A stretch of DNA of 64,000 nt from Ignavibacteriota bacterium (lineage in GTDB: Bacteria; Bacteroidota; Ignavibacteria; UBA10030; SZUA-254). This document shows, piece by piece, positions 1 through 64,000 of the stretch. Numbering within the stretch: the stretch's first letter is position 1; each line of letters begins with the position of its first letter. Location: contig JANYJZ010000034.1 of NCBI GenBank assembly GCA_025358305.1, positions 1 to 64,000 of the forward strand. The letters are read 5' to 3'. A model generated the notes under the pieces. It had not been told where the DNA came from, ran no database searches, and was given only the letters and a program-made list of their open reading frames with translations. The position numbers were made by a program, and so were the translations under genes.

Positions 1-1
1 C

Positions 2-535
2 TTTTCCATTTCCCTTGGCAGAGCGAACCTCCTCGGCGTGCCGCTCTTCCTCTTCCTGGCGGGCGCGGTCGTTGTCCCGTACGGCCTTCTCTGGGGCTGG
101 ACACGCCTCTATCTCGCCTTCAATGAATTCATGAACTGGCAGCGGTTCGTACCAGCCATCGTCGTCGGAACGATCGTCCACGAGGGGCTCCACGGCCTCG
201 GCTGGACATTCTTTGGGAGCCTCGCGCCACGATCGGTACGCTACGGCTTCAACCTGAGAACGGTGACGCCCTATGCGCACTGCACGGTGCCGATGAAGGC
301 TTCGGACTACCGCAAGGGGACCGTCCTGCCGGGCATCATGCTTGGGGTCCTCCCTGCCGCCGTCGGACTCGTCGCGGAGTCGGGGATTCTCATCATGTTC
401 GCTGCGTTCTTCCTCGCCGCCGCCTCGGGCGATTTTCTCTGCCTGTGGATCATGCGCAGCGTTCCTTACGATGTGTGGGTGACCGACCATCCCACCCGGG
501 CAGGTTGTCTCGTGACCGGGACGGCGCCCTCATGA
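2..535 (+). CDS. DUF3267-like membrane metalloprotease-like protein, 5' partial
   Basis: The frame is open from base 2. A GTG at 38 could start translation, but the upstream codons already read like the same hydrophobic protein, so the true start probably lies before the window. An HExxH zinc-protease motif (HEGLH) is encoded at 179-193, next to a membrane segment, and two more hydrophobic segments follow near the C-terminus. This arrangement matches the DUF3267 putative zincin family, whose substrates are mostly unknown. The stop overlaps an ATG at 532, but the ORF from there is not convincing. Family assignment is by motif and topology only; proteolytic activity is inferred. Confidence 0.7.
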   Translation, partial: FSISLGRANLLGVPLFLFLAGAVVVPYGLLWGWTRLYLAFNEFMNWQRFVPAIVVGTIVHEGLHGLGWTFFGSLAPRSVRYGFNLRTVTPYAHCTVPMKASDYRKGTVLPGIMLGVLPAAVGLVAESGILIMFAAFFLAAASGDFLCLWIMRSVPYDVWVTDHPTRAGCLVTGTAPS

Positions 536-699
536 CACGGAAAGACCTCAAGGAGCGATGGTCCTCTGTTCTCACCGGACCGCTCCGGAGGGCATTCGGG
601 ATAGCGGCCGGAAAATGGCTCAAACAGCTCCTCGGAGCGTCATACTACCCGCCCCAAGCTCCGTTCGCCGAGGCGCAGCCACCGTTCACCGAATTTCTG

Positions 700-728
700 C
701 TGTTTTCGCTCGGAAGCCTCGGTATATT
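700..728 (+). promoter_or_regulatory. Probable promoter of the LiaF-like/LytTR operon
   Basis: CTGTTT at 700-705 and TATATT at 723-728 are separated by 17 bp and lie 30 bp before the ATG at 759. The -10 box fits the TAnnTT pattern found repeatedly in this window; the -35 departs from TTG at its first base. The rest of the 536-758 gap shows no convincing gene. Confidence 0.45.
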
Positions 729-758
729 ACTCCCGCACATTAGCGAAAGGAGTATTTC

Positions 759-1136
759 ATGGAAGAACAACGTCACTCTCGGTACAGCGGACAACTCGTC
801 GTCGGGTTCGCCCTCATGGTCATGGGGATCCTCTTTCTCATGGACAATGCCGACCTCATCAATATCGGACCCGTCTGGAGGTTCTGGCCGCTCATCCTCG
901 TCGCGGGCGGAGCAGCGAAGTTCCTGGGCGCCCAACGGTCCAAAGAGATGATCCAAGGCGCATGGATCGCCTTCGCCGGCGCCTGGATCTACATCTCCAT
1001 CAACCACGTCCTGGGGCTCCATTTCGGGACGACCTGGCCTCTACTCGTCATCGCCTGGGGGATCACGATCCTCTTGAAGGGCATGCTGAAGCCCGCCGGC
1101 AACGGCGCGCAGAAAGAAGGGTACTGTGGACAATAG
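759..1136 (+). CDS. DUF5668/LiaI-LiaF-type transmembrane protein
   Basis: A 125-residue membrane protein with four predicted helices arranged as two hairpins. It carries the typical phrases GILFLMDN and FWPLILVAGG of the LiaI-LiaF-like transmembrane region (DUF5668). A good Shine-Dalgarno (aaaggag) precedes the ATG. Proteins of this family sit in membrane-stress modules such as LiaFSR in Firmicutes, but their biochemical role in FCB bacteria is not established. The 3' end overlaps the next gene by 11 bp, and that gene contains the same transmembrane unit, so the two look like a duplicated pair. A role in sensing envelope state for the downstream LytS/LytTR pair is inference. Confidence 0.8.
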   Translation: MEEQRHSRYSGQLVVGFALMVMGILFLMDNADLINIGPVWRFWPLILVAGGAAKFLGAQRSKEMIQGAWIAFAGAWIYISINHVLGLHFGTTWPLLVIAWGITILLKGMLKPAGNGAQKEGYCGQ

Positions 1137-1821
1137 CCGATCGTTCCGAATCACGCCGCAGGTGGTCATCGGCATCGTCGTCATCCTCCTTGGCGTCCTG
1201 TTCACGCTCGACAACCTCGACCTGATCGACGCGTCGCGCGTCATCCGGTTCTGGCCCGCGCTCTTCATCGTCTACGGGATCGCAAAGCTCTCGGACACCC
1301 AGAACCTCCCCGGGCGCCTGTGGGGCTCGATCGCGATCATCGTCGGGGCGTTCATGCTCCTCGACCGGATCGGGATTCTCACGTTCCGACTCCACGAGTG
1401 GTGGCCGCTCGTCCTCATCGCCGTCGGCGGGTCGATGCTCATCCGCTCGATGAACCGGCGCACGCCGACCGCCGACCCGGCCGCACCCACGGACTCGAGT
1501 GTGACCCTCTTGGCGCTCCTCGGCGGGTTCGAACGATCGAACAGCTCTCAGGACTTCCGCGGCGGGGACATCACTGCTGTCATGGGCGGGTGCGAGCTCG
1601 ACCTCCGGCACGCCTCGATGAGCGGCGAGGCCGTCATCGACATCTTCGCCATCTGGGGAGGGGTGCACATCAAGGTCCCGGAGGATTGGAGCGTCTCCGT
1701 CCAGGGCCTCCCCATCATGGGCGCCATCGAAGACAAGACCTATTCGCCGAAGGGCGGATCGGGCAAGCTCCTCGTCGTGAAAGGAACCGTCATCATGGGC
1801 GGCGTAGAGATCACGAATTGA
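1126..1821 (+). CDS. LiaF-like protein (DUF5668 plus cell-wall-active response C-terminal domain)
   Basis: This 231-residue protein starts with GTG at 1126, with aagaagg just upstream, and overlaps the previous stop codon. Residues 1-110 repeat the four-helix LiaI-LiaF unit (GVLFTLDN, FWPALFIVYG). Residues 125-231 form the soluble beta-rich domain seen in LiaF/YvqF-type 'cell wall-active antibiotics response' proteins, with a repeated glycine pattern (ALLGGFER, AVMGGCELDL, GTVIMGG). In Bacillus, LiaF restrains the LiaS kinase. Here the next two genes are a LytS-type kinase and a LytTR regulator, so an analogous inhibitory role is plausible but inferred. Confidence 0.82.
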   Translation: MDNSRSFRITPQVVIGIVVILLGVLFTLDNLDLIDASRVIRFWPALFIVYGIAKLSDTQNLPGRLWGSIAIIVGAFMLLDRIGILTFRLHEWWPLVLIAVGGSMLIRSMNRRTPTADPAAPTDSSVTLLALLGGFERSNSSQDFRGGDITAVMGGCELDLRHASMSGEAVIDIFAIWGGVHIKVPEDWSVSVQGLPIMGAIEDKTYSPKGGSGKLLVVKGTVIMGGVEITN

Positions 1822-1849
1822 CCGCCGGCAGCCCCGCGAGTGAGGCCTG

Positions 1850-2917
1850 ATGCATCCCCTCCTCGCCGACATGCAGAAGCTGGGGCTCTACCTCATCGCG
1901 TGGCTCATCCTGAGCGTGATGTTCGCCGCGTTCCTCACCCTTTCGGGCGGCATGGAATGGTATCACGCCGGGACGCTCGTCATCCCCCTCATGCTCGTCT
2001 ACTCGTTCATCTGCCTCTCCGCCTGGTACGTCTGCCGGTCGTTCCCCCTCAAATCGACGTCCGTCACACAGCTCCTCTCGGTCTTTGTGATCACGGCGGC
2101 CGTCTCGAGTTCGGTCTGGATCGTCCTCGGCAACGTATGGCTTTCCGTCCTCGACCAGACCGGACTCTTCGCTGCCGGGACGAATCCCGCCCAATTCGAG
2201 GTCCGGCAGCTCTTTGGGTTCGGGGTGGTGCTCTATTTGTTGGCGGCGGCGACGCATTACATCATGATCACGTTCGAACTTTCCCGCGAAGCCGAGCAGC
2301 GGGCGCTCCACGCGAAACTCCACGCGAACGAGGCTGAGCTGCGCTCGTTGCGGGCGCAGATCGACCCGCATTTTCTCTTTAATAGCCTGAGCTCCATCAG
2401 TACGCTCATCACGAGAAAACCCGACGACGCCCGGGAGATGTGCCTGACGCTCGCGGAGTTCCTCCGGAAAAGCCTCCAGTACGGCGCCAAGGAGCTCATC
2501 TCGCTCGACGAGGAGCTTTCGCTCTCGATGCGCTACCTGCAGATCGAACAGATCCGCTTCGGCTCGCGTCTCATTGTCCGGGAGGAGGTCGCTCCGGAGG
2601 CGAGGGCGTGCATGGTCCCGCCGCTCATTCTGCAGCCGCTCATCGAGAACGCCGTCGGACACGGCATCGCCCACCTCCTGGACGGAGGCACCATCACGAT
2701 ACGGGCCGGACGCACGCCGGTGAACCTCACGATCTCGGTGGAGAACCCGTTCGACGCGGACAAGCCCGCGAGCAGGGGGAACGGCCTCGGCTTGGACAAT
2801 GTCCGCAAGCGGCTTCGGACGCTCTACGACGCCGACGCCACCCTCACGGTGTCCGACGCGGAGACGACGTTCACGGCCGGGATCGTCATGCCCGCATCCG
2901 AAGTATCCCTGAAATGA
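1850..2917 (+). CDS. LytS/YehU-family sensor histidine kinase
   Basis: A 355-residue membrane kinase. Four hydrophobic helices fall at about 12-32, 41-63, 75-95 and 121-141. A short coiled linker leads to the His_kinase domain with phospho-acceptor His174 in QIDPHFLFNSL, the hallmark of the LytS class. The HATPase domain follows, with the N-box LIENAVGHGI and G-box GNGLGLDNVRKRL. There is no large external sensor domain, so the membrane segments or a partner protein must sense the signal. Its stop codon overlaps the ATG of the response regulator (ATGA), indicating translational coupling. It lies 28 bp after the LiaF-like gene, in the same apparent operon. Confidence 0.92.
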   Translation: MHPLLADMQKLGLYLIAWLILSVMFAAFLTLSGGMEWYHAGTLVIPLMLVYSFICLSAWYVCRSFPLKSTSVTQLLSVFVITAAVSSSVWIVLGNVWLSVLDQTGLFAAGTNPAQFEVRQLFGFGVVLYLLAAATHYIMITFELSREAEQRALHAKLHANEAELRSLRAQIDPHFLFNSLSSISTLITRKPDDAREMCLTLAEFLRKSLQYGAKELISLDEELSLSMRYLQIEQIRFGSRLIVREEVAPEARACMVPPLILQPLIENAVGHGIAHLLDGGTITIRAGRTPVNLTISVENPFDADKPASRGNGLGLDNVRKRLRTLYDADATLTVSDAETTFTAGIVMPASEVSLK

Positions 2918-3660
2918 AGCCTCCAACGATACGCGCCGTCATCGTTGACGACGAAGAGCTCGCCCGGACCGCGCTCCTGGACCAGCTCGCCCGGCACCCG
3001 GAGATCGAGATCGCCGCGGAGTGTACGAACGGTTTCGAAGCAGTCAAGGCGGTCGCCGAACTCAAGCCGGCGCTCCTCTTCCTCGACGTTCAGATGCCGA
3101 AACTCAACGGGTTCGAGGTCCTCGAGCTCACCGGGAGCGACATGGCGGTCATCTTCGTCACGGCCTACGACCAGTATGCGATCAAGGCGTTCGAGGTCAA
3201 CGCCGTTGACTACCTCCTCAAGCCCTTCAGCGCGGCGCGCTTCGACGAGGCCCTCGCCAGAGCCCTCGAACAGCTCACCCGGAAGGACTTTTCCCGGTCC
3301 GCAGAACTCCTGACGTTTGCCCGGTCGGCGGCCGCACCTCTCGAACGCATCCTCATCCGGAACGGGTCGGACGTCGCCGTCATCCCGGTCGGCACGGTCG
3401 ACTACATCGAGGCCCAGGACGACTACGTCTCGGTCGCCGCCCAAGGGAAGAAATACCTCAAACCGCAGCGGCTCTCCGATCTCGAACTCCAGCTCGATCC
3501 GAAGCGCTTTGTCCGGATCCACCGGTCGTACATCCTCAATATCGACCGGATCTCCCGGATCGAACTCTACGCCAAGGACAGCCGCATCGTCATCCTCAAG
3601 GACGGCTCCCAGCTCCCGGTGAGCCGCGCCGGACACGAAAAGCTCAAGGCACTTCTTTAG
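2914..3660 (+). CDS. LytTR-family response regulator
   Basis: The start is the ATG at 2914, which overlaps the kinase stop. The protein has 248 residues. A receiver domain (1-120) shows the acidic pair Asp12-Asp13, phospho-acceptor Asp58 in LLFLDVQMP and Lys103 in LLKPF. A LytTR DNA-binding domain (about 140-247) carries the typical IEAQDDYVSV and RFVRIHRSYILNI phrases. It is the cognate partner of the preceding LytS-type kinase. Family members commonly control cell-wall, secretion or metabolite-responsive genes; the target genes here are unknown. It is the last gene of this operon. Confidence 0.93.
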   Translation: MKPPTIRAVIVDDEELARTALLDQLARHPEIEIAAECTNGFEAVKAVAELKPALLFLDVQMPKLNGFEVLELTGSDMAVIFVTAYDQYAIKAFEVNAVDYLLKPFSAARFDEALARALEQLTRKDFSRSAELLTFARSAAAPLERILIRNGSDVAVIPVGTVDYIEAQDDYVSVAAQGKKYLKPQRLSDLELQLDPKRFVRIHRSYILNIDRISRIELYAKDSRIVILKDGSQLPVSRAGHEKLKALL

Positions 3661-3703
3661 CCCACACCCGCCCTATCGCTCCAAACAGGGACAAACGAGT
3701 CGT

Positions 3704-3732
3704 TTGCACTCGAATGTTTTTTTTCGCATCTT
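3704..3732 (+). promoter_or_regulatory. Possible promoter of the S46 peptidase gene
   Basis: TTGCAC at 3704-3709 and CATCTT at 3727-3732 are 17 bp apart. The -10 differs from the local TAnnTT pattern only in its first base. The start codon lies about 98 bp downstream. Nothing else recognisable is seen in the 169-bp gap at 3661-3829. Confidence 0.4.
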
Positions 3733-3829
3733 GACCCGCGAATCGCACGATAAACCCTGCACGACCAGCGCATTCTGAGGCGCAATTCCGCGCCCTGAAC
3801 ACCAAGGATCATACTTTAGAGGACTCACC

Positions 3830-5992
3830 ATGAAGATACGGTACCTACTTCTTGCAGCAGCCATACTGTTTCTTTTCGCTGCATGGGCCGCCGCCCCCGA
3901 CGAGGGGATGTGGCTCCTGACCCAGATCGAAAAACTCCCCTTCGCCGACATGCAGAAGCACGGCCTCACGCTGACCCCGGAGCAGATCTACAGCGCCACG
4001 GGCGTCAGCCTCAAGGACGCGATCGTGCGGCTCCCCGGCGGCACCGGCTCGTTCGTCTCGGAAAAAGGCCTCATCGTCACGAACCACCACATCGCCTACA
4101 GCGCGCTCCAGTCGGTGAGTTCGGTGAAGTCAGATTACCTGAAGAACGGCATGTCCGCTGCGACCTCTGCCGATGAGGTGCCCGTCCCGAACTACACCGC
4201 CCAGTACGTCACCGGCATGAAGGACGTCACCGCGGAGGTCCTCGGGAGCGTCTCGGACACGATGAACACCGACGACCGCTTGAAGGCCATCCGCGCGAAG
4301 TCGGCCGAGCTCGAAAAGGCGGCCAAGACCTCGCCCGACATAAACGCCACTGTCTCCGAGACCTACAATGGTGCGAGATATTTTCTCTATACGTACGCCA
4401 TCCTGAAGGACGTGCGCATCGTCTATGCGCCGCCCGAAGCGATCGGCAACTACGGCGGCGAGGTCGACAACTGGATGTGGCCGCGGCACACGGGCGACTT
4501 CGCGTTCATGCGCGCCTACGTCGGTCCCGACGGTAAGCCCGCCCTCTACGCCAAAGAGAATATCCCGTTCAAACCCCTCGCGTTCCTCCCGGTCTCCCTC
4601 CAGGGGGTGAAGGAGGACTCCTACGCGATGGTCATGGGGTTCCCGGGCCGCACGTATCGGTACCGGACGTCGTCCGAGATCGAACTGGCGAAGAACGAAT
4701 CCCTCCCCCTGACGATGCAGCTTTTCAAGACCCGGATGGACATCATCGACGCCGCCGGCAAGAACAACCGCGAGGTGGAGCTGAAGTATGCCACCATCTG
4801 GCGCCTGATGGCGAACACGTACAAGAACTACCAGGGGACGCTCGAGGGGATGCAGCGCGCCGATATCCTCAAGCAGCGCGCGGACCAGGAGAAGGCCTTC
4901 AACGAGTTCCTCCACTCGAAGCCCGAACTGGAGAAGAAGTACTCCCACGTCCTCCCCGGCATCGCGGCCGCCTATGGCGACCTAAAAACCTACAACAGGA
5001 AATCGATCGTGTTCAACCAGTTCTTGACAGGTGTGAACATGATCAAACTCGCGAACCAGTTCAAGAACTACGCCGCATCGTATACCGAACAGCCCTCGGG
5101 CAAGAAGGCGGCCCCGGACCAAAACGTCAAGACCCTCACCTCCGCCATCGCCGCGACGTTCAAGGACCACGACGAGAACGTCGACCGCCAAACCATGGCG
5201 GCGCTCATGGGCCTCGCTGCCGACCTCCCGGCCGCGGACCAGATCACCGCGATCAAGAGCGTAACGGGCGACAGCAAGGGCCCCGAGCGCGAGAAGAAGA
5301 TCCGCGAGTTCGTCGACAACCTCTATAAAGAGTCGAAACTTTCCCGCCAGGATGAATGCACGAAGCTCATGGACCGCTCCGTCAAGGATATCCAGGAGGA
5401 CCCGCTGGTGAAGTTCGCCTTGAGCCTCGACGCGGACAACGCCCCGCTTCTTGCGAAGACGAACAGCTTCAACGGCAGGATGACGAAGCTTCGGACGGAG
5501 CTTCTCCAGGCATGGATGGAATGGAAGGGCGCAGACCTCTACCCCGACGCGAACAGCACGCTCCGGCTCACCTACGGGGAAGTGAAGCCGTACAACCCCA
5601 GAGACGCCGTCCACTACGACTTTACGACGACCTTGACCGGACTCATGGACAAGGGCACCGGCGAGGACCCCTTCATCGTGCCGGACAAGCTTCGGCAACT
5701 CTGGGAAAAGAAGGACTTCGGACGCTACGCCGACCCGGCCACCGGCGACGTGCCGGTCGCGTTCCTGGCGAACCTCGACATCACCGGCGGCAACTCGGGG
5801 AGCCCCGTCATCAACGGCCGGGGCGAGCTCATCGGACTTGCGTTCGACGGCAACTGGGAGGCCGTGGTCGGAGATTACCTCTACCAGGAGCCCCTAAACC
5901 GGTCGATCAACGTGGATTCCCGCTTCATCCTGTTCTTCCTCGACAAGTATTCAAACGCCCAGAACATACTGAACGAACTCGTTATCCGGTAA
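3830..5992 (+). CDS. S46-family dipeptidyl peptidase (DPP7/DPP11 type)
   Basis: A 720-residue secreted serine exopeptidase that removes dipeptides from the N-terminus of oligopeptides, normally in the periplasm. A signal peptide covers about residues 1-22. The chymotrypsin-like triad is visible: His86/87 in IVTNHHIAY, Asp223 in PRHTGDFAF and Ser656 in GGNSGSPV. The length matches the family (about 700-720). In the S1-pocket loop LAFDGNWEAV, Gly674 occupies the place where DPP11 has Arg. That points to DPP7-like preference for hydrophobic rather than acidic P1 residues; this is inference from known family structures. The gene is single and closed by a strong terminator. Confidence 0.95.
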   Translation: MKIRYLLLAAAILFLFAAWAAAPDEGMWLLTQIEKLPFADMQKHGLTLTPEQIYSATGVSLKDAIVRLPGGTGSFVSEKGLIVTNHHIAYSALQSVSSVKSDYLKNGMSAATSADEVPVPNYTAQYVTGMKDVTAEVLGSVSDTMNTDDRLKAIRAKSAELEKAAKTSPDINATVSETYNGARYFLYTYAILKDVRIVYAPPEAIGNYGGEVDNWMWPRHTGDFAFMRAYVGPDGKPALYAKENIPFKPLAFLPVSLQGVKEDSYAMVMGFPGRTYRYRTSSEIELAKNESLPLTMQLFKTRMDIIDAAGKNNREVELKYATIWRLMANTYKNYQGTLEGMQRADILKQRADQEKAFNEFLHSKPELEKKYSHVLPGIAAAYGDLKTYNRKSIVFNQFLTGVNMIKLANQFKNYAASYTEQPSGKKAAPDQNVKTLTSAIAATFKDHDENVDRQTMAALMGLAADLPAADQITAIKSVTGDSKGPEREKKIREFVDNLYKESKLSRQDECTKLMDRSVKDIQEDPLVKFALSLDADNAPLLAKTNSFNGRMTKLRTELLQAWMEWKGADLYPDANSTLRLTYGEVKPYNPRDAVHYDFTTTLTGLMDKGTGEDPFIVPDKLRQLWEKKDFGRYADPATGDVPVAFLANLDITGGNSGSPVINGRGELIGLAFDGNWEAVVGDYLYQEPLNRSINVDSRFILFFLDKYSNAQNILNELVIR

Positions 5993-6004
5993 GGAGTTCC
6001 ACAG

Positions 6005-6057
6005 GCCCCTTCCCCCAGCGCATTTCTTTCTCGCGCTGGGGGAAGGGGCTTTGATTT
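6005..6057 (+). terminator. Strong intrinsic terminator after the S46 peptidase gene
   Basis: A perfect 17-bp GC-rich stem (6005-6021 with 6033-6049) has an 11-nt loop and is followed by tttgatttt. The T-rich tail doubles as the -35 box of the next gene's promoter. Confidence 0.9.
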
Positions 6058-6079
6058 TCATCCACGGATTGGTTAGATT
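6051..6079 (+). promoter_or_regulatory. Promoter of the T9SS cargo gene
   Basis: TTGATT at 6051-6056 and TAGATT at 6074-6079 are separated by exactly 17 bp, and the next base is G (TAGATTG). Predicted transcription would begin near 6086, giving a leader of about 80 nt. The -35 box lies inside the T-tract of the upstream terminator. Confidence 0.72.
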
Positions 6080-6167
6080 GAAGCCAGATATTTCGTCCCG
6101 CCACGCCCGACCGTACTGCACTGCACCCCGTTCGAAGGGGTCATCACCAAAGAAGGGGGAACTTCTT

Positions 6168-9100
6168 ATGCGACATTTCGACCGTCTGATCTGCGATCGC
6201 TTCTGCAGGATCGCGCTTTCCATCATTGGAACGTGTCTCGTCATCACCTCGTCACTCACGGTCGCCTGGTCCGGCGTGCATCAGTCGAGCGCGCCGCAGG
6301 AACGCGCGCTGCAAGCCGCCATGCAGCTTCGGGAGTACAAGAGCCAGGCTGCCGCCAGGGGAGCAAAGTCCGGCGCGTTCGACGTCTCACGGGCGCCGGG
6401 CGCTGTCTCGCTGAGGGTGAACAACAGCGTCCAGTCAGGGTCAACCATCTACTTCCATACGAAGATGGACGCATCTCCCTTTACCTCTGTGGGCACCGTT
6501 GGCGGCAACGACGTTACGTGGCATATCACGAGCCGGGACGCGAGCTCGCCGAGCAGCAGCGCCTGGTGCGGCATCGAATCGCAGGGAAACTATCAGTCGA
6601 CGCACCGCATCGACGCTACGGCAAGCGCGACCATCGACCTGACGACCGCGGTTGCACCCGTGAAGCTGCTCTTTGCCGAATCGTTCGTGACCGAGCGCGG
6701 CTGGGATTACTGCATCCTCAAGGTGCATGTCAACGCCGACACGACGGAGACCCTCCTGCGGGGCGGCTACGGTTCGGCCCCGTCGGGGAACAGCGACGGC
6801 TGGCGGATCGTATCGTACGACCTTTCTGCGTATGCCGGCAAGCTCATCGATCTCACGTTCGAGTTTGATACGGGCGATGAGAAGTACAACGATTTTCCCG
6901 GGTGGTTCGTCGACGACATCCTCGTCTTTGATAAAGCGGGAACGATCACCGGCAAGAAATTTTTCGACGTCAACAACAACGGCGTCAAGGATGTCGGCGA
7001 ACGCGGCGTTCGGGATTGGCTCATCACAGCCGACTTCGGGCTCATTACGATGACGACGAGGACGGATGACCGGGGGCGCTACACGCTTCCCCTTCCCCTC
7101 GGAACGTATTCGGTCTCGGAGGAGCTGCGGCCGAACTGGACGCAGAAGTATCCTTTGTCCGGGACCTGGTCGATCAACCTCGCGACACCCGACACGCTCG
7201 TCGACAGCGTCCATTTCGGGAACTATACCCAGGCCAGCTTCGTCAACGGCAGGGTGTTCCACGACCTCGACCACGACGGCATCCTCAACAACAGCGACAC
7301 GGTGCTCGCGAACTGGCGGATCGATCTCGAAGACACGCTCGGCAATGTCCTCAATTTCGACAGGTCCGACTCCCTCGGTGAGTACTCCCTCTACGTCTAC
7401 CAGCCGGGACGCTACATCGTCCGCGAGATCCCGAAGGCGGGATGGGTCCAGTCGGCGCCTGTTGCGGAGACCTACACGATCGACATTCCCAACCTCAACA
7501 CCGTCTCGAACGGGAACGACTTCGGCAACTACTACTCCCCGCTGACGAACGCCATCATCGGCCAGAAGTTCAACGACCGCAACCGCAACGGCGTCTGGGA
7601 CGGCGGCGAAGAGCCGGTCGCAGGGTTCAAGATCCAGCTCTGGCGCAAGGGGAACGGCAGCAACTACAACCTCTTCCGGACCCGCGAGACCGACTCCAGC
7701 GGCTACTACCAGTTCCTGAGCCTCCCGGCCGACACGTACCGCGTCAAGGAGATCCAGCAGCTCGCCTGGTGGCGCTCCGTGCCGGAGTCGTCGTATGCGG
7801 TGATCCTCGCAAGCGGCGAGACGGCGGACAGCCTCAACTTCGGCAACTACCAGATCGCGCCGGGCTCCATCGGCGGCATGAAATTCAATGACACGAACGG
7901 CAACGGCGTTCGTGATTCCGGAGAAACGGGACTTCAGGGTTGGAAGATCGATTTGAGCGGGGATGTCTCCGCCACGGCGTTCACCGATGTGAACGGCCAG
8001 TACACCTTCCCGGGCCTCTATCCCGGCTCGTACGCCGTGAGCGAGGTCTGGCGCGACGGCTGGCGCCAGACGCTCCCGGCAGATCTTGGTCTCCACATGA
8101 TCCTGATGGGGCCCGAACAGGACCTCGCGGGCGTCGACTTCGGCAACGTCCGGGACAGCTCGTTCGCGACGACGTTCCGAACGTTCATGTACGACAGTCT
8201 CGCTCTCGGGAAGGACCACAACGGCAAGCAGAAGCCCGTCAAGCCGGTCCCGGACCGGGACGAGTTCACGTTCGATTTCATCACGCTCAACCCCGACTCC
8301 TTCACGACGAACCTCCGGGTGAAGTTCCCGGTCCCGCTCATGCCGGGGACCGTGACGTCGACCCCTCCCGGAACGGTCTCCTTCGAGAACGCGAAGAACA
8401 AGATCATGAAAATCGCGTTCGATCCTCCGGTCCAGGTCCAGCGGGTCACGGTCCACGCGTTCTCACAGAAGCCGGTCCTGCAGACGATCGTGACCATGCG
8501 CTTCACGTTCTCCGGCGGATCGACGATCCAGTCGAACTCGCTCTACAGCCCGGCCCTCAACGTCGTCCGCTGGCCGATGCCGAACACCATCAACCTCCTC
8601 CAGCAGGTCGGGGCCGGACTGAAGGTCGGGCTCGGCGGGCCTCACAGCGTCGTCCACCCGTCGTACAAGGAGATCCTGAAGTCGCTCGCCGACAAGCCGG
8701 ACCGCCTGCACCTCGGCAACCCGCGGTGCCTTGACAAGTTCAGCGGACCGTCGGGCAAATCGATCAAGAAGCAGCAGAAGTATCTCGACCCGACGAAGCA
8801 TAATAACGTGCTGCTCGGCGAGGCCATTGCCCTCCAGGTGAACATCCGCTCGAGCGACCTCATGCGGACGCCCGCCGGGTTCGGCAACCTGATCTACGAC
8901 GAGGGGACGGGGCCGGCGATGCCTCTCAACAACATGTCGGTCCGGGAGATCGCCGCCGCGCTCGACGCGTTCATGTCGTCGTACAAGGACAGCCTCCCGA
9001 GCCCCGCGTGCACGATGCCGGCCCCATGGGCCGGACTCACGCCGGACACGCTCTACGATCGCATCAGGAAGATCAACGGGGCGTTCTCCGGTCCGCTCGA

Positions 9101-9539
9101 TACAACGAGCTTCTCGGGCGGGCTCCACTTCAAGGGAGTGCGCAGTGTTGATTCGGTCGGGTTCCTCCGGTACGACACCTCGTCGGCTATGCGTCCCGGA
9201 ACGTATTACACGGCGCCGCTGGTGGCGGATGTGCCGCAGCGGATGGAACTCTACCAGAACTATCCGAACCCGTTCAACCCGACGACGACCATCGAGTTCT
9301 ACATTCCCATCCAGGGTGTCGTGACCCTCAAGGTCTACAACATGCTCGGACAGGAAGTGGCCGCGATCTTTAACCGCCAGGAAATGGACGAAGGGTTCCA
9401 GGACGCGCAGTTCGACGCGGGAAGCCTCGGCTCCGGGGTCTATTTCTACCGGCTGACGGTGGAAGGGGCGCCCGACGATGCGACGGGCGCACGAGGACAG
9501 ATCCTCTCCGAAGTGCGCAAGATGCTGCTGCTGAAGTAA
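6168..9539 (+). CDS. Large secreted SdrD-B-repeat protein with T9SS type A sorting domain
   Basis: The ATG at 6168 follows a good ribosome site (aagaaggggg); upstream in-frame codons are unlikely to be translated. The 1,123-residue product has a signal-anchor-like hydrophobic segment near 13-35. A beta-sandwich region at about 150-255 resembles MAM/immune-inhibitor-A modules (GWFVDDILVF). Four SdrD-B/Cna-B-like repeats begin near 258, 356, 462 and 567, each opening with a motif like KFNDTNGNGVRDSGE that suggests calcium binding. A unique region follows, then a C-terminal sorting domain from about 1028 (YQNYPNPFNPTTTIEFY). It should be exported by Sec, crossed through type IX secretion and attached to the surface or released. 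The unique central region has no function I recognise. Confidence 0.9.
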   Translation: MRHFDRLICDRFCRIALSIIGTCLVITSSLTVAWSGVHQSSAPQERALQAAMQLREYKSQAAARGAKSGAFDVSRAPGAVSLRVNNSVQSGSTIYFHTKMDASPFTSVGTVGGNDVTWHITSRDASSPSSSAWCGIESQGNYQSTHRIDATASATIDLTTAVAPVKLLFAESFVTERGWDYCILKVHVNADTTETLLRGGYGSAPSGNSDGWRIVSYDLSAYAGKLIDLTFEFDTGDEKYNDFPGWFVDDILVFDKAGTITGKKFFDVNNNGVKDVGERGVRDWLITADFGLITMTTRTDDRGRYTLPLPLGTYSVSEELRPNWTQKYPLSGTWSINLATPDTLVDSVHFGNYTQASFVNGRVFHDLDHDGILNNSDTVLANWRIDLEDTLGNVLNFDRSDSLGEYSLYVYQPGRYIVREIPKAGWVQSAPVAETYTIDIPNLNTVSNGNDFGNYYSPLTNAIIGQKFNDRNRNGVWDGGEEPVAGFKIQLWRKGNGSNYNLFRTRETDSSGYYQFLSLPADTYRVKEIQQLAWWRSVPESSYAVILASGETADSLNFGNYQIAPGSIGGMKFNDTNGNGVRDSGETGLQGWKIDLSGDVSATAFTDVNGQYTFPGLYPGSYAVSEVWRDGWRQTLPADLGLHMILMGPEQDLAGVDFGNVRDSSFATTFRTFMYDSLALGKDHNGKQKPVKPVPDRDEFTFDFITLNPDSFTTNLRVKFPVPLMPGTVTSTPPGTVSFENAKNKIMKIAFDPPVQVQRVTVHAFSQKPVLQTIVTMRFTFSGGSTIQSNSLYSPALNVVRWPMPNTINLLQQVGAGLKVGLGGPHSVVHPSYKEILKSLADKPDRLHLGNPRCLDKFSGPSGKSIKKQQKYLDPTKHNNVLLGEAIALQVNIRSSDLMRTPAGFGNLIYDEGTGPAMPLNNMSVREIAAALDAFMSSYKDSLPSPACTMPAPWAGLTPDTLYDRIRKINGAFSGPLDTTSFSGGLHFKGVRSVDSVGFLRYDTSSAMRPGTYYTAPLVADVPQRMELYQNYPNPFNPTTTIEFYIPIQGVVTLKVYNMLGQEVAAIFNRQEMDEGFQDAQFDAGSLGSGVYFYRLTVEGAPDDATGARGQILSEVRKMLLLK

Positions 9540-9554
9540 GCTGGAAGGAAGTGC

Positions 9555-9592
9555 ATCCCCCCGCGGGCGACGCCCGCGGGGGGATTTTTTTT
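9555..9592 (+). terminator. Intrinsic terminator after the T9SS cargo gene
   Basis: A 14-bp perfect stem (9555-9568 with 9572-9585) with a 3-nt loop is followed by a run of eight T from 9585. It separates the plus-strand cargo gene from the converging ABC operon. The minus direction lacks a T-run, so it should work mainly on the plus strand. Confidence 0.9.
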
Positions 9593-9601
9593 ACCCGTTC
9601 T

Positions 9602-10729
9602 TCACCCGAGCCGCTTCCGGAACCGGAGGACACTCAGCGTAAGGATACACACGCCGAAGATCACGAGCGCGAGGGCCTGAGGCCAGAGCTCGGCGATCCC
9701 CACTCCTTTGAGGAAGATCCCACGAATGATGGTCATAAAGTACCGTAACGGGAGGATGTAGGTGACGTACTGGACTGGCTGCGGCATATTCTCGATCGGA
9801 AAGGTGAATCCCGAAAGATAGATCATCGGCATGAGGATGAAGAACTGCGCCGTCATCATCGCCTGCTGCTGCGTCTTCGAGATCGTCGAAACGAACAGAC
9901 CGAGGCCGAGCGTCGTCAAGACGAACAGACCGGAGAGGGCGTAGAGGAGGCCCACGCTCCCCCGGACCGGCACTTCGAACCAGAAGCGCGCGATCGTCAG
10001 AACGAGCGTCACGTCGAGCGCCCCGATGATGGCGAACGGCAGGAGTTTTCCGATGATGAGCTGGGCCGGGGTGATCGGCGTGACGAGAAGCTGCTCGAGC
10101 GTGCCGCTCTCCTTCTCCTTCACGACACCGATGGAGGTGAGCGTCATCGTGATGATCATCAGGACGAGTGCGACGACCCCGGGGACCATGAAGTTTCGGC
10201 TCTTGAGATCGGGATTGTACCAGACGCGGGTCTTGGCGTCGACCCGAGCGGGGACCTTCGCGCCCGGATGTTGTTCGAGGATCTTCGTCGATACGGAGCG
10301 GGAGTAGCGCGTGACGATCTGCGAGGCGTATCCAAGGCCGATGTTCGCCGAATTGGCGTCGCTGCCGTCGACGATGAGCTGCAGCTGCGTCGTCTTTTGC
10401 GCAAGGAGGTCCTTCGAGAAGGTCGTCGGGATGACGAGGGCAACCCACGCTTTGCCGTCCGCGATCGCCTGATCGACCTCGCCGGAAGACTCCGCATATC
10501 CCTGAAGCACGAAGTATCCCGAGTTGGTGAACCCGGCGATGAGCTCCCTGCTCGCGCTCGAGCGGTCCTGATCGTGGACGATCATTGGTATGAGCCGGAT
10601 GTCGGTCGTTGCGGCGTACCCCAGGAGAACGAGCTGGAGGATCGGCGAAATGAGAGAGAGGCCGAGCATCCGCTTATCCCGGCGGATTTGGAGAAACTCC
10701 TTCACGATGATGTGATAGATCACTCTCAT
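9602..10729 (-). CDS. ABC-2 family permease (YbhR/YhhJ-like), second subunit
   Basis: The start is the ATG at 10729, overlapping the stop of the upstream permease (ATGA), which gives 375 residues. The topology is that of ABC2_membrane_3 permeases: one N-terminal helix (about 20-40), a long extracytoplasmic domain to about residue 170, then five helices near the C-terminus. The phrase SGTLEQLLVTP preceding the helices is characteristic. With the companion permease and two ATPases it forms a YbhFSR-type exporter. Substrates of such exporters are drugs, cations or envelope components; none can be named here. It is the last gene of the operon. Confidence 0.88.
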   Translation of the reverse strand: MRVIYHIIVKEFLQIRRDKRMLGLSLISPILQLVLLGYAATTDIRLIPMIVHDQDRSSASRELIAGFTNSGYFVLQGYAESSGEVDQAIADGKAWVALVIPTTFSKDLLAQKTTQLQLIVDGSDANSANIGLGYASQIVTRYSRSVSTKILEQHPGAKVPARVDAKTRVWYNPDLKSRNFMVPGVVALVLMIITMTLTSIGVVKEKESGTLEQLLVTPITPAQLIIGKLLPFAIIGALDVTLVLTIARFWFEVPVRGSVGLLYALSGLFVLTTLGLGLFVSTISKTQQQAMMTAQFFILMPMIYLSGFTFPIENMPQPVQYVTYILPLRYFMTIIRGIFLKGVGIAELWPQALALVIFGVCILTLSVLRFRKRLG

Positions 10730-11853
10730 GCCGGCCTCTTGATCATCTTCAGCGTCGCCAGGCCGAGGGCGGCGACCGCGAAGATCGCGAGAAAGACGAA
10801 CTGCTGCCAGTAGGCCTCGGGCCCGGCGCCCTTCAAAATGATGCTTCGGGCGATGATGAGAAAATACTTCGCCGGCGCGATGTTTGAAATGAGCCGCAAG
10901 GGCAGCGGCATGCTCGAGATCGGAAAGATGAACCCCGACAGGAGGAACGTCGGCAGGAGCGACGAAAAGGTGGAAACGAGGAAGGCGACCTGCTGCGTCT
11001 CTGCAATTGAGGATATGAGTATCCCCTGGCCAAGGGCGCAGAAGAGGAACAGGATGATCCCCGCGAAGAGCCAAACGAGGCTCCCCTGGATCGAGACGTG
11101 AAAGACCGCGACGCTCACGACGAGAATGAGGACGGAGGAGAAGAGCGCGACGCCGAGGTACGGGATCGTTTTGCCGAGGATGACCTCGAAGGTCCTCAGG
11201 GGAGAGAGGAGGAGCTGCTCCATCGTCCCGCGCTCCTTCTCCCTCACCACCGAAAGCGACGTCGACACGACCCCGGTGATCATGAGGATGAACCCGATCA
11301 TCCCCGGGATGAGAAACTTCGCGGTGGAGAGTTCGGGGTTGTACCAGATGTTGGGCCGGAGCTCGATCGGCTTGTACATCTCGCGCCCGATCCGCTCGAA
11401 GGCCTTCGCCGCGAGCTTTGTCGAGTAGTTTTGGACGATGACCGACGAGTAGCCGAGGACCGTCGTCGCGGTGTTCGCGTTCGCGCCGTCGATGATGATC
11501 TGCATCGGCGCGTCGCGGCCGGCAAGGAGGTTCGCGGAAAAGTCAGGGGGGATGACGAGCGCCATGTGCGCCTTCTCCTCCCCGAGGAGGAGCTCGATGT
11601 CGCGGTACGAGTCGACGTTCTGCGTCACGACGAAGTACTCGGAGGTCTCAAAACTCCGGACGAACTCCCGGCTCGTCTCCGAATGGTCCTGGTCGAAGAC
11701 CGCCACCGGGACATGCTTCACGTCGAAGTTCAGCGCATACCCGATGAGGAAGACGAGGAACGACGGCAGGACGAGCAACACCCCCAGCGACCGCGAATCC
11801 CGGCTGATCTGGATGAACTCTTTCCGCATGATCGGCTTGAGACGTTTCAGCAT
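10726..11853 (-). CDS. ABC-2 family permease (YbhS-like), first subunit
   Basis: A 375-residue paralogue of the following permease with the same layout: N-terminal helix around 22-40, external domain, then five C-terminal helices, and the signature phrase RGTMEQLLLSP. The gene starts 1 bp after the upstream ATPase stop and overlaps the next permease by 4 bp, so the two products are probably made in equal amounts and form a heterodimer. Direct repeats are absent, so the duplication is old. The transported substrate is unknown. Confidence 0.88.
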   Translation of the reverse strand: MLKRLKPIMRKEFIQISRDSRSLGVLLVLPSFLVFLIGYALNFDVKHVPVAVFDQDHSETSREFVRSFETSEYFVVTQNVDSYRDIELLLGEEKAHMALVIPPDFSANLLAGRDAPMQIIIDGANANTATTVLGYSSVIVQNYSTKLAAKAFERIGREMYKPIELRPNIWYNPELSTAKFLIPGMIGFILMITGVVSTSLSVVREKERGTMEQLLLSPLRTFEVILGKTIPYLGVALFSSVLILVVSVAVFHVSIQGSLVWLFAGIILFLFCALGQGILISSIAETQQVAFLVSTFSSLLPTFLLSGFIFPISSMPLPLRLISNIAPAKYFLIIARSIILKGAGPEAYWQQFVFLAIFAVAALGLATLKMIKRPA

Positions 11854-11854
11854 C

Positions 11855-12799
11855 CTATGCTCCCGTCACGGCGTTGTCGCGCTCGAGCAGGTGGAGGAAG
11901 ACGTCCTCGAGGGAGGGGGAGATCCTGGTGATGCTGCCAGCCGAGAGGCCCGCGTTCGCGAGGGTGGCGGCGATCTGTTCCCTCCCGGCAGCCTCGTCGG
12001 CGACCCCGACGTGGAGCCGCGTCCCGAACAGCGAGGTCTTGAGGACCCACGGCTGCGCCTCGAGGACGGTCATCGCCGCGACGATACTCTCGGTCTCGAC
12101 CTCGAGAATGGTGTAGGTGATATGCTCCGTCTTGAGTTCCTTCGGGCTCCCCTGCGCGATGAGCCGCCCCGCATTGATGAGGATGATCGAGTTGCAATAC
12201 TCCGCCTCGTCGAGATAATGCGTCGTAACAAGGACCGTCACGCCTTCGGTGGATAGTTCGTTGATGAGGTCCCAGAAGTTCCGGCGCGAGACGGGGTCGA
12301 CGCCGCCCGTGGGCTCGTCGAGGAAGACGATATCGGGTTCGTGAACGATGGCGCATCCGAGCGCAAGCCGCTGCTTCCATCCTCCCGAGAGCTCCCGGGT
12401 GAGGCTCTTTTCCCTGCCCCGCAGGCCCGCCATGCCGATGATCCAGTCTTTGCGGTCCCGGATCCGATCGGCGCCCAGACCGTAGACGCCTCCGAAGAAG
12501 CGGATGTTCTCCTCGACGGTGAGATCCTCGTAGAGCGAGAACCGCTGGGACATGTACCCGATGCGCCGCTTGAGGAGCTCGGTCTGCGTATTGATGTCGT
12601 ATCCCGCCACTTTTGCCGTACCGGAGGTCGGCTCGAGGAGCCCGCAGAGCATCCGGATGGTCGTCGACTTGCCCGCGCCGTTCGCCCCGAGAAAGCCGAA
12701 GATCTCCCCCTTCTTCACTTCGAAGCTCACCTGGTCGACGGCGGTGAAGTCGCCGAACTTCTTGGTCAATCCCTCCGATCGGATCGCCGCGTCAGCCAT
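11855..12799 (-). CDS. ABC transporter ATP-binding protein (YbhF-half-like)
   Basis: The product has 314 residues. Walker A is GANGAGKST near residue 40, the ABC signature is LSGGWKQRLALG, Walker B is IVFLDEP with the D-loop GVDPVSRR, and the switch His is in VTTHYLDEAE. A C-terminal extension of about 80 residues, typical of ABC-2-coupled ATPases, follows. It overlaps the upstream ATPase by 8 bp. In E. coli YbhF the two ATPase domains are fused; here they are separate genes, so the exporter probably uses a heterodimer. It powers the two permeases downstream. Confidence 0.93.
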   Translation of the reverse strand: MADAAIRSEGLTKKFGDFTAVDQVSFEVKKGEIFGFLGANGAGKSTTIRMLCGLLEPTSGTAKVAGYDINTQTELLKRRIGYMSQRFSLYEDLTVEENIRFFGGVYGLGADRIRDRKDWIIGMAGLRGREKSLTRELSGGWKQRLALGCAIVHEPDIVFLDEPTGGVDPVSRRNFWDLINELSTEGVTVLVTTHYLDEAEYCNSIILINAGRLIAQGSPKELKTEHITYTILEVETESIVAAMTVLEAQPWVLKTSLFGTRLHVGVADEAAGREQIAATLANAGLSAGSITRISPSLEDVFLHLLERDNAVTGA

Positions 12800-13724
12800 G
12801 CGCTTCGGCCTGTTTCTCGTCCGAGGTCATGGAGATGAACACGTTCTCGAGCGTCGGCCGGACGAACCGCCAGTCCGCGACCCTGATCTCCCATGAGGCA
12901 AGCGACGCGAGCACCGCTGGTCCGACCGATTCGTTCTCGATGATGACGTTGAGCCTGTCGCCGAAGACCTGCACCTTCTTCACGCCGACGGTCCCGGCGA
13001 GGACCGCTGCGGCGCGCCGGATACCGTCGCAGACGACCTCCATGATCGACCCGCGCATGAGGGACTTCACGTGGAGGGGAGTGTCGACGACCATGAGCCG
13101 GCCGTTATTCATCAACGCGACGCGAGTGCAGCGCTCGGCCTCGTCGAGGTACGGCGTCGTCATGATGATGGTGATGTTCTGGTGGAGCAGGTCGGAAAGG
13201 ATCTTCCAGAAATCGCGCCGACTGACGGGATCGACGCCGGTCGTCGGCTCGTCGAGGAAGATGATCTTGGGCTGGTGGACGAGCGTACAGGCGAGGGCGA
13301 GCTTCTGCTTCATCCCGCCGGAGAGCTGTTCGGCGAGGCGGCCCCGGAACGGCTGGAGCCTCGTGAACGCGAGGAGCTCGTCCCGGCGCGCGCGGAAGTC
13401 CGTCACCTCGTTGATCTCGGCGAAGAACTCGATGTTCTCGTCGACCGTCAGGTCGCCGTAGAGGGAGAACCGCTGGGAGAGGTAGCCGATCTCGCGTTTG
13501 AGCTGCGCGGCCTGGGTCTTGAGGTCGAATCCGAGGATCGTGCCGGAACCTCCGGACATCGGGAGGAGGCCGCAGAGCATGCGCATCGTCGTGGTCTTCC
13601 CCGCACCGTCGGGACCGACGATGCAGAACATCTCCCCCTGGGCCACAGAGAACGAGATCCCGTCGACGGCTGTGAGGGAACCGAACGACTTCGACAACCC
13701 ATTGATGTCGATTGCGGAGGGCAT
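12792..13724 (-). CDS. ABC transporter ATP-binding protein (second YbhF-half-like)
   Basis: The product has 310 residues with Walker A GPDGAGKTT, signature LSGGMKQKLALA and Walker B IIFLDEPTTGVDP. The switch region reads MTTPYLDEAE: the usual switch His is replaced by Pro, unlike the partner ATPase, which keeps it. That suggests one of the two nucleotide sites in the pair is catalytically weakened, as in many asymmetric exporters (inference). The gene begins 2 bp after the membrane-fusion protein stop and overlaps the next ATPase gene. Confidence 0.92.
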   Translation of the reverse strand: MPSAIDINGLSKSFGSLTAVDGISFSVAQGEMFCIVGPDGAGKTTTMRMLCGLLPMSGGSGTILGFDLKTQAAQLKREIGYLSQRFSLYGDLTVDENIEFFAEINEVTDFRARRDELLAFTRLQPFRGRLAEQLSGGMKQKLALACTLVHQPKIIFLDEPTTGVDPVSRRDFWKILSDLLHQNITIIMTTPYLDEAERCTRVALMNNGRLMVVDTPLHVKSLMRGSIMEVVCDGIRRAAAVLAGTVGVKKVQVFGDRLNVIIENESVGPAVLASLASWEIRVADWRFVRPTLENVFISMTSDEKQAEAHG

Positions 13725-13726
13725 CC

Positions 13727-14674
13727 TTACCGGGCCGCGCCCGGGGTCCCTGCAGCCTCGATGACGGCGTCCGCGGGCATGCCGGACTTCAGGAGGTGGT
13801 CGGCGTTCTCCGCCTCGACCTTCACACCGAACACGAGCTTCGTGCGGTCTTCCTTGGTCTGGATGTTCCTCGGGGTGAACTCTGCGACGGGCGAGATGTA
13901 GGTGACGGTGCCGGGGAACGTTTTGCCCGGCTCGCCGTCGATCGAGATCTTGACGCTCTGGCCGAGCTTCACTCTTGCGAGCTCCTGCTCGGTCACGTAG
14001 ATCATGAGGTGGACCCTATCGAGCTGCGTGAGCTTGACGACGGCGCCCATGGGCTGGACGATCTCGCCTTGTTCAACGGATGTTTCGGTCACGGTGCCGT
14101 CCAGCGGGGCATGGACGACGGCGTCGTCGATCTTCTGCTTCAGCGCATCCACCTGTGCTGCGGCCTGGTCGCGGCGCGCCCGGGCGGACTCGATGTCCTC
14201 GTTGCGCGAACCTGTTCTGAGCTTCTGGTAGGCCTGATCGGCGAGGACGAGTTTGGTCCGCGCGTCGTCGACCTGTTTCTGCGTGGCGCTTCCGGAAGCG
14301 ATGAGACCCTCCATGCGGTGGAGGTCGCTGGTTGCATTGGCGAGCGTCGCTTCCGCCTGGGCGATGTCTTCCCTCCTCGCGCCGTTGAGGGCGAGGGAGT
14401 ACGCAGCGGATGTGGCGGCCGCGTTCGCTTCGGCTTGCCGCAGCGCGATGATGTTGTCCGTGCGGTCGAGGATGGCGAGCGTGTCCCCCTTATGGACGAC
14501 GGAGCCCTCGTCCACGCGTAGGCTGACGACCGTGCCGCCGACCTTCGCGCCGACGGTCACCTCGGTCGCTTCGATCGTGCCCGATGCGGAGATCGAGCCG
14601 TCGTCCGCGCCATGGCAGCCCGCCAGGAGAAGAAAAAGGGAGAGGGTCGCTGTTTTCATCATATCGGTCGTCAT
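13727..14674 (-). CDS. HlyD-family membrane-fusion lipoprotein (YbhG-like)
   Basis: The ATG at 14674 overlaps the upstream peptidase stop; a second ATG pair a few codons in is also possible. The 315-residue product has a lipoprotein signal ending in LLLAGC, so it should be anchored to a membrane by a lipidated Cys. After it come a biotinyl-lipoyl-like barrel half (VGAKVGGTVVSLRVDEG), a coiled-coil hairpin at roughly 80-190 and the second half (VHAPLDGTVTETSVEQGE). It is the periplasmic adaptor of a tripartite exporter made with the two ATPases and two permeases encoded next. No outer-membrane TolC-like gene lies in the window. Confidence 0.92.
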   Translation of the reverse strand: MTTDMMKTATLSLFLLLAGCHGADDGSISASGTIEATEVTVGAKVGGTVVSLRVDEGSVVHKGDTLAILDRTDNIIALRQAEANAAATSAAYSLALNGARREDIAQAEATLANATSDLHRMEGLIASGSATQKQVDDARTKLVLADQAYQKLRTGSRNEDIESARARRDQAAAQVDALKQKIDDAVVHAPLDGTVTETSVEQGEIVQPMGAVVKLTQLDRVHLMIYVTEQELARVKLGQSVKISIDGEPGKTFPGTVTYISPVAEFTPRNIQTKEDRTKLVFGVKVEAENADHLLKSGMPADAVIEAAGTPGAAR

Positions 14675-15891
14675 AGTAAGATGGCGCGGATCTCGGTCTG
14701 CTTCGGTTCTCCGGGGACGACGACCTGGCCGTCCTTCGTGATGTAGACGTTGATCTCGCTCCGAATGCCGAAATCCCCCATGAAGTAGATCCCGGGCTCG
14801 ATGGAGAAAGAGGTCTCGGGAATGATCGTCCGTTCGTCCTTCGTCTCGAGGTTGTCCATGTTCGCCCCGCTCCCATGGAGGTCCTCCGTGATCGAATGCC
14901 CGGTCCGGTGGATGAAGAACTCGCCGAACCCATGGCTTACGATATGGTTCCGCGCCGCGTCGTCGACGTCGCATCCTCTCAAGGGGCGCTTCTTGGCGAA
15001 CGATTCCTTCAACAGGTTCAAGGCCGCATCGCGGGCCCCGGCGACGACCGCGAAGATCTTGGCGTATTTTTCCGGGACGCTCTTCCCGAGGTACCCTGTC
15101 CAGGTGATGTCGTTGTAGGTCGAGCCCGCCGCGTTCTTCTTCGCCCAGAGGTCGATGAGGACGAAGTCGCCCTCATGGAGCTCGCTGTGGACCTCCTTCG
15201 TCGGCTCGTAGTGGGGGTTGCCGCTGTTCGCGTTGACCGAGCAGTTCGGCTCCACGCCCGTGGCGAGCCCCCGGGCGGCGAACTGGCCCATCATGAACTG
15301 CTGTACGTCGTATTCCGTCACCCGTTCTTTGCGCACGATGCGGTCCTTCATGAATCTGAACGCAAGGTCGACGATCTGGCGCATCGCGGCGGCGGTCTCG
15401 AGGTTGTCGCGGTACGCGGCTTCCGTCCAGCGCGCCTCGAAGTACTGGGCGAGGTTCATCGACGAAACGACGTTCACCCCGGTGCGCTTCACCATCTCGA
15501 TCGTGCCGGCGTCCACCTTCGAAATGTACGGGATCGCGTTGTTCGGCGAGTACTCCATCGCGACGGTCTTCACCCCCTTCAGGAGGTCTTGGAGGCCGCT
15601 CTCGAGCGACTGCCAGCTGAGGAAGATCGTCTTCTCCCCCGGGAGGTGATCGAGGTTCCAGCGTTCGATGCTGTGGACGAGCTTCCGGGGCTCTCCCGTG
15701 GCGGGGATGAGGTAGAAGAATCGTCGCGTGTTGAGGATGTGCTTCGGGTAGTCGAGGATGCGCTGGGCGTACTCGTTGCGCTTCCAAAAGTCATAGAGGA
15801 GCCAGGCCTCGATCTTCTGCTCGCGAAGGGCCTGCTGGATGCTCTTGATACGCTCGACCATGCGGGGGGATGGTGCGGGATCTGTGCTCAT
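14671..15891 (-). CDS. M24-family metallopeptidase (Xaa-Pro aminopeptidase-like)
   Basis: The ATG at 15891 is chosen because it gives a normal N-terminus and lies just downstream of a promoter, giving 406 residues. An N-terminal creatinase-like domain is followed by a pita-bread domain with the expected metal ligands: Asp in FVLIDLWAKK, Asp in YNDITWT, His in IHRTGHSI, Glu in FSIEPGIY and Glu in IRSEINVYI. It is probably a cytoplasmic peptidase that removes N-terminal residues next to proline. No signal peptide is seen. It is the first gene of the exporter operon and overlaps the lipoprotein gene, which is an odd partnership with no clear functional link. Confidence 0.88.
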   Translation of the reverse strand: MSTDPAPSPRMVERIKSIQQALREQKIEAWLLYDFWKRNEYAQRILDYPKHILNTRRFFYLIPATGEPRKLVHSIERWNLDHLPGEKTIFLSWQSLESGLQDLLKGVKTVAMEYSPNNAIPYISKVDAGTIEMVKRTGVNVVSSMNLAQYFEARWTEAAYRDNLETAAAMRQIVDLAFRFMKDRIVRKERVTEYDVQQFMMGQFAARGLATGVEPNCSVNANSGNPHYEPTKEVHSELHEGDFVLIDLWAKKNAAGSTYNDITWTGYLGKSVPEKYAKIFAVVAGARDAALNLLKESFAKKRPLRGCDVDDAARNHIVSHGFGEFFIHRTGHSITEDLHGSGANMDNLETKDERTIIPETSFSIEPGIYFMGDFGIRSEINVYITKDGQVVVPGEPKQTEIRAILL

Positions 15892-15933
15892 ATGCAGTTC
15901 ATTATCATGGGAAAGGTGCCGTTCTGACGCCCT

Positions 15934-15962
15934 AAGATACGAAATTCCTCGTTCGGAGTAAA
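15934..15962 (-). promoter_or_regulatory. Promoter of the M24 peptidase-exporter operon
   Basis: On the minus strand, TTTACT (15957-15962) and TATCTT (15934-15939) are 17 bp apart. They lie in the 74-bp gap between the M28 and M24 peptidase genes, about 43 bp before the ATG at 15891. Confidence 0.6.
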
Positions 15963-15965
15963 ACG

Positions 15966-17258
15966 CTACTTCCGCACAGCGTCGGTGATCCGCGTCGGCG
16001 TCTTCTCGCCGGAGATGATCGGCGCCATCCCTGCGGCCAGGCCTCGGATGACCGATGTCATATGGTCGAGGTCGAGCGTCTCGATCTCGTCCTTCACGCT
16101 GTGATAGTACTTGTCGGTGTCGATCTGGCTCGAGGAGACCGAATGGGCCGGGACGCCGAGCTTCGCGAGCCTCGCGTTGTCGGACCGAAAAAAGAGGTTC
16201 TGGTCCGGGTAGGGATCGGGATAGAGGCTGAACCCGCTCCCCTTCGATGCCTCCTGGACGATCTTCCCGAAGTCCGAGCGATCGAAACCGGTCATCCATG
16301 CGCTGTTCGGCCCGAACTTCGAGGGCATCCCGATCATTTCGATGTTGCACATGGCAACGATCGATTCGGGCTTCAGCTGCTTGGAGAAGTACTGCGATCC
16401 GAAGCCGCCGATCTCCTCGGCCGCAAACGCGACGAACATGAGCGTCCGCTCGGGCGTTCCCTTCGCGGCGAAGTACCGGGCGAGCGTCATGACGGCCGTC
16501 GTTCCCGACGCGTCGTCATCGGCGCCATTGGCGATGGAGTCGCCGTCGACCGGCGTGATGATGCCGAGATGGTCGTAGTGCGCAGAAAAAAGGACGATCT
16601 CGTTGGCTCGCTTCCCAGGGATCATGCCCGCGATGTTCTGCAGGAAGCGTGTTTCGACACGGTTCGTGATCTTGATGTCGTACGATGTCACCGGAACGGA
16701 ATCCATGAGGACCGCGACGACCGTCGGGCCTGTCTGCGGCTCGTTGTCGATCGACCGGCCGCCGAAGAACCCCTTGTAGCGGTCGAAGCTCTTCTTCTGG
16801 TCCCGGGCGATGAGGAGGAGCGTGTTCTTCTCCTGCTTGTTGATCGCGCCGATCTTCTGGCGCATGCTCATGCCCGGCGCGATGTAGGCGACGGTGAATT
16901 CCCCCAACTGGTTCGAGGAGAGTGAATCGCGGTTTGACATGACGAACACGTCGCCCTCGCCGATCGGGAGGCCGTTGACCGCGATCTTGCGCAAGCCCGG
17001 GGCCACGACGGTCACGGGAAGCTTTTGGAAGAAGTCGTCCGCTCCCGGGATCGGCTTGAGGCCCGCGGAGGCGAACTCCGACGCGATGATTCGGGCGGCC
17101 TTGTCATTGCCCGGGGTGAGCGATCCGCGCCCCTCGAGAGAGTCGGCGGAAAGCGTCCGCTCGAGCCGTTCGATGGATGCTCTCTGGATCGAATCCTGGG
17201 CGAGGAGTGAGGGGGCAACTGCACAAAAGGCGAGAAACGGGAGAAGGATGCGGTTCAT
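15966..17258 (-). CDS. Secreted M28-family zinc aminopeptidase
   Basis: The start is ATG 17258, directly before a clear signal peptide (residues 1-20, ending around SLLAQ). The product has 430 residues. The M28 zinc-site pattern is visible: His in FSAHYDHLG, bridging Asp in GADDDASGT, catalytic Glu-Glu in FAAEEIGGFG, a Glu in NIEMIGMP where Asp is more usual, and His in VPAHSVSSS. A protease-associated-like insert lies before the catalytic half. It probably releases N-terminal amino acids from peptides in the periplasm or outside the cell, complementing the S46 peptidase. No good promoter was found directly upstream. Confidence 0.9.
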   Translation of the reverse strand: MNRILLPFLAFCAVAPSLLAQDSIQRASIERLERTLSADSLEGRGSLTPGNDKAARIIASEFASAGLKPIPGADDFFQKLPVTVVAPGLRKIAVNGLPIGEGDVFVMSNRDSLSSNQLGEFTVAYIAPGMSMRQKIGAINKQEKNTLLLIARDQKKSFDRYKGFFGGRSIDNEPQTGPTVVAVLMDSVPVTSYDIKITNRVETRFLQNIAGMIPGKRANEIVLFSAHYDHLGIITPVDGDSIANGADDDASGTTAVMTLARYFAAKGTPERTLMFVAFAAEEIGGFGSQYFSKQLKPESIVAMCNIEMIGMPSKFGPNSAWMTGFDRSDFGKIVQEASKGSGFSLYPDPYPDQNLFFRSDNARLAKLGVPAHSVSSSQIDTDKYYHSVKDEIETLDLDHMTSVIRGLAAGMAPIISGEKTPTRITDAVRK

Positions 17259-17423
17259 TAGATAGAGGTCTTCAATTGGTTCACAAAAGCGCAACAGCGG
17301 ATCATTGCGGTTGGGTTACTGGTTCTATCACTCGTCAGGATGCACGCTACCGAAGTAATGGTGGATCATCTCGCGTGGTCCAATTTGCATAGGTTGCCAC
17401 GGATCGACCCGCCAGAATGGCCG

Positions 17424-17705
17424 CTATGAACGCGCCCTACGGGTCTTGCCTCTCCGTCTGAGTTTTGCCATCATCTCGCGATGACTGAGGCCTAGCTTCC
17501 CTGCCGCAGATTGAGCCTGCGCAACGAAAAGGTTTTCAGTGAGGCTCAATTGAGCATTGAGCCGCTCATAGGAGTCAAGGCGCATTAGGACGGGATCATG
17601 TTCTCCCTTCTTTGTGATGAACACGGGTTCATCCTGATCGCGGCATAACGAAGTGATCTCGCGAATACGGTCGCGTAAATTCGATCGTGAAAAGACGATT
17701 GGCAT
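17424..17705 (-). CDS. Phd/YefM-type antitoxin-like protein, no partner toxin visible
   Basis: A 93-residue protein whose N-terminus (SNLRDRIREITSLC, then DEPVFITKKGEHDPVLMRLDSYERL) matches the Phd/YefM antitoxin fold that binds DNA and blocks a RelE/Doc-type toxin. A strong Shine-Dalgarno (gtggaggtg) precedes the ATG. The C-terminus ends in a basic tail (RRRGKTRRARS). Such genes usually have a toxin immediately downstream, but the 165 bp to the next gene hold no intact toxin frame. It is therefore an orphan or the remnant of a decayed module, next to a separate HigBA locus. Confidence 0.78.
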   Translation of the reverse strand: MPIVFSRSNLRDRIREITSLCRDQDEPVFITKKGEHDPVLMRLDSYERLNAQLSLTENLFVAQAQSAAGKLGLSHREMMAKLRRRGKTRRARS

Positions 17706-17827
17706 CGCTACACCTCCACTTGTGCGTCATCATATCTATATCGCCCAGCCTTCATATCGTAGCCGGCCGGACGTCCTTCCCAAGAGGCGATTCCGCTTTC
17801 AGGACTGGACCCTTTTCTTGCATGATC

Positions 17828-18106
17828 TCAATCGGCAAGCCGTACTGTAAGCTTCTTTCCGAGCGCATGGGCATACTTTCCGAGAGTCGAAAGTCGGATG
17901 TCTTCGGCATGATTTTCGATCCTGGAGATGGCGGACTTCTTAGTGCGGAGCTTCTTGGCGATCATCTCTTGTGTGATGCCCGCCCGTTGTCTGGCGTCCC
18001 TCAGCATGGCGCTGAATGCAAATGCTTCATAGCCCTTCTCGAAGTTCTTCTCAAATTTTGAACTGCGCTTTTTTCTTTTTTCGATGTATCGTTCCACGTC
18101 GCTCAT
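17828..18106 (-). CDS. HigA-like XRE-family antitoxin
   Basis: A 92-residue protein with a helix-turn-helix at about 38-85 (RAGITQEMIAKKLRTKKSAISRIEN), preceded by a basic helical N-terminus. The ATG overlaps the stop of the upstream toxin frame (ATGA). The toxin-first order is typical of higBA loci. HigA normally neutralises HigB and represses the operon promoter. Because the toxin gene here is frameshifted, the antitoxin may persist only as a regulator or as protection against related toxins (inference). Confidence 0.87.
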   Translation of the reverse strand: MSDVERYIEKRKKRSSKFEKNFEKGYEAFAFSAMLRDARQRAGITQEMIAKKLRTKKSAISRIENHAEDIRLSTLGKYAHALGKKLTVRLAD

Positions 18107-18460
18107 ACAGGCATTCTCCTTTGAAAATATTCAATTCGGCGTTTGCGGGCTAGCTCGATTTCCCGAAGCGGAATTCCTTGCTGCTTCTTTATGAATCCAT
18201 TTGTCAGAACCAAGGTTTGCGAACCATCAAAGAATCCTAGAAGCCGGCAGGACAACCCGCCGGCGCGGCATCGGAGCTCCCACAGCCGTTGTGTTCCCGC
18301 GAGTTTCGTAAAGTATTGCTCTGGAACCCTTTCCAGGGTTTCCACCAAACGGAGCACCCAGAGGACCTTCTTTCGCCTCGCGATCCTTCAACCCGTCGAG
18401 AAATTCCTCGACAGGCCGCCGACCGGTGGATGTCAGATAAAAGACGATTATCCTTGCCAT
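18103..18460 (-). pseudogene. HigB/Gp49-like RelE-superfamily toxin with a +1 frameshift
   Basis: Two frames together make one complete phage-derived Gp49-like (HigB) toxin of about 118 residues. The first runs from ATG 18460 (MARIIVFYLTSTGRRPVEEF through LKDREAK). The second covers the C-terminal 90 residues (KVLWVLRLVETLERVPEQYF, then WELRCRAGG and LTNGFIKKQQ) and stops at 18103. The break is in a short A-rich run near 18370-18380: removing one A restores continuous coding. This may be a true inactivating mutation, a consensus error or programmed frameshifting. A TTGACT-N17-TTACTT element sits immediately before the ATG. HigB toxins cleave mRNA on the ribosome. Confidence 0.8.
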
Positions 18461-18555
18461 ATAAGTAAACGTATTTGTGAACAAAAGTCAAATGTCATCT
18501 CCGGCAAAATGAGGCCGGGTGACTCAGGTTGACCAGGAAAGCTGGAAAGCACTCA

Positions 18556-18585
18556 GTTCCGGCCGGGATGCACTCCGGCCGGAAC
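18556..18585 (-). terminator. GC-rich hairpin after the DUF3276 gene
   Basis: An 11-bp perfect inverted repeat (18556-18566 with 18575-18585) has an 8-nt loop and lies 14 bp beyond the stop codon. No T-run follows, so termination would need Rho or the hairpin may protect the mRNA 3' end. Confidence 0.5.
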
Positions 18586-18598
18586 GTCGTGCCGCCGG

Positions 18599-18823
18599 CT
18601 ACTCTTTCAGCACTCCAGTAGCCTCCATGAGCGCGTCACAGATCTGCTCGGCGACGTTGTCGAACATGAGAATGCTCTTGCGGGTGAACTTCTTCTCCTC
18701 CCCTTCGCCGGAGATGGTGCTCTCGGCGAGGCTGACGTAGCGCTTGTTGTTCTTTGCCTCCTTCACGTCGACGAAGAATGTTGATTTGCCTGCCTTGATC
18801 GTGCGGGAGAATAATGCGTCCAT
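18599..18823 (-). CDS. DUF3276 PUR-domain nucleic-acid-binding protein
   Basis: A 74-residue protein (FFVDVKEAKNNKRYVSLAES, KFTRKSILMFDNV) matching the DUF3276/PUR-alpha-like family found in Bacteroidota, Chlorobi and spirochaetes. Members bind single-stranded DNA or RNA; Borrelia BpuR is a studied relative. It has its own consensus promoter with a perfect TTGACA -35, suggesting strong constitutive expression, and a ribosome site (ttggagg). Its precise target in this lineage is unknown. The family's distribution supports the FCB affiliation of the window. Confidence 0.88.
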   Translation of the reverse strand: MDALFSRTIKAGKSTFFVDVKEAKNNKRYVSLAESTISGEGEEKKFTRKSILMFDNVAEQICDALMEATGVLKE

Positions 18824-18910
18824 AACGCCTCCAAAGAAAAGATGATGGTTGTTGCGGACGGCAAGTTAGAGACAACTTCGGGAGGGTGTCGTACCGGATG
18901 GGTTCAAAAA

Positions 18911-18939
18911 AAGATACAGAAAAAACTGCCTCGTGTCAA
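18911..18939 (-). promoter_or_regulatory. Promoter of the DUF3276 gene
   Basis: Minus-strand TTGACA (18934-18939) and TATCTT (18911-18916) are separated by exactly 17 bp and followed by a T-rich tract. This is the best match in the window to the sigma-A-type consensus. The -35 box overlaps the last codons of rsmI. Confidence 0.82.
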
Positions 18940-19646
18940 GTCTCCGTCTGTTCGGGCTGAGGTCCGGACGTGCCAGCGACGACGACGACGAACTCCCCCT
19001 TGATCGTCTTCGATGAAAAGTAACTGTGCGCTTCGGTGAGCGTGCCGCGGACCACCTCTTCGAACTTCTTCGTCAGTTCGCGCGACACGGAGACCTCCCT
19101 CTCCCCCAGGACCGTGCGCAAGTCCGCAAGAGTTCGGAGGATCCTGTGGGGGGATTCGTACAGTACTATAGTCCGTTCCTCCAGCGCCATATGCGCCAGT
19201 TTCGTTTTCCTTCCTTTTTTCACCGGAAGGAACCCCTCGAACACGAACCGGTCGATCGGGAGGCCGCTCACGACGAGCGCTGGGAGGAACGCCGCGGGAC
19301 CGGGAATGGCGACGACCGGGATCTTGTGGTCGAGCGCGGCCCGAATCACCCTATAGGCGGGATCGGAGATCCCCGGAGTGCCGGCGTCGGAAACCAGCGC
19401 GATGGTCGTACCGGAAGCGAGCTTCTCGATGAGCTCCGGCGTGCGCCGAGCTTCGTTGTAGCTGTAATAACTGATGAGGGGCTTGATGATGTTGAAATGG
19501 CGCAGGAGGACGAGCGTCGTGCGGGTATCTTCGGCGGCGATGAGGTCGACGCCCGAGAGGATCTTGACCGCCCGGTACGTGATATCCTCGAGGTTGCCGA
19601 TCGGGGTGCTGACGATATAGAGCGTGCCGGCCTGGATTTCGTTCAT
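18936..19646 (-). CDS. rsmI: 16S rRNA (cytidine-1402-2'-O)-methyltransferase
   Basis: A 236-residue tetrapyrrole-methylase-fold protein with the RsmI signature LYIVSTPIGNLEDITYRA at the N-terminus, AAEDTRTT, SDAGTPGISDP for SAM binding, and GPAAFLPALVVSGLP. It methylates the ribose of C1402 in the decoding centre of 16S rRNA. The length is slightly short of E. coli RsmI (286) because it lacks the C-terminal extension, which is common. It starts 13 bp after nadE and probably shares its promoter. Confidence 0.96.
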   Translation of the reverse strand: MNEIQAGTLYIVSTPIGNLEDITYRAVKILSGVDLIAAEDTRTTLVLLRHFNIIKPLISYYSYNEARRTPELIEKLASGTTIALVSDAGTPGISDPAYRVIRAALDHKIPVVAIPGPAAFLPALVVSGLPIDRFVFEGFLPVKKGRKTKLAHMALEERTIVLYESPHRILRTLADLRTVLGEREVSVSRELTKKFEEVVRGTLTEAHSYFSSKTIKGEFVVVVAGTSGPQPEQTET

Positions 19647-19659
19647 CGGGGGCGGACGG

Positions 19660-20496
19660 CTAGATGCCCCAGTCGCGGGGATATCGAAAATCGACGTTCA
19701 CGGTGCGGTGGGAGACCTTCGCGATGATGGGAGGAAGCCTCTTGAACTGGTTCCGTCGCATGAGACGCCGGACCTTCTCGATCAAATGCTTCTCGAACCC
19801 GCGGTCCTCGAGTTCCGCGTCGCTGCGCTGTTCATCGACCATCGCGAAGAGCAACCTGTCGGCGAGCGCGTACGAAAATCCAAGTTCCTGTTCGTCCGTT
19901 TGCCCCTCCCAGAGGTCCGCCGTCGGCTTCTTTTCGATGATCGCGCGCGGCACGCCGACCGCCTCGGCCAGGTGCCAGACCTGCGTCTTATACAGATCGC
20001 CGACGGGGTTGAGCGCGCAGGCCGTGTCGCCGTACTGCGTCCCGTATCCGAGGAGGATCTCAGTCTTGTTGCTCGTGCCTACGACAAGCGCCTTCTCCCG
20101 GGCCGAACGGTCATAGAGGACGATCATCCGTGAGCGCGCCATGATATTCCCTTTTCGCACCGGGTCCATCTCGGGCTCCAACAGTGGGTCGACCATCGGA
20201 GTGACCTCGACGAGTTCGTGCCGGAGCCCGAGCTGCTTGACGACAAGCATCGCGTCCGACGCGCTCGTAGGGCTGCTCGACCGGTAGGGCATGAGGAGGG
20301 CGAGAACGTTCTCCTTCCCGAGCGCCTCGACGGCCAGGAAGGCCACGAGCGCGGAGTCGACGCCGCCCGACAGGCCGATGACCGCCTTGGTGAATCCGGC
20401 GTTCGTCATTTCGTCGCGCAGGAAATTGACGAGGAGCGTGCGCACCGTGCCGGTGTTGAGTTTCAGGCCTTCTCCTTCTGTTCCGGGGGTTTCCAT
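19660..20496 (-). CDS. nadE: NAD(+) synthase, ammonia-dependent type
   Basis: The product is 278 residues from ATG 20496, with the PP-loop SGGVDSALVAFLA, the adenylate-site phrase GTSNKTEILLGYGTQYGD and the usual C-terminus. It amidates nicotinic-acid adenine dinucleotide to NAD. There is no glutaminase domain, so ammonia is the likely nitrogen donor. The start is uncertain: ATG 20496 lies only six bases from the predicted -10 box and would be leaderless. A CTG ten codons later sits 4 nt after AAGGAG and would give the N-terminus KLNTGTVRTLLVNF, which aligns better with the family. nadE and rsmI are probably cotranscribed. Confidence 0.95.
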   Translation of the reverse strand: METPGTEGEGLKLNTGTVRTLLVNFLRDEMTNAGFTKAVIGLSGGVDSALVAFLAVEALGKENVLALLMPYRSSSPTSASDAMLVVKQLGLRHELVEVTPMVDPLLEPEMDPVRKGNIMARSRMIVLYDRSAREKALVVGTSNKTEILLGYGTQYGDTACALNPVGDLYKTQVWHLAEAVGVPRAIIEKKPTADLWEGQTDEQELGFSYALADRLLFAMVDEQRSDAELEDRGFEKHLIEKVRRLMRRNQFKRLPPIIAKVSHRTVNVDFRYPRDWGI

Positions 20497-20502
20497 TGCC
20501 CC

Positions 20503-20531
20503 AAGATAAAGAAAATCGGCTGGGAATTCAA
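20503..20531 (-). promoter_or_regulatory. Promoter of nadE-rsmI
   Basis: Minus-strand TTGAAT (20526-20531) and TATCTT (20503-20508, followed by GG) are 17 bp apart. The predicted transcription start falls at or just inside the first annotated codons of nadE. The -35 box is only 3 bp from the divergent ggt -35 box. Confidence 0.7.
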
Positions 20532-20534
20532 CTC

Positions 20535-20563
20535 TTGAGATTCATGCAATTTCTCTCTACCTT
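20535..20563 (+). promoter_or_regulatory. Promoter of ggt
   Basis: TTGAGA (20535-20540) and TACCTT (20558-20563) are exactly 17 bp apart, about 41 bp before the ATG at 20605. It is arranged back-to-back with the nadE promoter. Confidence 0.72.
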
Positions 20564-20604
20564 CATGCACAATAGCCTTCACTTTCACAATTCGAACGCG
20601 CGCA

Positions 20605-22305
20605 ATGAATCTTGCCACCAGGTCCCTGTTCTTCGCCCTCCTCACTCTCCTATTCATGAACGCCGTCACCGCCGGCCTCCCTCCTCCCCGGGTCAAAGCC
20701 GACAACGCCATGATCGTCTCGGCGAGCCGACTCGCCGACGAGGCGGGCCTCGCCATCCTCAAACGCGGCGGCAACGCCGTCGATGCGGCCGTGGCGGTCG
20801 GTTTCACGCTGGCGGTCGTCTACCCCGAGGCGGGCAATATCGGCGGTGGCGGGTTCATGATCTACCGGAAGGCGAGCGGATCGGCGACGGCGCTCGATTT
20901 CCGGGAGAAGGCGCCGAAGAGCGCGACGCGGGCAATGTATCTCGACGCGGCCGGAAAGGTCACCGGGGAGACCGTCAACGGCCACCGCGCCTCCGGCGTA
21001 CCGGGAACGGTCGCGGGGCTCCTCCGAGCGCTCGACGAGTTCGGCACGATGAAGCGTGCGGAGGTCTTGCGGCCCGCCATCCGGTTCGCGGAGGAGGGGT
21101 TCGTCGTGGACAGCGCGTTTGCCGACGACCTGGAAGAGTACCGCGACTCGCTGCGGCTCTTCGAGGCGACAAAGGCGATCTTCTTCCCCGGGGGCAAAGA
21201 GCTCCATGCGGGGGACACGCTGCGGCAGCCGGATCTCGCAAAGACGCTCCACAGGATCGCGAAGGACGGCGCGAAGGAGTTCTACGAAGGCGCGACCGCC
21301 GGCATGATCGTCGATGAGATGAGCCGCGGCCACGGGGAGATCACTCTCGAAGACCTGAAGGCATACACGACCGTTCGGCGCGCGCCCCTCACCGGCACGT
21401 ACCGGGGGTTCCAGATCCTGTCGATGCCTCCGCCGAGTTCCGGAGGCGCCTGCCTCCTGGCGCTCTTGAACCTCGTGGAGCCGTCCGACCTCGCGAAGAT
21501 GGGATTTCATTCGGAGAAATCGGCGCACATCATGGCAGAGGCGATGAAGCGGGTCTTCGCTGACCGGTCGAAGTATCTCGGCGATCCCGATCACCAGCGG
21601 ATCCCCTTGCGGACGCTCGTCTCGAAGGAGTACGCCCGGTCGAGGCTCCTGGAGATCGACCCCGTCCGCGCGACGGAGTCCAAGAGCATCCATCCCGGCA
21701 CGCTTCCCGGGCGCGAGAAGAACCACACGACCAACTACGTTGTCCAGGATAAGAAAGGAAACGTCGTCTCGGTGACCTATACGCTCAACGACCTCTTCGG
21801 GAGCAAGGTGGCCGTGCAAGGGGCGGGCTTCCTGATGAACGACCAGATGGACGACTTCAGCGCGAAGCCGGGGGTGGCGAACATGTACGGCCTCGTCGGC
21901 GGCGAGGCGAACGCCATCGCGCCGGAGAAGCGCCCCTTGAGTTCCATGACGCCGACGCTCGTCCTGAAGAACGGCACGCCCGTCCTGGTCCTCGGGGCGC
22001 GAGGCGGCTCCAAGATCATCACGGCGGTCTTCCAGACGATCGTGAACGTCATCGACTACAAAATGACCGTCGACGAGGCGGTCCGGGCGCCCCGGTTTCA
22101 CCACCAATGGCTCCCCGACACCCTCTTCTACGAGCCGGGCTGCTTTCCGAATTCGGTCCTGCAGTCGATGGCCGCGCACGGGAACGTCATGTGGGAATCA
22201 CCGCATTCCCTCGGCGAAGTGGAGGCGCTTTCCTTCGACCCGAGGAAGCGCACGCTCACCGGCGGCCCCGACGACCGCGAGCCGGGGACCGCGCTCGGAT
22301 ACTAA
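20605..22305 (+). CDS. ggt: Gamma-glutamyltranspeptidase
   Basis: A 566-residue precursor with an N-terminal signal peptide (about 1-23). The N-terminal nucleophile is Thr375 in KNHTTNYVVQD, where self-cleavage makes the large and small subunits. The downstream phrases NDQMDDFSAKPG, YGLVGGEANAI and RPLSSMTPT are the family signature regions. The enzyme hydrolyses or transfers the gamma-glutamyl group of glutathione and similar peptides in the periplasm. It is monocistronic, with its own promoter and converging on lat. The length is that of typical bacterial GGTs. Confidence 0.96.
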   Translation: MNLATRSLFFALLTLLFMNAVTAGLPPPRVKADNAMIVSASRLADEAGLAILKRGGNAVDAAVAVGFTLAVVYPEAGNIGGGGFMIYRKASGSATALDFREKAPKSATRAMYLDAAGKVTGETVNGHRASGVPGTVAGLLRALDEFGTMKRAEVLRPAIRFAEEGFVVDSAFADDLEEYRDSLRLFEATKAIFFPGGKELHAGDTLRQPDLAKTLHRIAKDGAKEFYEGATAGMIVDEMSRGHGEITLEDLKAYTTVRRAPLTGTYRGFQILSMPPPSSGGACLLALLNLVEPSDLAKMGFHSEKSAHIMAEAMKRVFADRSKYLGDPDHQRIPLRTLVSKEYARSRLLEIDPVRATESKSIHPGTLPGREKNHTTNYVVQDKKGNVVSVTYTLNDLFGSKVAVQGAGFLMNDQMDDFSAKPGVANMYGLVGGEANAIAPEKRPLSSMTPTLVLKNGTPVLVLGARGGSKIITAVFQTIVNVIDYKMTVDEAVRAPRFHHQWLPDTLFYEPGCFPNSVLQSMAAHGNVMWESPHSLGEVEALSFDPRKRTLTGGPDDREPGTALGY

Positions 22306-22318
22306 AGCGTACAGGCAT

Positions 22319-22354
22319 AAAAAAGCCCTGACGTCCCTATTGCTCGTCAGGGCT
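22319..22354 (-). terminator. Intrinsic terminator of the lat gene
   Basis: A 10-bp stem (22324-22333 with 22345-22354) has an 11-nt loop and is followed, reading the minus strand, by six T. On the plus strand no T-run follows, so it serves lat rather than ggt. Confidence 0.8.
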
Positions 22355-22408
22355 CCTCCACCAGGCACTAATCCACCGAAAAGACCTGGAGAGTATGTTC
22401 TTGCTGTT

Positions 22409-23755
22409 CTAGGCTTTCATTTCCTTCAGCGACTGCCGGAGGATCGAGACGCCCTCGTCGAGTTCATGCTTCTGGATCGTGAGGGGCGGCCGGAACCGCA
22501 AGGACCTCTCGCCGCTTCCAAGGACAACAAGGCCCCGGGCGAAGGCGAGTTTGCGCAGGCCGTTGCGCTCCGCGCCTGTCCGGACGTCGAAAGCGCAGAA
22601 CAGGCCGCGGCCCCGCGCGTTCGAGACGAGTTTCGGGAACTCCGCCTGCAATTCGCGCAAGGCGCCGTGAAGATGGTCCCCCAAGACGCGCGCGTTCTCC
22701 ACGAGGTGGTCCTCCTCGATGATCTCCAAGTAGCGCTGGGCCCGGACCATGTCGACGAGTCCGCCGCCCCAGGTCGAATTCAGCCGGCTCGAGACCCGAA
22801 AGACGTTGTCGGGGACTTCGTCGATCCTCGGACCGCACAAGATGCCGCACACCTGCATCTTCTTGCCGAACGAAATGATGTCGGGCTTCACGAAATGCTC
22901 GTGCGCCCACATCTTGCCCGTGAGGCCGATGCCCGTCTGGACCTCATCCAAGATGAGCAGAATGTCGTTCTCGTCGGCGATGGTCCGAAGTTCGACAAAG
23001 AACTCCTTCCGGAAATGGTTGTCCCCCCCTTCGCCCTGAATCGGCTCGAGGATGATCGACGCGATGTCGTCCTTGTTCGCACGGATCGCCTCCTTGATCT
23101 CGTTGATTGCGGCCTGTTCCGCCTTTTGGACCGCAAGGAGGTTCGCTTCGTTCATCGGAAACGTCATCGTCGGCGGCGTGATCCGCGGCCAGGAGAATTT
23201 TGGGAAGAGGTCGGTCTTCACCGGATCGGTGTTCGTCAGGGACATCGTGTAGCCGGACCGGCCATGGAAGGCCTGACGGAAGTGGATGACCTGCTTTCCC
23301 TTCTCCTCTTTGTAGCCTTTGGCGAAGTTCTTGCGGATCTTCCAGTCGAACGCGGTCTTCAGGGCGTTCTCGACGGCGAGCGCGCCGCCTTCGATGAAGA
23401 AGGCGTGCGGCAGGTAGTTGGGGATCGCCACGCGGGAGAAGACCTGGAGGAACTCGGCCATCTCGGTCGTGTAGACGTCCGAGTTCGTCGGCTTGTTGAT
23501 GGCGACGTACCCGATCTTTTCCACGAACTCGGGCGTCGTCATCTTTGGGTGGTTCAGGCCAATCGGCATCGACGCGACGAACGTGAAGAAGTCGAGGAGC
23601 CTCCGGTTCGATTTCGAGTCGTAAATGTAGGCGCCCTCGCTCCGCTTCAGATCGACGACAAAATCGAGCATGTCGACGAGCATATGCTTCCCGATGACCG
23701 CTGGAACCTCAGAAGGGGTTACTGTCGGAAGAGTGTCAGTATGTTTCGTGTTCAT
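22409..23755 (-). CDS. lat: L-lysine 6-aminotransferase (lysine epsilon-aminotransferase)
   Basis: ATG 23755 is chosen over an upstream in-frame start because AAGGTG precedes it. The 448-residue class III PLP aminotransferase has the PLP lysine in IISFGKKMQV (Lys298). The active-site phrases FFIEGGALAVENALKTAFDW and LEPIQGEGGDNHF are typical of LAT rather than ornithine or GABA aminotransferases. It transfers the epsilon-amino group of lysine to 2-oxoglutarate, giving aminoadipate semialdehyde. The dehydrogenase that would take the next step is the adjacent upstream gene. It has its own promoter with a long leader containing a hairpin, so it may be regulated separately. Confidence 0.93.
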   Translation of the reverse strand: MNTKHTDTLPTVTPSEVPAVIGKHMLVDMLDFVVDLKRSEGAYIYDSKSNRRLLDFFTFVASMPIGLNHPKMTTPEFVEKIGYVAINKPTNSDVYTTEMAEFLQVFSRVAIPNYLPHAFFIEGGALAVENALKTAFDWKIRKNFAKGYKEEKGKQVIHFRQAFHGRSGYTMSLTNTDPVKTDLFPKFSWPRITPPTMTFPMNEANLLAVQKAEQAAINEIKEAIRANKDDIASIILEPIQGEGGDNHFRKEFFVELRTIADENDILLILDEVQTGIGLTGKMWAHEHFVKPDIISFGKKMQVCGILCGPRIDEVPDNVFRVSSRLNSTWGGGLVDMVRAQRYLEIIEEDHLVENARVLGDHLHGALRELQAEFPKLVSNARGRGLFCAFDVRTGAERNGLRKLAFARGLVVLGSGERSLRFRPPLTIQKHELDEGVSILRQSLKEMKA

Positions 23756-23792
23756 AGAGCACCTTTTTAGGTTGATTCGTTCTGGCAAAGTG

Positions 23793-23821
23793 TGATTTTC
23801 GAAGACAGAATGCGAAAATCA
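23793..23821 (-). promoter_or_regulatory. Hairpin in the lat mRNA leader
   Basis: A perfect 9-bp inverted repeat (23793-23801 with 23813-23821) with an 11-nt loop lies between the short leader frame and the lat start. It could be an attenuation or RNA-stability element; no T-run follows, so it is not a simple terminator. Confidence 0.4.
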
Positions 23822-23827
23822 GGCCGC

Positions 23828-23935
23828 TTAGAAGAATTCCTGGTGCTCGAACAGGGAGACAATGTAGGGTCTTCCGACGGTGGAGGGGGTGGTCCCGGTG
23901 TTGCGGACCGGAGTGGTATGTCGGAAGCGTTTCAT
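23828..23935 (-). CDS. Possible 35-residue leader peptide upstream of lat
   Basis: An ATG lies 5 nt after the predicted -10 box of the lat promoter, so the frame would be leaderless. It encodes a 35-residue peptide that starts MKRFRHTTPVRN, ends FEHQEFF and stops just before the leader hairpin. No Shine-Dalgarno is possible. It contains no run of lysine codons, so classical lysine-attenuation is not supported. It may be chance coding; conservation in relatives would decide. Confidence 0.25.
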   Translation of the reverse strand: MKRFRHTTPVRNTGTTPSTVGRPYIVSLFEHQEFF

Positions 23936-23940
23936 AGTCC

Positions 23941-23969
23941 AAGATACGAAATCGCCGTCAATTTATCAA
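23941..23969 (-). promoter_or_regulatory. Promoter of lat
   Basis: Minus-strand TTGATA (23964-23969) and TATCTT (23941-23946, followed by GG) are 17 bp apart. The predicted leader to the lat ATG is about 180 nt, unusually long for this window. Confidence 0.75.
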
Positions 23970-24019
23970 GACCCTTTTGCCGGGGCGTGCGCACCGGCAA
24001 ATCGGGTAAAAGAGGCAAT

Positions 24020-25501
24020 CTATGCGTCGATCTGGGCTCTCTGGAGCTTCCCGCTGTAGTCGATGTAGACCGTCTTCCATTCGCTGAAGAACTCGAAGAC
24101 CGTCCAGCCCCCTTCGCGGTGGCCGTTGCCGGTCTGTTTCACGCCGCCGAACGGCATGTGGGCTTCGGCACCGATCGTGGGGCCGTTCACATATGTGATC
24201 CCCGCTTTGATGTCCCGGATCGCCCGGAACGCGTTGTTGATGTCCTTCGTGTAGATCGACGAGGAAAGTCCGTAGATCGTGTCGTTGAGGACGCTTACCC
24301 CTTCCTCGAGGCTCTTGATCCGGATGACCGAAAGGACCGGCCCGAAGATCTCTTCCCGAGCGATGCGCATGGCGGGCGTCACCTCGGTGAAGATCGTGGG
24401 CTGGAAGAACCAGCCGTTCTTCTGGCCGTCGTCGGTCGCGATCGCGCCGCCGGCGGCGATCTTCGCGCCTTCCTTCTGGCCGATATCGACGTAGCCCTGG
24501 ACGATCTTCCGCTGGCCTTCATGAATGCAGGGTCCGATGTCGGTCGTCTCAAGGAGACCGTCACCCAATCGAAGCTTCTTCGTCCGGGAGACGAGGTCCG
24601 CCATGAATTTGTCGAACACCTTCTCATGGAGAAGCAGACGGCTCGTCGCCGTGCAGCGCTGGCCCGTCGTGCCGAACGCCCCCCAGAGGACGCCGTCCAG
24701 GGCGAGGCCGAGGTCGGCGTCGTCCATGACGATCTGGGCGTTTTTTCCGCCGAGTTCCAATGAGACCCGCTTCAATGTCTTACTGGCGACCTCGGAGATC
24801 TTGATGCCGACGCCGGTCGAACCGGTGAAGCTGATCAGATCAACGTCCGCATGTTCGACGATCGCCATGCCGACGTCGCTCCCGCCGCCATGGACGATAT
24901 TGACGACGCCTGTGGGGACGCCCGCTTCGACGAGGATCTCGACGAGCATCGCCGCCGTGGCTGGCGTGTCGGAGGCGGGCTTGAAGACGACCGTGTTCCC
25001 GCAGAGGAGCGCCGGAAAGATCTTCCAGGTCGGTATCGCCATCGGGAAGTTCCAGGGGGTCACGATGCCGGCGACGCCGACGGGCGTGCGGATCGCCATA
25101 TTGAACTTGTTCGGCAGTTCGGAAGGCACGGTGTGCCCGAAGAGCCGGCGGCCTTCCGAGGCGGCGTAATAGGCGGTGTCGATCCCCTCCTGGACGTCGC
25201 CGCGCGTTTCGACCAAGACCTTCCCCATCTCCCGGGTCATCGTCCGGGCGATCTCTTCCTTCTTGGCGACCATGAGGTCGCCGACGCGCTTCAATATGTC
25301 GCCCCGATGGGGCGCGGGAACGAGGCGCCACGTTTCAAACGCCTTCCGGGCGCACCGGACCGCCTCTTCGACGTCTTCTTTGGAAGATTTCGGGAACGTG
25401 CCGATGACCTCGCTCCAGTTGGCGGGGTTGCGGTTCTCGAACGTGAGCCCCGACCGGGCGTCCACCCATTTGCCGCTGATGAAATTCTGGTACTTTCTCA
25501 T
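24020..25501 (-). CDS. Aldehyde dehydrogenase family, probable aminoadipate-semialdehyde dehydrogenase
   Basis: A 493-residue NAD(P)-dependent aldehyde dehydrogenase. The cofactor and active-site phrases are PWNFPMAIPTWK, FTGSTGVG, LELGGKNA (general-base Glu) and nucleophile Cys283 in TTGQRCTATS. Its gene neighbour lat makes aminoadipate semialdehyde, so oxidation to 2-aminoadipate is the likely role (inference from context). The family alone would also allow succinate- or glutarate-semialdehyde. It starts 37 bp after purB and appears to be the last gene of the plsY operon. Confidence 0.9.
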   Translation of the reverse strand: MRKYQNFISGKWVDARSGLTFENRNPANWSEVIGTFPKSSKEDVEEAVRCARKAFETWRLVPAPHRGDILKRVGDLMVAKKEEIARTMTREMGKVLVETRGDVQEGIDTAYYAASEGRRLFGHTVPSELPNKFNMAIRTPVGVAGIVTPWNFPMAIPTWKIFPALLCGNTVVFKPASDTPATAAMLVEILVEAGVPTGVVNIVHGGGSDVGMAIVEHADVDLISFTGSTGVGIKISEVASKTLKRVSLELGGKNAQIVMDDADLGLALDGVLWGAFGTTGQRCTATSRLLLHEKVFDKFMADLVSRTKKLRLGDGLLETTDIGPCIHEGQRKIVQGYVDIGQKEGAKIAAGGAIATDDGQKNGWFFQPTIFTEVTPAMRIAREEIFGPVLSVIRIKSLEEGVSVLNDTIYGLSSSIYTKDINNAFRAIRDIKAGITYVNGPTIGAEAHMPFGGVKQTGNGHREGGWTVFEFFSEWKTVYIDYSGKLQRAQIDA

Positions 25502-25538
25502 TGCCGTGTCCCTCTGATGATTGAAGTGGCGAAGACCG

Positions 25539-26834
25539 CTATCCGAGCCCCACCTGCTGAAAGATATAGTCGACGTTGCGAATGCTTTTTGAGAGATCGA
25601 AGATCCCGTCGAGCTCCTTTTTGGTCAAAACCGCCATGACGGCAGCGTTGGCAAGAAGGACCTCCTTGAAGTTCGTTTTGGACTGCCAGACGATCATGGC
25701 TTCCTTCTGGACCGTACTGTAGGCGTCCTCCCGCTTCATCCCTTTTTTGGTGAGCGCCAGGAGGACCGACTGGGAGAAGATGAGCCCGCAGGTGAGGTCG
25801 AGGTTCTTCCTCATGTTCTCGGGATAGACGAGGAGCTTGTCCACGATACCGGTGAACGTCGTGATCATGTAGTCCAGGAGAATACAGCTGTCGGGGATGA
25901 TGATCCGCTCGACGCTCGAGTGCGTGATGTCGCGCTCGTGCCAGAGGGCGATGTTCTCGAGCGCGGCGTGGGCGTTTCCCCGGAGGACCCGTGCGAGGCC
26001 CGCGACGCGTTCGCAGGTGATCGGATTCCGCTTGTGAGGCATCGCGGAAGATCCCTTCTGGCCTTGGGAAAAATACTCCTCCGCCTCGAGCACCTCGGTG
26101 CGCTGGAGGTGCCGGATCTCGGTCGCGAACTGTTCGAGGGAGCCGCCGACGACCGCCAGGACCGTCATGAACTCCGCATGGAGGTCGCGTTGGAGGACCT
26201 GCGTCGATATGGGAGCGGGCTTGAGGGAGAGTTTTTCGCACACGTAGCGTTCGACGAACGGGTCCAAGTGTTCGTACGTCCCGACCGCGCCGGAGATCTG
26301 CCCGACCGAAATGGTTTCCAGGGCGGCGCGGAGCCGGCGGATGTTCCGGTTCGTTTCGTCGTACCAAAGGGCGAGTTTCAAGCCGAAGGTCGTCGGTTCG
26401 GCGTGGATGCCGTGCGTACGGCCGACCATTAAAGTGTGCTTCCACTCTTTCGCTCGCCGAGCCAGGACGTCGCGCAGTGCGCCGAGGTCCTCCAAAAGGA
26501 GTTCGGCAGACTGTTTCATCTGCACCGCGAGGCCGGTGTCGAGGACATCGGAGGAGGTCATGCCGAGATGGATGAACCGCGATTCAGGGCCGACGTGCTC
26601 ACCGACGTTCGTGAGGAACGCGATGACGTCGTGCTTCACCCGTTCCTCGATCTCCTCGATCCGTGACACCTCGAACTTGGCCTTGGTCCGGATGAGTGCG
26701 ACGGCCTCCTTCGGGATGACGCCGAGTGTCGCCTGGGCCTCGCAGGCAAGGATCTCCACGTCGAGCCAGGTCTGGTACTTGTTCTGTTCGGTCCAGATGC
26801 GGCCCATCGCGGGGCGCGTGTAGCGCTCGATCAT
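25539..26834 (-). CDS. purB: Adenylosuccinate lyase
   Basis: A 431-residue fumarase/aspartase-superfamily enzyme with the signature loop GSSAMPHKRNPI, the phrases MTSSDVLDTGLA and VGRTHGIHAEPTTFG, and HERDITHSSVER. It catalyses two steps of purine synthesis: SAICAR to AICAR, and adenylosuccinate to AMP. The length fits the short (Bacillus-like) form. The ATG overlaps the upstream HtrA stop by 4 bp. purD and guaB in the window belong to the same pathway but lie in a different operon. Confidence 0.97.
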   Translation of the reverse strand: MIERYTRPAMGRIWTEQNKYQTWLDVEILACEAQATLGVIPKEAVALIRTKAKFEVSRIEEIEERVKHDVIAFLTNVGEHVGPESRFIHLGMTSSDVLDTGLAVQMKQSAELLLEDLGALRDVLARRAKEWKHTLMVGRTHGIHAEPTTFGLKLALWYDETNRNIRRLRAALETISVGQISGAVGTYEHLDPFVERYVCEKLSLKPAPISTQVLQRDLHAEFMTVLAVVGGSLEQFATEIRHLQRTEVLEAEEYFSQGQKGSSAMPHKRNPITCERVAGLARVLRGNAHAALENIALWHERDITHSSVERIIIPDSCILLDYMITTFTGIVDKLLVYPENMRKNLDLTCGLIFSQSVLLALTKKGMKREDAYSTVQKEAMIVWQSKTNFKEVLLANAAVMAVLTKKELDGIFDLSKSIRNVDYIFQQVGLG

Positions 26835-28021
26835 CCGTCGTGCCGTTCGAGTGTTAGCGGGATGGTCATCGTCTTTTTGTCGCGTATGATCTTGAGTTTC
26901 AAGACGTCGCCGGCCCGAGCGTCGCTCACCAGCGAGAGGATCCCCTCCTCGTTGAGGACGGCTTCGCCGTTCACTTCCACGATGATGTCCCCCGGCTTGA
27001 TGCCGACCCGGGAGGCGGGACTGTTCCGCTCGACATCGCTCACGATGACCCCTTCGGCCTTTTCGAGCCCGAAATAGCGCGCCACCCGGGCGTCGACCGT
27101 CTGGACCTGAAGGCCGGTCCAGAAGTTCCGCTCCACCTTGCCGTTCTTCTTCAGTTCCGCAACGATCGTCTTCACCCGGTTGATCGGGATGGCAAATCCA
27201 AGACCGATGCTCCCCTGGTTCGGCGTATAGATGACGGCGTTGATGCCGATGACCTCGCCGACGGAGTTGAGGAGCGGTCCGCCGCTGTTGCCGGAGTTGA
27301 TCGCAGCGTCGGTCTGGATCATGCCGCGGTAGGTGCGTCCCTGCTCCGCGCTGAGGTTCATGCCGGTCGCGCTCACCACCCCGACGGTGACCGTCGGCTT
27401 GTCGTTCACCTCAAAGAGGCCGAACGGATTGCCGAGGGCGATGGCCCACTCGCCGATGATGACGTCGTCGGAATTGCCGAGCCTCAGGTAGGGCAGGTCT
27501 TTCCCCTCGATCTTCAGAAGGGAAATGTCGGAGACGAGGTCGGTCCCGACGAGGAGAGCCTTGTACTTCCCTTTGTTCGTGAGCGTGACGGTGATCTCTT
27601 TGCCGTTCCCCGCGACATGGTCGTTCGTCAGGATGTAGCCGTCACTGGAAATAATGAACCCGGAACCGAGGCTTTTCACTTCCTGGTTGTAGGTCCGATC
27701 CCCGAAGAAATACCGGAACCAGGGGTCGTTCGCTCCGCCCCAGGGATCGCGGACCTGCTGAACGGCCGTGACGTTGATGCCGACCACCGCAGGGCTCGCT
27801 TGGGCGACCGATGAGGTGATCGCGTTCCGGCGCTGGCCGCTAAGCACGCTGGCGATGCTATCGCGCACGCTCCCCGACGAGGCCTGGTCGTCGATGTACC
27901 GAGCAGTTTGGATGAGATCGGACTGGGCTGGTCGGACGTTGTTCGGGCTGCGATAACCCGCCCAGAATCCGAGCGAGACCGACGCCAACAGAAACAGGAG
28001 GAAGAGGATCTTCTTGTTCAT
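26831..28021 (-). CDS. HtrA/DegP-family periplasmic serine protease with one PDZ domain
   Basis: ATG 28021 is chosen because a membrane anchor or signal sequence begins there (residues 3-22); the product has 396 residues. The triad is His135 in ILTNDHVAG, Asp165 in VSDISLLKI and Ser246 in INSGNSGGPL. One PDZ domain follows (about 300-395; VERNSPASRVGIKPGDII). With a single PDZ it is closer to DegS or HtrA than to two-PDZ DegP. It probably degrades or refolds damaged envelope proteins. It lies between transketolase and purB, with which it overlaps. Confidence 0.93.
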   Translation of the reverse strand: MNKKILFLLFLLASVSLGFWAGYRSPNNVRPAQSDLIQTARYIDDQASSGSVRDSIASVLSGQRRNAITSSVAQASPAVVGINVTAVQQVRDPWGGANDPWFRYFFGDRTYNQEVKSLGSGFIISSDGYILTNDHVAGNGKEITVTLTNKGKYKALLVGTDLVSDISLLKIEGKDLPYLRLGNSDDVIIGEWAIALGNPFGLFEVNDKPTVTVGVVSATGMNLSAEQGRTYRGMIQTDAAINSGNSGGPLLNSVGEVIGINAVIYTPNQGSIGLGFAIPINRVKTIVAELKKNGKVERNFWTGLQVQTVDARVARYFGLEKAEGVIVSDVERNSPASRVGIKPGDIIVEVNGEAVLNEEGILSLVSDARAGDVLKLKIIRDKKTMTIPLTLERHDG

Positions 28022-28046
28022 AGGACATTCACCGAGAGGTGTTACA

Positions 28047-29006
28047 TCATTTCTTTTTTCTGGAGAGGACACGCTTCACCGCCGCGACGATGTCGTCCTT
28101 GGCGATGCCGTACTTTCTCATGAGCTCCTCGCCTTTTCCCGATTCGCCGAACGTGTCCCGAACCGCGACGAACTCCTGCGGGGTCGGCACCGACTGGGCG
28201 AGGACCTCGGCGACCGCGCCGCCCAGGCCGCCGTGGATCTGGTGATCCTCGGCCGTGACGATGGCGCCCGTCTCCTTCGCCGCCTTGATGATGGCATCCT
28301 TGTCGAGGGGCTTGATCGTGTGCATGTTGAGGAGCCGGACGCTGATCCCTTCGCCGGCGAGGATCTCCTCGGCCAAGACCGCTTCCCAGACCTGGAGGCC
28401 GCAGGCGATCACGGTGACGTCCGTGCCGTTGATGAGCGTGTTCGCCTTCCCGAATTCCATCGGCGTCTGGGCGTCGGTGAAGACCGGGGTGTTGTCCCGG
28501 AAGAACCGGATATAGATCGGGTGGTTCCAATGAATCGAGGCCTTGATCATCTTCTTCGTCTCGAAGTAGTCGCACGGCGTGGCGACCGTCATGTGCGGGA
28601 TGACCCGCATGATCGCGATGTCCTCGAGCGACTGGTGCGTCGCACCGTCAGGTCCCACGGTGATGCCGCAATGGGACGCGCAGATCTTCACCGGAAGGCG
28701 GCTGTACGCCAGGGACTGCCGGATCTGGTCAAATGGACGGCCCACGGCGAACTCCCCGTAGGTCGACGCGAACGCGATCTTCCCCGCCACGGCGAGTCCC
28801 GCCGCGGTGGAGATCATGTCCTGTTCGGCGATGCCGACGCTGAAGAACCGATCCGGGAACGCCTTCATGAAGAGGTCGGTCCGGACCGAACCGGTCACGT
28901 CGGCCCCCAGGACGACGACGTTCGGGTTCTCATGCCCGAGTTCGACAAGGGCTTCGCCGAACCCGAGCCGGGTGGCCTTCATATCTGTGGATGCAAGTTT
29001 GAGCAT
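28047..29006 (-). CDS. Transketolase, C-terminal subunit
   Basis: A 319-residue protein containing the pyrimidine-binding and C-terminal domains of transketolase, with the catalytic Glu in FSVGIAEQDMIS, FASTYGEFAVGRPFDQI and HCGITVGPDGATHQSLEDIA. With the separate N-terminal subunit upstream it makes a complete split enzyme. It interconverts sugar phosphates of the pentose-phosphate pathway using thiamine diphosphate. Split transketolases occur in archaea, Thermotogales and other bacteria. It starts 47 bp after the N-terminal subunit gene. Confidence 0.93.
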   Translation of the reverse strand: MLKLASTDMKATRLGFGEALVELGHENPNVVVLGADVTGSVRTDLFMKAFPDRFFSVGIAEQDMISTAAGLAVAGKIAFASTYGEFAVGRPFDQIRQSLAYSRLPVKICASHCGITVGPDGATHQSLEDIAIMRVIPHMTVATPCDYFETKKMIKASIHWNHPIYIRFFRDNTPVFTDAQTPMEFGKANTLINGTDVTVIACGLQVWEAVLAEEILAGEGISVRLLNMHTIKPLDKDAIIKAAKETGAIVTAEDHQIHGGLGGAVAEVLAQSVPTPQEFVAVRDTFGESGKGEELMRKYGIAKDDIVAAVKRVLSRKKK

Positions 29007-29053
29007 GTCGTCTTTTGTAGAGTGAGAATGAAATAATTGTCGGCGGTTGGAAC

Positions 29054-29914
29054 CTACTTTTCCCAGTCAAACGTGACAAAATCGCCCATCTCCGTCGGGG
29101 CGAGTTCACTCAGGGCCTTCTTTCCCTGCTCCTCGTTCGGCGGGACGCCGTGCCACTTGTAGTCGTCCTCCATGAACGAGACGCCTTTTCCCATGATGGT
29201 CTGGGCGATGATGACGGTCGGTTTGCCGTTGCGCACTTTCGCCTTATCGACCGCCGCGAGGAAGTCGTCGATGTTGTTGCCGTCGCACTCGATGACGTTC
29301 CAGTTGAAGGAGCGCCACTTGTCGGCCAAGGGCTCAATCTCCATGACTTTGTCGGTCCGGTTGTCGATCTGGCAGTGGTTCCGGTCGACGATCGCGATGA
29401 GGTTCGCGAGCTTGTGGTGCCCCGCGGTCATCATCGCTTCCCAGACCTGGCCTTCATTGAGTTCGCCGTCCCCGAGGAGGCAGTAGACGCTGTTCGGCTT
29501 CTTGTCGAGCGTGACGGCGAGGGCGCAGCCGACCGCCACCGAGAGCCCCTGGCCGAGGGCGCCGGAGGCGATCTCGATGCCGGGCACGCCGTGCGTGTAC
29601 GAGGGGGCCGGATGGCCTTGAAGGTTGCTGTTGATCTGCCGGAGAGTCGAAAGCTTGCTCGTCGGGAAGAACCCGCGCCGGGCGAGCGTCGCATACCAGA
29701 CCGGGCAGAGATGCCCGGCCGACAGGAAGAAATAGTCGCGCTCGCTCCACCCCGGGTTCTTCGGGTCAAGCTTCAGGATCTTGAAGTAGAGCGCTGCGAA
29801 GATGTCGGACAGGCCCAAGGGCCCGCCGGAATGCCCCGACTTGGAGATCATGAGCATCTTCATGATGTCGCGGCGAAGCTGCCGCGCGATAGGCTTGAGT
29901 TCGGAACTGGTCAT
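29054..29914 (-). CDS. Transketolase, N-terminal subunit
   Basis: A 286-residue thiamine-diphosphate-binding domain with the GDG...N motif (LLGDGELNEGQVWEA through VDRN), HSGGPLGLSDIFAALYF and ASGALGQGLSVAVG. It pairs with the C-terminal subunit encoded directly downstream. It starts 1 bp after the plsY stop, so the pair is expressed from the plsY promoter. Confidence 0.94.
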   Translation of the reverse strand: MTSSELKPIARQLRRDIMKMLMISKSGHSGGPLGLSDIFAALYFKILKLDPKNPGWSERDYFFLSAGHLCPVWYATLARRGFFPTSKLSTLRQINSNLQGHPAPSYTHGVPGIEIASGALGQGLSVAVGCALAVTLDKKPNSVYCLLGDGELNEGQVWEAMMTAGHHKLANLIAIVDRNHCQIDNRTDKVMEIEPLADKWRSFNWNVIECDGNNIDDFLAAVDKAKVRNGKPTVIIAQTIMGKGVSFMEDDYKWHGVPPNEEQGKKALSELAPTEMGDFVTFDWEK

Positions 29915-29915
29915 A

Positions 29916-30539
29916 TTATGATGATTGTTTTTTGAACGGTTTCAGGACCGCCGGCAGGACATCCCAATGCCGGATAAGAATAAGTACACAGATGATGCCG
30001 CCCGCGACGCGAAACGTTTCCAGCGACCCGGCCGGAACGCACCACCTAAGCGCGCTGTCGGGCGCAAACCAGACGAGGACCGGGGCCACGATCAAGCTGA
30101 TGATGTTCGACGTATGGATGTCCCTCCACGGCACGTATGTCAGCACGAAGAGGAGGCACCATACGGGAATGAAGACCCACCCGACGAGCGTGAAAACGCC
30201 TGCGGCGGTCGCGAGCCCCCTCCCGCCGTGAAAATTCAGCCAAACGGGATAATTATGTCCGAGAACGGCGCCGATGCCGGCCGCCCCAGCGACCTCAGGA
30301 GCATGTCCGATGAGAACTCCGGCCAGAAAGACCGCCAGGGATCCTTTGAGGAGATCCATCAGGAGCACGGCGATACTGAGGCTTTTTGAGCCGGTAACGT
30401 CAAACGTGTTCATCGTTCCCACGTTCCCGCTCCCGGCGGTCCTGATATCAACGCGCGACTTCCATTTCACGAGAACGAAGGCGGACGGGAACGATCCAAC
30501 GACGTAGCCAAGCACAAGGCTGAAGATATACGGGAACAA
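29916..30539 (-). CDS. plsY: Acyl-phosphate:glycerol-3-phosphate acyltransferase
   Basis: A 207-residue integral membrane enzyme of phospholipid synthesis with five or six helices. Motif 1 reads GSGNVGTMN (the family consensus has A/ST before N) and motif 2 GHNYPVWLNFHGGRGLATAAG, with His and Arg where FKGGKG is more common. It acylates glycerol-3-phosphate using acyl-phosphate. The start is TTG at 30539, 6 nt after an aggaccagg ribosome site; no closer ATG exists. It heads an operon running through transketolase, HtrA, purB and the aldehyde dehydrogenase. Confidence 0.92.
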   Translation of the reverse strand: MFPYIFSLVLGYVVGSFPSAFVLVKWKSRVDIRTAGSGNVGTMNTFDVTGSKSLSIAVLLMDLLKGSLAVFLAGVLIGHAPEVAGAAGIGAVLGHNYPVWLNFHGGRGLATAAGVFTLVGWVFIPVWCLLFVLTYVPWRDIHTSNIISLIVAPVLVWFAPDSALRWCVPAGSLETFRVAGGIICVLILIRHWDVLPAVLKPFKKQSS

Positions 30540-30566
30540 CGCCTGGTCCTGAAAGTTTTGTAGAGG

Positions 30567-30595
30567 AAATTACGAAAAAAGGCCCAAACAAACAA
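30567..30595 (-). promoter_or_regulatory. Promoter of the plsY operon
   Basis: Minus-strand TTGTTT (30590-30595) and TAATTT (30567-30572) are separated by 17 bp, about 28 bp before the TTG start of plsY. Confidence 0.7.
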
Positions 30596-30626
30596 GGACA
30601 ATTGGGCAGTTCGCCGAAGGATTACC

Positions 30627-30655
30627 TTGCATCTCCTCTCAAAAACAGGTATATT
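30627..30655 (+). promoter_or_regulatory. Promoter of larB-NUDIX
   Basis: TTGCAT (30627-30632) and TATATT (30650-30655, continuing TG) are exactly 17 bp apart. The extended -10, TATATTTG, is also a perfect match to the Bacteroidota TAnnTTTG box. The start codon is 54 bp downstream. Confidence 0.78.
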
Positions 30656-30709
30656 TGCTCCGCAATCCGGCCTTTCACCGCATAACGTTTCCACTCTCGC
30701 AAGCGCCTC

Positions 30710-31456
30710 ATGACGAAGGACGAACTGAAGCTCCTTTTACGCTCGTTCAAAAAAGGATCTGTCAGCGAAGAGCATCTTATCTCCCGGGTCCGTTCCCTCG
30801 CCTCGGAGTCGATCGGGTTCGCGACCGTCGACCACCACCGGGCCCTCCGGCAGGGCTTCCCCGAGGTCATCCTCTGTCAGGGAAAGACCCCGGCGCAAGT
30901 CGCGGAGATTTCCAAGCGGATCGTCGCACGCCATCAACCGCTGCTCGCCACCAGGGCCTCAAAAGAGCATTTTCTTGCGGTAAAGAAGAGTGTCCCGAAG
31001 GCCTCCTACAACAGCGTCGCTCGGACGATCTCGGCCAATACGCCGAAGCCTTCTTCGAAGGGCAAGGGCACCGTCCTCGTCGTCACCGCCGGCACCTCCG
31101 ACATGCCGGTCGCCGAGGAAGCCGCGGCGACCGTCCGGATGTTTGGCCACAGCGTAGAACTCCTATGCGACGTCGGCGTCGCAGGCATCCACCGCCTATT
31201 GTCGAAGAGCGCACTGCTTCACCAGGCGCGCGTGATCATCGTCGTGGCCGGCATGGAAGGCGCGCTTCCGAGCGTCGTCGGGGGACTCGTCGACGTTCCC
31301 GTCATCGCCGTCCCGACGTCGACCGGATACGGCACAAGTTTTCAGGGCATCGCGGCGCTCCTTGCAATGCTCAATTCCTGCGCGAGCGGCATCACCGTCG
31401 TCAACATCGACAACGGGTTTGGCGCCGGTTTCGCGGCATGCATGATGAACCGGTAA
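30710..31456 (+). CDS. larB: Nickel-pincer cofactor biosynthesis protein LarB
   Basis: A 248-residue protein whose C-terminal half is related to PurE (TAGTSDMPVAEEAAATVRMFG, VAGMEGALPSVVGGL, PTSTGYG), with the LarB-type N-terminal domain (GFATVDHHRALRQGFPEVI). LarB carboxylates the pyridinium ring of nicotinic-acid adenine dinucleotide and releases AMP, starting synthesis of the nickel-pincer cofactor of lactate racemase and related enzymes. LarC and LarE are not in this window. NadE, which uses the same substrate, lies 10 kb away. The gene is followed 1 bp later by a NUDIX gene. Confidence 0.93.
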   Translation: MTKDELKLLLRSFKKGSVSEEHLISRVRSLASESIGFATVDHHRALRQGFPEVILCQGKTPAQVAEISKRIVARHQPLLATRASKEHFLAVKKSVPKASYNSVARTISANTPKPSSKGKGTVLVVTAGTSDMPVAEEAAATVRMFGHSVELLCDVGVAGIHRLLSKSALLHQARVIIVVAGMEGALPSVVGGLVDVPVIAVPTSTGYGTSFQGIAALLAMLNSCASGITVVNIDNGFGAGFAACMMNR

Positions 31457-31457
31457 G

Positions 31458-31868
31458 ATGGCGCGCGAGACCTCGGCCGGGGCGGTCCTTTTCCGCCGGG
31501 ATGGGAACAGGGTGCTCTACCTCCTTCTCCACTATACCGCCGGCCACTGGGACTTCCCCAAGGGAAACATCGAGGAGGGCGAAAAGGACCAGGCGACCGT
31601 CCGGAGAGAGATAACGGAGGAGACAGGCATCACATCGATCGCGTTCATCGGCCCGTTCATGGAGACCTTGCGGTATTCCTACACGTGGAAGGGTCTTTCC
31701 ATCAACAAGATCGTCCGGATGTACCTCGCGGAGACCGCCGAGTCGGCGGTGAAGCTTTCCGACGAGCACCAGGGGTCAGCCTGGCTTCCGTACGACGAGG
31801 CGCTCGAGCGCTTGACCCACGAAAAGAGCAAGAGCCTGCTGACATTGGCGCGCACCACCATAGGGTAA
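31458..31868 (+). CDS. NUDIX hydrolase (Ap4A-hydrolase-like)
   Basis: A 136-residue protein with a complete Nudix box: GNIEEGEKDQATVRREITEE followed by TGI, matching GX5EX7REUXEEXGU. The upstream phrase FPKGNIEEGE is typical of bis(5'-nucleosyl)-tetraphosphatases. It follows larB by 1 bp, so it is probably translated from the same mRNA. Substrate assignment to diadenosine polyphosphates is inference; other nucleotide substrates are possible. Confidence 0.9.
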   Translation: MARETSAGAVLFRRDGNRVLYLLLHYTAGHWDFPKGNIEEGEKDQATVRREITEETGITSIAFIGPFMETLRYSYTWKGLSINKIVRMYLAETAESAVKLSDEHQGSAWLPYDEALERLTHEKSKSLLTLARTTIG

Positions 31869-31900
31869 TACTCACTTACGAACATTCCTTCGGAGAATCA

Positions 31901-33292
31901 ATGCTGTCAGATATCAAGAAGATGCAGTTTCATGAGAATATCCTCGGGACGCTCGGTCACACGCCGCTCGTCCGCCTCAACAAGATCACCAAGGGCTTCA
32001 AGGGGCACTTTTTTGCCAAGGTCGAATCCTTCAACCCGGGGGGGTCCGTGAAGGACCGCATCGGGATCGAGATCATCGAGGAGGCCGAACGCGAAGGGCG
32101 CCTGCGCCCCGGCGGGACGATCGTCGAAGCAACCTCCGGCAACACCGGCATGGGGCTCGCGATCGCAGCCGCCATCAAAGGGTACAAGTGCGTCTTCACC
32201 ATACCCGACAAGATGAGCATGGAGAAGATCCGGCTCCTCAGGGCCTTTGGCGCCGAGGTCATCGTCACCCCCACGGCCGTCCCCCACGAGTCGCCGGAGA
32301 GCTACACGGAGGTCGCCAAGCGCGTCGTTCGGGAGACCCCGAACTCGATCCTTGCCAACCAGTATTTCAACCCCAAGAACCCCGAAGCGCACTATAGGAC
32401 CACGGGCCCCGAGATCTGGGACCAAACCGGCGGACAGATCGATTACTTCGTCGCGGGCGTCGGGACGGGCGGGACCATCTCCGGCATCGGGAAGTTCCTC
32501 AAGGAGAAGAACCCGAACGTCAAGATCATCGGCATCGACCCGAAAGGCTCCGTCCTCAAGGAGTACTTCTACACGAAGACCTATCCCCACATCCTGAAGA
32601 CCTACAAGGTCGAGGGGATCGGCCAGGACTGGCTCCCGGGCACGCTCAACTTCGACGTCATCGACGACATGGTCGAGGTCAACGACAAGGAGTCGTTCAC
32701 GATGTGCCGGAAGCTCACGCGCGAGGAGGGGCTTTTTGCAGGCGGTTCGTGCGGCACGGCGATGGCCGGCGCGCTGAAGTACGCCGCGGAGCACATGAAG
32801 GAGAACGAGGTGATGGTCGTCCTCCTCCCCGACACCGGCGAGCGCTATTTAAGCAAGATCTATAACGACGACTGGATGCGCGAGAACGGGTTCCTCACGC
32901 CCGACCGCGTCACCGTCAAGTACGTCCTCCAGAACAAGGCGAAGACGGTGCAGCAGCTCATCACCATCGATTCCACCGCGAGCGTCCAGACAGCGCTCGA
33001 TCTGTTCAAGCAGCATGACGTCTCGCAGCTTCCCGTCCTCGAAAAGGGGAAGCCCGTCGGCACGATCCTCGACAGCGCGCTTCTCACCGCCGTCCTGTCG
33101 GATAAGAGCAAGCTCAACGATACCGTCAAGTCGCTCATGGAGCCGGCGTTCCCGGTCATCGGGACCTCCTCGCCGATCGAGCACGCGATCGACCTCCTGA
33201 AAAAGAAGGATTCCGCCGTGTTGATCGAAGAGGACCAGCACATCGTCGGGATCCTGACGCGGTACGACGTCATTGAATACATGGCGCGCTGA
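31901..33292 (+). CDS. Cystathionine beta-synthase (PLP domain plus CBS pair)
   Basis: ATG 31901 follows a cggag ribosome site, giving 463 residues. The PLP domain (1-320) binds cofactor through Lys51 in FNPGGSVKDRIG, with the loop EATSGNTGMGLA and the phosphate cup GTGGTISGIG. Two CBS motifs fill the C-terminus (about 330-463), as in eukaryote-like CBS, but there is no heme-binding N-terminus. It condenses homocysteine with serine to cystathionine. The next gene encodes the partner enzyme, so the pair gives reverse transsulfuration. A cysteine-synthase activity cannot be excluded. Confidence 0.9.
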   Translation: MLSDIKKMQFHENILGTLGHTPLVRLNKITKGFKGHFFAKVESFNPGGSVKDRIGIEIIEEAEREGRLRPGGTIVEATSGNTGMGLAIAAAIKGYKCVFTIPDKMSMEKIRLLRAFGAEVIVTPTAVPHESPESYTEVAKRVVRETPNSILANQYFNPKNPEAHYRTTGPEIWDQTGGQIDYFVAGVGTGGTISGIGKFLKEKNPNVKIIGIDPKGSVLKEYFYTKTYPHILKTYKVEGIGQDWLPGTLNFDVIDDMVEVNDKESFTMCRKLTREEGLFAGGSCGTAMAGALKYAAEHMKENEVMVVLLPDTGERYLSKIYNDDWMRENGFLTPDRVTVKYVLQNKAKTVQQLITIDSTASVQTALDLFKQHDVSQLPVLEKGKPVGTILDSALLTAVLSDKSKLNDTVKSLMEPAFPVIGTSSPIEHAIDLLKKKDSAVLIEEDQHIVGILTRYDVIEYMAR

Positions 33293-33341
33293 CACGCGCG
33301 CGCAACAGAAGACCACTTCTCCCACACACACGGATATACCC

Positions 33342-34481
33342 ATGACCATGCGTTTTTCCACCAAAGCGATCCATGCAGGCCAGCACGCCGACCCGACGAA
33401 CGGGGCGGTGATGACCCCCGTCTACCTGACGTCGACATACGCCCAACCGGAACTCGGCAAGAACAAAGGCTACGAGTACTCCCGGGTCTCGAACCCGACC
33501 CGGGATGCTCTCGAACGCAACATCGCCGCCTTGGAAAACGGGCGCCACGGCATGGCGTTCGGCTCGGGCATGGCGGCGATCGACGCCATCTTCCATCTCC
33601 TCAAGCCGGGGGACCACGTCATCGCCTCCGACAGCGTCTACGGCGGCACGTACCGGATCGCGAAGATGATCCTCGAGGACTACGGTCTGAAGTTCGACTT
33701 CATCAACATGACCCACGCTGCGGACGTCGAGAAGGCGATCAAGAAGAACACGAAGATGATCTTCATCGAGACCCCGGCGAATCCGACGATGGAGATCACC
33801 GATCTCCACGCGATCGCGACCATCGCCCATGAGCACCGCCTGACGGTGGTCTGCGACAATACGTTCGCCACCCCGTACCTCCAGCGGCCGCTCGAGCACG
33901 GCGTCGACGTCGTCGTCCACAGCCTCACGAAATACCTCAACGGCCACAGCGACATGCTCGGCGGGATCGTCGTGACGAACAGCGCGAAGATCGCCGAACG
34001 CTTGCGGTTCCTCCAGAAGGCGATCGGCGGGATCCTGAGTCCGTTCGACGCGTGGCTCTGCCTGCGCGGCACGAAGACCCTTCCCGTCCGGATGGAGCGG
34101 CACGGCAAAAGCGCGATGCTCATCGCGAAGTGGCTTGAACGGCGGAAGAAAGTGAAGAAGGTCTATTACCCCGGCCTCGCCACCCACCCGCAGCACCGCC
34201 TCGCCGCGAAGCAGATGAAGAACTTCGGCGGCATGATCTCCTTCGACCTCGGCTCGTACGGCGCGGCGAAGGCGTTTTTGAAGCACCTGAAGATCTGCAC
34301 GCTCGCCGAGAGCCTCGGCGGCGTCGAGACCCTGATCACCCACCCGGCGACGATGACGCACGCCTCGATCCCCGTGGAGATCCGGAACAAGATCGGTATC
34401 ACCGACGGGCTGGTGCGCATCTCGGTCGGCCTCGAGGACGTCGAAGACCTCATCGCGGACCTGAAGCAGGCGCTTCGCTGA
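33342..34481 (+). CDS. Cystathionine gamma-lyase/gamma-synthase family enzyme
   Basis: The 379-residue Cys/Met-metabolism PLP enzyme starts at ATG 33342, with an alternative at 33348. PLP is bound by Lys197 in VVHSLTKYLNGHSD, and the phrases YSRVSNPTRDALE and FIETPANPTMEITD are typical. Next to cystathionine beta-synthase, the lyase direction (cystathionine to cysteine, 2-oxobutyrate and ammonia) is more likely than gamma-synthase; sequence alone does not separate them. It follows the CBS gene by 49 bp. Confidence 0.92.
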   Translation: MTMRFSTKAIHAGQHADPTNGAVMTPVYLTSTYAQPELGKNKGYEYSRVSNPTRDALERNIAALENGRHGMAFGSGMAAIDAIFHLLKPGDHVIASDSVYGGTYRIAKMILEDYGLKFDFINMTHAADVEKAIKKNTKMIFIETPANPTMEITDLHAIATIAHEHRLTVVCDNTFATPYLQRPLEHGVDVVVHSLTKYLNGHSDMLGGIVVTNSAKIAERLRFLQKAIGGILSPFDAWLCLRGTKTLPVRMERHGKSAMLIAKWLERRKKVKKVYYPGLATHPQHRLAAKQMKNFGGMISFDLGSYGAAKAFLKHLKICTLAESLGGVETLITHPATMTHASIPVEIRNKIGITDGLVRISVGLEDVEDLIADLKQALR

Positions 34482-34538
34482 TTCCGTTATCGAAAGGGGC
34501 ATTTTTCCCCGGGCGGGCTTCCCGACCGTCCCGGCGGA

Positions 34539-34567
34539 TTGCGAAGGAGCAAGTTTTTTCTTACATT
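34539..34567 (+). promoter_or_regulatory. Promoter of the EIIA-hisS-lgt-rlmB operon
   Basis: TTGCGA (34539-34544) and TACATT (34562-34567) are exactly 17 bp apart, about 80 bp before the ATG at 34648. Confidence 0.72.
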
Positions 34568-34647
34568 CATTCACACTTTTTCTAACCAAAAGCAGAGGGG
34601 CCTCTCGAGCCTGAGGCCGGCGCCCTCCCAACGAAGGCATTGCAGGA

Positions 34648-35118
34648 ATGAAGATCAGCGATATCCTTGACGAGACGCTCGTCGTAAACAACCTTCCCGG
34701 TCAGACCAAAGAAGAGATCATCAACGCCCTTGTGGAGGTCGTCAGCAAGTCCTCCAAGGTGCTCGACAAGGAGAAGGTCCGCACCGCGATCTTCGACCGG
34801 GAGAAGATCATGTCGACCGGCGTCGGGAACGGGTTCGCCATCCCGCACGGCAAGACGGACGCCGTGTCGGACATCGTCGCCGCCTTCTGCGTGACCGCGG
34901 AGCCGATCAACTACCAGTCCTTGGACGACAAGCCGGTCCGGCTCGTGTTCCTCCTCGTCGGCAAGGACAATCTCATCGGGCCGCACATCAAGCTTCTCAG
35001 CCGCATTTCCCGGCTCATGAACAAGGAAGAATTCCGGAACAAGCTTCTGGAAACGAAGTCCTCACGGGAGATCATTGACACGTTCAAACTCGAAGAAGCA
35101 AACTACTCCGAGATGTGA
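34648..35118 (+). CDS. PTS EIIA domain protein (PtsN/fructose type)
   Basis: A 156-residue single-domain EIIA of the mannitol/fructose/Ntr family. The phospho-acceptor is His67 in GNGFAIPHGKTDAV. No EIIB, EIIC, HPr or EI gene lies nearby, which favours a regulatory, PtsN-like role over sugar uptake (inference). Its neighbours are hisS and lgt, a different context from the rpoN-linked ptsN of proteobacteria. It is the first gene of its transcription unit. Confidence 0.88.
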   Translation: MKISDILDETLVVNNLPGQTKEEIINALVEVVSKSSKVLDKEKVRTAIFDREKIMSTGVGNGFAIPHGKTDAVSDIVAAFCVTAEPINYQSLDDKPVRLVFLLVGKDNLIGPHIKLLSRISRLMNKEEFRNKLLETKSSREIIDTFKLEEANYSEM

Positions 35119-35175
35119 TCTCGGGACCTTTCCTTCCCGTCCTTTCCAATCGATCCGTCATCAAACGGAGCAGTC

Positions 35176-36438
35176 TTGAAATTTAAATCGCTCAAAGGCA
35201 CCAGGGACGTCCTCCCCGGCGAAAGCCACCGGTGGCAGTATGTCGAACAGGCCATCCGGAGCGTCATGCACAGGTTCAACTACCGCGAGATCCGCACGCC
35301 GGTCTTCGAGGAGACGGCACTCTTCGCCCGCGGCATCGGCGAGCTCACCGACATCGTCGGGAAGGAGATGTACACCTTCACCGACCGGAGCGAGACAAGC
35401 GTGACCCTGAAGCCGGAAATGACCGCCTCGGTCATACGGTCGTACATCCAGAACAACCTCGGCGAGCAGCTCCCGCTGGTGAAGGTCTACTACCTCTCCC
35501 CCATGTTTCGGCAAGAGCGCCCACAGGCGGGACGCCTCCGGCAGTTCCACCAGTTCGGCGCCGAGGCGATCGGCGGCCAGGCGGCCGCGATCGACGCGGA
35601 GTGCCTCGCGCTCGCCATGGAGGTCTACCGAACGTTGGGCGTGACGAACATGTCCTTGAAGATCAATTCCGTCGGCTGCGAACAGTGCCGCCCGGCGTAC
35701 CGCGAGCTTCTCCAAGGCTTCCTCTCGAACGTCCGGGAGAAGCTTTCGGCCGAAAGTCAGAAACGCTTCGATGCGAACCCCCTGCGGATCCTGGACTCCA
35801 AGGACGAAGGGGACAAGTCCCTCACCGCCCGGGCTCCGCTCATGAAGGACCACCTCTGCAAGGAGTGCGCGGACCATTTCGTGGAACTTCAATCGACGCT
35901 CCTTGCGCAGAAGATCCCCTTCGAGATCGACGGTCGGATCGTCCGGGGCCTCGATTACTACACGAAGACCGCCTTTGAGATCGTCAGCACCGACCTGGGT
36001 TCCCAGGACGCCTTGGCGGGAGGCGGCCGGTACGACCTCCTCGTCGAGCAGCTCGGCGGAAAGCCGACTCCATCGGTCGGATTTGCCGCCGGGATCGAAC
36101 GCCTCCTCATGGTCATGGACCAGGCGAAGCTCTTCTCGGGCAACGAGCCGCATCCGTTCCTCTTTCTCGCCGCGGCGGACGACGATGGCCGCGCGTGGGC
36201 ATCGAAGGCGAGCATGGAACTTCGGCGCGCCGGCATTGCAACAGAGCTCGACTTGCTCGGCCGGAGCCTCAAGTCGCAGCTGAAGGAAGCGGACCGCCAA
36301 AAGGCGGACTACGTCCTGGTGGTCGGCGCGGCAGAGCTCGCCAAGAACGCGGCGACGTTGAAACAGATGGCCACCGGTGACCACCGGACGATCGGCCTGT
36401 CGGACCTCGCGGCCGAGATCAATAAACTCAGTTCATAA
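35176..36438 (+). CDS. hisS: Histidyl-tRNA synthetase
   Basis: A 420-residue class II synthetase with motif 1 around YREIRTPVFEETALFARGIG, motif 2 in LKPEMTASVIRSY and MFRQERPQAGRLRQFHQFG, the histidine loop VRGLDYYTKTAFE, and motif 3 in VGFAAGIERL. The anticodon-binding domain is at the C-terminus. It starts with TTG at 35176, 6 nt after acggag; no suitable ATG is nearby. The typical opening KSLKGTRDVLPGE supports this start. Confidence 0.97.
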   Translation: MKFKSLKGTRDVLPGESHRWQYVEQAIRSVMHRFNYREIRTPVFEETALFARGIGELTDIVGKEMYTFTDRSETSVTLKPEMTASVIRSYIQNNLGEQLPLVKVYYLSPMFRQERPQAGRLRQFHQFGAEAIGGQAAAIDAECLALAMEVYRTLGVTNMSLKINSVGCEQCRPAYRELLQGFLSNVREKLSAESQKRFDANPLRILDSKDEGDKSLTARAPLMKDHLCKECADHFVELQSTLLAQKIPFEIDGRIVRGLDYYTKTAFEIVSTDLGSQDALAGGGRYDLLVEQLGGKPTPSVGFAAGIERLLMVMDQAKLFSGNEPHPFLFLAAADDDGRAWASKASMELRRAGIATELDLLGRSLKSQLKEADRQKADYVLVVGAAELAKNAATLKQMATGDHRTIGLSDLAAEINKLSS

Positions 36439-36451
36439 CGCACGCACGTAC

Positions 36452-37276
36452 ATGTACCCCCGATTATTCCAGTTCGGTCCCTTCACCGTCTACAGTTACG
36501 GCCTCATGCTCGGCCTCGGGTTCATCGTCGCGAGCATCGTCCTGACGAAGGAACTCCGGCGCAAGCACATCGACCCGAACCTCGGCAGCACGATCACGCT
36601 CCTGGCCGTCATCTTTGGCGTCTCGGGCTCGAAGATCCTCTATCTCCTGGAAAATTGGAGCGATTTCATCCGGACGCCCTCGATGGCGTTCTCCCCCGGC
36701 GGGCTCACCTGGTACGGCGGGTTCTTCCTCGCAACCGCGGCGATCATGATCTACGCCCGGAAGAAGAAGATCCCGTTCCTGAAGATCTGCGACGCGTCGG
36801 CCCCCGCGATCATGCTCGCCTACGGCGTCGCGCGTATCGGATGCCACCTCTCCGGCGACGGGGACTACGGCATGCCGACGAGCCTCCCCTGGGGGATGGT
36901 CTATTCCGCCGGCACGTATCCCCCGTCGATCGCGTTCCGGGACTTTCCCGACGTCGTCGCGAAGTACGGCGTCAACGGCGTCGTTCCGGACACCATACCG
37001 GTCCACCCGACGCCGCTCTATGAGTTCCTCGCCGGCGTGATCCTTTTTCTGGTCCTCTGGAAGCTCAAAGACCGCCCCGCACCCGACGGGAATATCTTCA
37101 TGATGTATCTGATCCTGTCCGGGATCGCCCGGTTCGCCGTGGAGTTCCTCCGGCTCAATCCGCGCCTTCTCTTCGGGCTCTCCGAGGCGCAGCTTCTTTC
37201 GATCGTAATGATCGGCCTCGGCGTCGTCGGGATCCAGTACTTCAATCGGAAGCAGGAGTCGCACACCACCCCATGA
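36452..37276 (+). CDS. lgt: Prolipoprotein diacylglyceryl transferase
   Basis: ATG 36452 begins the conserved MYPRLFQFGPFTVYSYG. The 274-residue protein has seven predicted helices. The signature usually written GRxGNFxNxE reads ARIGCHLSGDGDYGMPTS, a variant I associate with Bacteroidota enzymes rather than a damaged site. It transfers diacylglycerol to the lipobox cysteine of prolipoproteins, such as the HlyD-like lipoprotein in this window. It overlaps the glutaredoxin gene by 4 bp. Confidence 0.93.
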   Translation: MYPRLFQFGPFTVYSYGLMLGLGFIVASIVLTKELRRKHIDPNLGSTITLLAVIFGVSGSKILYLLENWSDFIRTPSMAFSPGGLTWYGGFFLATAAIMIYARKKKIPFLKICDASAPAIMLAYGVARIGCHLSGDGDYGMPTSLPWGMVYSAGTYPPSIAFRDFPDVVAKYGVNGVVPDTIPVHPTPLYEFLAGVILFLVLWKLKDRPAPDGNIFMMYLILSGIARFAVEFLRLNPRLLFGLSEAQLLSIVMIGLGVVGIQYFNRKQESHTTP

Positions 37277-37518
37277 CGGTCGTGGAGCTTATTTCCAAAG
37301 ACGAGTGCCATCTCTGCGACGTCGCCAGGGACGTCCTCCTGAAGGTCCAGAAGGCCTCGCCGTTCGAACTCAGGCAGACGAAGATCCGCGAGGGGGACGG
37401 CCTCTACGAGACGTACAGCCAGAAGGTTCCTGTCATCCTCGTCAACGGGGCGGTGGCGTTTCATTTCAAGGTTCGGGAGAGCGAGCTGCTGGCAACCCTG
37501 CGGTCGCTCGAAGGCTAA
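37273..37518 (+). CDS. Glutaredoxin-family (DUF836) thiol protein
   Basis: An 81-residue thioredoxin-fold protein with a redox motif Cys12-His-Leu-Cys15 and the cis-proline region QKVPVILVNG. It belongs to the DUF836/glutaredoxin-like family of small cytoplasmic thiol proteins; its substrates are unknown. It overlaps lgt by 4 bp (ATGA), so it is coupled to lipoprotein processing genes by expression only, as far as can be told. Confidence 0.87.
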   Translation: MTVVELISKDECHLCDVARDVLLKVQKASPFELRQTKIREGDGLYETYSQKVPVILVNGAVAFHFKVRESELLATLRSLEG

Positions 37519-37530
37519 AGGATACACGCG

Positions 37531-37695
37531 ATGTACGTCGTAGGAAAAATATTGGAAGCCTTGGGCATCGGATCCCTCGCGATCGCGCTCGTCGAGGGCA
37601 TCTACGGCCACATCAGCTTTGAGTACGGCATGTTCTTTGGCGGCGTCGCGGCATTCCTCATCGGGATGCTGATCGAAAAACGGTATAAAAATTAG
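37531..37695 (+). CDS. Small two-helix membrane protein, unknown
   Basis: A 54-residue frame with two hydrophobic segments (about 8-20 and 28-46; YGMFFGGVAAFLIGML) and a basic C-terminus (EKRYKN). It sits 12 bp after the glutaredoxin gene with an aaagg ribosome site and ends 17 bp before rlmB. Position, spacing and amino-acid make-up suggest a real gene. I do not recognise a family. Confidence 0.65.
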   Translation: MYVVGKILEALGIGSLAIALVEGIYGHISFEYGMFFGGVAAFLIGMLIEKRYKN

Positions 37696-37712
37696 GATTG
37701 GAAGGGGCGAAT

Positions 37713-38912
37713 ATGAAAAAACGAGGCAGATCAGAACCGCGACGCACGGAACCCTGGCGTTCCAGTGGACAATCGAACTTCAACCGGAACGACCCGCGGA
37801 AGTCCGACGGGCCCTACGGCGGGCCGAAGGGCCCGGGACGTCCGGACCACCGGAAGCCGAGTTCCCGGTACGCTCCCCCGCCGAAGGTCAATCCTGTCTA
37901 TCAGGACCCGAACCAGCAGGCGCCCAAGAAGCAGGACCCGCGCTTCTCCGCCCCCAACCGCGGAGGACACCGGAGACCGGATCCCCGGTCATCCGGCCCG
38001 CACCGGCCCGGACCACGGCGGCCCGACTCCCGGTATCCCGATCCGATCAGTTCACCTCCCCGGAAGAAGGAACCCCGGACGAAGCTCGGCTACCCGGAGA
38101 AGAGACGGTTTGAACCGCCGGCCCCGGAGCCGGTCGAGCAGGCGCCGATACCCGTGGCGGCACCCGAACCGGGTCCGAACCTCATCTCGGGCCGCAATCC
38201 CGTCATCGAAGCGCTGCGCGCCGGCACGACGCCGATCGAAAAGGTGTTTCTCCTCGCGGGCGTGAAGGGCGAAGGGATCGAGAAGATCAAGACGCTCGCC
38301 AAGCGGAACGGGATCATCTGCACGGAGGTCGGCAAGCAGAAGTTCCGCGAGTTCGCCAGCGACACGCTCACCCAAGGCGTCGTCGCGATCGTGGGCATCA
38401 AGGAGTATGTCGACATCGTCGACATACTCTCCATCGCGCAGAAGAAGAACGAGGCCCCCTGCCTTCTCATTTTGGATGAGATCGAGGACCCCCACAACCT
38501 CGGGGCGCTCATCCGAACGGCGGAGTGCGCCGGCATTCACGGCGTCGTCATACCGAAGCACCATGCGGCCACGGTAAATCAGACCGTCGCCAAGACCTCC
38601 GCCGGTGCGAGCGAGCACCTGCCGGTGGCGAAAGTGGTCAACATCGCGCAGACGATCGACGAACTGAAGAAGGAAGGGGTTTGGATCGTGGGGACCGACG
38701 ACAGCGCCGATAAGGCGTTCACACAAGTGGACTTCAAGGTCCCCGTGGCGATCGTCATCGGCAACGAGGGGAAAGGGATCCGCCAGCTTGTCAGAGAGAA
38801 GTGCGACTTCCTGGTGAAGATCCCGCTCTATGGGAAGATCGGCTCGTTGAACGCGTCTGTGGCAGGAGCGCTCGTGATGTACGAGATGGTGAAGCAGCGA
38901 AAGGCGTTGTAA
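37713..38912 (+). CDS. rlmB: 23S rRNA (guanosine-2251-2'-O)-methyltransferase with long disordered N-terminus
   Basis: ATG 37713 follows ggaagggg, and the product has 399 residues. The C-terminal 245 residues are a standard SpoU/TrmH-family RlmB: ISGRNPVIEALRAG, motif 1 NLGALIRTAE, motif 2 VIGNEGKGI and motif 3 IPLYGKIGSLNASVAGAL. It methylates G2251 in the ribosomal P-loop. Residues 1-155 form an extension rich in Arg, Pro, Gly and Ser with repeated RRPDxR and RxPDP-like units. E. coli RlmB (243 residues) lacks this part. The extension is probably disordered and may bind RNA (inference). Confidence 0.93.
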   Translation: MKKRGRSEPRRTEPWRSSGQSNFNRNDPRKSDGPYGGPKGPGRPDHRKPSSRYAPPPKVNPVYQDPNQQAPKKQDPRFSAPNRGGHRRPDPRSSGPHRPGPRRPDSRYPDPISSPPRKKEPRTKLGYPEKRRFEPPAPEPVEQAPIPVAAPEPGPNLISGRNPVIEALRAGTTPIEKVFLLAGVKGEGIEKIKTLAKRNGIICTEVGKQKFREFASDTLTQGVVAIVGIKEYVDIVDILSIAQKKNEAPCLLILDEIEDPHNLGALIRTAECAGIHGVVIPKHHAATVNQTVAKTSAGASEHLPVAKVVNIAQTIDELKKEGVWIVGTDDSADKAFTQVDFKVPVAIVIGNEGKGIRQLVREKCDFLVKIPLYGKIGSLNASVAGALVMYEMVKQRKAL

Positions 38913-39110
38913 ATTCATACCTCCTCTCTCCCGAACAACTTCCGTCCGCCCCGACCGTCGTTCTGCGACAGGATCACCCCTGTCGAAGCACCCTTTGATG
39001 CCAGACGATCACGCTCTCACCGTCGGCCGGCAACGAACCGGTGCGGCCCGACGCGGTACGCATGGGAACCGCGCCGCAGCGCGATCGATCGAAGTGCCGG
39101 GACATGCGAT

Positions 39111-39139
39111 TTGATTTCGAAGGAAAAAAGGGGTATACA
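39111..39139 (+). promoter_or_regulatory. Promoter of the KimA-like transporter gene
   Basis: TTGATT (39111-39116) and TATACA (39134-39139) are exactly 17 bp apart, with the start codon 55 bp further on. The preceding 38913-39110 stretch holds only a weak 7-bp hairpin (38966-38985) that may end rlmB transcription. Confidence 0.68.
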
Positions 39140-39194
39140 TGTCAGTTCCTGATGCGGCGGTCTGCCGTTATTCTCACGAATTATTGATGATTTG

Positions 39195-41237
39195 ATGGAT
39201 ACTCCCGGTGCCGGGGATGGTGAAATTCCCCCTGAACGAGATACCGTTGCGTCTCTCGCCTCGAAGGTCAAGCGCGTGGTCTTCGGGGCTCCCCGCAATG
39301 TTACCGACCCGGGCGTCTTTCACCGGATTTCTCTTATCGCATTTCTGGCCTGGGTGGGACTTGGCGCCGACGGCCTCTCCTCGTCCGCGTATGGTCCCGA
39401 TGAGTCGTTCCGGGCGATCGGCGACCATGCGTATCTCGCCATCGGCCTTGCCGCCGCCACCGCGTTCACCGTGTTCATCATCTCGTACGCGTACTCGCGC
39501 ATCATCGAGCATTTTCCGTTCGGCGGCGGCGGATATGTCGTCGCCAGCAAGCTCCTCGGGCCAAAGTACGGGGTCATCTCGGGATCGGCGCTGATCGTCG
39601 ACTATATCCTCACCATTTCGGTATCCATCGCGAGCGGCGCCGACCAGGTCTTCAGTCTTCTTCCTCCCCATTACGCGCAGTACAAGCTGGGCATCGTTAC
39701 GTTCGTCATCGGGGGGATGACGATCCTCAATCTGCGCGGGGTGAAGGAATCCGTCACCGCGATGATGCCCATCTTTCTCGTGTTCCTCTTTTCGCACGTC
39801 GTTCTGATCTTCGGAGGAATGATCACGCACGCGTTCGCCGCCGGCGCCGTCGTCACTGAGGTGCAGCACTCGTACTCCCACGGCTTGACGACGCTGGGTT
39901 ATGCGGGCATGTTCGCCCTGTTCCTGCGCGCGTACTCGATGGGCGCTGGAACGTACACGGGGATCGAGGCCGTCTCGAACGGCATTCAGATCATGCGGGA
40001 GCCGAAGGTCGCGACCGCGCGAAAGACCATGCTCTACATGGCGGTCTCCCTCGCGGTCACCGCTGGCGGCATCCTCATCTGCTATTTGCTGTTCCATGTC
40101 ACGCCGGAAGCAGGCAAGACGATGAATGCCGTCCTCGCCGAACGGTTCAGCGAGGGCTGGGCGGTCGCCGGCATCCCGATCGGCAGGGCGTTCGTCTTCA
40201 TCATTCTCGTTTCGGAGGCCGCCTTACTGTTCGTCGCCGCACAGGCGGGGTTCATCGACGGACCGAGGGTCATGTCCAACATGGCGATGGATTCGTACCT
40301 GCCGCACCGGTTCAGCTCGTTATCGGACAGGCTCACCATGCGCAACGGGGTCGTTCTCATCGCCGTTGCCGCGCTTCTGACGCTCTTCTATACGAAGGGG
40401 GACACGAGCACGCTGATCTTGATGTACTCGATCAACGTGTTTCTGACCTTTTCGCTCTCCGAAATGGGGATGGTACGCTATTGGATCCAGAACCGCCGCA
40501 CGTACCCCGATTGGAGCCGGCATATCGTCATCCATCTCATCGGCCTCGTGCTGTGCTTGTCGATTCTTATCGTCAGCCTGTATGAAAAATTCACGCAGGG
40601 AGGCTGGATCACCCTCGTCGTCACGGCTGCGCTCATCGGTCTGTGCATCTGGATCAAGAACCACTACGACGTCGTCAAACAGCACCTCATGCGTCTCGAC
40701 GACATCCTGACCGACATTCCGCAATCCTCAGACGCAACAGTGCGCGTGGTGGAGCCGAAGGCCCAGACAGCCGTACTCCTGGTGAACAATTACGGCGGCC
40801 TGGGGATCCACTCATTGCTCTCGATCATCAGACTCTTCCCCAGCACGTTCCGGAATATCATCTTCGTCTCGGTGAACGTGGTCGATGCGGGATTGATGAA
40901 AGGCGTCGATGATGTCAATCAGTCGCTGACGGAGACCGAAATAACGCTCAAAAAGTACGTGGCGCTTGCCAATAGCCTGGGGATCGCGGCGGGTTTTCGG
41001 ATGACCGTGGGCACTGATGTTCTGGACGAGGCGGAGGCGTTGTGCCTGAAGGTGTCGAAGGAGTTCCCCCGGTCGGTCTTCTTCGCCGGCAAGCTTGTGT
41101 TTCAACGGGAGCGTTGGTACCAGAGGCTGCTCCATAATGAGACGGCGAATCAATTCCAGCGACGACTGCAGTTCGCTGGACTCAATACGATGGTCCTCCC
41201 CGTCCGGATCTTCGCCGCCACGCCTTCAACCCGCTGA
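39195..41237 (+). CDS. KimA-like APC-superfamily transporter, probable potassium symporter
   Basis: The ATG at 39195 is used although no clear ribosome site precedes it. The product is 680 residues: about 12 helices, then a 200-residue cytoplasmic domain of universal-stress-protein type (from AQTAVLLVNNYGG). It aligns by eye with Bacillus KimA along its length: GADGLSSSAYG (Asp59, Tyr66), FGGGGYVVASKLLG, VDYILTISVSIASGADQ, ILNLRGVKES and RERWYQRLLHNETA near the end. Residues known to bind potassium in KimA appear conserved. An amino-acid permease role is the alternative. Confidence 0.82.
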   Translation: MDTPGAGDGEIPPERDTVASLASKVKRVVFGAPRNVTDPGVFHRISLIAFLAWVGLGADGLSSSAYGPDESFRAIGDHAYLAIGLAAATAFTVFIISYAYSRIIEHFPFGGGGYVVASKLLGPKYGVISGSALIVDYILTISVSIASGADQVFSLLPPHYAQYKLGIVTFVIGGMTILNLRGVKESVTAMMPIFLVFLFSHVVLIFGGMITHAFAAGAVVTEVQHSYSHGLTTLGYAGMFALFLRAYSMGAGTYTGIEAVSNGIQIMREPKVATARKTMLYMAVSLAVTAGGILICYLLFHVTPEAGKTMNAVLAERFSEGWAVAGIPIGRAFVFIILVSEAALLFVAAQAGFIDGPRVMSNMAMDSYLPHRFSSLSDRLTMRNGVVLIAVAALLTLFYTKGDTSTLILMYSINVFLTFSLSEMGMVRYWIQNRRTYPDWSRHIVIHLIGLVLCLSILIVSLYEKFTQGGWITLVVTAALIGLCIWIKNHYDVVKQHLMRLDDILTDIPQSSDATVRVVEPKAQTAVLLVNNYGGLGIHSLLSIIRLFPSTFRNIIFVSVNVVDAGLMKGVDDVNQSLTETEITLKKYVALANSLGIAAGFRMTVGTDVLDEAEALCLKVSKEFPRSVFFAGKLVFQRERWYQRLLHNETANQFQRRLQFAGLNTMVLPVRIFAATPSTR

Positions 41238-41397
41238 CGCATTGGTTGACGCGCGGTACGTCAGGAGATCGGCCGCGCGGCTGTTGGCCCGGAGCGCCTC
41301 ATGCTGGATCAACGTGATATTGTCCGTGGAAGCGTCGCAAGTGAAGTCCCTCCCATCAATATGACGAACACCACGCCGGTTGGACGACGCCGGAGCG

Positions 41398-42765
41398 TTA
41401 CGACTCCTCGCCTTCCTCCCCGTCCGCTCTCTGCAGCCCGTATTTCTTGATCTTCGTATAGAGGTGGCTTCGTTCCATTTCAAGCGTTTCAGCGGTCTTG
41501 GAAACGTTCCAGTGGTGCTTCTCCAATTGGTACTTGATGAAAGCCGCTTCCGACACGTCCTTGAACTCCTGGAGGGACTTGCTCGACTGGATAAGGTCCT
41601 CCACCTCGCCCTTTCGCTGCAGACCGCCGGCGGTAAGTTCCCCCCGTTCGATGGTGGTTCCAGGGGTCAGGATCACGAGCCGCTCGACGAAGTTCTTCAA
41701 TTCACGCACATTGCCGCTCCACTCCATCGCCGCAAGCGTCTGCACCGCCGGTTCCGAGATCTTCTTCAGCGCGAATCCGTTCCGTTCGCACGCCTCCCGG
41801 ACAAAGGCCTCCACGAGAATGGCGATATCCTCCGGCCGGTCCCGCAACGGAGGAACGATGATCGGGATGACGTTGAGCCGGTGGAAGAGGTCTTCCCGGA
41901 ATTTGCCCTGCTGGATCTCAGCGGCGAGGTTCTTGTTCGTCGCGGCGATGACCCTGACATCGACCGGGATGAGCGTATTGCCGCCGACGCGTTCCACCCG
42001 GCCTTCCTCCAATACCCGCAGCACCTTTGCCTGGGCGGGGAGGCTCATGTCGCCTATCTCATCCAGAAAGATCGTCCCGCCGTCGGCCTGCTCGAACTTG
42101 CCGATCCGCTGCGCTGTCGCCCCCGTGAACGAGCCTTTTTCATGTCCGAAGAGTTCGGATTCAATGAGGTCGTGCGGGATCGCGGCGCAATTCACTTCGA
42201 CCAAAGGGCCTGCCGCGCGCTTGCTCGCCCGGTGAACCGCCCGCGCAACAAGTTCCTTTCCTGTCCCGCTCTCGCCGGTGATAAGCACGCGCGCCTCGGT
42301 CGGGCCGACGCGCTGCACGATGTCGAGGATCTCATGCATCTTCGGGCTCGTACCGAGGATCCGGTCTTTGCTCCGAATCTGCTCGACCTCTCCGGAGAGC
42401 CGGCGGTGCTCCAGCGCGTTCCGCAGCGTGATGAGAAGCTTATCGCGGTCGAGCGGCTTCGGAAGGTAGTCGAACGCCCCGAGTTTTGTCGCTTCGACGG
42501 CGGTCTCGAAGGTCCCGTGCCCGGAGATCATGATGACCGGGACGGTGTCGTCGAGTTCCTTCAGTTCCTTCAAGACCTCGATGCCGTCCATGCCGGGGGG
42601 CATTTTGATATCGAGGAGCACCGCATCGAGTTCCCGGGTCCGGAAGGCCTCGATCGCTTTGACCCCGTTCTCGGCGAAGAGGACGTCGTACTTTTCGTAC
42701 TCCAAAATCATTTTTATCGAATCTCGGACGCTCTTTTCGTCGTCGGCAATCAGGATAGTTCGCAT
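41398..42765 (-). CDS. NtrC-family sigma-54-dependent response regulator
   Basis: ATG 42765 shares its A with the TGA of the upstream gene and has GGAG 7 nt before it, so it is preferred to the ATG at 42771. The 455-residue protein has a receiver domain (Asp52 in AVLLDIKMP, Lys103 in LPKPL). Its AAA+ domain has Walker A GESGTGKE and a sigma-54 contact loop reading GSFTGA at 211-216 instead of GAFTGA. A Fis-type helix-turn-helix ([20 protein letters not shown]) lies at the C-terminus. It ends an operon for acyl-CoA metabolism. No cognate kinase is adjacent. Confidence 0.94.
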
Positions 42766-43502
42766 CACCATACTCCAGGAGAAGATGTGAGATCGTACGG
42801 TGGCTCTGACGCGACGACCGTACGTAAAAAATCAGAGGGGAACCGGCGGTTGTTGTCCAAGAGAGCCACTCCGAAGAGCTGCCCCTGTCTGTTCGCACGA
42901 AAATCCCGGTCGTCCATCACGCCGCCGACGATGAACGCGTCCTCCCCGTGTTCGACGAATTCTCCGAACCGTTCGGAGGTCCCGGACGACTCAAATGCGA
43001 ACGCGAGGAACGCCGACCCGAAGAAATGCTGCAATTTGTCCCTGTCCCCCTCCGGCGGCGTGTCCGTATAGAGGCGCGTCGGCAGCCGGCTTCTCCGGAA
43101 GGCGAACTCTTCCTGGGATTCGCTCGTCAGCGGAAGGATGAGCTCGATGACCGGAACGCTCACTGCGACCATTTCGTGGTCCATCGTCGCTATTGCGGAC
43201 AGGAGGAGCGACAGCCCCGTATTATTGTCCGTAAGCTGCATCGCGCGGACAAAGACCGCGTCCACCGCCCGGTCGTCGCCGTAGACCCGGCGGATGCGTG
43301 CGAACTCGTCGCTCCGGACAAATTCCTTGAGTTCAGTGCCGTGCTCGATCAAGAGCGGCGGGAACCACGCCACAAGGCAGCTGAACGGCGACGGATCCGG
43401 AAACGTGAAATACCCGCCCGTCGAATCGGCGGTCTGATCCTGTGCCGCACAGAGCGCGCACGAGAGAAAGAGCACAAGCGACAGTGATGAACGTACCCGC
43501 AT
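42765..43502 (-). CDS. Secreted protein of unknown function with DKxxHFxGS motif
   Basis: The product has 245 residues. A signal peptide covers about 1-20 ([11 protein letters not shown]). Near residue 155 the phrase [14 protein letters not shown] resembles the DKxxHFxGS motif of YfiM/DUF2279-like envelope proteins, followed by [15 protein letters not shown]. The N-terminal 140 residues match nothing I recognise. It lies 3 bp after the carboxylase gene and overlaps the regulator gene, so it belongs to the acyl-CoA operon. A possible sensor or ligand role for the regulator is speculation. Confidence 0.7.
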
Positions 43503-43505
43503 CCG

Positions 43506-45149
43506 CTATACCTGGATCACACCGGGATTGAACGGGGCGAGCGTCGGGTTGTTTGAGGCCATTTCTACCCCTCGGGAGATGATCTGGCGCGTATCGGCCG
43601 GGTCGATGATGCCGTCCACCCAGAGCCGGGCCGCCGCGTAGAGCGGATCGAGTTCGATCAGGTACCGGCTCGAGATCTCATGCAAGAGCTTCGCGCGCTC
43701 TTCCGGCGTGATCTGATGTCCTTTGGCGGCGAGCTGGGAGAGCCGAATGCTCAAGAGCGTTTCGCTCGCCTGTTTCCCCCCCATGACCGCGATCTGGGCG
43801 GTCGGCCAGGCGAAGATAAGCCGGGGATCATATGCCTTGCCGCACATGGCGTAGTTGCCGGCGCCATAGCTGTTGCCGATGATGAACGTGAACTTCGGGA
43901 CGACACTGTTCGCCACCGCGTTCACCATCTTGGCGCCGTCTTTGATGATGCCCCCCTGCTCGGAGCGCGTTCCGACCATGAACCCGGTGACGTCCTGGAG
44001 AAAGACGATCGGGATCTTCTTCTGGTTGCAATTTAAAATGAACCGGGCGCCCTTGTCGGCGCTCTCGCTGTAGATCACGCCGCCGACCTGCATCTCGCCC
44101 TTCTTCGTCTTGACCACCGCGCGCTGGTTCGCGACGATGCCGACGGCCCACCCGTCGACGCGGGCGTACCCGGTGATGACCGTCTTCCCGTAGCCGGCCT
44201 TGTACTCGTCGAATCCCCCCGCATCGATGATCCGGTCGATGACCGCGTGCATATTGTACGGCTTCGCCCGGTCGTCCGGGATGATCCCGTAGAGTTCCGA
44301 CGGGTCGAACGCGGGCGCCTGCGGCGCGATCCGGTCGAACGGGGCCTTCGGGGAATGGCCGAGCTTGCTGATGAGGCTTCTGATCGTATCAAGGCAGACG
44401 GTGTCGTTCGGCATCCGGTAATCGGTCACGCCGCTCACCTCGGAGTGCATCTCCGCGCCGCCCAAATGCTCCAGATCGGCATCCTCGCCGATGGCGGCCT
44501 TCACCAGGAACGGCCCCGCGAGAAAGACGCTGCCGGTCTTGTCGACGATGAGCGCTTCGTCGCTCATGATCGGGAGGTATGCCCCTCCCGCCACGCACGG
44601 TCCCATGATCGCGGCGATCTGCGGGATCCCCATGGACGACATGACGGCGTTATTCCGGAAGACCCTCCCGAAATGTTCCTTGTCGGGGAAGATCTCGCTC
44701 TGCATCGGGAGGAATACGCCCGCGGAGTCGACGAGGTAGACGATCGGCAGGCGGTTCTCCATCGAGATCTCCTGGGCGCGCAGGTTCTTCTTGCAGGTCA
44801 TCGGGAACCAGGCTCCCGCCTTGACGGTCGCGTCGTTCGCGACGATGACGACGTCCCGGCCGTGCACCTTCCCAATGCCGAACACCGTCCCCGAGGAGGG
44901 GGCTCCGCCGTATTCCTCGTACATGCCGTGGGCGGCGAAGAGCCCGATCTCAAGAAAATAGCTCTCCGGATCGATGAGACGTTCGATCCGTTCCCGGGCG
45001 GTCATCTTCCCGCGCTTCTTGTGCTTTTCCGTGGCCTCGGCCCCGCCGCCGAGCTTCACGATGTCGCCTTTGCCGTTGAGGATGCGGACCATGTTCTTCA
45101 TATTGTCCGCGTACTTCCCGATCGTTTGTGCGCCGTCCAGTTTCGCCAT
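43506..45149 (-). CDS. Acyl-CoA carboxylase, carboxyltransferase (beta) subunit
   Basis: A 547-residue two-domain crotonase-fold carboxyltransferase of the propionyl/methylcrotonyl-CoA carboxylase class. Landmarks are KMTARERIERLIDP, VYLVDSAGVFLPMQ, GPCVAGGAYLPIMSDE, FLQDVTGFMVG, GNSYGAGNYAMCGKAYDP and MGGKQASETL. The phrase AGVFLPMQSEIFPD points to methylcrotonyl-CoA carboxylase beta (leucine breakdown) rather than propionyl-CoA carboxylase. It needs a biotin carboxylase/biotin-carrier subunit, which is not in the window. Its ATG shares one base with the upstream stop. Confidence 0.92.
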   Translation of the reverse strand: MAKLDGAQTIGKYADNMKNMVRILNGKGDIVKLGGGAEATEKHKKRGKMTARERIERLIDPESYFLEIGLFAAHGMYEEYGGAPSSGTVFGIGKVHGRDVVIVANDATVKAGAWFPMTCKKNLRAQEISMENRLPIVYLVDSAGVFLPMQSEIFPDKEHFGRVFRNNAVMSSMGIPQIAAIMGPCVAGGAYLPIMSDEALIVDKTGSVFLAGPFLVKAAIGEDADLEHLGGAEMHSEVSGVTDYRMPNDTVCLDTIRSLISKLGHSPKAPFDRIAPQAPAFDPSELYGIIPDDRAKPYNMHAVIDRIIDAGGFDEYKAGYGKTVITGYARVDGWAVGIVANQRAVVKTKKGEMQVGGVIYSESADKGARFILNCNQKKIPIVFLQDVTGFMVGTRSEQGGIIKDGAKMVNAVANSVVPKFTFIIGNSYGAGNYAMCGKAYDPRLIFAWPTAQIAVMGGKQASETLLSIRLSQLAAKGHQITPEERAKLLHEISSRYLIELDPLYAAARLWVDGIIDPADTRQIISRGVEMASNNPTLAPFNPGVIQV

Positions 45150-48100
45150 TACTTTCGTTCCTTTATTTCCGTCAGTTTCTGTTCTAATTGAGGCAGCCCG
45201 GAGGATGCCGGGTAGCCGCTCTTCAAACGGGTCACGTACTGTTCGGCTGCACTCGGGTCGCCGGCATCAAGATACGCGGAAGCGGTCTTCGTCAGGAGTT
45301 CTTCGTCCGTGATCTCTGTTTCCATCGGTTCGTATTGCTGCCGGAATGTCACTGCTGCCGCGTACATCTCCCCTGCCTCCTGAGATCGGTCGGCGACCGT
45401 CAGCATCTCCGCCAGACGCATGAGATAGCGCTCGTCGTTCCGGTGCGAGAGCTCGACGGCCCGTTCCATAACCCTGATGGGCATCGCCGATTCCTCTTTC
45501 AGCGTGGGGGAATTCTCCGACTGCCTCCAGGAGAAGTATTCCACCGCGTACGCCGAAAGGTAGACCGGATCATCCGGTTCGATCGCCGCGAGCCGCTGCA
45601 AGGCCCCGACGCGCTCCTCTGTCTGGTTCATCGCCCCGGCCACAGTGGCATAGAGCTCGAGCGCTTCTTTCTTCTGTGGATCCAGACGGAGGCACGCGTG
45701 AAGCGCCTCCACCGTTCGGCGGTAGTCCGCGTCCGCGACATTCCACTGGTACCGAGCGATATTGAGATAATCTTCCGCATTCAAGCTTAATCGGCGGTCA
45801 AGCACCGACTGCAGGAGCGTCGTATCGCCGGACGAATCCCGACGGTCGATCGCGCCCGTGAACTCCACGTGCGCATGTGTAAAGAACGAAATTGGAGCGA
45901 GAAATTCCAGCAACGGCCTCTTTTCAGAGTTCACCGGACCAGCCTCGTTGAGTCCGCGTCCTGAGATCTGCGTTGACAGAAATGCCGGCAATCCACGCAT
46001 TTGGATGCGTGCGAGTTCGCCGGCGACCAGGGGATCCCTGAGGCGGCGGGACATTTCGTCAAAATCGGGAGAGATCGGCTCCTTCGAACCGATGAGGACG
46101 ACGTCCAAGTCTGTTGGCGCCCAGACCATGACGTGCGGGAACGACCGGGAGAGCGTACGCAGGACGAGTGTAAAGACCGAGTCGTCGACGTCGTATGTGT
46201 GGAACCACTGCGCCAGGACGCCGTGGTCTTCGAGCCGGTCTTTGCAAAGATCGAAGAACTCCTCGGTAAAGAGATTGCCGATCCCGGCGATCCACGGGTT
46301 GGATGGCTCGCTGATGATCGCCGCGTACTTCTTCGGATGCACCTTGACGTAGGTGATCGCGTCATCGACGATCAGATGAAAACGCGGATCCTGCAACACC
46401 TGGTGGTTCGCGTCTGCGAAATACCCATTGCAATCGACGACCTCTTGGGAGATCTCCACGCACTCGACCGTCCGGACGGGATGCTGGAGGACGGAGCCCG
46501 GCGTGATCCCGCTCCCCAAGCCGATCACCAGGACGTCGCTCGAATCGGACGCGAGCATCATCGGTATCTGGGCCAGGAGGACCTGGGTCGGGAGGTCGTG
46601 CTCCGTGCTCGCGTCGGTCTTGCCATTGATGACCAAGGATCGCTCGCGCCTGCCGTCGTCGTTCGTGAATTCGTTCACTGCGACATTCGCCGTGACGCCC
46701 TCTTTGTACCAAAGAACCGTGCGCGCCTGAAGCTCCGTCAGGAACTCTCCATAGGACGGAGGCGCTTCCTTGAAGAACGCCCGGTAGACGCCGACGGAGG
46801 AGATGTTCTCATCCCACTTCGGCACTTCCACTCGGTACGCCACTCCCGCGAGAACGATAAGGGCGCAAATAGCGGCGGCGCGCGTTCCTGGAACGTTCGG
46901 ATCCTTGAGAAGGACGACGACGCCAAGCCCGGCGTTGATGAGCACCGCGATCTCGATCGACTGCTTCACACCGACGGCGGGTATGAGGATCAACCCCGTC
47001 ACGAGCGCGCCGGCCACGGCGCCGATCGTATTCACCGAAAAGATGCCGCCGATGCTCTTCCCCAGGGCCGTGATGTCCCCCGACGCGATCCTGCCGGCCA
47101 CCGGGAGCGACATGCCGGAGAGTGTCGTCGGGACGATCATGAGCGCGAAACAAAATCCGAACTCACAGAAAATGAAGACCGCAAACGCTCCCGGATCGTT
47201 CGAGAGGAGCCCCGAGAGCTTCCAAAGGTAGTAGGGCAAGCGTTCATAGAGCGGCAGCGTCGCAATCATGAAGATCGCCGTTCCGATCTGGCACCAGGCA
47301 AGGAGGCCCAGAAGATCGTTCTTCCGGGCAAGGATCTTGGAAACGATCCAGCTCCCAAGGACGATCCCGCTGATGAAGGCGATGAGCATGACGGTGAACG
47401 AATAGGTCGACGAGCCGAGAAGCGTTGTCAGCAGACGAATCCAACTCAACTCGTACACCATTGCAACGAAGCCGGAAACGCACGCGACGAGGATCGCGAG
47501 AGAAGTGAACCGGGAAGCCGGCTCGCTCGCCGTGCGTGCTGCTTTCTCCGCCTCGAGTGGTCGAGCAGAACGGCTCAGCGCGAGGGCCACAAATCCGACG
47601 ACGATATTGATGGCCGCCCCGACCCAGAGTGCGCCGTCGAGCGAAATGAGGCGAATGAGAAAGAAGCCGGCGAGCGCCGCGCCTGCGACCGCTCCGAGGC
47701 TGTTCATCCAATAGAGCCTCGCCACCATCGGGCCGGATTCGCTCAGATTCCGGGTCAGGGGCTTGAGAAGAATGGGAAGTGTCCCCCCCATGCAGAATGT
47801 CGGCAGGAGGAGCGTCGAGATGCTCAGGATGCATTTTAGGAACGTCAGAAGCGCCGGATGGGAGGAAAGGTCAAACCCGGAAGCCGCTCCAAGAAAGACC
47901 TTCTCCGCACCGAGCATCAGCAACGGATACACGGCGCAGTAAGCGCCGATAACGAGTTCAAGGGCTGCGTAGAGCCGCAAGGGGTTGGGTGACCGGTCGG
48001 CGGCTCTTCCCCAGTACCAGGCGCCCCAGGCCAGGCCTCCCATGAACGTCGCGAGAACGAACATATGGGAATAGGCGGTGCTGCCCATAAGGAGCGAGAG

Positions 48101-48193
48101 GTACTTCGACCAGGCGATCTCGTAGATGAGCCCGGAGATGCCCGAGCAGGCAAAGAGGAGGACGACGAACGTTTGGAGGCGGGGACGCTGCAT
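45149..48193 (-). CDS. Fused multi-pass membrane/spermidine-synthase-like protein with C-terminal TPR-like region
   Basis: A 1,014-residue protein. Residues 1-470 contain about 14 hydrophobic helices arranged like MFS/polyamine-synthase fusions. A spermidine-synthase-type Rossmann domain follows, with SAM-like motif VLVIGLGSGITPG near 549 and ISEPSNPWIAG near 624. The last 220 residues look like helical TPR repeats (ALHACLRLDPQKKEALELYA). Such fusions are widespread but few have known reactions; catalytic aspartates of true spermidine synthases are not clearly kept. It is embedded between acyl-CoA dehydrogenase and carboxylase genes. Polyamine synthesis should not be assumed. Confidence 0.8.
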   Translation of the reverse strand: MQRPRLQTFVVLLFACSGISGLIYEIAWSKYLSLLMGSTAYSHMFVLATFMGGLAWGAWYWGRAADRSPNPLRLYAALELVIGAYCAVYPLLMLGAEKVFLGAASGFDLSSHPALLTFLKCILSISTLLLPTFCMGGTLPILLKPLTRNLSESGPMVARLYWMNSLGAVAGAALAGFFLIRLISLDGALWVGAAINIVVGFVALALSRSARPLEAEKAARTASEPASRFTSLAILVACVSGFVAMVYELSWIRLLTTLLGSSTYSFTVMLIAFISGIVLGSWIVSKILARKNDLLGLLAWCQIGTAIFMIATLPLYERLPYYLWKLSGLLSNDPGAFAVFIFCEFGFCFALMIVPTTLSGMSLPVAGRIASGDITALGKSIGGIFSVNTIGAVAGALVTGLILIPAVGVKQSIEIAVLINAGLGVVVLLKDPNVPGTRAAAICALIVLAGVAYRVEVPKWDENISSVGVYRAFFKEAPPSYGEFLTELQARTVLWYKEGVTANVAVNEFTNDDGRRERSLVINGKTDASTEHDLPTQVLLAQIPMMLASDSSDVLVIGLGSGITPGSVLQHPVRTVECVEISQEVVDCNGYFADANHQVLQDPRFHLIVDDAITYVKVHPKKYAAIISEPSNPWIAGIGNLFTEEFFDLCKDRLEDHGVLAQWFHTYDVDDSVFTLVLRTLSRSFPHVMVWAPTDLDVVLIGSKEPISPDFDEMSRRLRDPLVAGELARIQMRGLPAFLSTQISGRGLNEAGPVNSEKRPLLEFLAPISFFTHAHVEFTGAIDRRDSSGDTTLLQSVLDRRLSLNAEDYLNIARYQWNVADADYRRTVEALHACLRLDPQKKEALELYATVAGAMNQTEERVGALQRLAAIEPDDPVYLSAYAVEYFSWRQSENSPTLKEESAMPIRVMERAVELSHRNDERYLMRLAEMLTVADRSQEAGEMYAAAVTFRQQYEPMETEITDEELLTKTASAYLDAGDPSAAEQYVTRLKSGYPASSGLPQLEQKLTEIKERK

Positions 48194-48211
48194 CGGAGGA
48201 CCGAGCGCCCG

Positions 48212-49387
48212 TTAGAAATCGAGCAGGTTTCTGGCGATCACGATCTTCTGGATTTCGGATGTCCCCTCGCCAATGGTGACGAGCTTGACGTCGCGGTAGA
48301 ACTTTTCCACGGGAAAGTCCTTGATGAACCCGTATCCGCCGTGGATCTGGACCGCTTCGTTCGTCGCGACGACGGCTGCCTCGCTTGCGTAGAGTTTCGC
48401 CATGGACGATTGGAGCGTGACGTCCTTCCCGTTCGACTTCAGGTAGGCGGAACGGTAGGTGAGAAGCCGTGCCGCCTCGATCGATGTCGCCATGTCGGCG
48501 AGTTTCCACTGGATGCCCTGGAACTCCCCGATCGGTTTGCCGAACTGCTTCCGCTCCTTCGAGTACTTCAGGCTCGCGTCGAGCGCCCCTTGCGCGATGC
48601 CAAGGGCGAGAGCGGCGATGCTGATCCTTCCGCCGTCGAGGACGGCGAGGGCCTGGGAGAGCCCGGCTCCTTCTTCTCCGAGCAGGTTCGCCTTCGGGAT
48701 GCGGCAGTTGTCGAATGCAAGGGCGGATGTGTCGCAGCAGCGCATGCCGAGTTTGTTCTCTTTCTTGCTGACGATGAACCCGGGCGTATCGTTGTCGACG
48801 ATGAATGCGGAGATCCCCTTCTTGCCCTTGCCCTTATCGGAGTTCGCCATGACGACGGTGACGTGTCCGACGGTGCCGTGCGTAATGAAGTTCTTGCTGC
48901 CATTCAGAATGAACGAGTCACCGTCGGCCGTTGCCGTCGTGAGCATGCCGCCGGCGTCGCTGCCGGAGGTCGGTTCGGTGAGGGCCCAGGCACCGATCTT
49001 CTTTCCTGTAGTGAGATCGGGGAGATATTTCTTCTTCTGCGCATCATTGCCGAACATGTAGATGTGATTGCTGCAAAGGCTGTTGTGAGCTGCGATGCTC
49101 AGGCCGACCGACGGATCGACTTTCGAGATCTCTTCGATGATGGTGACATACTCCAGGTAGCTGAATCCCGCGCCGCCGTACTGCTCGGGGAAGATGACAC
49201 CGAGAAACCCGAGCTCTCCGAGATGCTTCATGATCTCGAAGGGGAATTCCTGGGACTCATCGAATTTCATGATCGTGGGTCGGATCTCCTTCTCGGCGAA
49301 GTTCCTTGCCATATCTCTGACCATGAGCATGCTTTCGGTGAACTCAAAGTTTGGCTGGGTCAATGCTCCGATAACCTGTTCTGACAT
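48212..49387 (-). CDS. Acyl-CoA dehydrogenase
   Basis: ATG 49387 follows a ggaag ribosome site; the product has 391 residues. The FAD-binding phrases WALTEPTSGSDAGGM and FITHGTVGHV are present, as is the catalytic Glu in VTIGEGTSEIQK and the signature IHGGYGF. It resembles short/branched-chain or isovaleryl-type dehydrogenases. Together with the carboxylase beta subunit downstream, leucine or branched-chain degradation is likely (inference). It is the first gene of a five-gene operon ending with an NtrC-type regulator. Confidence 0.94.
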   Translation of the reverse strand: MSEQVIGALTQPNFEFTESMLMVRDMARNFAEKEIRPTIMKFDESQEFPFEIMKHLGELGFLGVIFPEQYGGAGFSYLEYVTIIEEISKVDPSVGLSIAAHNSLCSNHIYMFGNDAQKKKYLPDLTTGKKIGAWALTEPTSGSDAGGMLTTATADGDSFILNGSKNFITHGTVGHVTVVMANSDKGKGKKGISAFIVDNDTPGFIVSKKENKLGMRCCDTSALAFDNCRIPKANLLGEEGAGLSQALAVLDGGRISIAALALGIAQGALDASLKYSKERKQFGKPIGEFQGIQWKLADMATSIEAARLLTYRSAYLKSNGKDVTLQSSMAKLYASEAAVVATNEAVQIHGGYGFIKDFPVEKFYRDVKLVTIGEGTSEIQKIVIARNLLDF

Positions 49388-49426
49388 GAGGACTTCCAAC
49401 TAGTGGGTGAATATCTGGACGGTCTT

Positions 49427-49455
49427 AATGTAGGGGGAATTGGGGAGAAATCCAA
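49427..49455 (-). promoter_or_regulatory. Promoter of the acyl-CoA dehydrogenase operon
   Basis: Minus-strand TTGGAT (49450-49455) and TACATT (49427-49432) are 17 bp apart, about 40 bp before the ATG at 49387. It is sigma-70-like, not a sigma-54 GG-N10-GC element, although the operon encodes a sigma-54 activator. Confidence 0.72.
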
Positions 49456-49462
49456 GAAAACC

Positions 49463-49520
49463 GAGGATCAGCCTGTTACAACTTAATAGAAATGTCAGGT
49501 CGAGGATCAGCCGAGGATCA
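49463..49520 (-). repeat. Three direct repeats upstream of the acyl-CoA operon promoter
   Basis: The octamer TGATCCTC (minus strand) occurs at 49463-49470, 49502-49509 and 49513-49520, each followed by G and mostly by C or G. The nearest copy lies 8 bp upstream of the -35 box. Spacings are 39 and 11 bp. This looks like a set of regulator-binding sites. The rest of the 49388-49733 gap holds only this promoter region and two hairpins. Confidence 0.5.
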
Positions 49521-49621
49521 ACTGTGGCAGACATTATCTCCTGTTAGAGGCTTTTAGAAGCATCGCAAAAATTCGGCGACGTAGTGGCCCCGGTACAGAG
49601 AAGTATTCAGACATGAACGAA

Positions 49622-49653
49622 GAAGCCCTCTCACTGGCGAGTGAAAGGGCTTC
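49622..49653 (-). terminator. Imperfect hairpin downstream of the zinc-finger/FG-GAP gene (distal)
   Basis: A 14-bp stem with one mismatch (49622-49635 with 49640-49653) has a 4-nt loop. Neither side has a strong T-run; it may support termination of the gene ending at 49734. Confidence 0.45.
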
Positions 49654-49676
49654 ATGCTGGCACGCCTCCTAAACAA

Positions 49677-49708
49677 TGCCGGGTTATCCAAAAAAGGATG
49701 ACCCGGCA
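49677..49708 (-). terminator. Hairpin with oligo-T loop downstream of the zinc-finger/FG-GAP gene
   Basis: A 13-bp stem with one mismatch (49677-49689 with 49696-49708) has a loop of six T on the minus strand, 26 bp after the stop codon. There is only a short T-rich stretch after the stem, so it may be a weak terminator. Confidence 0.5.
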
Positions 49709-49733
49709 GGCCTGAGAAAAACAAAAGGGCCGA

Positions 49734-51203
49734 TCAGGGGTTTATAGTGGTCTGTGAAGTCACAGAATAATGCCGATTCCTGGTAACGCTTCCGAGGAAC
49801 CGCTCCCCATCCCAGTACTGGACGCCCTTGCGTAGCGACTCGAAATATGGATCATCAAGGCGCGAGGACAACTTGCCTTCCTGCTCAAACAACCTATGCG
49901 ACGCCGTAAATGAGTCGGACGCCCGGACGTTGATGCAGGTCATCGTGGAATCAAAGTAGTAATACAACGTTCCGCTTGACTGGCGCGCAGCCTCCTCTAT
50001 GGTGACTTCCATCATTCCATCATCGGTTATTCGAAGGTTTTGCACGACGTTCGTCACATCCGATGAATAGGTCATCAAGTCCGACAAGGGGAAGAGGATA
50101 TAATACTTCTCGGTTCCCGATCGGAATCCGGGCGGATAATACTGATCCGGGGCAGGGGCGCCGCCGTCCATCGCCCGAGGATCAAAGACGACGAGTGATG
50201 CGTGTTTCAGGCGATTATTCTGACCGCCGTAGACCAGTTCGTCCACGCCATCGTGATCGAGGTCTTTGTGGTCGAACTCTGTGAGTTGGCCAGGATGCCA
50301 ATATTCGCCAAGAAGCTTCCCATCGTTCGCATCGAGTCGGAGCAGCACATTCGGATGCCAGGGGTCATGCCGCGCCGCCGCCCACACCTCCACCTTGCCG
50401 GAATGCGCAAAATCCCCCGCCTCGATATGGTAGAACCGGTACAGATCGTTGTACTGTACGCCGCCAAGCGTGACGCTACGATGAAGTTCGTACCTCCATC
50501 GTTCATTCCCGTCACCGTTATAGCACACGACGAGATTGTTCTCGGGAAGGGTTCCGTTTGTCCATCCGAAGATGCAGAGGATCTCGTTTCCGCCATCCCC
50601 GTCGACATCCTGTATTCTCACCGCCCGATCGGGATGGCCCCGAAAACTTGACGAAAAGTTCGGAACATTAAAATTGGTCCCCAGATACTTCCGCCAAAGC
50701 TCGTCGCCGTGCGCGTTCTTCGTCACAAGGAATCCATCGATAACGTCCACAATGATCGGGTTTTTATCAAATCTGGGCCGTAGCGAGATGAGCGCGAACG
50801 CCAGGAGAGCCGCCGCAAATGGCACTGCGGCAAACGAACGTACGGGATGGTGCCGAACGAACCGCAGAGCGCGCTTCGATACGGATTGCCGGTATGGTTC
50901 GATGACTTCTGCGAAGGACTCGGCCAAACTATCGTTCTTTTCCGCCAGTCTGGCATTTCGTCCCGCCAGGGAATGACGATCGCCCGAGAGGAGCCTGTGC
51001 GCGAGAGCCGCGTCCTTTTCCGAGGCAGGGAGCTCCAAGGCAGATCGGACGCTCTTGTAGAATTCCTGCACTTTATAATAAAGCTCGCGGCAAAGGGAGC
51101 ATTGCTCAAGATGACGGGCGATCCTCTCCCGCTCGTCCCCGCCAAGGGTTTCCGGAGAGAGATCGAGTGTTCGAAGCTCAATTTCTGTGCAGTGTTGTGC
51201 CAT
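49734..51203 (-). CDS. Membrane protein with anti-sigma zinc finger and periplasmic FG-GAP-like region
   Basis: A 489-residue protein. The N-terminus has a ZAS-type zinc site, Cys5 ... His31-x3-Cys35-x2-Cys38 (HLEQCSLC), as in anti-sigma factors. A basic, helical linker leads to one transmembrane segment (about 121-142). The C-terminal 345 residues should be periplasmic and contain FG-GAP/VCBS-like calcium loops, DVDGDGGNE (199-207) and DLDHDGVDE (314-322), suggesting a beta-propeller. The upstream gene encodes a possible sigma-like protein. A transmembrane anti-sigma sensor is the natural hypothesis, but no partner is proven. The ribosome site is short (aagg directly before ATG). Confidence 0.8.
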   Translation of the reverse strand: MAQHCTEIELRTLDLSPETLGGDERERIARHLEQCSLCRELYYKVQEFYKSVRSALELPASEKDAALAHRLLSGDRHSLAGRNARLAEKNDSLAESFAEVIEPYRQSVSKRALRFVRHHPVRSFAAVPFAAALLAFALISLRPRFDKNPIIVDVIDGFLVTKNAHGDELWRKYLGTNFNVPNFSSSFRGHPDRAVRIQDVDGDGGNEILCIFGWTNGTLPENNLVVCYNGDGNERWRYELHRSVTLGGVQYNDLYRFYHIEAGDFAHSGKVEVWAAARHDPWHPNVLLRLDANDGKLLGEYWHPGQLTEFDHKDLDHDGVDELVYGGQNNRLKHASLVVFDPRAMDGGAPAPDQYYPPGFRSGTEKYYILFPLSDLMTYSSDVTNVVQNLRITDDGMMEVTIEEAARQSSGTLYYYFDSTMTCINVRASDSFTASHRLFEQEGKLSSRLDDPYFESLRKGVQYWDGERFLGSVTRNRHYSVTSQTTINP

Positions 51204-51333
51204 CCTTCAGTTCTTCAACGTAGTATGTAAAACCAGTGCCATCATTTCTTGATCCTCTCTTATCTATCCTATTCCAACAATTGGGTGCACCTGCTGAAAC
51301 ACGCCGAATAAAGAGTAAAAGAGCCGCCACTCC

Positions 51334-52371
51334 TCATAGGTCCGAAAGAACGCGGCTCGCCACCTCTTGACGGGCAAGCCGAAAGAGATACTCCATCTTC
51401 GCACGATAGTCTTGTTCATAATCTGCAGGCTCAATCTGCAGGTGGCGGCTGAGTTTGATGTAGAGCGACTCCGACGGCTCACTCCCGGCAAACCACTCGT
51501 CCAGGACGTCCTCCAGGGCATTGAAGATCCCGCGCGCCTCACTGTCGGTCAACTTGCCCTTGACGAGATACGTGAGGAGGATCTTCTCCTTCAATGCGTT
51601 CTCGACGTCGATGCGAATCCGCTGGAGCTCTTCCTGGCTCAATCCGTCTAACGACCAGGGATGATCCACGGACAGCTCTGGGTTGAAGTCGCTTTGAAAG
51701 ATCCCTTTTACCAGCCATACAAGCTCGATGAGCGGAATGCTGCGCCGGAAGTCACGTTGATTGCAAACGATGCCATGGAGAATCTCGAGCATCTGGGGGA
51801 TCGAGCTGCGGGAGCTGATCGCTGGGAGGAAGATGCGCCCAAGTTCATCCTGCGGAAACGGACCGAGCTCCTCGAGCGCATCGCCTTGGCGCGGGACGAG
51901 ACACAGGCCCCTGAAGTCCTTCTGCAAGGCGAAGTGACAGGAATCCTTCAACGCCTCCCGAATGTTCCGGTGAATGTGCGAGCCGGAAGGATCCATCTGC
52001 GAGTACAACCTGGCGAGCTGCGCTTCCGTGAATCGCAGAAGGAAACTCTTGTAGGCAAGGAAGAGCCCGTGATCCGGGATCGTGTCAAGCGTCCCGTCGA
52101 TCGAATCGATGAACTTGTGAAGCTTATAGAATCGGTCGTCCCCATCCCTGCTGAATGCTTCGGCGATGCAGTCGTACGCGAGATCGGTGACGGTGAGTCC
52201 TTGCCGGACGCACAGCGATGTGAGGGACGAGCGGAGAAATGTTAGGTGAGCCTGGATGATCGCACGGGAGAGCCTGATCAGCTCGGAGAGTTGATTCTCG
52301 GTAATATCATCCGAATCGATCCGCTTGAGAGCCAGTCTCAGTGGGTCCGTTGGTGCGCTTACCAGATGCAT
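51334..52371 (-). CDS. Unknown protein, possible divergent sigma-factor-like regulator
   Basis: A 345-residue soluble protein, mostly helical, with no clear family. Residues 30-85 (LSRAIIQAHLTFLRSSLTSL and GLTVTDLAYDCIAEAF) have a faint resemblance to sigma region 2 of ECF-type factors, with a DLxxDxxxxxF pattern where region 2.2 has DLxQDxF. I see no certain region-4 helix-turn-helix; the C-terminus is acidic and helical. The main support for a sigma-like role is the next gene, which has an anti-sigma zinc finger. It has its own promoter and an 80-nt leader. It could equally be an adaptor or an unrelated helical protein. Confidence 0.65.
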   Translation of the reverse strand: MHLVSAPTDPLRLALKRIDSDDITENQLSELIRLSRAIIQAHLTFLRSSLTSLCVRQGLTVTDLAYDCIAEAFSRDGDDRFYKLHKFIDSIDGTLDTIPDHGLFLAYKSFLLRFTEAQLARLYSQMDPSGSHIHRNIREALKDSCHFALQKDFRGLCLVPRQGDALEELGPFPQDELGRIFLPAISSRSSIPQMLEILHGIVCNQRDFRRSIPLIELVWLVKGIFQSDFNPELSVDHPWSLDGLSQEELQRIRIDVENALKEKILLTYLVKGKLTDSEARGIFNALEDVLDEWFAGSEPSESLYIKLSRHLQIEPADYEQDYRAKMEYLFRLARQEVASRVLSDL

Positions 52372-52456
52372 GAGTGCTCGTTAGGCTTCACTGCTCAGGA
52401 CAATACGTTGAGAGACGGGACATATATGGATCCTCCGAGGACTGATGCTCGGAAAC

Positions 52457-52485
52457 AAGGTAGCAATAACCGCCTACGTAGTCAA
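52457..52485 (-). promoter_or_regulatory. Promoter of the sigma-like/zinc-finger pair
   Basis: Minus-strand TTGACT (52480-52485) and TACCTT (52457-52462, followed by G) are exactly 17 bp apart. This gives a leader of roughly 80 nt to the ATG at 52371. Confidence 0.72.
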
Positions 52486-52967
52486 CCATAAGGGGGTCAC
52501 GACAAGAGACCAGCGCAAGCGCGGGAAAGACCCAAGGGACCAAGGAACCACCTATGCACTCCCGTGATTGAAAGGGGCCTTCGACACCGGATTGGGCGGA
52601 TCATTTAGCATCAGTTACGCATCAGAGGGAGAGTGTGCCCGAGCTTTGGGATCTTCACTCGAGGAGCGACACAATATGCGCGCGAGGGATCACAGATCCC
52701 CTTCGACTTCGGTATTGACGATGACGAAAAGACACTATCACTTGCATAAAGTATCATATAATAATACTATATGAAAGTGTCAGCGTTAAAACGTACAGGG
52801 CTCCTTTTCGTTAATTTCATGACCTCCGGAGACAGAAATGCTAACCATTTACAGTAAAGACCCTATTGGAGATGTCGCTCGTGCCAGGAGAATGCGACTG
52901 CAGGATAAATGCAGAGATCACGCCGTATTCCTCCCAGAGAAAGACAGATCACTTCAAGCACAGACCA
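52486..52967 (+). other. Intergenic stretch with an AT-rich island and a long imperfect hairpin
   Basis: This 482-bp stretch has no convincing gene. Its centre (52731-52781) is AT-rich and forms an imperfect hairpin closed by GACACT and AGTGTC; on the minus strand it is followed by TTTT and may end the meaB transcript. A plus-strand TTGCAT-N17-TACTAT element (52743-52771) resembles a promoter. It points at a 58-codon frame (ATG 52838 to stop 53014, with ggag 6 nt before) that overlaps the meaB 3' end and is doubtful. Confidence 0.5.
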
Positions 52968-53906
52968 TCACGTTGCCAACAGCTTCTCCACGACATCGTA
53001 CGGGGTCGTCTTGAAACTCAGGACTTGCTCCATGGACGATGAGAGGAGTTTCTCTCGACTTGCATTCCAAAACGTCACATGGAGCCGTTCGCTGATGAGT
53101 TCGTGGATCCGTTCTTCCAGCCGGACCGCTCTGCGCTTCACAAGCATCCCGGCCGACTCGAGCGAAGCACGGTGCTTCTCGATCATTTCTGCCACGGCCT
53201 CGATCCCCTTCCCGTCCTGTGCGACGGTCTGGAGGACATCGGGCATCCACCCCTCCCCATGCAGCTTGAATCCGAGCACTGTCTTGATCGACATGACCGC
53301 CTGTTCCGCGCCGGCGCGGTCGGACTTGTTCATCACGAAGAAATCCGCGATCTCCATCAGTCCAGCCTTCATCGCCTGAATGGAGTCTCCCGACTCCGGC
53401 ACGAGAACGACGACCGTCGTATCGGCCGCGCGGGCGATATCGAGTTCCGACTGCCCCACGCCGACAGTTTCAAGGAGAATAACATTGCACCCGGATGCGT
53501 CGAGAATATCGGCCGCCTCGCGCGCGGTCTTGCTCAGTCCGCCGAGGCTCCCCCGGGAGGCCATGCTCCGAATGAAGACGCCCTCATCGAGTTCCACGTC
53601 CGTCATCCGGACGCGGTCACCTAAAAGCGCCCCCCCCGTAAAGGGACTTGTCGGATCAACGGCAATGATACCGACCTTCTTCTTTTGGCTCCGGTAGAGT
53701 TTGGCGAGCTTGTTGGTAAGAGTGCTTTTCCCCGCTCCGGGAGGCCCCGTGATGCCGACGCAGTACGCTTTCCCGGTCTTGGGATAGATCGACCGAAGAA
53801 GTGCAACCGCGTCCGGATGCTCATTTTCCACCATGGAGATCCCCCGGGCGATCGCGACGCGGTCGCCGGCGAGCATGCGTTCCACAAATTGGGGGTCGAG
53901 AGGCAT
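52968..53906 (-). CDS. meaB: MeaB/ArgK-family GTPase, methylmalonyl-CoA mutase chaperone
   Basis: The start is ATG 53906 and the product has 312 residues. It has the P-loop GPPGAGKSTL, Walker-B-like LLETVGVGQSE, the NKSD base-specificity motif, and AVDPTSPFTGGALLGDRVRM typical of MeaB. The GTPase protects and reloads cobalamin-dependent methylmalonyl-CoA mutase or a related mutase. No mutase gene is in the window, so the partner is encoded elsewhere. It lies 2 bp after the epimerase gene. Confidence 0.93.
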   Translation of the reverse strand: MPLDPQFVERMLAGDRVAIARGISMVENEHPDAVALLRSIYPKTGKAYCVGITGPPGAGKSTLTNKLAKLYRSQKKKVGIIAVDPTSPFTGGALLGDRVRMTDVELDEGVFIRSMASRGSLGGLSKTAREAADILDASGCNVILLETVGVGQSELDIARAADTTVVVLVPESGDSIQAMKAGLMEIADFFVMNKSDRAGAEQAVMSIKTVLGFKLHGEGWMPDVLQTVAQDGKGIEAVAEMIEKHRASLESAGMLVKRRAVRLEERIHELISERLHVTFWNASREKLLSSSMEQVLSFKTTPYDVVEKLLAT

Positions 53907-53908
53907 GG

Positions 53909-54835
53909 CTACACCATCTTCTGTGTCTTGAAAAACTCGACGGTCTTCCTGAGGCCTTCCTTGAGAGGCATCGAGGCCGACCAGGAACCGGTTGTTTGGA
54001 GCAGCCGCGTATCCAAGACGCTTCGGAGCTGCTCCCCCTGCTTCGCCGGGGCATGGATCTCCTTGCATGACGAACCCGTAAGCTCTCTGAGGATCCCAAA
54101 GAGCTGGTTGACGTCCGCTTCGATGCCTGTGCCGACATTGAAGATGCCGGAACCGGCATGCTGGATCCCGAAAAGGGCCGCTTTCACGACGTCACCGACA
54201 TAGACGTAGTCTCTGGTCTGCTTCCCGTCGCCGTTGATCACGGGCTGTTCCCCGGCGAGCATCTTGCTCGTGAAGATCGCGATCACGCCCGCCTCGCCGT
54301 GGGGGTTTTGGCGCGGGCCGTAGACGTTGCCGAACCGGAGGCTGACATACTGCAACCCGAAGACCTCGTGATAATAGTAGAGGTACTTCTCGATCGAGAG
54401 TTTCGAGATGCCGTACGGCGAGATGGGCCGCAAGGGGTGCGTTTCATCGGCGGGGAACTTCTCCTGCTCGCCGTAGATCGCTCCTCCGGTCGAGGCGAAG
54501 ACGAACTTCTTCACGCCACACTTGCGCGATTGTTCCAACAGGTTCACGCTTCCCAGGATGTTCACCGAAGCGTCGAAGAGCGGGTCTTCCACCGATTTCC
54601 GGACATCCATCTGAGCGGCGAGATGCACAACTGCGTCGAATTTGCCTCGTTCAAAGAGCCCGGGCAGCTCCTTGCTCCTGATATCCAATTGGACGAACGT
54701 CGCCTTCGGGTTGACGTTCTCCTTCTTCCCCATGGAGAGGTCATCGATGATGGTGACCGCATGCCCCGCCTCGATGCAGGCATCGGCGATATGAGAGCCG
54801 ATAAAGCCGGCAGCGCCGGTAATGAGAATCTTCAC
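53909..54835 (-). CDS. NAD-dependent sugar-nucleotide epimerase (GalE-like SDR)
   Basis: A 308-residue extended SDR with the Rossmann motif GAAGFIGSHIADAC, the catalytic YxxxK in PYGISKLSIEKY, and FASTGGAIYGE before it. It resembles UDP-glucose/UDP-GlcNAc 4-epimerases, but the substrate cannot be fixed from sequence. It overlaps purD by 4 bp. With the glycosyltransferase upstream in the operon it may supply sugars for surface polysaccharide. Confidence 0.9.
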   Translation of the reverse strand: MKILITGAAGFIGSHIADACIEAGHAVTIIDDLSMGKKENVNPKATFVQLDIRSKELPGLFERGKFDAVVHLAAQMDVRKSVEDPLFDASVNILGSVNLLEQSRKCGVKKFVFASTGGAIYGEQEKFPADETHPLRPISPYGISKLSIEKYLYYYHEVFGLQYVSLRFGNVYGPRQNPHGEAGVIAIFTSKMLAGEQPVINGDGKQTRDYVYVGDVVKAALFGIQHAGSGIFNVGTGIEADVNQLFGILRELTGSSCKEIHAPAKQGEQLRSVLDTRLLQTTGSWSASMPLKEGLRKTVEFFKTQKMV

Positions 54836-56148
54836 GGTTGTTCCTCTTTCCGGAGCTGGCGCAGGCGCTCCACTCCCTTTTTTCCGATATCGCTCCGGTA
54901 ATAGGCCCCGTCGAACGTGATCTTTTCGACCGCGCGGTAGGCTCGGTCGATCGTCGCCTCAAGATCCGTTTCCGGCCCGATGGCGGTCACCCCGAGCACC
55001 CTTCCGCCGGAGGAGACGACCGCGTTCTTCTCTCTTGTCGTGCCGGCATGAAACACCATGACCTGTTCGTCGGCCAGCTTCACGGCATCCAATCCGACGA
55101 TCTGCTTCCCGGTCTCGTACGTATCAGGGTAGCCGCCGGAGGCGATGACGACGCAGACGGCTGAGAGCGGATGCAGATCGGCCTTCAGAGAGCCGATACC
55201 TCCCTCCACTGATGCGAGCAATAATTCGACCAGGTCGGTCTTCAATAAAGGCAGGATCACTTCAGTTTCGGGATCGCCGAACCGACAGTTGTATTCGATG
55301 ACCTTCGGGCCCGTCTCGGTGATCATGAGTCCCACGTAGAGGCAACCTCTATACGGATATCCATCTTTCCTCAGGCCGTCGATCGTCGGGCGGATGATCG
55401 TCCGGTTCACGATATCGAGCAGTTCCGGCGTCATCACCGGAGCAGGCGCGTACGCCCCCATGCCTCCGGTGTTCTTTCCGAGGTCGTTGTCAAAAATGCG
55501 CTTGTGGTCCTGTGCGGAGGAAAGTGTGACGAAGCCGGTTCCGTCGGTGATGGCAAAGACCGACGCCTCCTCCCCGTCGAGAAACTCTTCAATGACGACC
55601 TTTAGCCCCGCTTCGCCGAACGCCTTACGGCCCATCATGAGGTCGAGCACGTCGAGTGCGTCTTCCTTGGATTCACAGACGGAAACGCCTTTCCCCGCCG
55701 CAAGACCGTCGGCCTTGATGACTATGGGTACGGGGATCTCGTTGATGTAGCGTTCCGCGTCGTAGCGCTGGGAGAGTTCGAACGAGCGGAATTCCGCTGT
55801 CGGGATCCCGTGCTTCTGCATGAACTGCTTCGCGAAGGCCTTGCTCCCCTCGAGCTGGGCGGCCTTGCGGCCCGGGCCGAAGATCTTCAGTCCGCGCGCT
55901 TCGAACCGGTCAACGATGCCTTGCGTCAGGGGCTGCTCGGGGCCGACGACGGTGAGATCGACTTTCTGCGCGACCGCAAATCGCTGGAGGGCGTCAAGAT
56001 CCGTCGCCGGGATGGGGACGAGTTCTGCGATCTCACCGATCCCGGCGTTCCCCGGGGCGCACGAAAGCTTCGTCACGAGCGGGCTCTGGCGGATCTTCCA
56101 GGCCAGCGCATGTTCCCTACCGCCGGAGCCGATGATCAAGACGTGCAT
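54832..56148 (-). CDS. purD: Phosphoribosylamine-glycine ligase
   Basis: A 438-residue ATP-grasp enzyme with the N-terminus VLIIGSGGREHALAWK, the loop VIKADGLAAGKGVSVCES and the GARS signature RFGDPETEVILPLL. It forms glycinamide ribonucleotide in purine synthesis. It lies 20 bp after the glycosyltransferase gene in an operon headed by guaB, another purine gene. Confidence 0.97.
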   Translation of the reverse strand: MHVLIIGSGGREHALAWKIRQSPLVTKLSCAPGNAGIGEIAELVPIPATDLDALQRFAVAQKVDLTVVGPEQPLTQGIVDRFEARGLKIFGPGRKAAQLEGSKAFAKQFMQKHGIPTAEFRSFELSQRYDAERYINEIPVPIVIKADGLAAGKGVSVCESKEDALDVLDLMMGRKAFGEAGLKVVIEEFLDGEEASVFAITDGTGFVTLSSAQDHKRIFDNDLGKNTGGMGAYAPAPVMTPELLDIVNRTIIRPTIDGLRKDGYPYRGCLYVGLMITETGPKVIEYNCRFGDPETEVILPLLKTDLVELLLASVEGGIGSLKADLHPLSAVCVVIASGGYPDTYETGKQIVGLDAVKLADEQVMVFHAGTTREKNAVVSSGGRVLGVTAIGPETDLEATIDRAYRAVEKITFDGAYYRSDIGKKGVERLRQLRKEEQP

Positions 56149-56168
56149 GAGGGCATGGCGATTCGTTG

Positions 56169-57446
56169 TTAGTCGACGAGAAAGCCTAAGATCTTCGAGA
56201 GTTCGTTCGTCAGTACGACGCGGTCGTATTTCGTGACGATCTCTTCCTTCGGCCGCGGAAGCGTGTTCGAGACGAACTGGTGGTGATACTCTACGATGGC
56301 CGCCGCGATCCCGTCGACGTCCGCCGGGTCGACGATGACGCCCCCTTCGGCTTCTTTGAGCGTTTGGCGAATGAACCCGTCCGGTACGCAGGCGAGTATC
56401 GGTTTACGGGCCCCCAGATACTCATAGAACTTGCCGGGGGACTGCTTGTCGTTGTTGAGCATGAGCCAGAGAACGTCCGCCGACATGATATGCTGGACGC
56501 ATGGACGGTGGTCCAGATACCCGGTCACCGTGACGCTTTCCTCGAGCCCCATGTCGCGGATCATATTGAGATATTCGTCCTGAAAGATCCCGATGAACGT
56601 CGCTTCGATCTGGCCTTTGAGCGCGGAGTGTTCCGCGAACACCTTCTTGAGGGCCTTCAAAAAGTGCGCCGGCGTCCTGTCACCGTAGAAGATCCCTGCG
56701 TGGGTGATGCGCATCTTCTTCTTCGGCGGTACCGGCAATTTATCCTGCAGAAAATCCGCCGGGTCATACCCTTGGGGCAGGATCGTCACGTCATGGTACT
56801 CGAGGAACTTGTACCGCTTTAAGATCAGCTCCTTGACCCTTCGGTTCGTCGTGATGATCCGGGAGGCCGTTTTCAGGACATCCTTCTCTAGCCGGTAGTT
56901 CTTCCACCGGTGGAGCGGCGTCGGATAGTACTTCGTCGGGTACGCAAGCCACGGGTCGCGGTAGTCGACGACGAGCGGCTTCTTAAACTTCTTGGCGAGC
57001 GCCGCGCCGATCAACAGGTCGGTAAACGGCGGCGCCGTGGCAAAGATGACATCGTACCTCTGCTCTTCGAAGAGCTTCGAGGCGGCGGCGAACGCCTTTT
57101 TCTTCCACCCGATCTTATTGTCTGGGATAAAGAACGTGTCGCTGATGAACGTCAGTATCTTGCGCCAGCGTTCCGAAGGCATCTTCACGACGCCCTTCTT
57201 CCGGAAGAAGCGGTTCGGATCCAAGGATCCGACCCGTTCCACCGTCACCTTTTGCGGATGGATCTCGTCCAGGAGCGAGTAGTCCTGCGCGAAGTACCCC
57301 GTGGGAGTGACCGTCAGGACGGTCGGCTGCCAGCCGTATTCCGGCAGGTACTTCACGAACTTGAGCGTCCGTTGGACCCCCGAGAGGCCCATCGGAGGAA
57401 AATAGTAAGCGATGACGAGAACCTTGCGGTGCGGGGTAGCGCTCAT
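56169..57446 (-). CDS. Glycosyltransferase of GT4 type
   Basis: A 425-residue GT-B-fold protein with the N-terminal phrase VIAYYFPPMGLSGVQRTLKF and the nucleotide-sugar region YEYLGARKPILACVP. It probably transfers a sugar onto a lipid or polysaccharide at the inner face of the membrane. Donor and acceptor are unknown. It starts 22 bp after the M24 peptidase gene. Confidence 0.88.
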   Translation of the reverse strand: MSATPHRKVLVIAYYFPPMGLSGVQRTLKFVKYLPEYGWQPTVLTVTPTGYFAQDYSLLDEIHPQKVTVERVGSLDPNRFFRKKGVVKMPSERWRKILTFISDTFFIPDNKIGWKKKAFAAASKLFEEQRYDVIFATAPPFTDLLIGAALAKKFKKPLVVDYRDPWLAYPTKYYPTPLHRWKNYRLEKDVLKTASRIITTNRRVKELILKRYKFLEYHDVTILPQGYDPADFLQDKLPVPPKKKMRITHAGIFYGDRTPAHFLKALKKVFAEHSALKGQIEATFIGIFQDEYLNMIRDMGLEESVTVTGYLDHRPCVQHIMSADVLWLMLNNDKQSPGKFYEYLGARKPILACVPDGFIRQTLKEAEGGVIVDPADVDGIAAAIVEYHHQFVSNTLPRPKEEIVTKYDRVVLTNELSKILGFLVD

Positions 57447-57468
57447 GCGTCGAATCGAAAGCGTATGT

Positions 57469-58536
57469 TCAAAGAACCAGGAGCTCCTTTGGCGATCTGT
57501 TCAGCACCTCGCAGGAGGTCTCGCCGATAATGACATCATCTTCAATGCGTACACCGCCCAGATGCGGAATGTACACGCCGGGCTCGATCGTGACCACGTT
57601 CCCCGGCACCAACAGCGCGGTACTCATGACCGAGATCCTGGGCTGTTCGTGTATCTGGAGGCCGATGCCGTGTCCAAGGGAGTGGCGAAAGAACTTTTCG
57701 TACCCTTTCTTGCGTATGACGCCGCGGGCGACCGCGTCGAGTTCCTTGCCGCGGATGCCGCTCTTGGCCGCCTCGATCGCGGCTTCCTGTGCCGACCGGA
57801 CGACAGCGTAGATCTTCTTCGCTTCCGGCTTGATCCTACCGACGGCGACCGTGCGCGTCATATCGGAGTGATATCCTTCGTAGACCGCACCAAAATCGAG
57901 CGTCAAGAGCTCGCCATTGGCGATTTTCTTGAACGTCGCGCGTCCGTGCGGGAGCGCGCTGCGCTCGCCGCTCGCGACGATCGATTCGAACGCGTCGGCC
58001 TCGGCGCCATGTTTGCGCTGCCGATACGAGATCTCGGCGGCGATATCGAGTTCCGGGACGCCCGGCTTGATCAAGGGCAGTATCTCCGCAAATGTCGTAT
58101 CGGTGATCTCGACGGCACGCCGGATCTTGGCGATCTCGTTTGCATCTTTGACCGCGGCCAACTTTTCGACGACGTCCGCCTTCGGCAGGAACTTCACCTT
58201 GGGGAACATCTTCTTGAGTGCGAGGAACTGGGAGTAGAGCACCGTATTGCCGTCGAACCCGACGCGCATCCCCGGCTTCAGGAGCCGTTGCGCGCGGATC
58301 TTCTCAAAAAGGCTCCCTTGGGTGATGAGGATCTTCCATCCCCTGACTTGTTCCCGGACCTGCACGCTATAGCGCCCGTCCGTGATGAGCGCGGCGCCGT
58401 CTTTCGTGATGATGGCAACGCCGTTCGACCCGGTGAACCCGCTCATGTAGCGCAAGTGCGGCGGAAAGGTGACAAGGAATGCGTCGATCCGGAACGGATC
58501 GAACTGCGCGCAGAGCTGTTGAAGGCGGGAGAGCAT
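57469..58536 (-). CDS. Xaa-Pro dipeptidase/aminopeptidase P-family (M24B) peptidase
   Basis: A 355-residue M24B enzyme with a creatinase-type N-domain (1-125) and a catalytic domain showing all five metal ligands: Asp and Asp in LTLDFGAVYEGYHSDMTRT, His in FRHSLGHGIGL, Glu in VTIEPGVYIP and Glu in GVRIEDDV. It hydrolyses peptide bonds next to proline in the cytoplasm. Its ATG touches the guaB stop directly. It is distinct from the M24 enzyme at 14.7-15.9 kb, which lacks the compact PepQ-like length. Confidence 0.92.
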   Translation of the reverse strand: MLSRLQQLCAQFDPFRIDAFLVTFPPHLRYMSGFTGSNGVAIITKDGAALITDGRYSVQVREQVRGWKILITQGSLFEKIRAQRLLKPGMRVGFDGNTVLYSQFLALKKMFPKVKFLPKADVVEKLAAVKDANEIAKIRRAVEITDTTFAEILPLIKPGVPELDIAAEISYRQRKHGAEADAFESIVASGERSALPHGRATFKKIANGELLTLDFGAVYEGYHSDMTRTVAVGRIKPEAKKIYAVVRSAQEAAIEAAKSGIRGKELDAVARGVIRKKGYEKFFRHSLGHGIGLQIHEQPRISVMSTALLVPGNVVTIEPGVYIPHLGGVRIEDDVIIGETSCEVLNRSPKELLVL

Positions 58537-60003
58537 CTAGGTGTGGTAGTTCGGCGCTTCTTTGGTGATCACGACGTCGTGCGGGTGGCTTTCCCTCAAG
58601 CCCGCCTCGGACATCTTGATGAACTGCGGCTTCAACTTCATTTCGGCGATCGTGCCGCATCCGCAGTACCCCATGGCCGACCGGAGCCCCCCGACCATCT
58701 GGAAGACGGTATCGGCAAGCGGCCCCTTGTACGCGACGCGCCCTTCGATCCCCTCGGGAACGAGCTTGGGAATATCGTCTTCGACATCCTGGAAGTAGCG
58801 GTCGCTCGACCCCTTCTTCATCGCCTCGATGGAACCCATGCCGCGGTACATCTTATAGCTGCGCCCCTCGTAGAGCACCTTCTCGCCGGGGCTTTCGTCG
58901 ACGCCCGCAAAGAGGCTGCCGATCATGACGCAGTCTGCTCCGGCCGCGATCGCCTTGGCGATGTCGCCGGTCTGTTTGATGCCGCCGTCGGCGATCAGGG
59001 GGATCTTGGACCGTGACGCGACCTTCGCGCACTCCATGATGGCGGTGATCTGCGGAACGCCGACGCCGGCGATGATCCGCGTGGTGCAGATGGAACCCGG
59101 ACCGATGCCGACCTTGATGCCGTCGATCCCAAGTTTAATGAGATCGCGCGTCGCCTCTGCGGTGCCGACATTGCCGGCGATGAGCTCCAGGCCGGGAAAC
59201 TTCTGCTTCACGCGCTTCACCATCTCCATCACGCCTCTGGAATGACCGTGCGCCGTATCGACGATAACGACGTCGACGCCCCTGGAAACGAGAGCCGAGA
59301 CCCGTTCGACCGTGTCGGCCGTGACGCCGACGGCCGCGCCGACGCGCAAGCGTCCGCGCTTGTCTTTGCACGCGCCCGGGTATTTCTTCTTCTTCTGGAT
59401 GTCCTTGAACGTGATGAGGCCTCTCAGGAGCCCCGACTTGTCGACGACGGGGAGCTTTTCGATCCTGTGCTCCTGGAGTATCTCTTCGGCGCGTTCGAGC
59501 GTCGTCCCGATGGGGGCCGTGACGAGTCTCCCTTTTGTCATCACTTTTGAGATCCGTACGTCCCGGTTCGGTTGGAACCGAAGGTCGCGGTTCGTGACGA
59601 TGCCGGTGAGTTTTCCGGCCGCGTCAATGATCGGTATCCCCGAGATCTGGTGCTTCGCCATCAAGGCGAGGGCGTCTCCGACGGTCTGGTCTGCCATCAT
59701 CGTCACCGGATCGAGGATCATGCCGCTTTCGGAGCGCTTGACCTTGTCAACTTGCGCCGCTTGGTGGTCGATGGACATATTCTTGTGTAGAATGCCGATG
59801 CCGCCTTCTCTGGCCAAGGCGATCGCCAGTCCCGCCTCGGTGACCGTATCCATCGCGGCGGAGACAAGGGGGATGTTGATCGAGATCCCTCGAGAGAACC
59901 TCGTCGAGACATTCACGTCCCGTGGGAGGACCGATGATTTTCGGGGAACGAGCATGACGTCGTCGAACGTGATCGCTTCGCCGATGATCTTTTTAACGGG
60001 CAT
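58537..60003 (-). CDS. guaB: IMP dehydrogenase
   Basis: A 488-residue TIM-barrel enzyme with an inserted CBS-domain pair (about 95-205), catalytic Cys306 in [10 protein letters not shown], the flap region [12 protein letters not shown] and the N-terminal [12 protein letters not shown]. It oxidises IMP to XMP, the committed step to GMP. It heads the operon guaB-pepQ-glycosyltransferase-purD-epimerase-meaB. No ribosome site precedes the ATG. A TTGACA (60026-60031) lies upstream but its best -10 is only 14 bp away, so the promoter is unclear. Confidence 0.97.
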
Positions 60004-60029
60004 AAAGGTTAGAAGTAGTGAACAGTGTC

Positions 60030-60051
60030 AAAACGCCGTCCGTCGGACGGC
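60030..60051 (-). terminator. Compact intrinsic terminator of the glutaryl-CoA dehydrogenase gene
   Basis: A 7-bp perfect GC stem (60035-60041 with 60045-60051) with a 3-nt loop is followed on the minus strand by G and TTTT, 6 bp after the stop codon. Its T-run overlaps the TTGACA upstream of guaB. Confidence 0.7.
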
Positions 60052-60056
60052 ACGCT

Positions 60057-61226
60057 TTATACGTACGCCGGGATACCGGTAATATCCTCGCCGAGGATGA
60101 GCGTATGCATCTCGTGCGTTCCCTCGTACGTCTTCACGGACTCAAGGTTCGCGCTGTGCCGCATCACGGGATATTCATCGAGGATGCCGTTCGCTCCCAA
60201 GATCTCGCGCGACATTCGTGCGATCTCCAGGGCGTGATACACATTGTTCCGTTTGGCCATCGAGACCTGCTGGAAGCGCATGGTGCCCTTATCTTTGAGC
60301 CGGCCGAGCTGGAGGCACAAGAGCTGCGCCTTCGTGATCTCGGTGAGCATGTGGGCGAGCTTTTCCTGGGTCAGCTGGAACGCCGCGATCGGCTTGCCGA
60401 ACTGTATGCGCGACTTCGCGTAATTAACCGATGCGTCGTAGCAGGCCATCGCCGCGCCGATCGCGCCCCAGGCGATGCCGTAGCGCGCTTGGTTGAGGCA
60501 CATGAGAGGGGCCTTGAGACCGTCGGTCTTCGGGAACATGTTCTCCTTCGGGATCATGCAATCCTGGAGGATGAGCTCGGAGGTCACCGAGGCCCGCAAG
60601 GAGTGCTTGCCGTGCATCTCAGGAGCGGTGAAGCCCTTCGTCCCCTTTTCCACAAGGAACCCGTGCACCACGCCGTTGAGTTTCGCCCAGACGATCGAAA
60701 CGTCCGCGATCGTGCCGTTGGTGATCCACATCTTCGCGCCGTTCAACACGTAGCAATCGCTCTTCTCCTCGGCGCGCGTGATCATGCCGCCGGGGTTCGA
60801 GCCGTAATCGGGCTCCGTGAGGCCGAAACAGCCGACCTTCTTGCCCGAGGCGAGCTGGGGAAGCCATTTGTCCTTGTGTTCCTCGGAGCCGAACGTATAG
60901 ATCGGGTACATGACAAGGGCGCTCTGGACCGAGGCGAAGCTCCGGACGCCGCTGTCGCCGCGCTCGAGTTCCTGCATGACGAGCCCGTAGGCGACGTTGT
61001 TCATCTCGGCGCAGCCGTACTTCGCCGGCAGCGTGGAACCGAACATGCCGAGGTCGGCCATCTTCGCGATGAGGTCGAAGGGGAATGTGCCGGCGCGGTT
61101 GTGCTTCTCGATGATGGGGAGGATGTTGTCGTCCACGAACTCGCGGACGGTATTCCGGACAAGGATCTCATCCTCGCTGAGGATGGATTCTATGTCGTAA
61201 TAGTCAGAGCCTTGAAATTTTGGCAT
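60057..61226 (-). CDS. gcdH: Glutaryl-CoA dehydrogenase
   Basis: A 389-residue acyl-CoA dehydrogenase with features specific to the glutaryl-CoA class: Arg95 in GDSGVRSFASVQSALVM, at the place of the residue that binds the distal carboxylate, and catalytic Glu368 in KTYEGTHEMHTLILG. FAD phrases are FGLTEPDYGSNPGGM and WITNGTIADV. It oxidatively decarboxylates glutaryl-CoA to crotonyl-CoA, the last specific step of lysine breakdown through 2-oxoadipate. The lysine aminotransferase and semialdehyde dehydrogenase of the upper pathway are 35 kb away in this window. It is a single-gene unit. Confidence 0.92.
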   Translation of the reverse strand: MPKFQGSDYYDIESILSEDEILVRNTVREFVDDNILPIIEKHNRAGTFPFDLIAKMADLGMFGSTLPAKYGCAEMNNVAYGLVMQELERGDSGVRSFASVQSALVMYPIYTFGSEEHKDKWLPQLASGKKVGCFGLTEPDYGSNPGGMITRAEEKSDCYVLNGAKMWITNGTIADVSIVWAKLNGVVHGFLVEKGTKGFTAPEMHGKHSLRASVTSELILQDCMIPKENMFPKTDGLKAPLMCLNQARYGIAWGAIGAAMACYDASVNYAKSRIQFGKPIAAFQLTQEKLAHMLTEITKAQLLCLQLGRLKDKGTMRFQQVSMAKRNNVYHALEIARMSREILGANGILDEYPVMRHSANLESVKTYEGTHEMHTLILGEDITGIPAYV

Positions 61227-61300
61227 ACGGGAGGGTCTTTCGAAAGATACAAGAAACGCCTCATACAGAACTGGAAATGAGGGCGCATAAATGTGAGCAA

Positions 61301-61329
61301 AAATTACGAAAATATCGGCAGAAAGGCAA
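61301..61329 (-). promoter_or_regulatory. Promoter of gcdH
   Basis: Minus-strand TTGCCT (61324-61329) and TAATTT (61301-61306, then TTG) are exactly 17 bp apart, about 75 bp before the ATG at 61226. A second TATCTT occurs nearer the gene but has no TTG at the right distance. Confidence 0.68.
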
Positions 61330-61369
61330 ACAACGAAGGAAAATGGGGCCGGAAGGTGGCAGGGGAAGA

Positions 61370-62710
61370 TCAGTCGATCGAGATGCCGTATTCCTTGATC
61401 TTGAGGTAGAGTCCTTTTTCGCTGATCTGGAGCGCCTCGGCGCTTCTCTTACGGTTGCCGCTGAACATCTTGAGGACTTTCAAAATATGCAGTTTCTCGA
61501 TGCTTTCGATAGAGAGCGTCTCCGGGCCGGATTCCATCTGGCGGTCGGCCAGGTGGAGGTCGGAAATTTCGATCTCGGGACCTGGGGACATGATGACGGC
61601 GCCCTCGACCATATGCTCCAGTTCCCGGACGTTTCCGGGCCAATCGTACATCATCATGGCCGAGAGGGCCGCAGCGTTCATCTTCTTCGGGTCTCTGGAC
61701 TTCGACTTCTTCTTCAGGAAGAAATCGACCAAGAGCGGAATATCCTCGCGGTGGTCCTTCAAAGGGGGTATCCGTACCGTGATGACGTTCAACCGGTAGA
61801 GGAGGTCTTCACGAAACTTCCCGGCGCGGACATCTTCCTGGAGGTTCTTGTTCGTGGCGGAGATGACCCTCACGTCCGCCTTCAGTTCGTTCGTGCCGCC
61901 GACGCGCCGGAAATCGCCCGTTTCCAAGAACCGCAGGAGCTTCGGCTGAATGACGGGGCTGATATCCCCCACTTCATCGAGGAACAGCGTGCCGCCGTTG
62001 GCGACTTCGACCAGGCCCGGCTTCGCCGTATAGGCGTTCGTGAATGCTCCCTTTTCGTGTCCGAAGAGTTCGCTCTCCAGGAGCGTATCCGGGATCGAGG
62101 AACAGTTCACCGGAACGAACGGCCGGTCCCTCCTGTTGCTCGACTTATGGATCAAGTTCGCGATGAGCTCCTTCCCCGTGCCGCTCGGGCCCAGGATCAA
62201 TACGATCGAATCGCTCTCGGCCACACGCCTGGCGGTGGTGATGACCTGCAGGAAGATCTTGCTCTCGCCGATGATCTCGGACTCGCCCGTTTTCCGAGAG
62301 AGTTCGGTCTTCATGAGCTTATTGTCGATGGAGAGTTTCTTCCGTTCGACCGCCCGCTGGATCGTCTGCTCGATCTGGTCGATGTCGTAGGGCTTCCCGA
62401 GGACCTCATAGGCGCCGAGTTTCGTGCTTTCGACGGCCATTTTGAGGTCGGCGAACTGCGACAGGATGATCACCTGGCATGACGGAGAGTGCTCCTGGAT
62501 GAACTTGAGCACCTCGGTGCCGTCCACCCGGGGCATCTTCATGTCAAGGAGAACGACGTCGTAGAGGAGTTTTTGTATAAGATTGATGGCTTCGGCGCCA
62601 TCAAAGGCAAGATCGACTTCGTAGGGTCCGCTCTCCTGCAGCGCCTCTTGGAGCAGGGTCGTCAACGACGCTTCGTCGTCGACGATGAGGATTTTATATT
62701 TCTGCGGCAT
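61370..62710 (-). CDS. NtrC-family response regulator with GAFTNA loop
   Basis: The product has 446 residues. A receiver (Asp56 in VVLLDMKMP, Lys106 in LGKPYD) is followed by an AAA+ domain with Walker A GPSGTGKE, Walker B TLFLDEVGD and the sigma-54 contact loop GAFTNA (221-226), where GAFTGA is the rule. A Fis-type helix-turn-helix ends the protein (NRKRSAEALQISEKGLYLK). The changed loop may weaken or abolish activation of sigma-54 polymerase; relatives with variant loops act at sigma-70 promoters (established for TyrR-like proteins). It lies 19 bp after the CheY-like gene. Confidence 0.93.
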   Translation of the reverse strand: MPQKYKILIVDDEASLTTLLQEALQESGPYEVDLAFDGAEAINLIQKLLYDVVLLDMKMPRVDGTEVLKFIQEHSPSCQVIILSQFADLKMAVESTKLGAYEVLGKPYDIDQIEQTIQRAVERKKLSIDNKLMKTELSRKTGESEIIGESKIFLQVITTARRVAESDSIVLILGPSGTGKELIANLIHKSSNRRDRPFVPVNCSSIPDTLLESELFGHEKGAFTNAYTAKPGLVEVANGGTLFLDEVGDISPVIQPKLLRFLETGDFRRVGGTNELKADVRVISATNKNLQEDVRAGKFREDLLYRLNVITVRIPPLKDHREDIPLLVDFFLKKKSKSRDPKKMNAAALSAMMMYDWPGNVRELEHMVEGAVIMSPGPEIEISDLHLADRQMESGPETLSIESIEKLHILKVLKMFSGNRKRSAEALQISEKGLYLKIKEYGISID

Positions 62711-62729
62711 TCCTTCTGCGGTGAACGGG

Positions 62730-63098
62730 TTATTCGCTCAGCACGCGTTCGATCGTCGTCAGGAGGTCAACGAGGTCATAGGGCTTGCTCACAAAATCTT
62801 CCGCACCGTGCTTCTTCGACTCGATCGCGTTCTTCAGATCGGCGAACCCGGTCAGCATGATCACCTTCATCGCCGGATAGGTCTTCTTGATGAACTTCAG
62901 GGCTTCGAACCCGTCGACCTTCGGCATCTTGATGTCGAGCAGGACAAGATCGAACTTCTTGTTCTGAACCATGGAGATCGCTTCTTCGCCGTCGGGGGCG
63001 GTCGAGACCTCGTAGCCTACGCTCGTGAGCTCGCTTGAGAGGATCGTCCGAAGACTGTCCTCATCGTCCACTACCAGAATCCGACTCTTGTCCGCCAT
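62730..63098 (-). CDS. CheY-like single-domain response regulator
   Basis: A 122-residue receiver domain with acidic pocket Asp11-Asp12, phospho-acceptor Asp55 in [13 protein letters not shown], the Thr in MLTGFADL and Lys in VSKPYD. It has no output domain, so it probably passes phosphate on or acts by protein contact. It shares a promoter with the NtrC-type regulator downstream and lies next to a hybrid kinase, suggesting a phosphorelay. Confidence 0.93.
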   Translation of the reverse strand: MADKSRILVVDDEDSLRTILSSELTSVGYEVSTAPDGEEAISMVQNKKFDLVLLDIKMPKVDGFEALKFIKKTYPAMKVIMLTGFADLKNAIESKKHGAEDFVSKPYDLVDLLTTIERVLSE

Positions 63099-63178
63099 AC
63101 ATGGTTCCTTTTTAAGTGTATTCTCTATGTTGGAGCGACGCTCCCCTCGGGCGCTATCCGCCCGATGAACGTGCCGCT

Positions 63179-63207
63179 AAGTTAACCAAAACAGTGTAAA
63201 AAAGCAA
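63179..63207 (-). promoter_or_regulatory. Promoter of the CheY-NtrC pair
   Basis: Minus-strand TTGCTT (63202-63207) and TAACTT (63179-63184) are exactly 17 bp apart. They lie in the 197-bp gap after the hybrid kinase and about 80 bp before the ATG at 63098. Confidence 0.7.
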
Positions 63208-63295
63208 TATCGTTACCCGATTTATTCGTTTCAGCGCATAAGTCTACACATTATCGGCCTCGTACGCCACACCCCCATGACCTGAGCCACAATGG

Positions 63296-64000
63296 TCATT
63301 TCCGCTTCCCGTTCCGGGGAGCGGGAGGCGTAGGCTCTTCCTCCTCTTCGGGTGAGTGCAAGGCGGAGTCGATGATCCTGAGGAGCTGGTCTGTCTGTAT
63401 CGGTTTCGACAGAAGCGCCTCGATACGGGACTTTTTCACCTTTTCCAGCATGTCCTGGTCCGCCATGCCGCTGACGACGATGATCTTGATATCGGGAGCC
63501 ATCCGCTCCAAGGTCCGGACCAAGGACGCCCCGTCCATGTTCGGCATCATGATGTCGGTAATGACCAACTTGAACTTACGGCGCTCCTGATCGATGACCG
63601 TCAGAGCTTCGACGCCGTCCTTGGCCGTCTGTGCCCGGTAGCCGTAGGCCTCGAGCGTTTCTTTTATGATTTCGCGGATGGAGATCTCATCATCCACGAC
63701 AAGGATCGACTCCCCATGCCCGACCGGGATCTGGCGGTGACCGTCTTCCTTCGGCAGGCCCGTATCCGTATTGGTGGCCGGTATATGGACTCTGAACTCC
63801 GTCCCCTGGCCGACGACGCTATTGACGACGATGAACCCGCCGTAACTCTTCACGATGGTCATGACGGTGGAAAGGCCCAGGCCCGTCCCTTTACCGACCT
63901 CCTTCGTCGTGAAGAAGGGGTCGAATATCTTGTCGAGAACCTCCGGCGGTATGCCCGAGCCCGAGTCGCTCACCGCGAGGACGACGTAGTTGCCCGCTTT
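63296..64000 (-). CDS. Hybrid histidine kinase, C-terminal part (runs off the window)
   Basis: The frame is open to the window edge, so the N-terminus is missing. What remains is the end of a HATPase domain ([20 protein letters not shown] with G-box [13 protein letters not shown]) and a receiver domain with phospho-acceptor Asp in [13 protein letters not shown] and Lys in LLSKPI. The C-terminal tail is acidic, then basic and proline-rich ([17 protein letters not shown]). It is probably the kinase that feeds the two regulators encoded downstream. Confidence 0.93.

Follow-up and report, generated by a model that had tools for sequence, protein, structure and literature searches.

The closest described systems are the pairs of ECF sigma factors and class I ZAS anti-sigma factors, such as ChrR-SigE, RslA-SigL and RsiW-SigW. 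In class I anti-sigma factors, a three-helix bundle binds sigma-4 and a fourth helix binds sigma-2; zinc and zinc-less forms are mixed within groups, and about 65% of the proteins are predicted to be membrane-bound (PMC7406223). A gene pair was analysed in a window of 64,000 nucleotides of Ignavibacteriota DNA (contig JANYJZ010000034.1, positions 1 to 64,000). Like the ECF pairs, it is a two-gene unit on one strand with a cytoplasmic His/Cys ZAS domain, and like the membrane-bound members of class I its second product has one span and a C-terminal sensor. By analogy, the pair would fit the class I plan of a cytoplasmic ZAS, one span, a periplasmic sensor and a co-encoded helical partner of two domains. 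Unlike in the ECF pairs, the first product, here called REG, has 345 residues with a long middle part and no match to sigma models, and the sensor is an FG-GAP propeller. The literature search, which covered few subscription journals, returned no paper joining FG-GAP, a sigma factor and Lon protease, and none joining Ignavibacteria with sigma and anti-sigma factors. The evidence set out below suggests that the pair is probably a transmembrane switch of the sigma/anti-sigma type, with a very divergent sigma-70-like output protein.

The gene pair and the membrane-bound partner

A preliminary description of this DNA had reported two reading frames, of 345 and 489 residues, and both were confirmed with their coordinates (Table 1). 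They are separated by 130 bp on the minus strand, so that co-transcription, as judged from the sequence, is plausible. The claim that one promoter drives both genes was not confirmed, as the TTGACT hexamer at 52485-52480 (minus strand) is accompanied by a poor -10 element (TACCTT) and is absent from the promoter-scan list. A search of the regions upstream of 72 regulators for a REG autoregulation motif found no enriched hexamer or bipartite word.

Table 1. Features of the gene pair, with positions in the window.
Feature	Position	Strand	Basis or remark
REG, 345-aa ORF	51334..52371	-	ORF list; family alignment (n = 74); AlphaFold2
REG residues 7-126, domain resembling sigma regions 1.2-2.4	51994..52353	-	VIA-align
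REG residues 58-73, GLTVTDLAYDCIAEAF, conserved motif in register of sigma region 2.1/2.2	52153..52200	-	
REG residues 243-345, C-terminal helical domain, sigma-4-like or Q-like by structure	51337..51645	-	
ZAS-membrane span-FG-GAP propeller protein, 489-aa ORF, putative anti-REG sensor	49734..51203	-	
ZAS domain, residues 1-57; zinc ligands His4, His31, Cys35, Cys38	51033..51203	-	
Single membrane span, residues 123-141	50781..50837	-	hydropathy 2.19
Periplasmic beta-propeller, residues 146-456	49836..50768	-	model pLDDT there mostly 85-97
FG-GAP calcium-type loop 1, DVDGDGGNE, residues 199-207	50583..50609	-	
FG-GAP calcium-type loop 2, DLDHDGVDE, residues 314-322	50238..50264	-	
Terminator-like hairpin and T-run, 3' of the pair	49700..49712	-	weak: 1 found vs 3.4 expected in shuffles

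In the AlphaFold2 model of the 489-residue protein (pLDDT 83.8), four helices at the N-terminus are followed by the span and then by a beta-propeller, which starts at about residue 146. The helices, predicted at residues 7-15, 22-34, 36-57 and 62-73, would provide the three-helix bundle and the fourth helix. The window copy carries H31, C35 and C38 together with both His4 and Cys5, either of which could be read as the N-terminal zinc ligand. It was found that H4, H31, C35 and C38 are invariant in the 31 aligned partners, that Hx3Cx2C occurs in 47 of 48 partners, and that the N-terminal ligand is His in nearly all 48. The site had previously been read as Cys5, His31, Cys35 and Cys38. The last three ligands stand, but Cys5 was rejected as a family ligand, as it is not conserved and its place is taken by His4. 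In the window copy the spacings are His4-X26-H31 and Cys5-X25-H31, of which the latter (C-X25-H) is that of RsrA, with the zinc motif H/C-X24/25-H-X3-C-X2-C (PMC6432622). Curated models fall below threshold on this domain (zf-HC2, 14.7 bits with the cut-off at 22.2, E 0.033; RsiW, E 0.12), and the protein is therefore called ZAS-like, on the basis of motif and helices. These two features, and not the curated score, place it among the ZAS anti-sigma factors, with a putative inhibitory role.

The one membrane span claimed earlier was recovered; a conserved His119-Pro120 precedes it and a conserved D-x-N-P follows. Beyond the span, the propeller aligns with integrin alpha chains and other propellers in VIA-align (Z about 13, about 230 residues). 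The two reported FG-GAP calcium loops are present as DxDxDG at D199 and D314, inside the predicted beta-propeller. The FG-GAP_3 model remains sub-threshold (17.9 bits against a cut-off of 26.9; E 0.0048), and the assignment to the propellers is based on the fold and the DxDxDG loops, of which partner proteins have only 0-3 canonical copies each. Both features are shared with the FG-GAP propellers of integrin alpha chains; unlike those, the present propellers are bacterial and are joined through one span to a ZAS or a Lon-like domain. One 820-residue partner (L070:3423-5885) has two tandem propeller repeats behind one ZAS domain.

Distribution and architectural variants

The assembly of the window contains a single copy of REG. 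Among 60 near relatives, REG was found in 38 and the propeller protein in 37, in the same genomes and often as two to five paralogous pairs; a profile search detected REG in 76 of the 197 genomes covered for the class and in 53 of the 395 covered for the phylum. The two genes are adjacent and on the same strand in nearly all cases, and the propeller partner is just downstream in 60 of 74 REG loci. In 44 of these 74 loci, REG is followed by a ZAS-span-propeller gene and in 16 by a gene for a small protein and then one for a Lon-like propeller protein; 10 have the small protein only and four have neither. Some of the loci with the small protein only (e.g., L129, L131 and L151) have a Lon-like propeller gene upstream. 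On a maximum-likelihood tree of REG, the architecture requires seven changes, compared with 27.6 after shuffling, and none of 200 shuffles was as low. Distances between REG proteins correlate with those between their partners (mirror-tree r 0.72), a value equalled in 3 of 5000 shuffles in which partners were exchanged among the paralogous pairs of a genome. REG and its ZAS partner thus co-evolve.

Taken together, the recurrence, the architecture that tracks the phylogeny of REG and the co-evolution indicate that the two proteins belong together. The adjacency that the preliminary description had proposed to check is conserved in dozens of relatives, beyond chance, and its view of the pair as a signalling unit is well supported by this neighbourhood, by the tree and by the co-evolution within genomes. 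Its remark that a propeller fused to a ZAS domain is unusual holds for the literature searched; within the REG family, however, this is the common form, and Lon-like and lectin variants occur as well. Damaged loci were also seen: a transposase-like ORF (IS200-type by eye) splits one pair between REG and the propeller gene (L055:1805-2233), and in another locus a stop or frameshift breaks REG into two ORFs while the propeller partner is intact (L057:5446-6481).

The three-gene form consists of REG, a protein of 250-280 residues with an N-terminal ZAS domain, and a protein of 700-850 residues in which a Lon_C-like region, a span and a propeller follow each other. The propeller is the same as in the two-gene partner. 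The zinc ligands are kept in some of the small proteins and lost in others, and among class I anti-sigma factors, too, a single family can include members with and without zinc (PMC7406223). The Lon_C model reaches at best 19.8 bits against a cut-off of 21.1 (E 6e-4 at best), and the label "Lon-like" was chosen for this reason. At the matching columns, Ser is present in 28 of 28 sequences and Lys in 27 of 28, which points to a putative Ser-Lys dyad as in the Lon-type (S16) proteases. Unlike those proteases, the three-gene sensors score below the cut-off, show no AAA+ match and are fused to a span and a propeller or lectin part. The 489-residue protein of the window has no Lon-like domain.

In one family (f57), the third protein combines a Lon-like region and a span with two Laminin_G_3 lectin domains and has no propeller. 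At four REG loci (L222, L223, L224 and L234), the Lon-like membrane protein has about 1030 residues and, in place of a propeller, two concanavalin-A/laminin-G lectin domains (read in L224 and L234); its gene adjoins one for a ZAS-like protein of 156-163 residues. At another locus (L112:1-7525), three consecutive Lon-like-span-propeller genes follow a single regulator gene and a single gene for a small ZAS-like protein. In L149:6005-7510, a receiver domain is naturally fused to the N-terminus of REG (Response_reg E 2.9e-24), and this fusion supports the role of regulator that had been assigned to the 345-residue protein. Judged from this anatomy, swaps of sensor, protease and receiver around a constant REG would be expected of a regulatory output module.

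The sigma-like character of REG and its alternatives

No consistent Pfam or NCBIfam family was found across 42 REG members, for which none of the Sigma70 family models was reported either. The statement that the 345-residue protein matches no known family was therefore right for these databases; REG nonetheless constitutes a large recurring family. Profile searches of the PDB, with the whole of REG and with each domain, gave no sigma chain and only chance-level or unrelated matches. When hhalign was used to compare the REG profile with profiles of ECF and RpoD proteins, taken from the same genome and from related ones, the scores lay within those of reversed and block-shuffled controls. On this ground the sequence profiles were not accepted as proof of homology to sigma factors, and only the register of the alignments agreed with the structure.

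The AlphaFold2 model of REG (pLDDT 90.8, pTM 0.62) is all-helical except for one hairpin. A Foldseek search of this model against the PDB and viral models gave nothing at E < 0.001. VIA-align was then run on the Foldseek candidates, and sigma-70-family chains made up 37 of the 50 matches listed, in a constant register; they come from E. coli, Thermus, Caulobacter, Clostridioides, Mycobacterium, Streptomyces, Staphylococcus and others. The N-terminal domain aligns with many sigma factors over 86-92 residues at 2.8-3.1 Å with Z values of 5-7.6, although for helical proteins a Z under 13 may reflect a common arrangement. Bipartite sigma alignments extend to residue 345 with a domain shift, and the rmsd over both domains is 17-20.

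Sigma region 2.1/2.2 is the part with which sigma factors bind the polymerase clamp. The most conserved N-terminal motif of REG (GLTxxDLAxDCIAELF) is placed on this region by the best hhalign alignments with RpoD and with an ECF-like sigma factor (RpoD QGLSLGDLINEGN), which are below significance and whose register fits that of the structural alignment. The motif includes three positions that rank among the most conserved in the N-terminal domain (D63 in 65, D67 in 69 and F73 in 72 of 74 aligned members), and the weak sigma-region-2-like stretch described earlier is thus present as a pattern. The model suggests that a sigma-like fold of REG is likely; it is likely and not more because structural alignment and a fitting motif register speak for it while the profiles are without significance. 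Membership of the sigma-70 family is unproven, as no sequence match to models of sigma regions 2, 3 or 4 was obtained. The earlier sigma-like claim gains support from structure, with nothing significant in sequence. Overall, the preliminary reading holds in outline and in part of its detail.

That neither sequence comparison nor Foldseek matched REG significantly to sigma factors would also suit a helical adaptor of another kind, active in transcription or signalling (e.g., by binding RNA polymerase or DNA) and held by the ZAS-type domain. The C-terminal domain of REG aligns with lambda Q by structure (VIA-align, 92-101 residues at 3.6-3.7 Å) and weakly with Ros by profile, at an E of 0.02 that was judged too weak for Ros to be accepted as a relative; a helix-turn-helix register in this domain can only be inferred. 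Such an adaptor is nevertheless considered unlikely, since class I anti-sigma factors bind sigma-2 and sigma-4 (PMC7406223) and REG is predicted to have two domains of just these kinds.

Another reading is that REG is a sigma mimic which, by partner switching as in the PhyR-NepR-EcfG system, occupies the ZAS domain and frees another, true ECF sigma factor, itself binding no promoter. PhyR consists of a receiver and a sigma-like domain; REG, set beside it by description, would likewise be a sigma-like protein, and the receiver fusion in one relative recalls PhyR. A sigma-like fold devoid of sigma sequence hallmarks would fit a mimic, and the 15 Sigma70_r2 matches in the host genome, most of ECF-like length, could be the real output. 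However, REG has no ECF sigma gene as a regular neighbour, and the co-evolution is with a dedicated ZAS partner. Unlike in the PhyR system, the ZAS domain of the two-gene form is already tied through the membrane to its own sensor, so that no switching partner is in sight. All this makes a mimic rather improbable.

The neighbours of REG differ from locus to locus, and no recurrent adjacent target gene was found at the REG loci. An AbiEii-type nucleotidyltransferase gene is directly upstream of REG in two of them (L043:4993-5667 and L044:1084-1758; Pfam basis in L043), and in the window a gene for a 1014-residue membrane protein that contains a spermidine synthase domain (45149-48193) lies two genes downstream of the pair. 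No plasmid carriage was seen in the one relative tested. Large type IX-sorted proteins are encoded near several REG loci; with a sorting-domain model that was seeded from the tested loci themselves, type IX C-terminal domains numbered 4.5 per 100 kb there and 2.7 per 100 kb in 20 control regions of related genomes. This difference is not significant, and a link to type IX secretion was rejected. Given this result, the otherwise varying neighbours and the protease and receiver swaps, which fit regulation, it is very improbable that the ZAS serves only as a zinc cap for the structure and that the pair, instead of being a switch, is an accessory of surface proteins or of type IX secretion, as the sorted proteins near several loci might suggest.

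Proposed mechanism and significance

In the sigma/anti-sigma-type switch preferred here, REG would be the output protein, made up of a sigma-2-like N-terminal domain, an extra hairpin with a helical middle part and a sigma-4-like C-terminal domain. The cytoplasmic ZAS domain of the 489-residue protein would hold REG at the inner membrane. A ligand or partner on the periplasmic integrin-like propeller may then change or remove this grip, and the freed REG would direct transcription. In the three-gene branches, the Lon-like domain occupies the position of the two-gene ZAS domain. This suggests that REG is released there when the small protein is degraded: a separate ZAS or zinc-less ZAS-like protein would be the substrate of the cytoplasmic Lon-like Ser-Lys protease of the sensor. 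Proteolytic release of an output protein would be shared with the anti-sigma factors RseA and RsiW. Unlike those, which are cleaved at site 1 and site 2, the three-gene form would use a cytoplasmic Lon-like Ser-Lys domain that is tethered to the membrane as part of the sensor protein. The sigma function, the binding of ZAS to REG, the direction of the signal and the target of the protease are all inferred in this scheme.

On a wider view, REG could represent an undescribed class of sigma-like regulators with a dedicated signalling system, a proposal made tentatively and at somewhat less than even confidence. The system would comprise, besides REG, an anti-sigma-like protein, of the ZAS type or zinc-less, and a membrane sensor with a propeller or lectin part; on its cytoplasmic side the sensor would carry either the ZAS itself or a Lon-like protease by which the anti-sigma-like protein is destroyed upon a signal. 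If the proposal is correct, an entire class of sigma-like regulators would be escaping annotation pipelines in Ignavibacteria and their sister groups, as its members are too divergent for sequence models. The family would also offer a natural series from the fusion of a sensor with an anti-sigma-like domain to the fusion of a sensor with a protease, in which the path from a periplasmic signal to the release of a regulator becomes testable.
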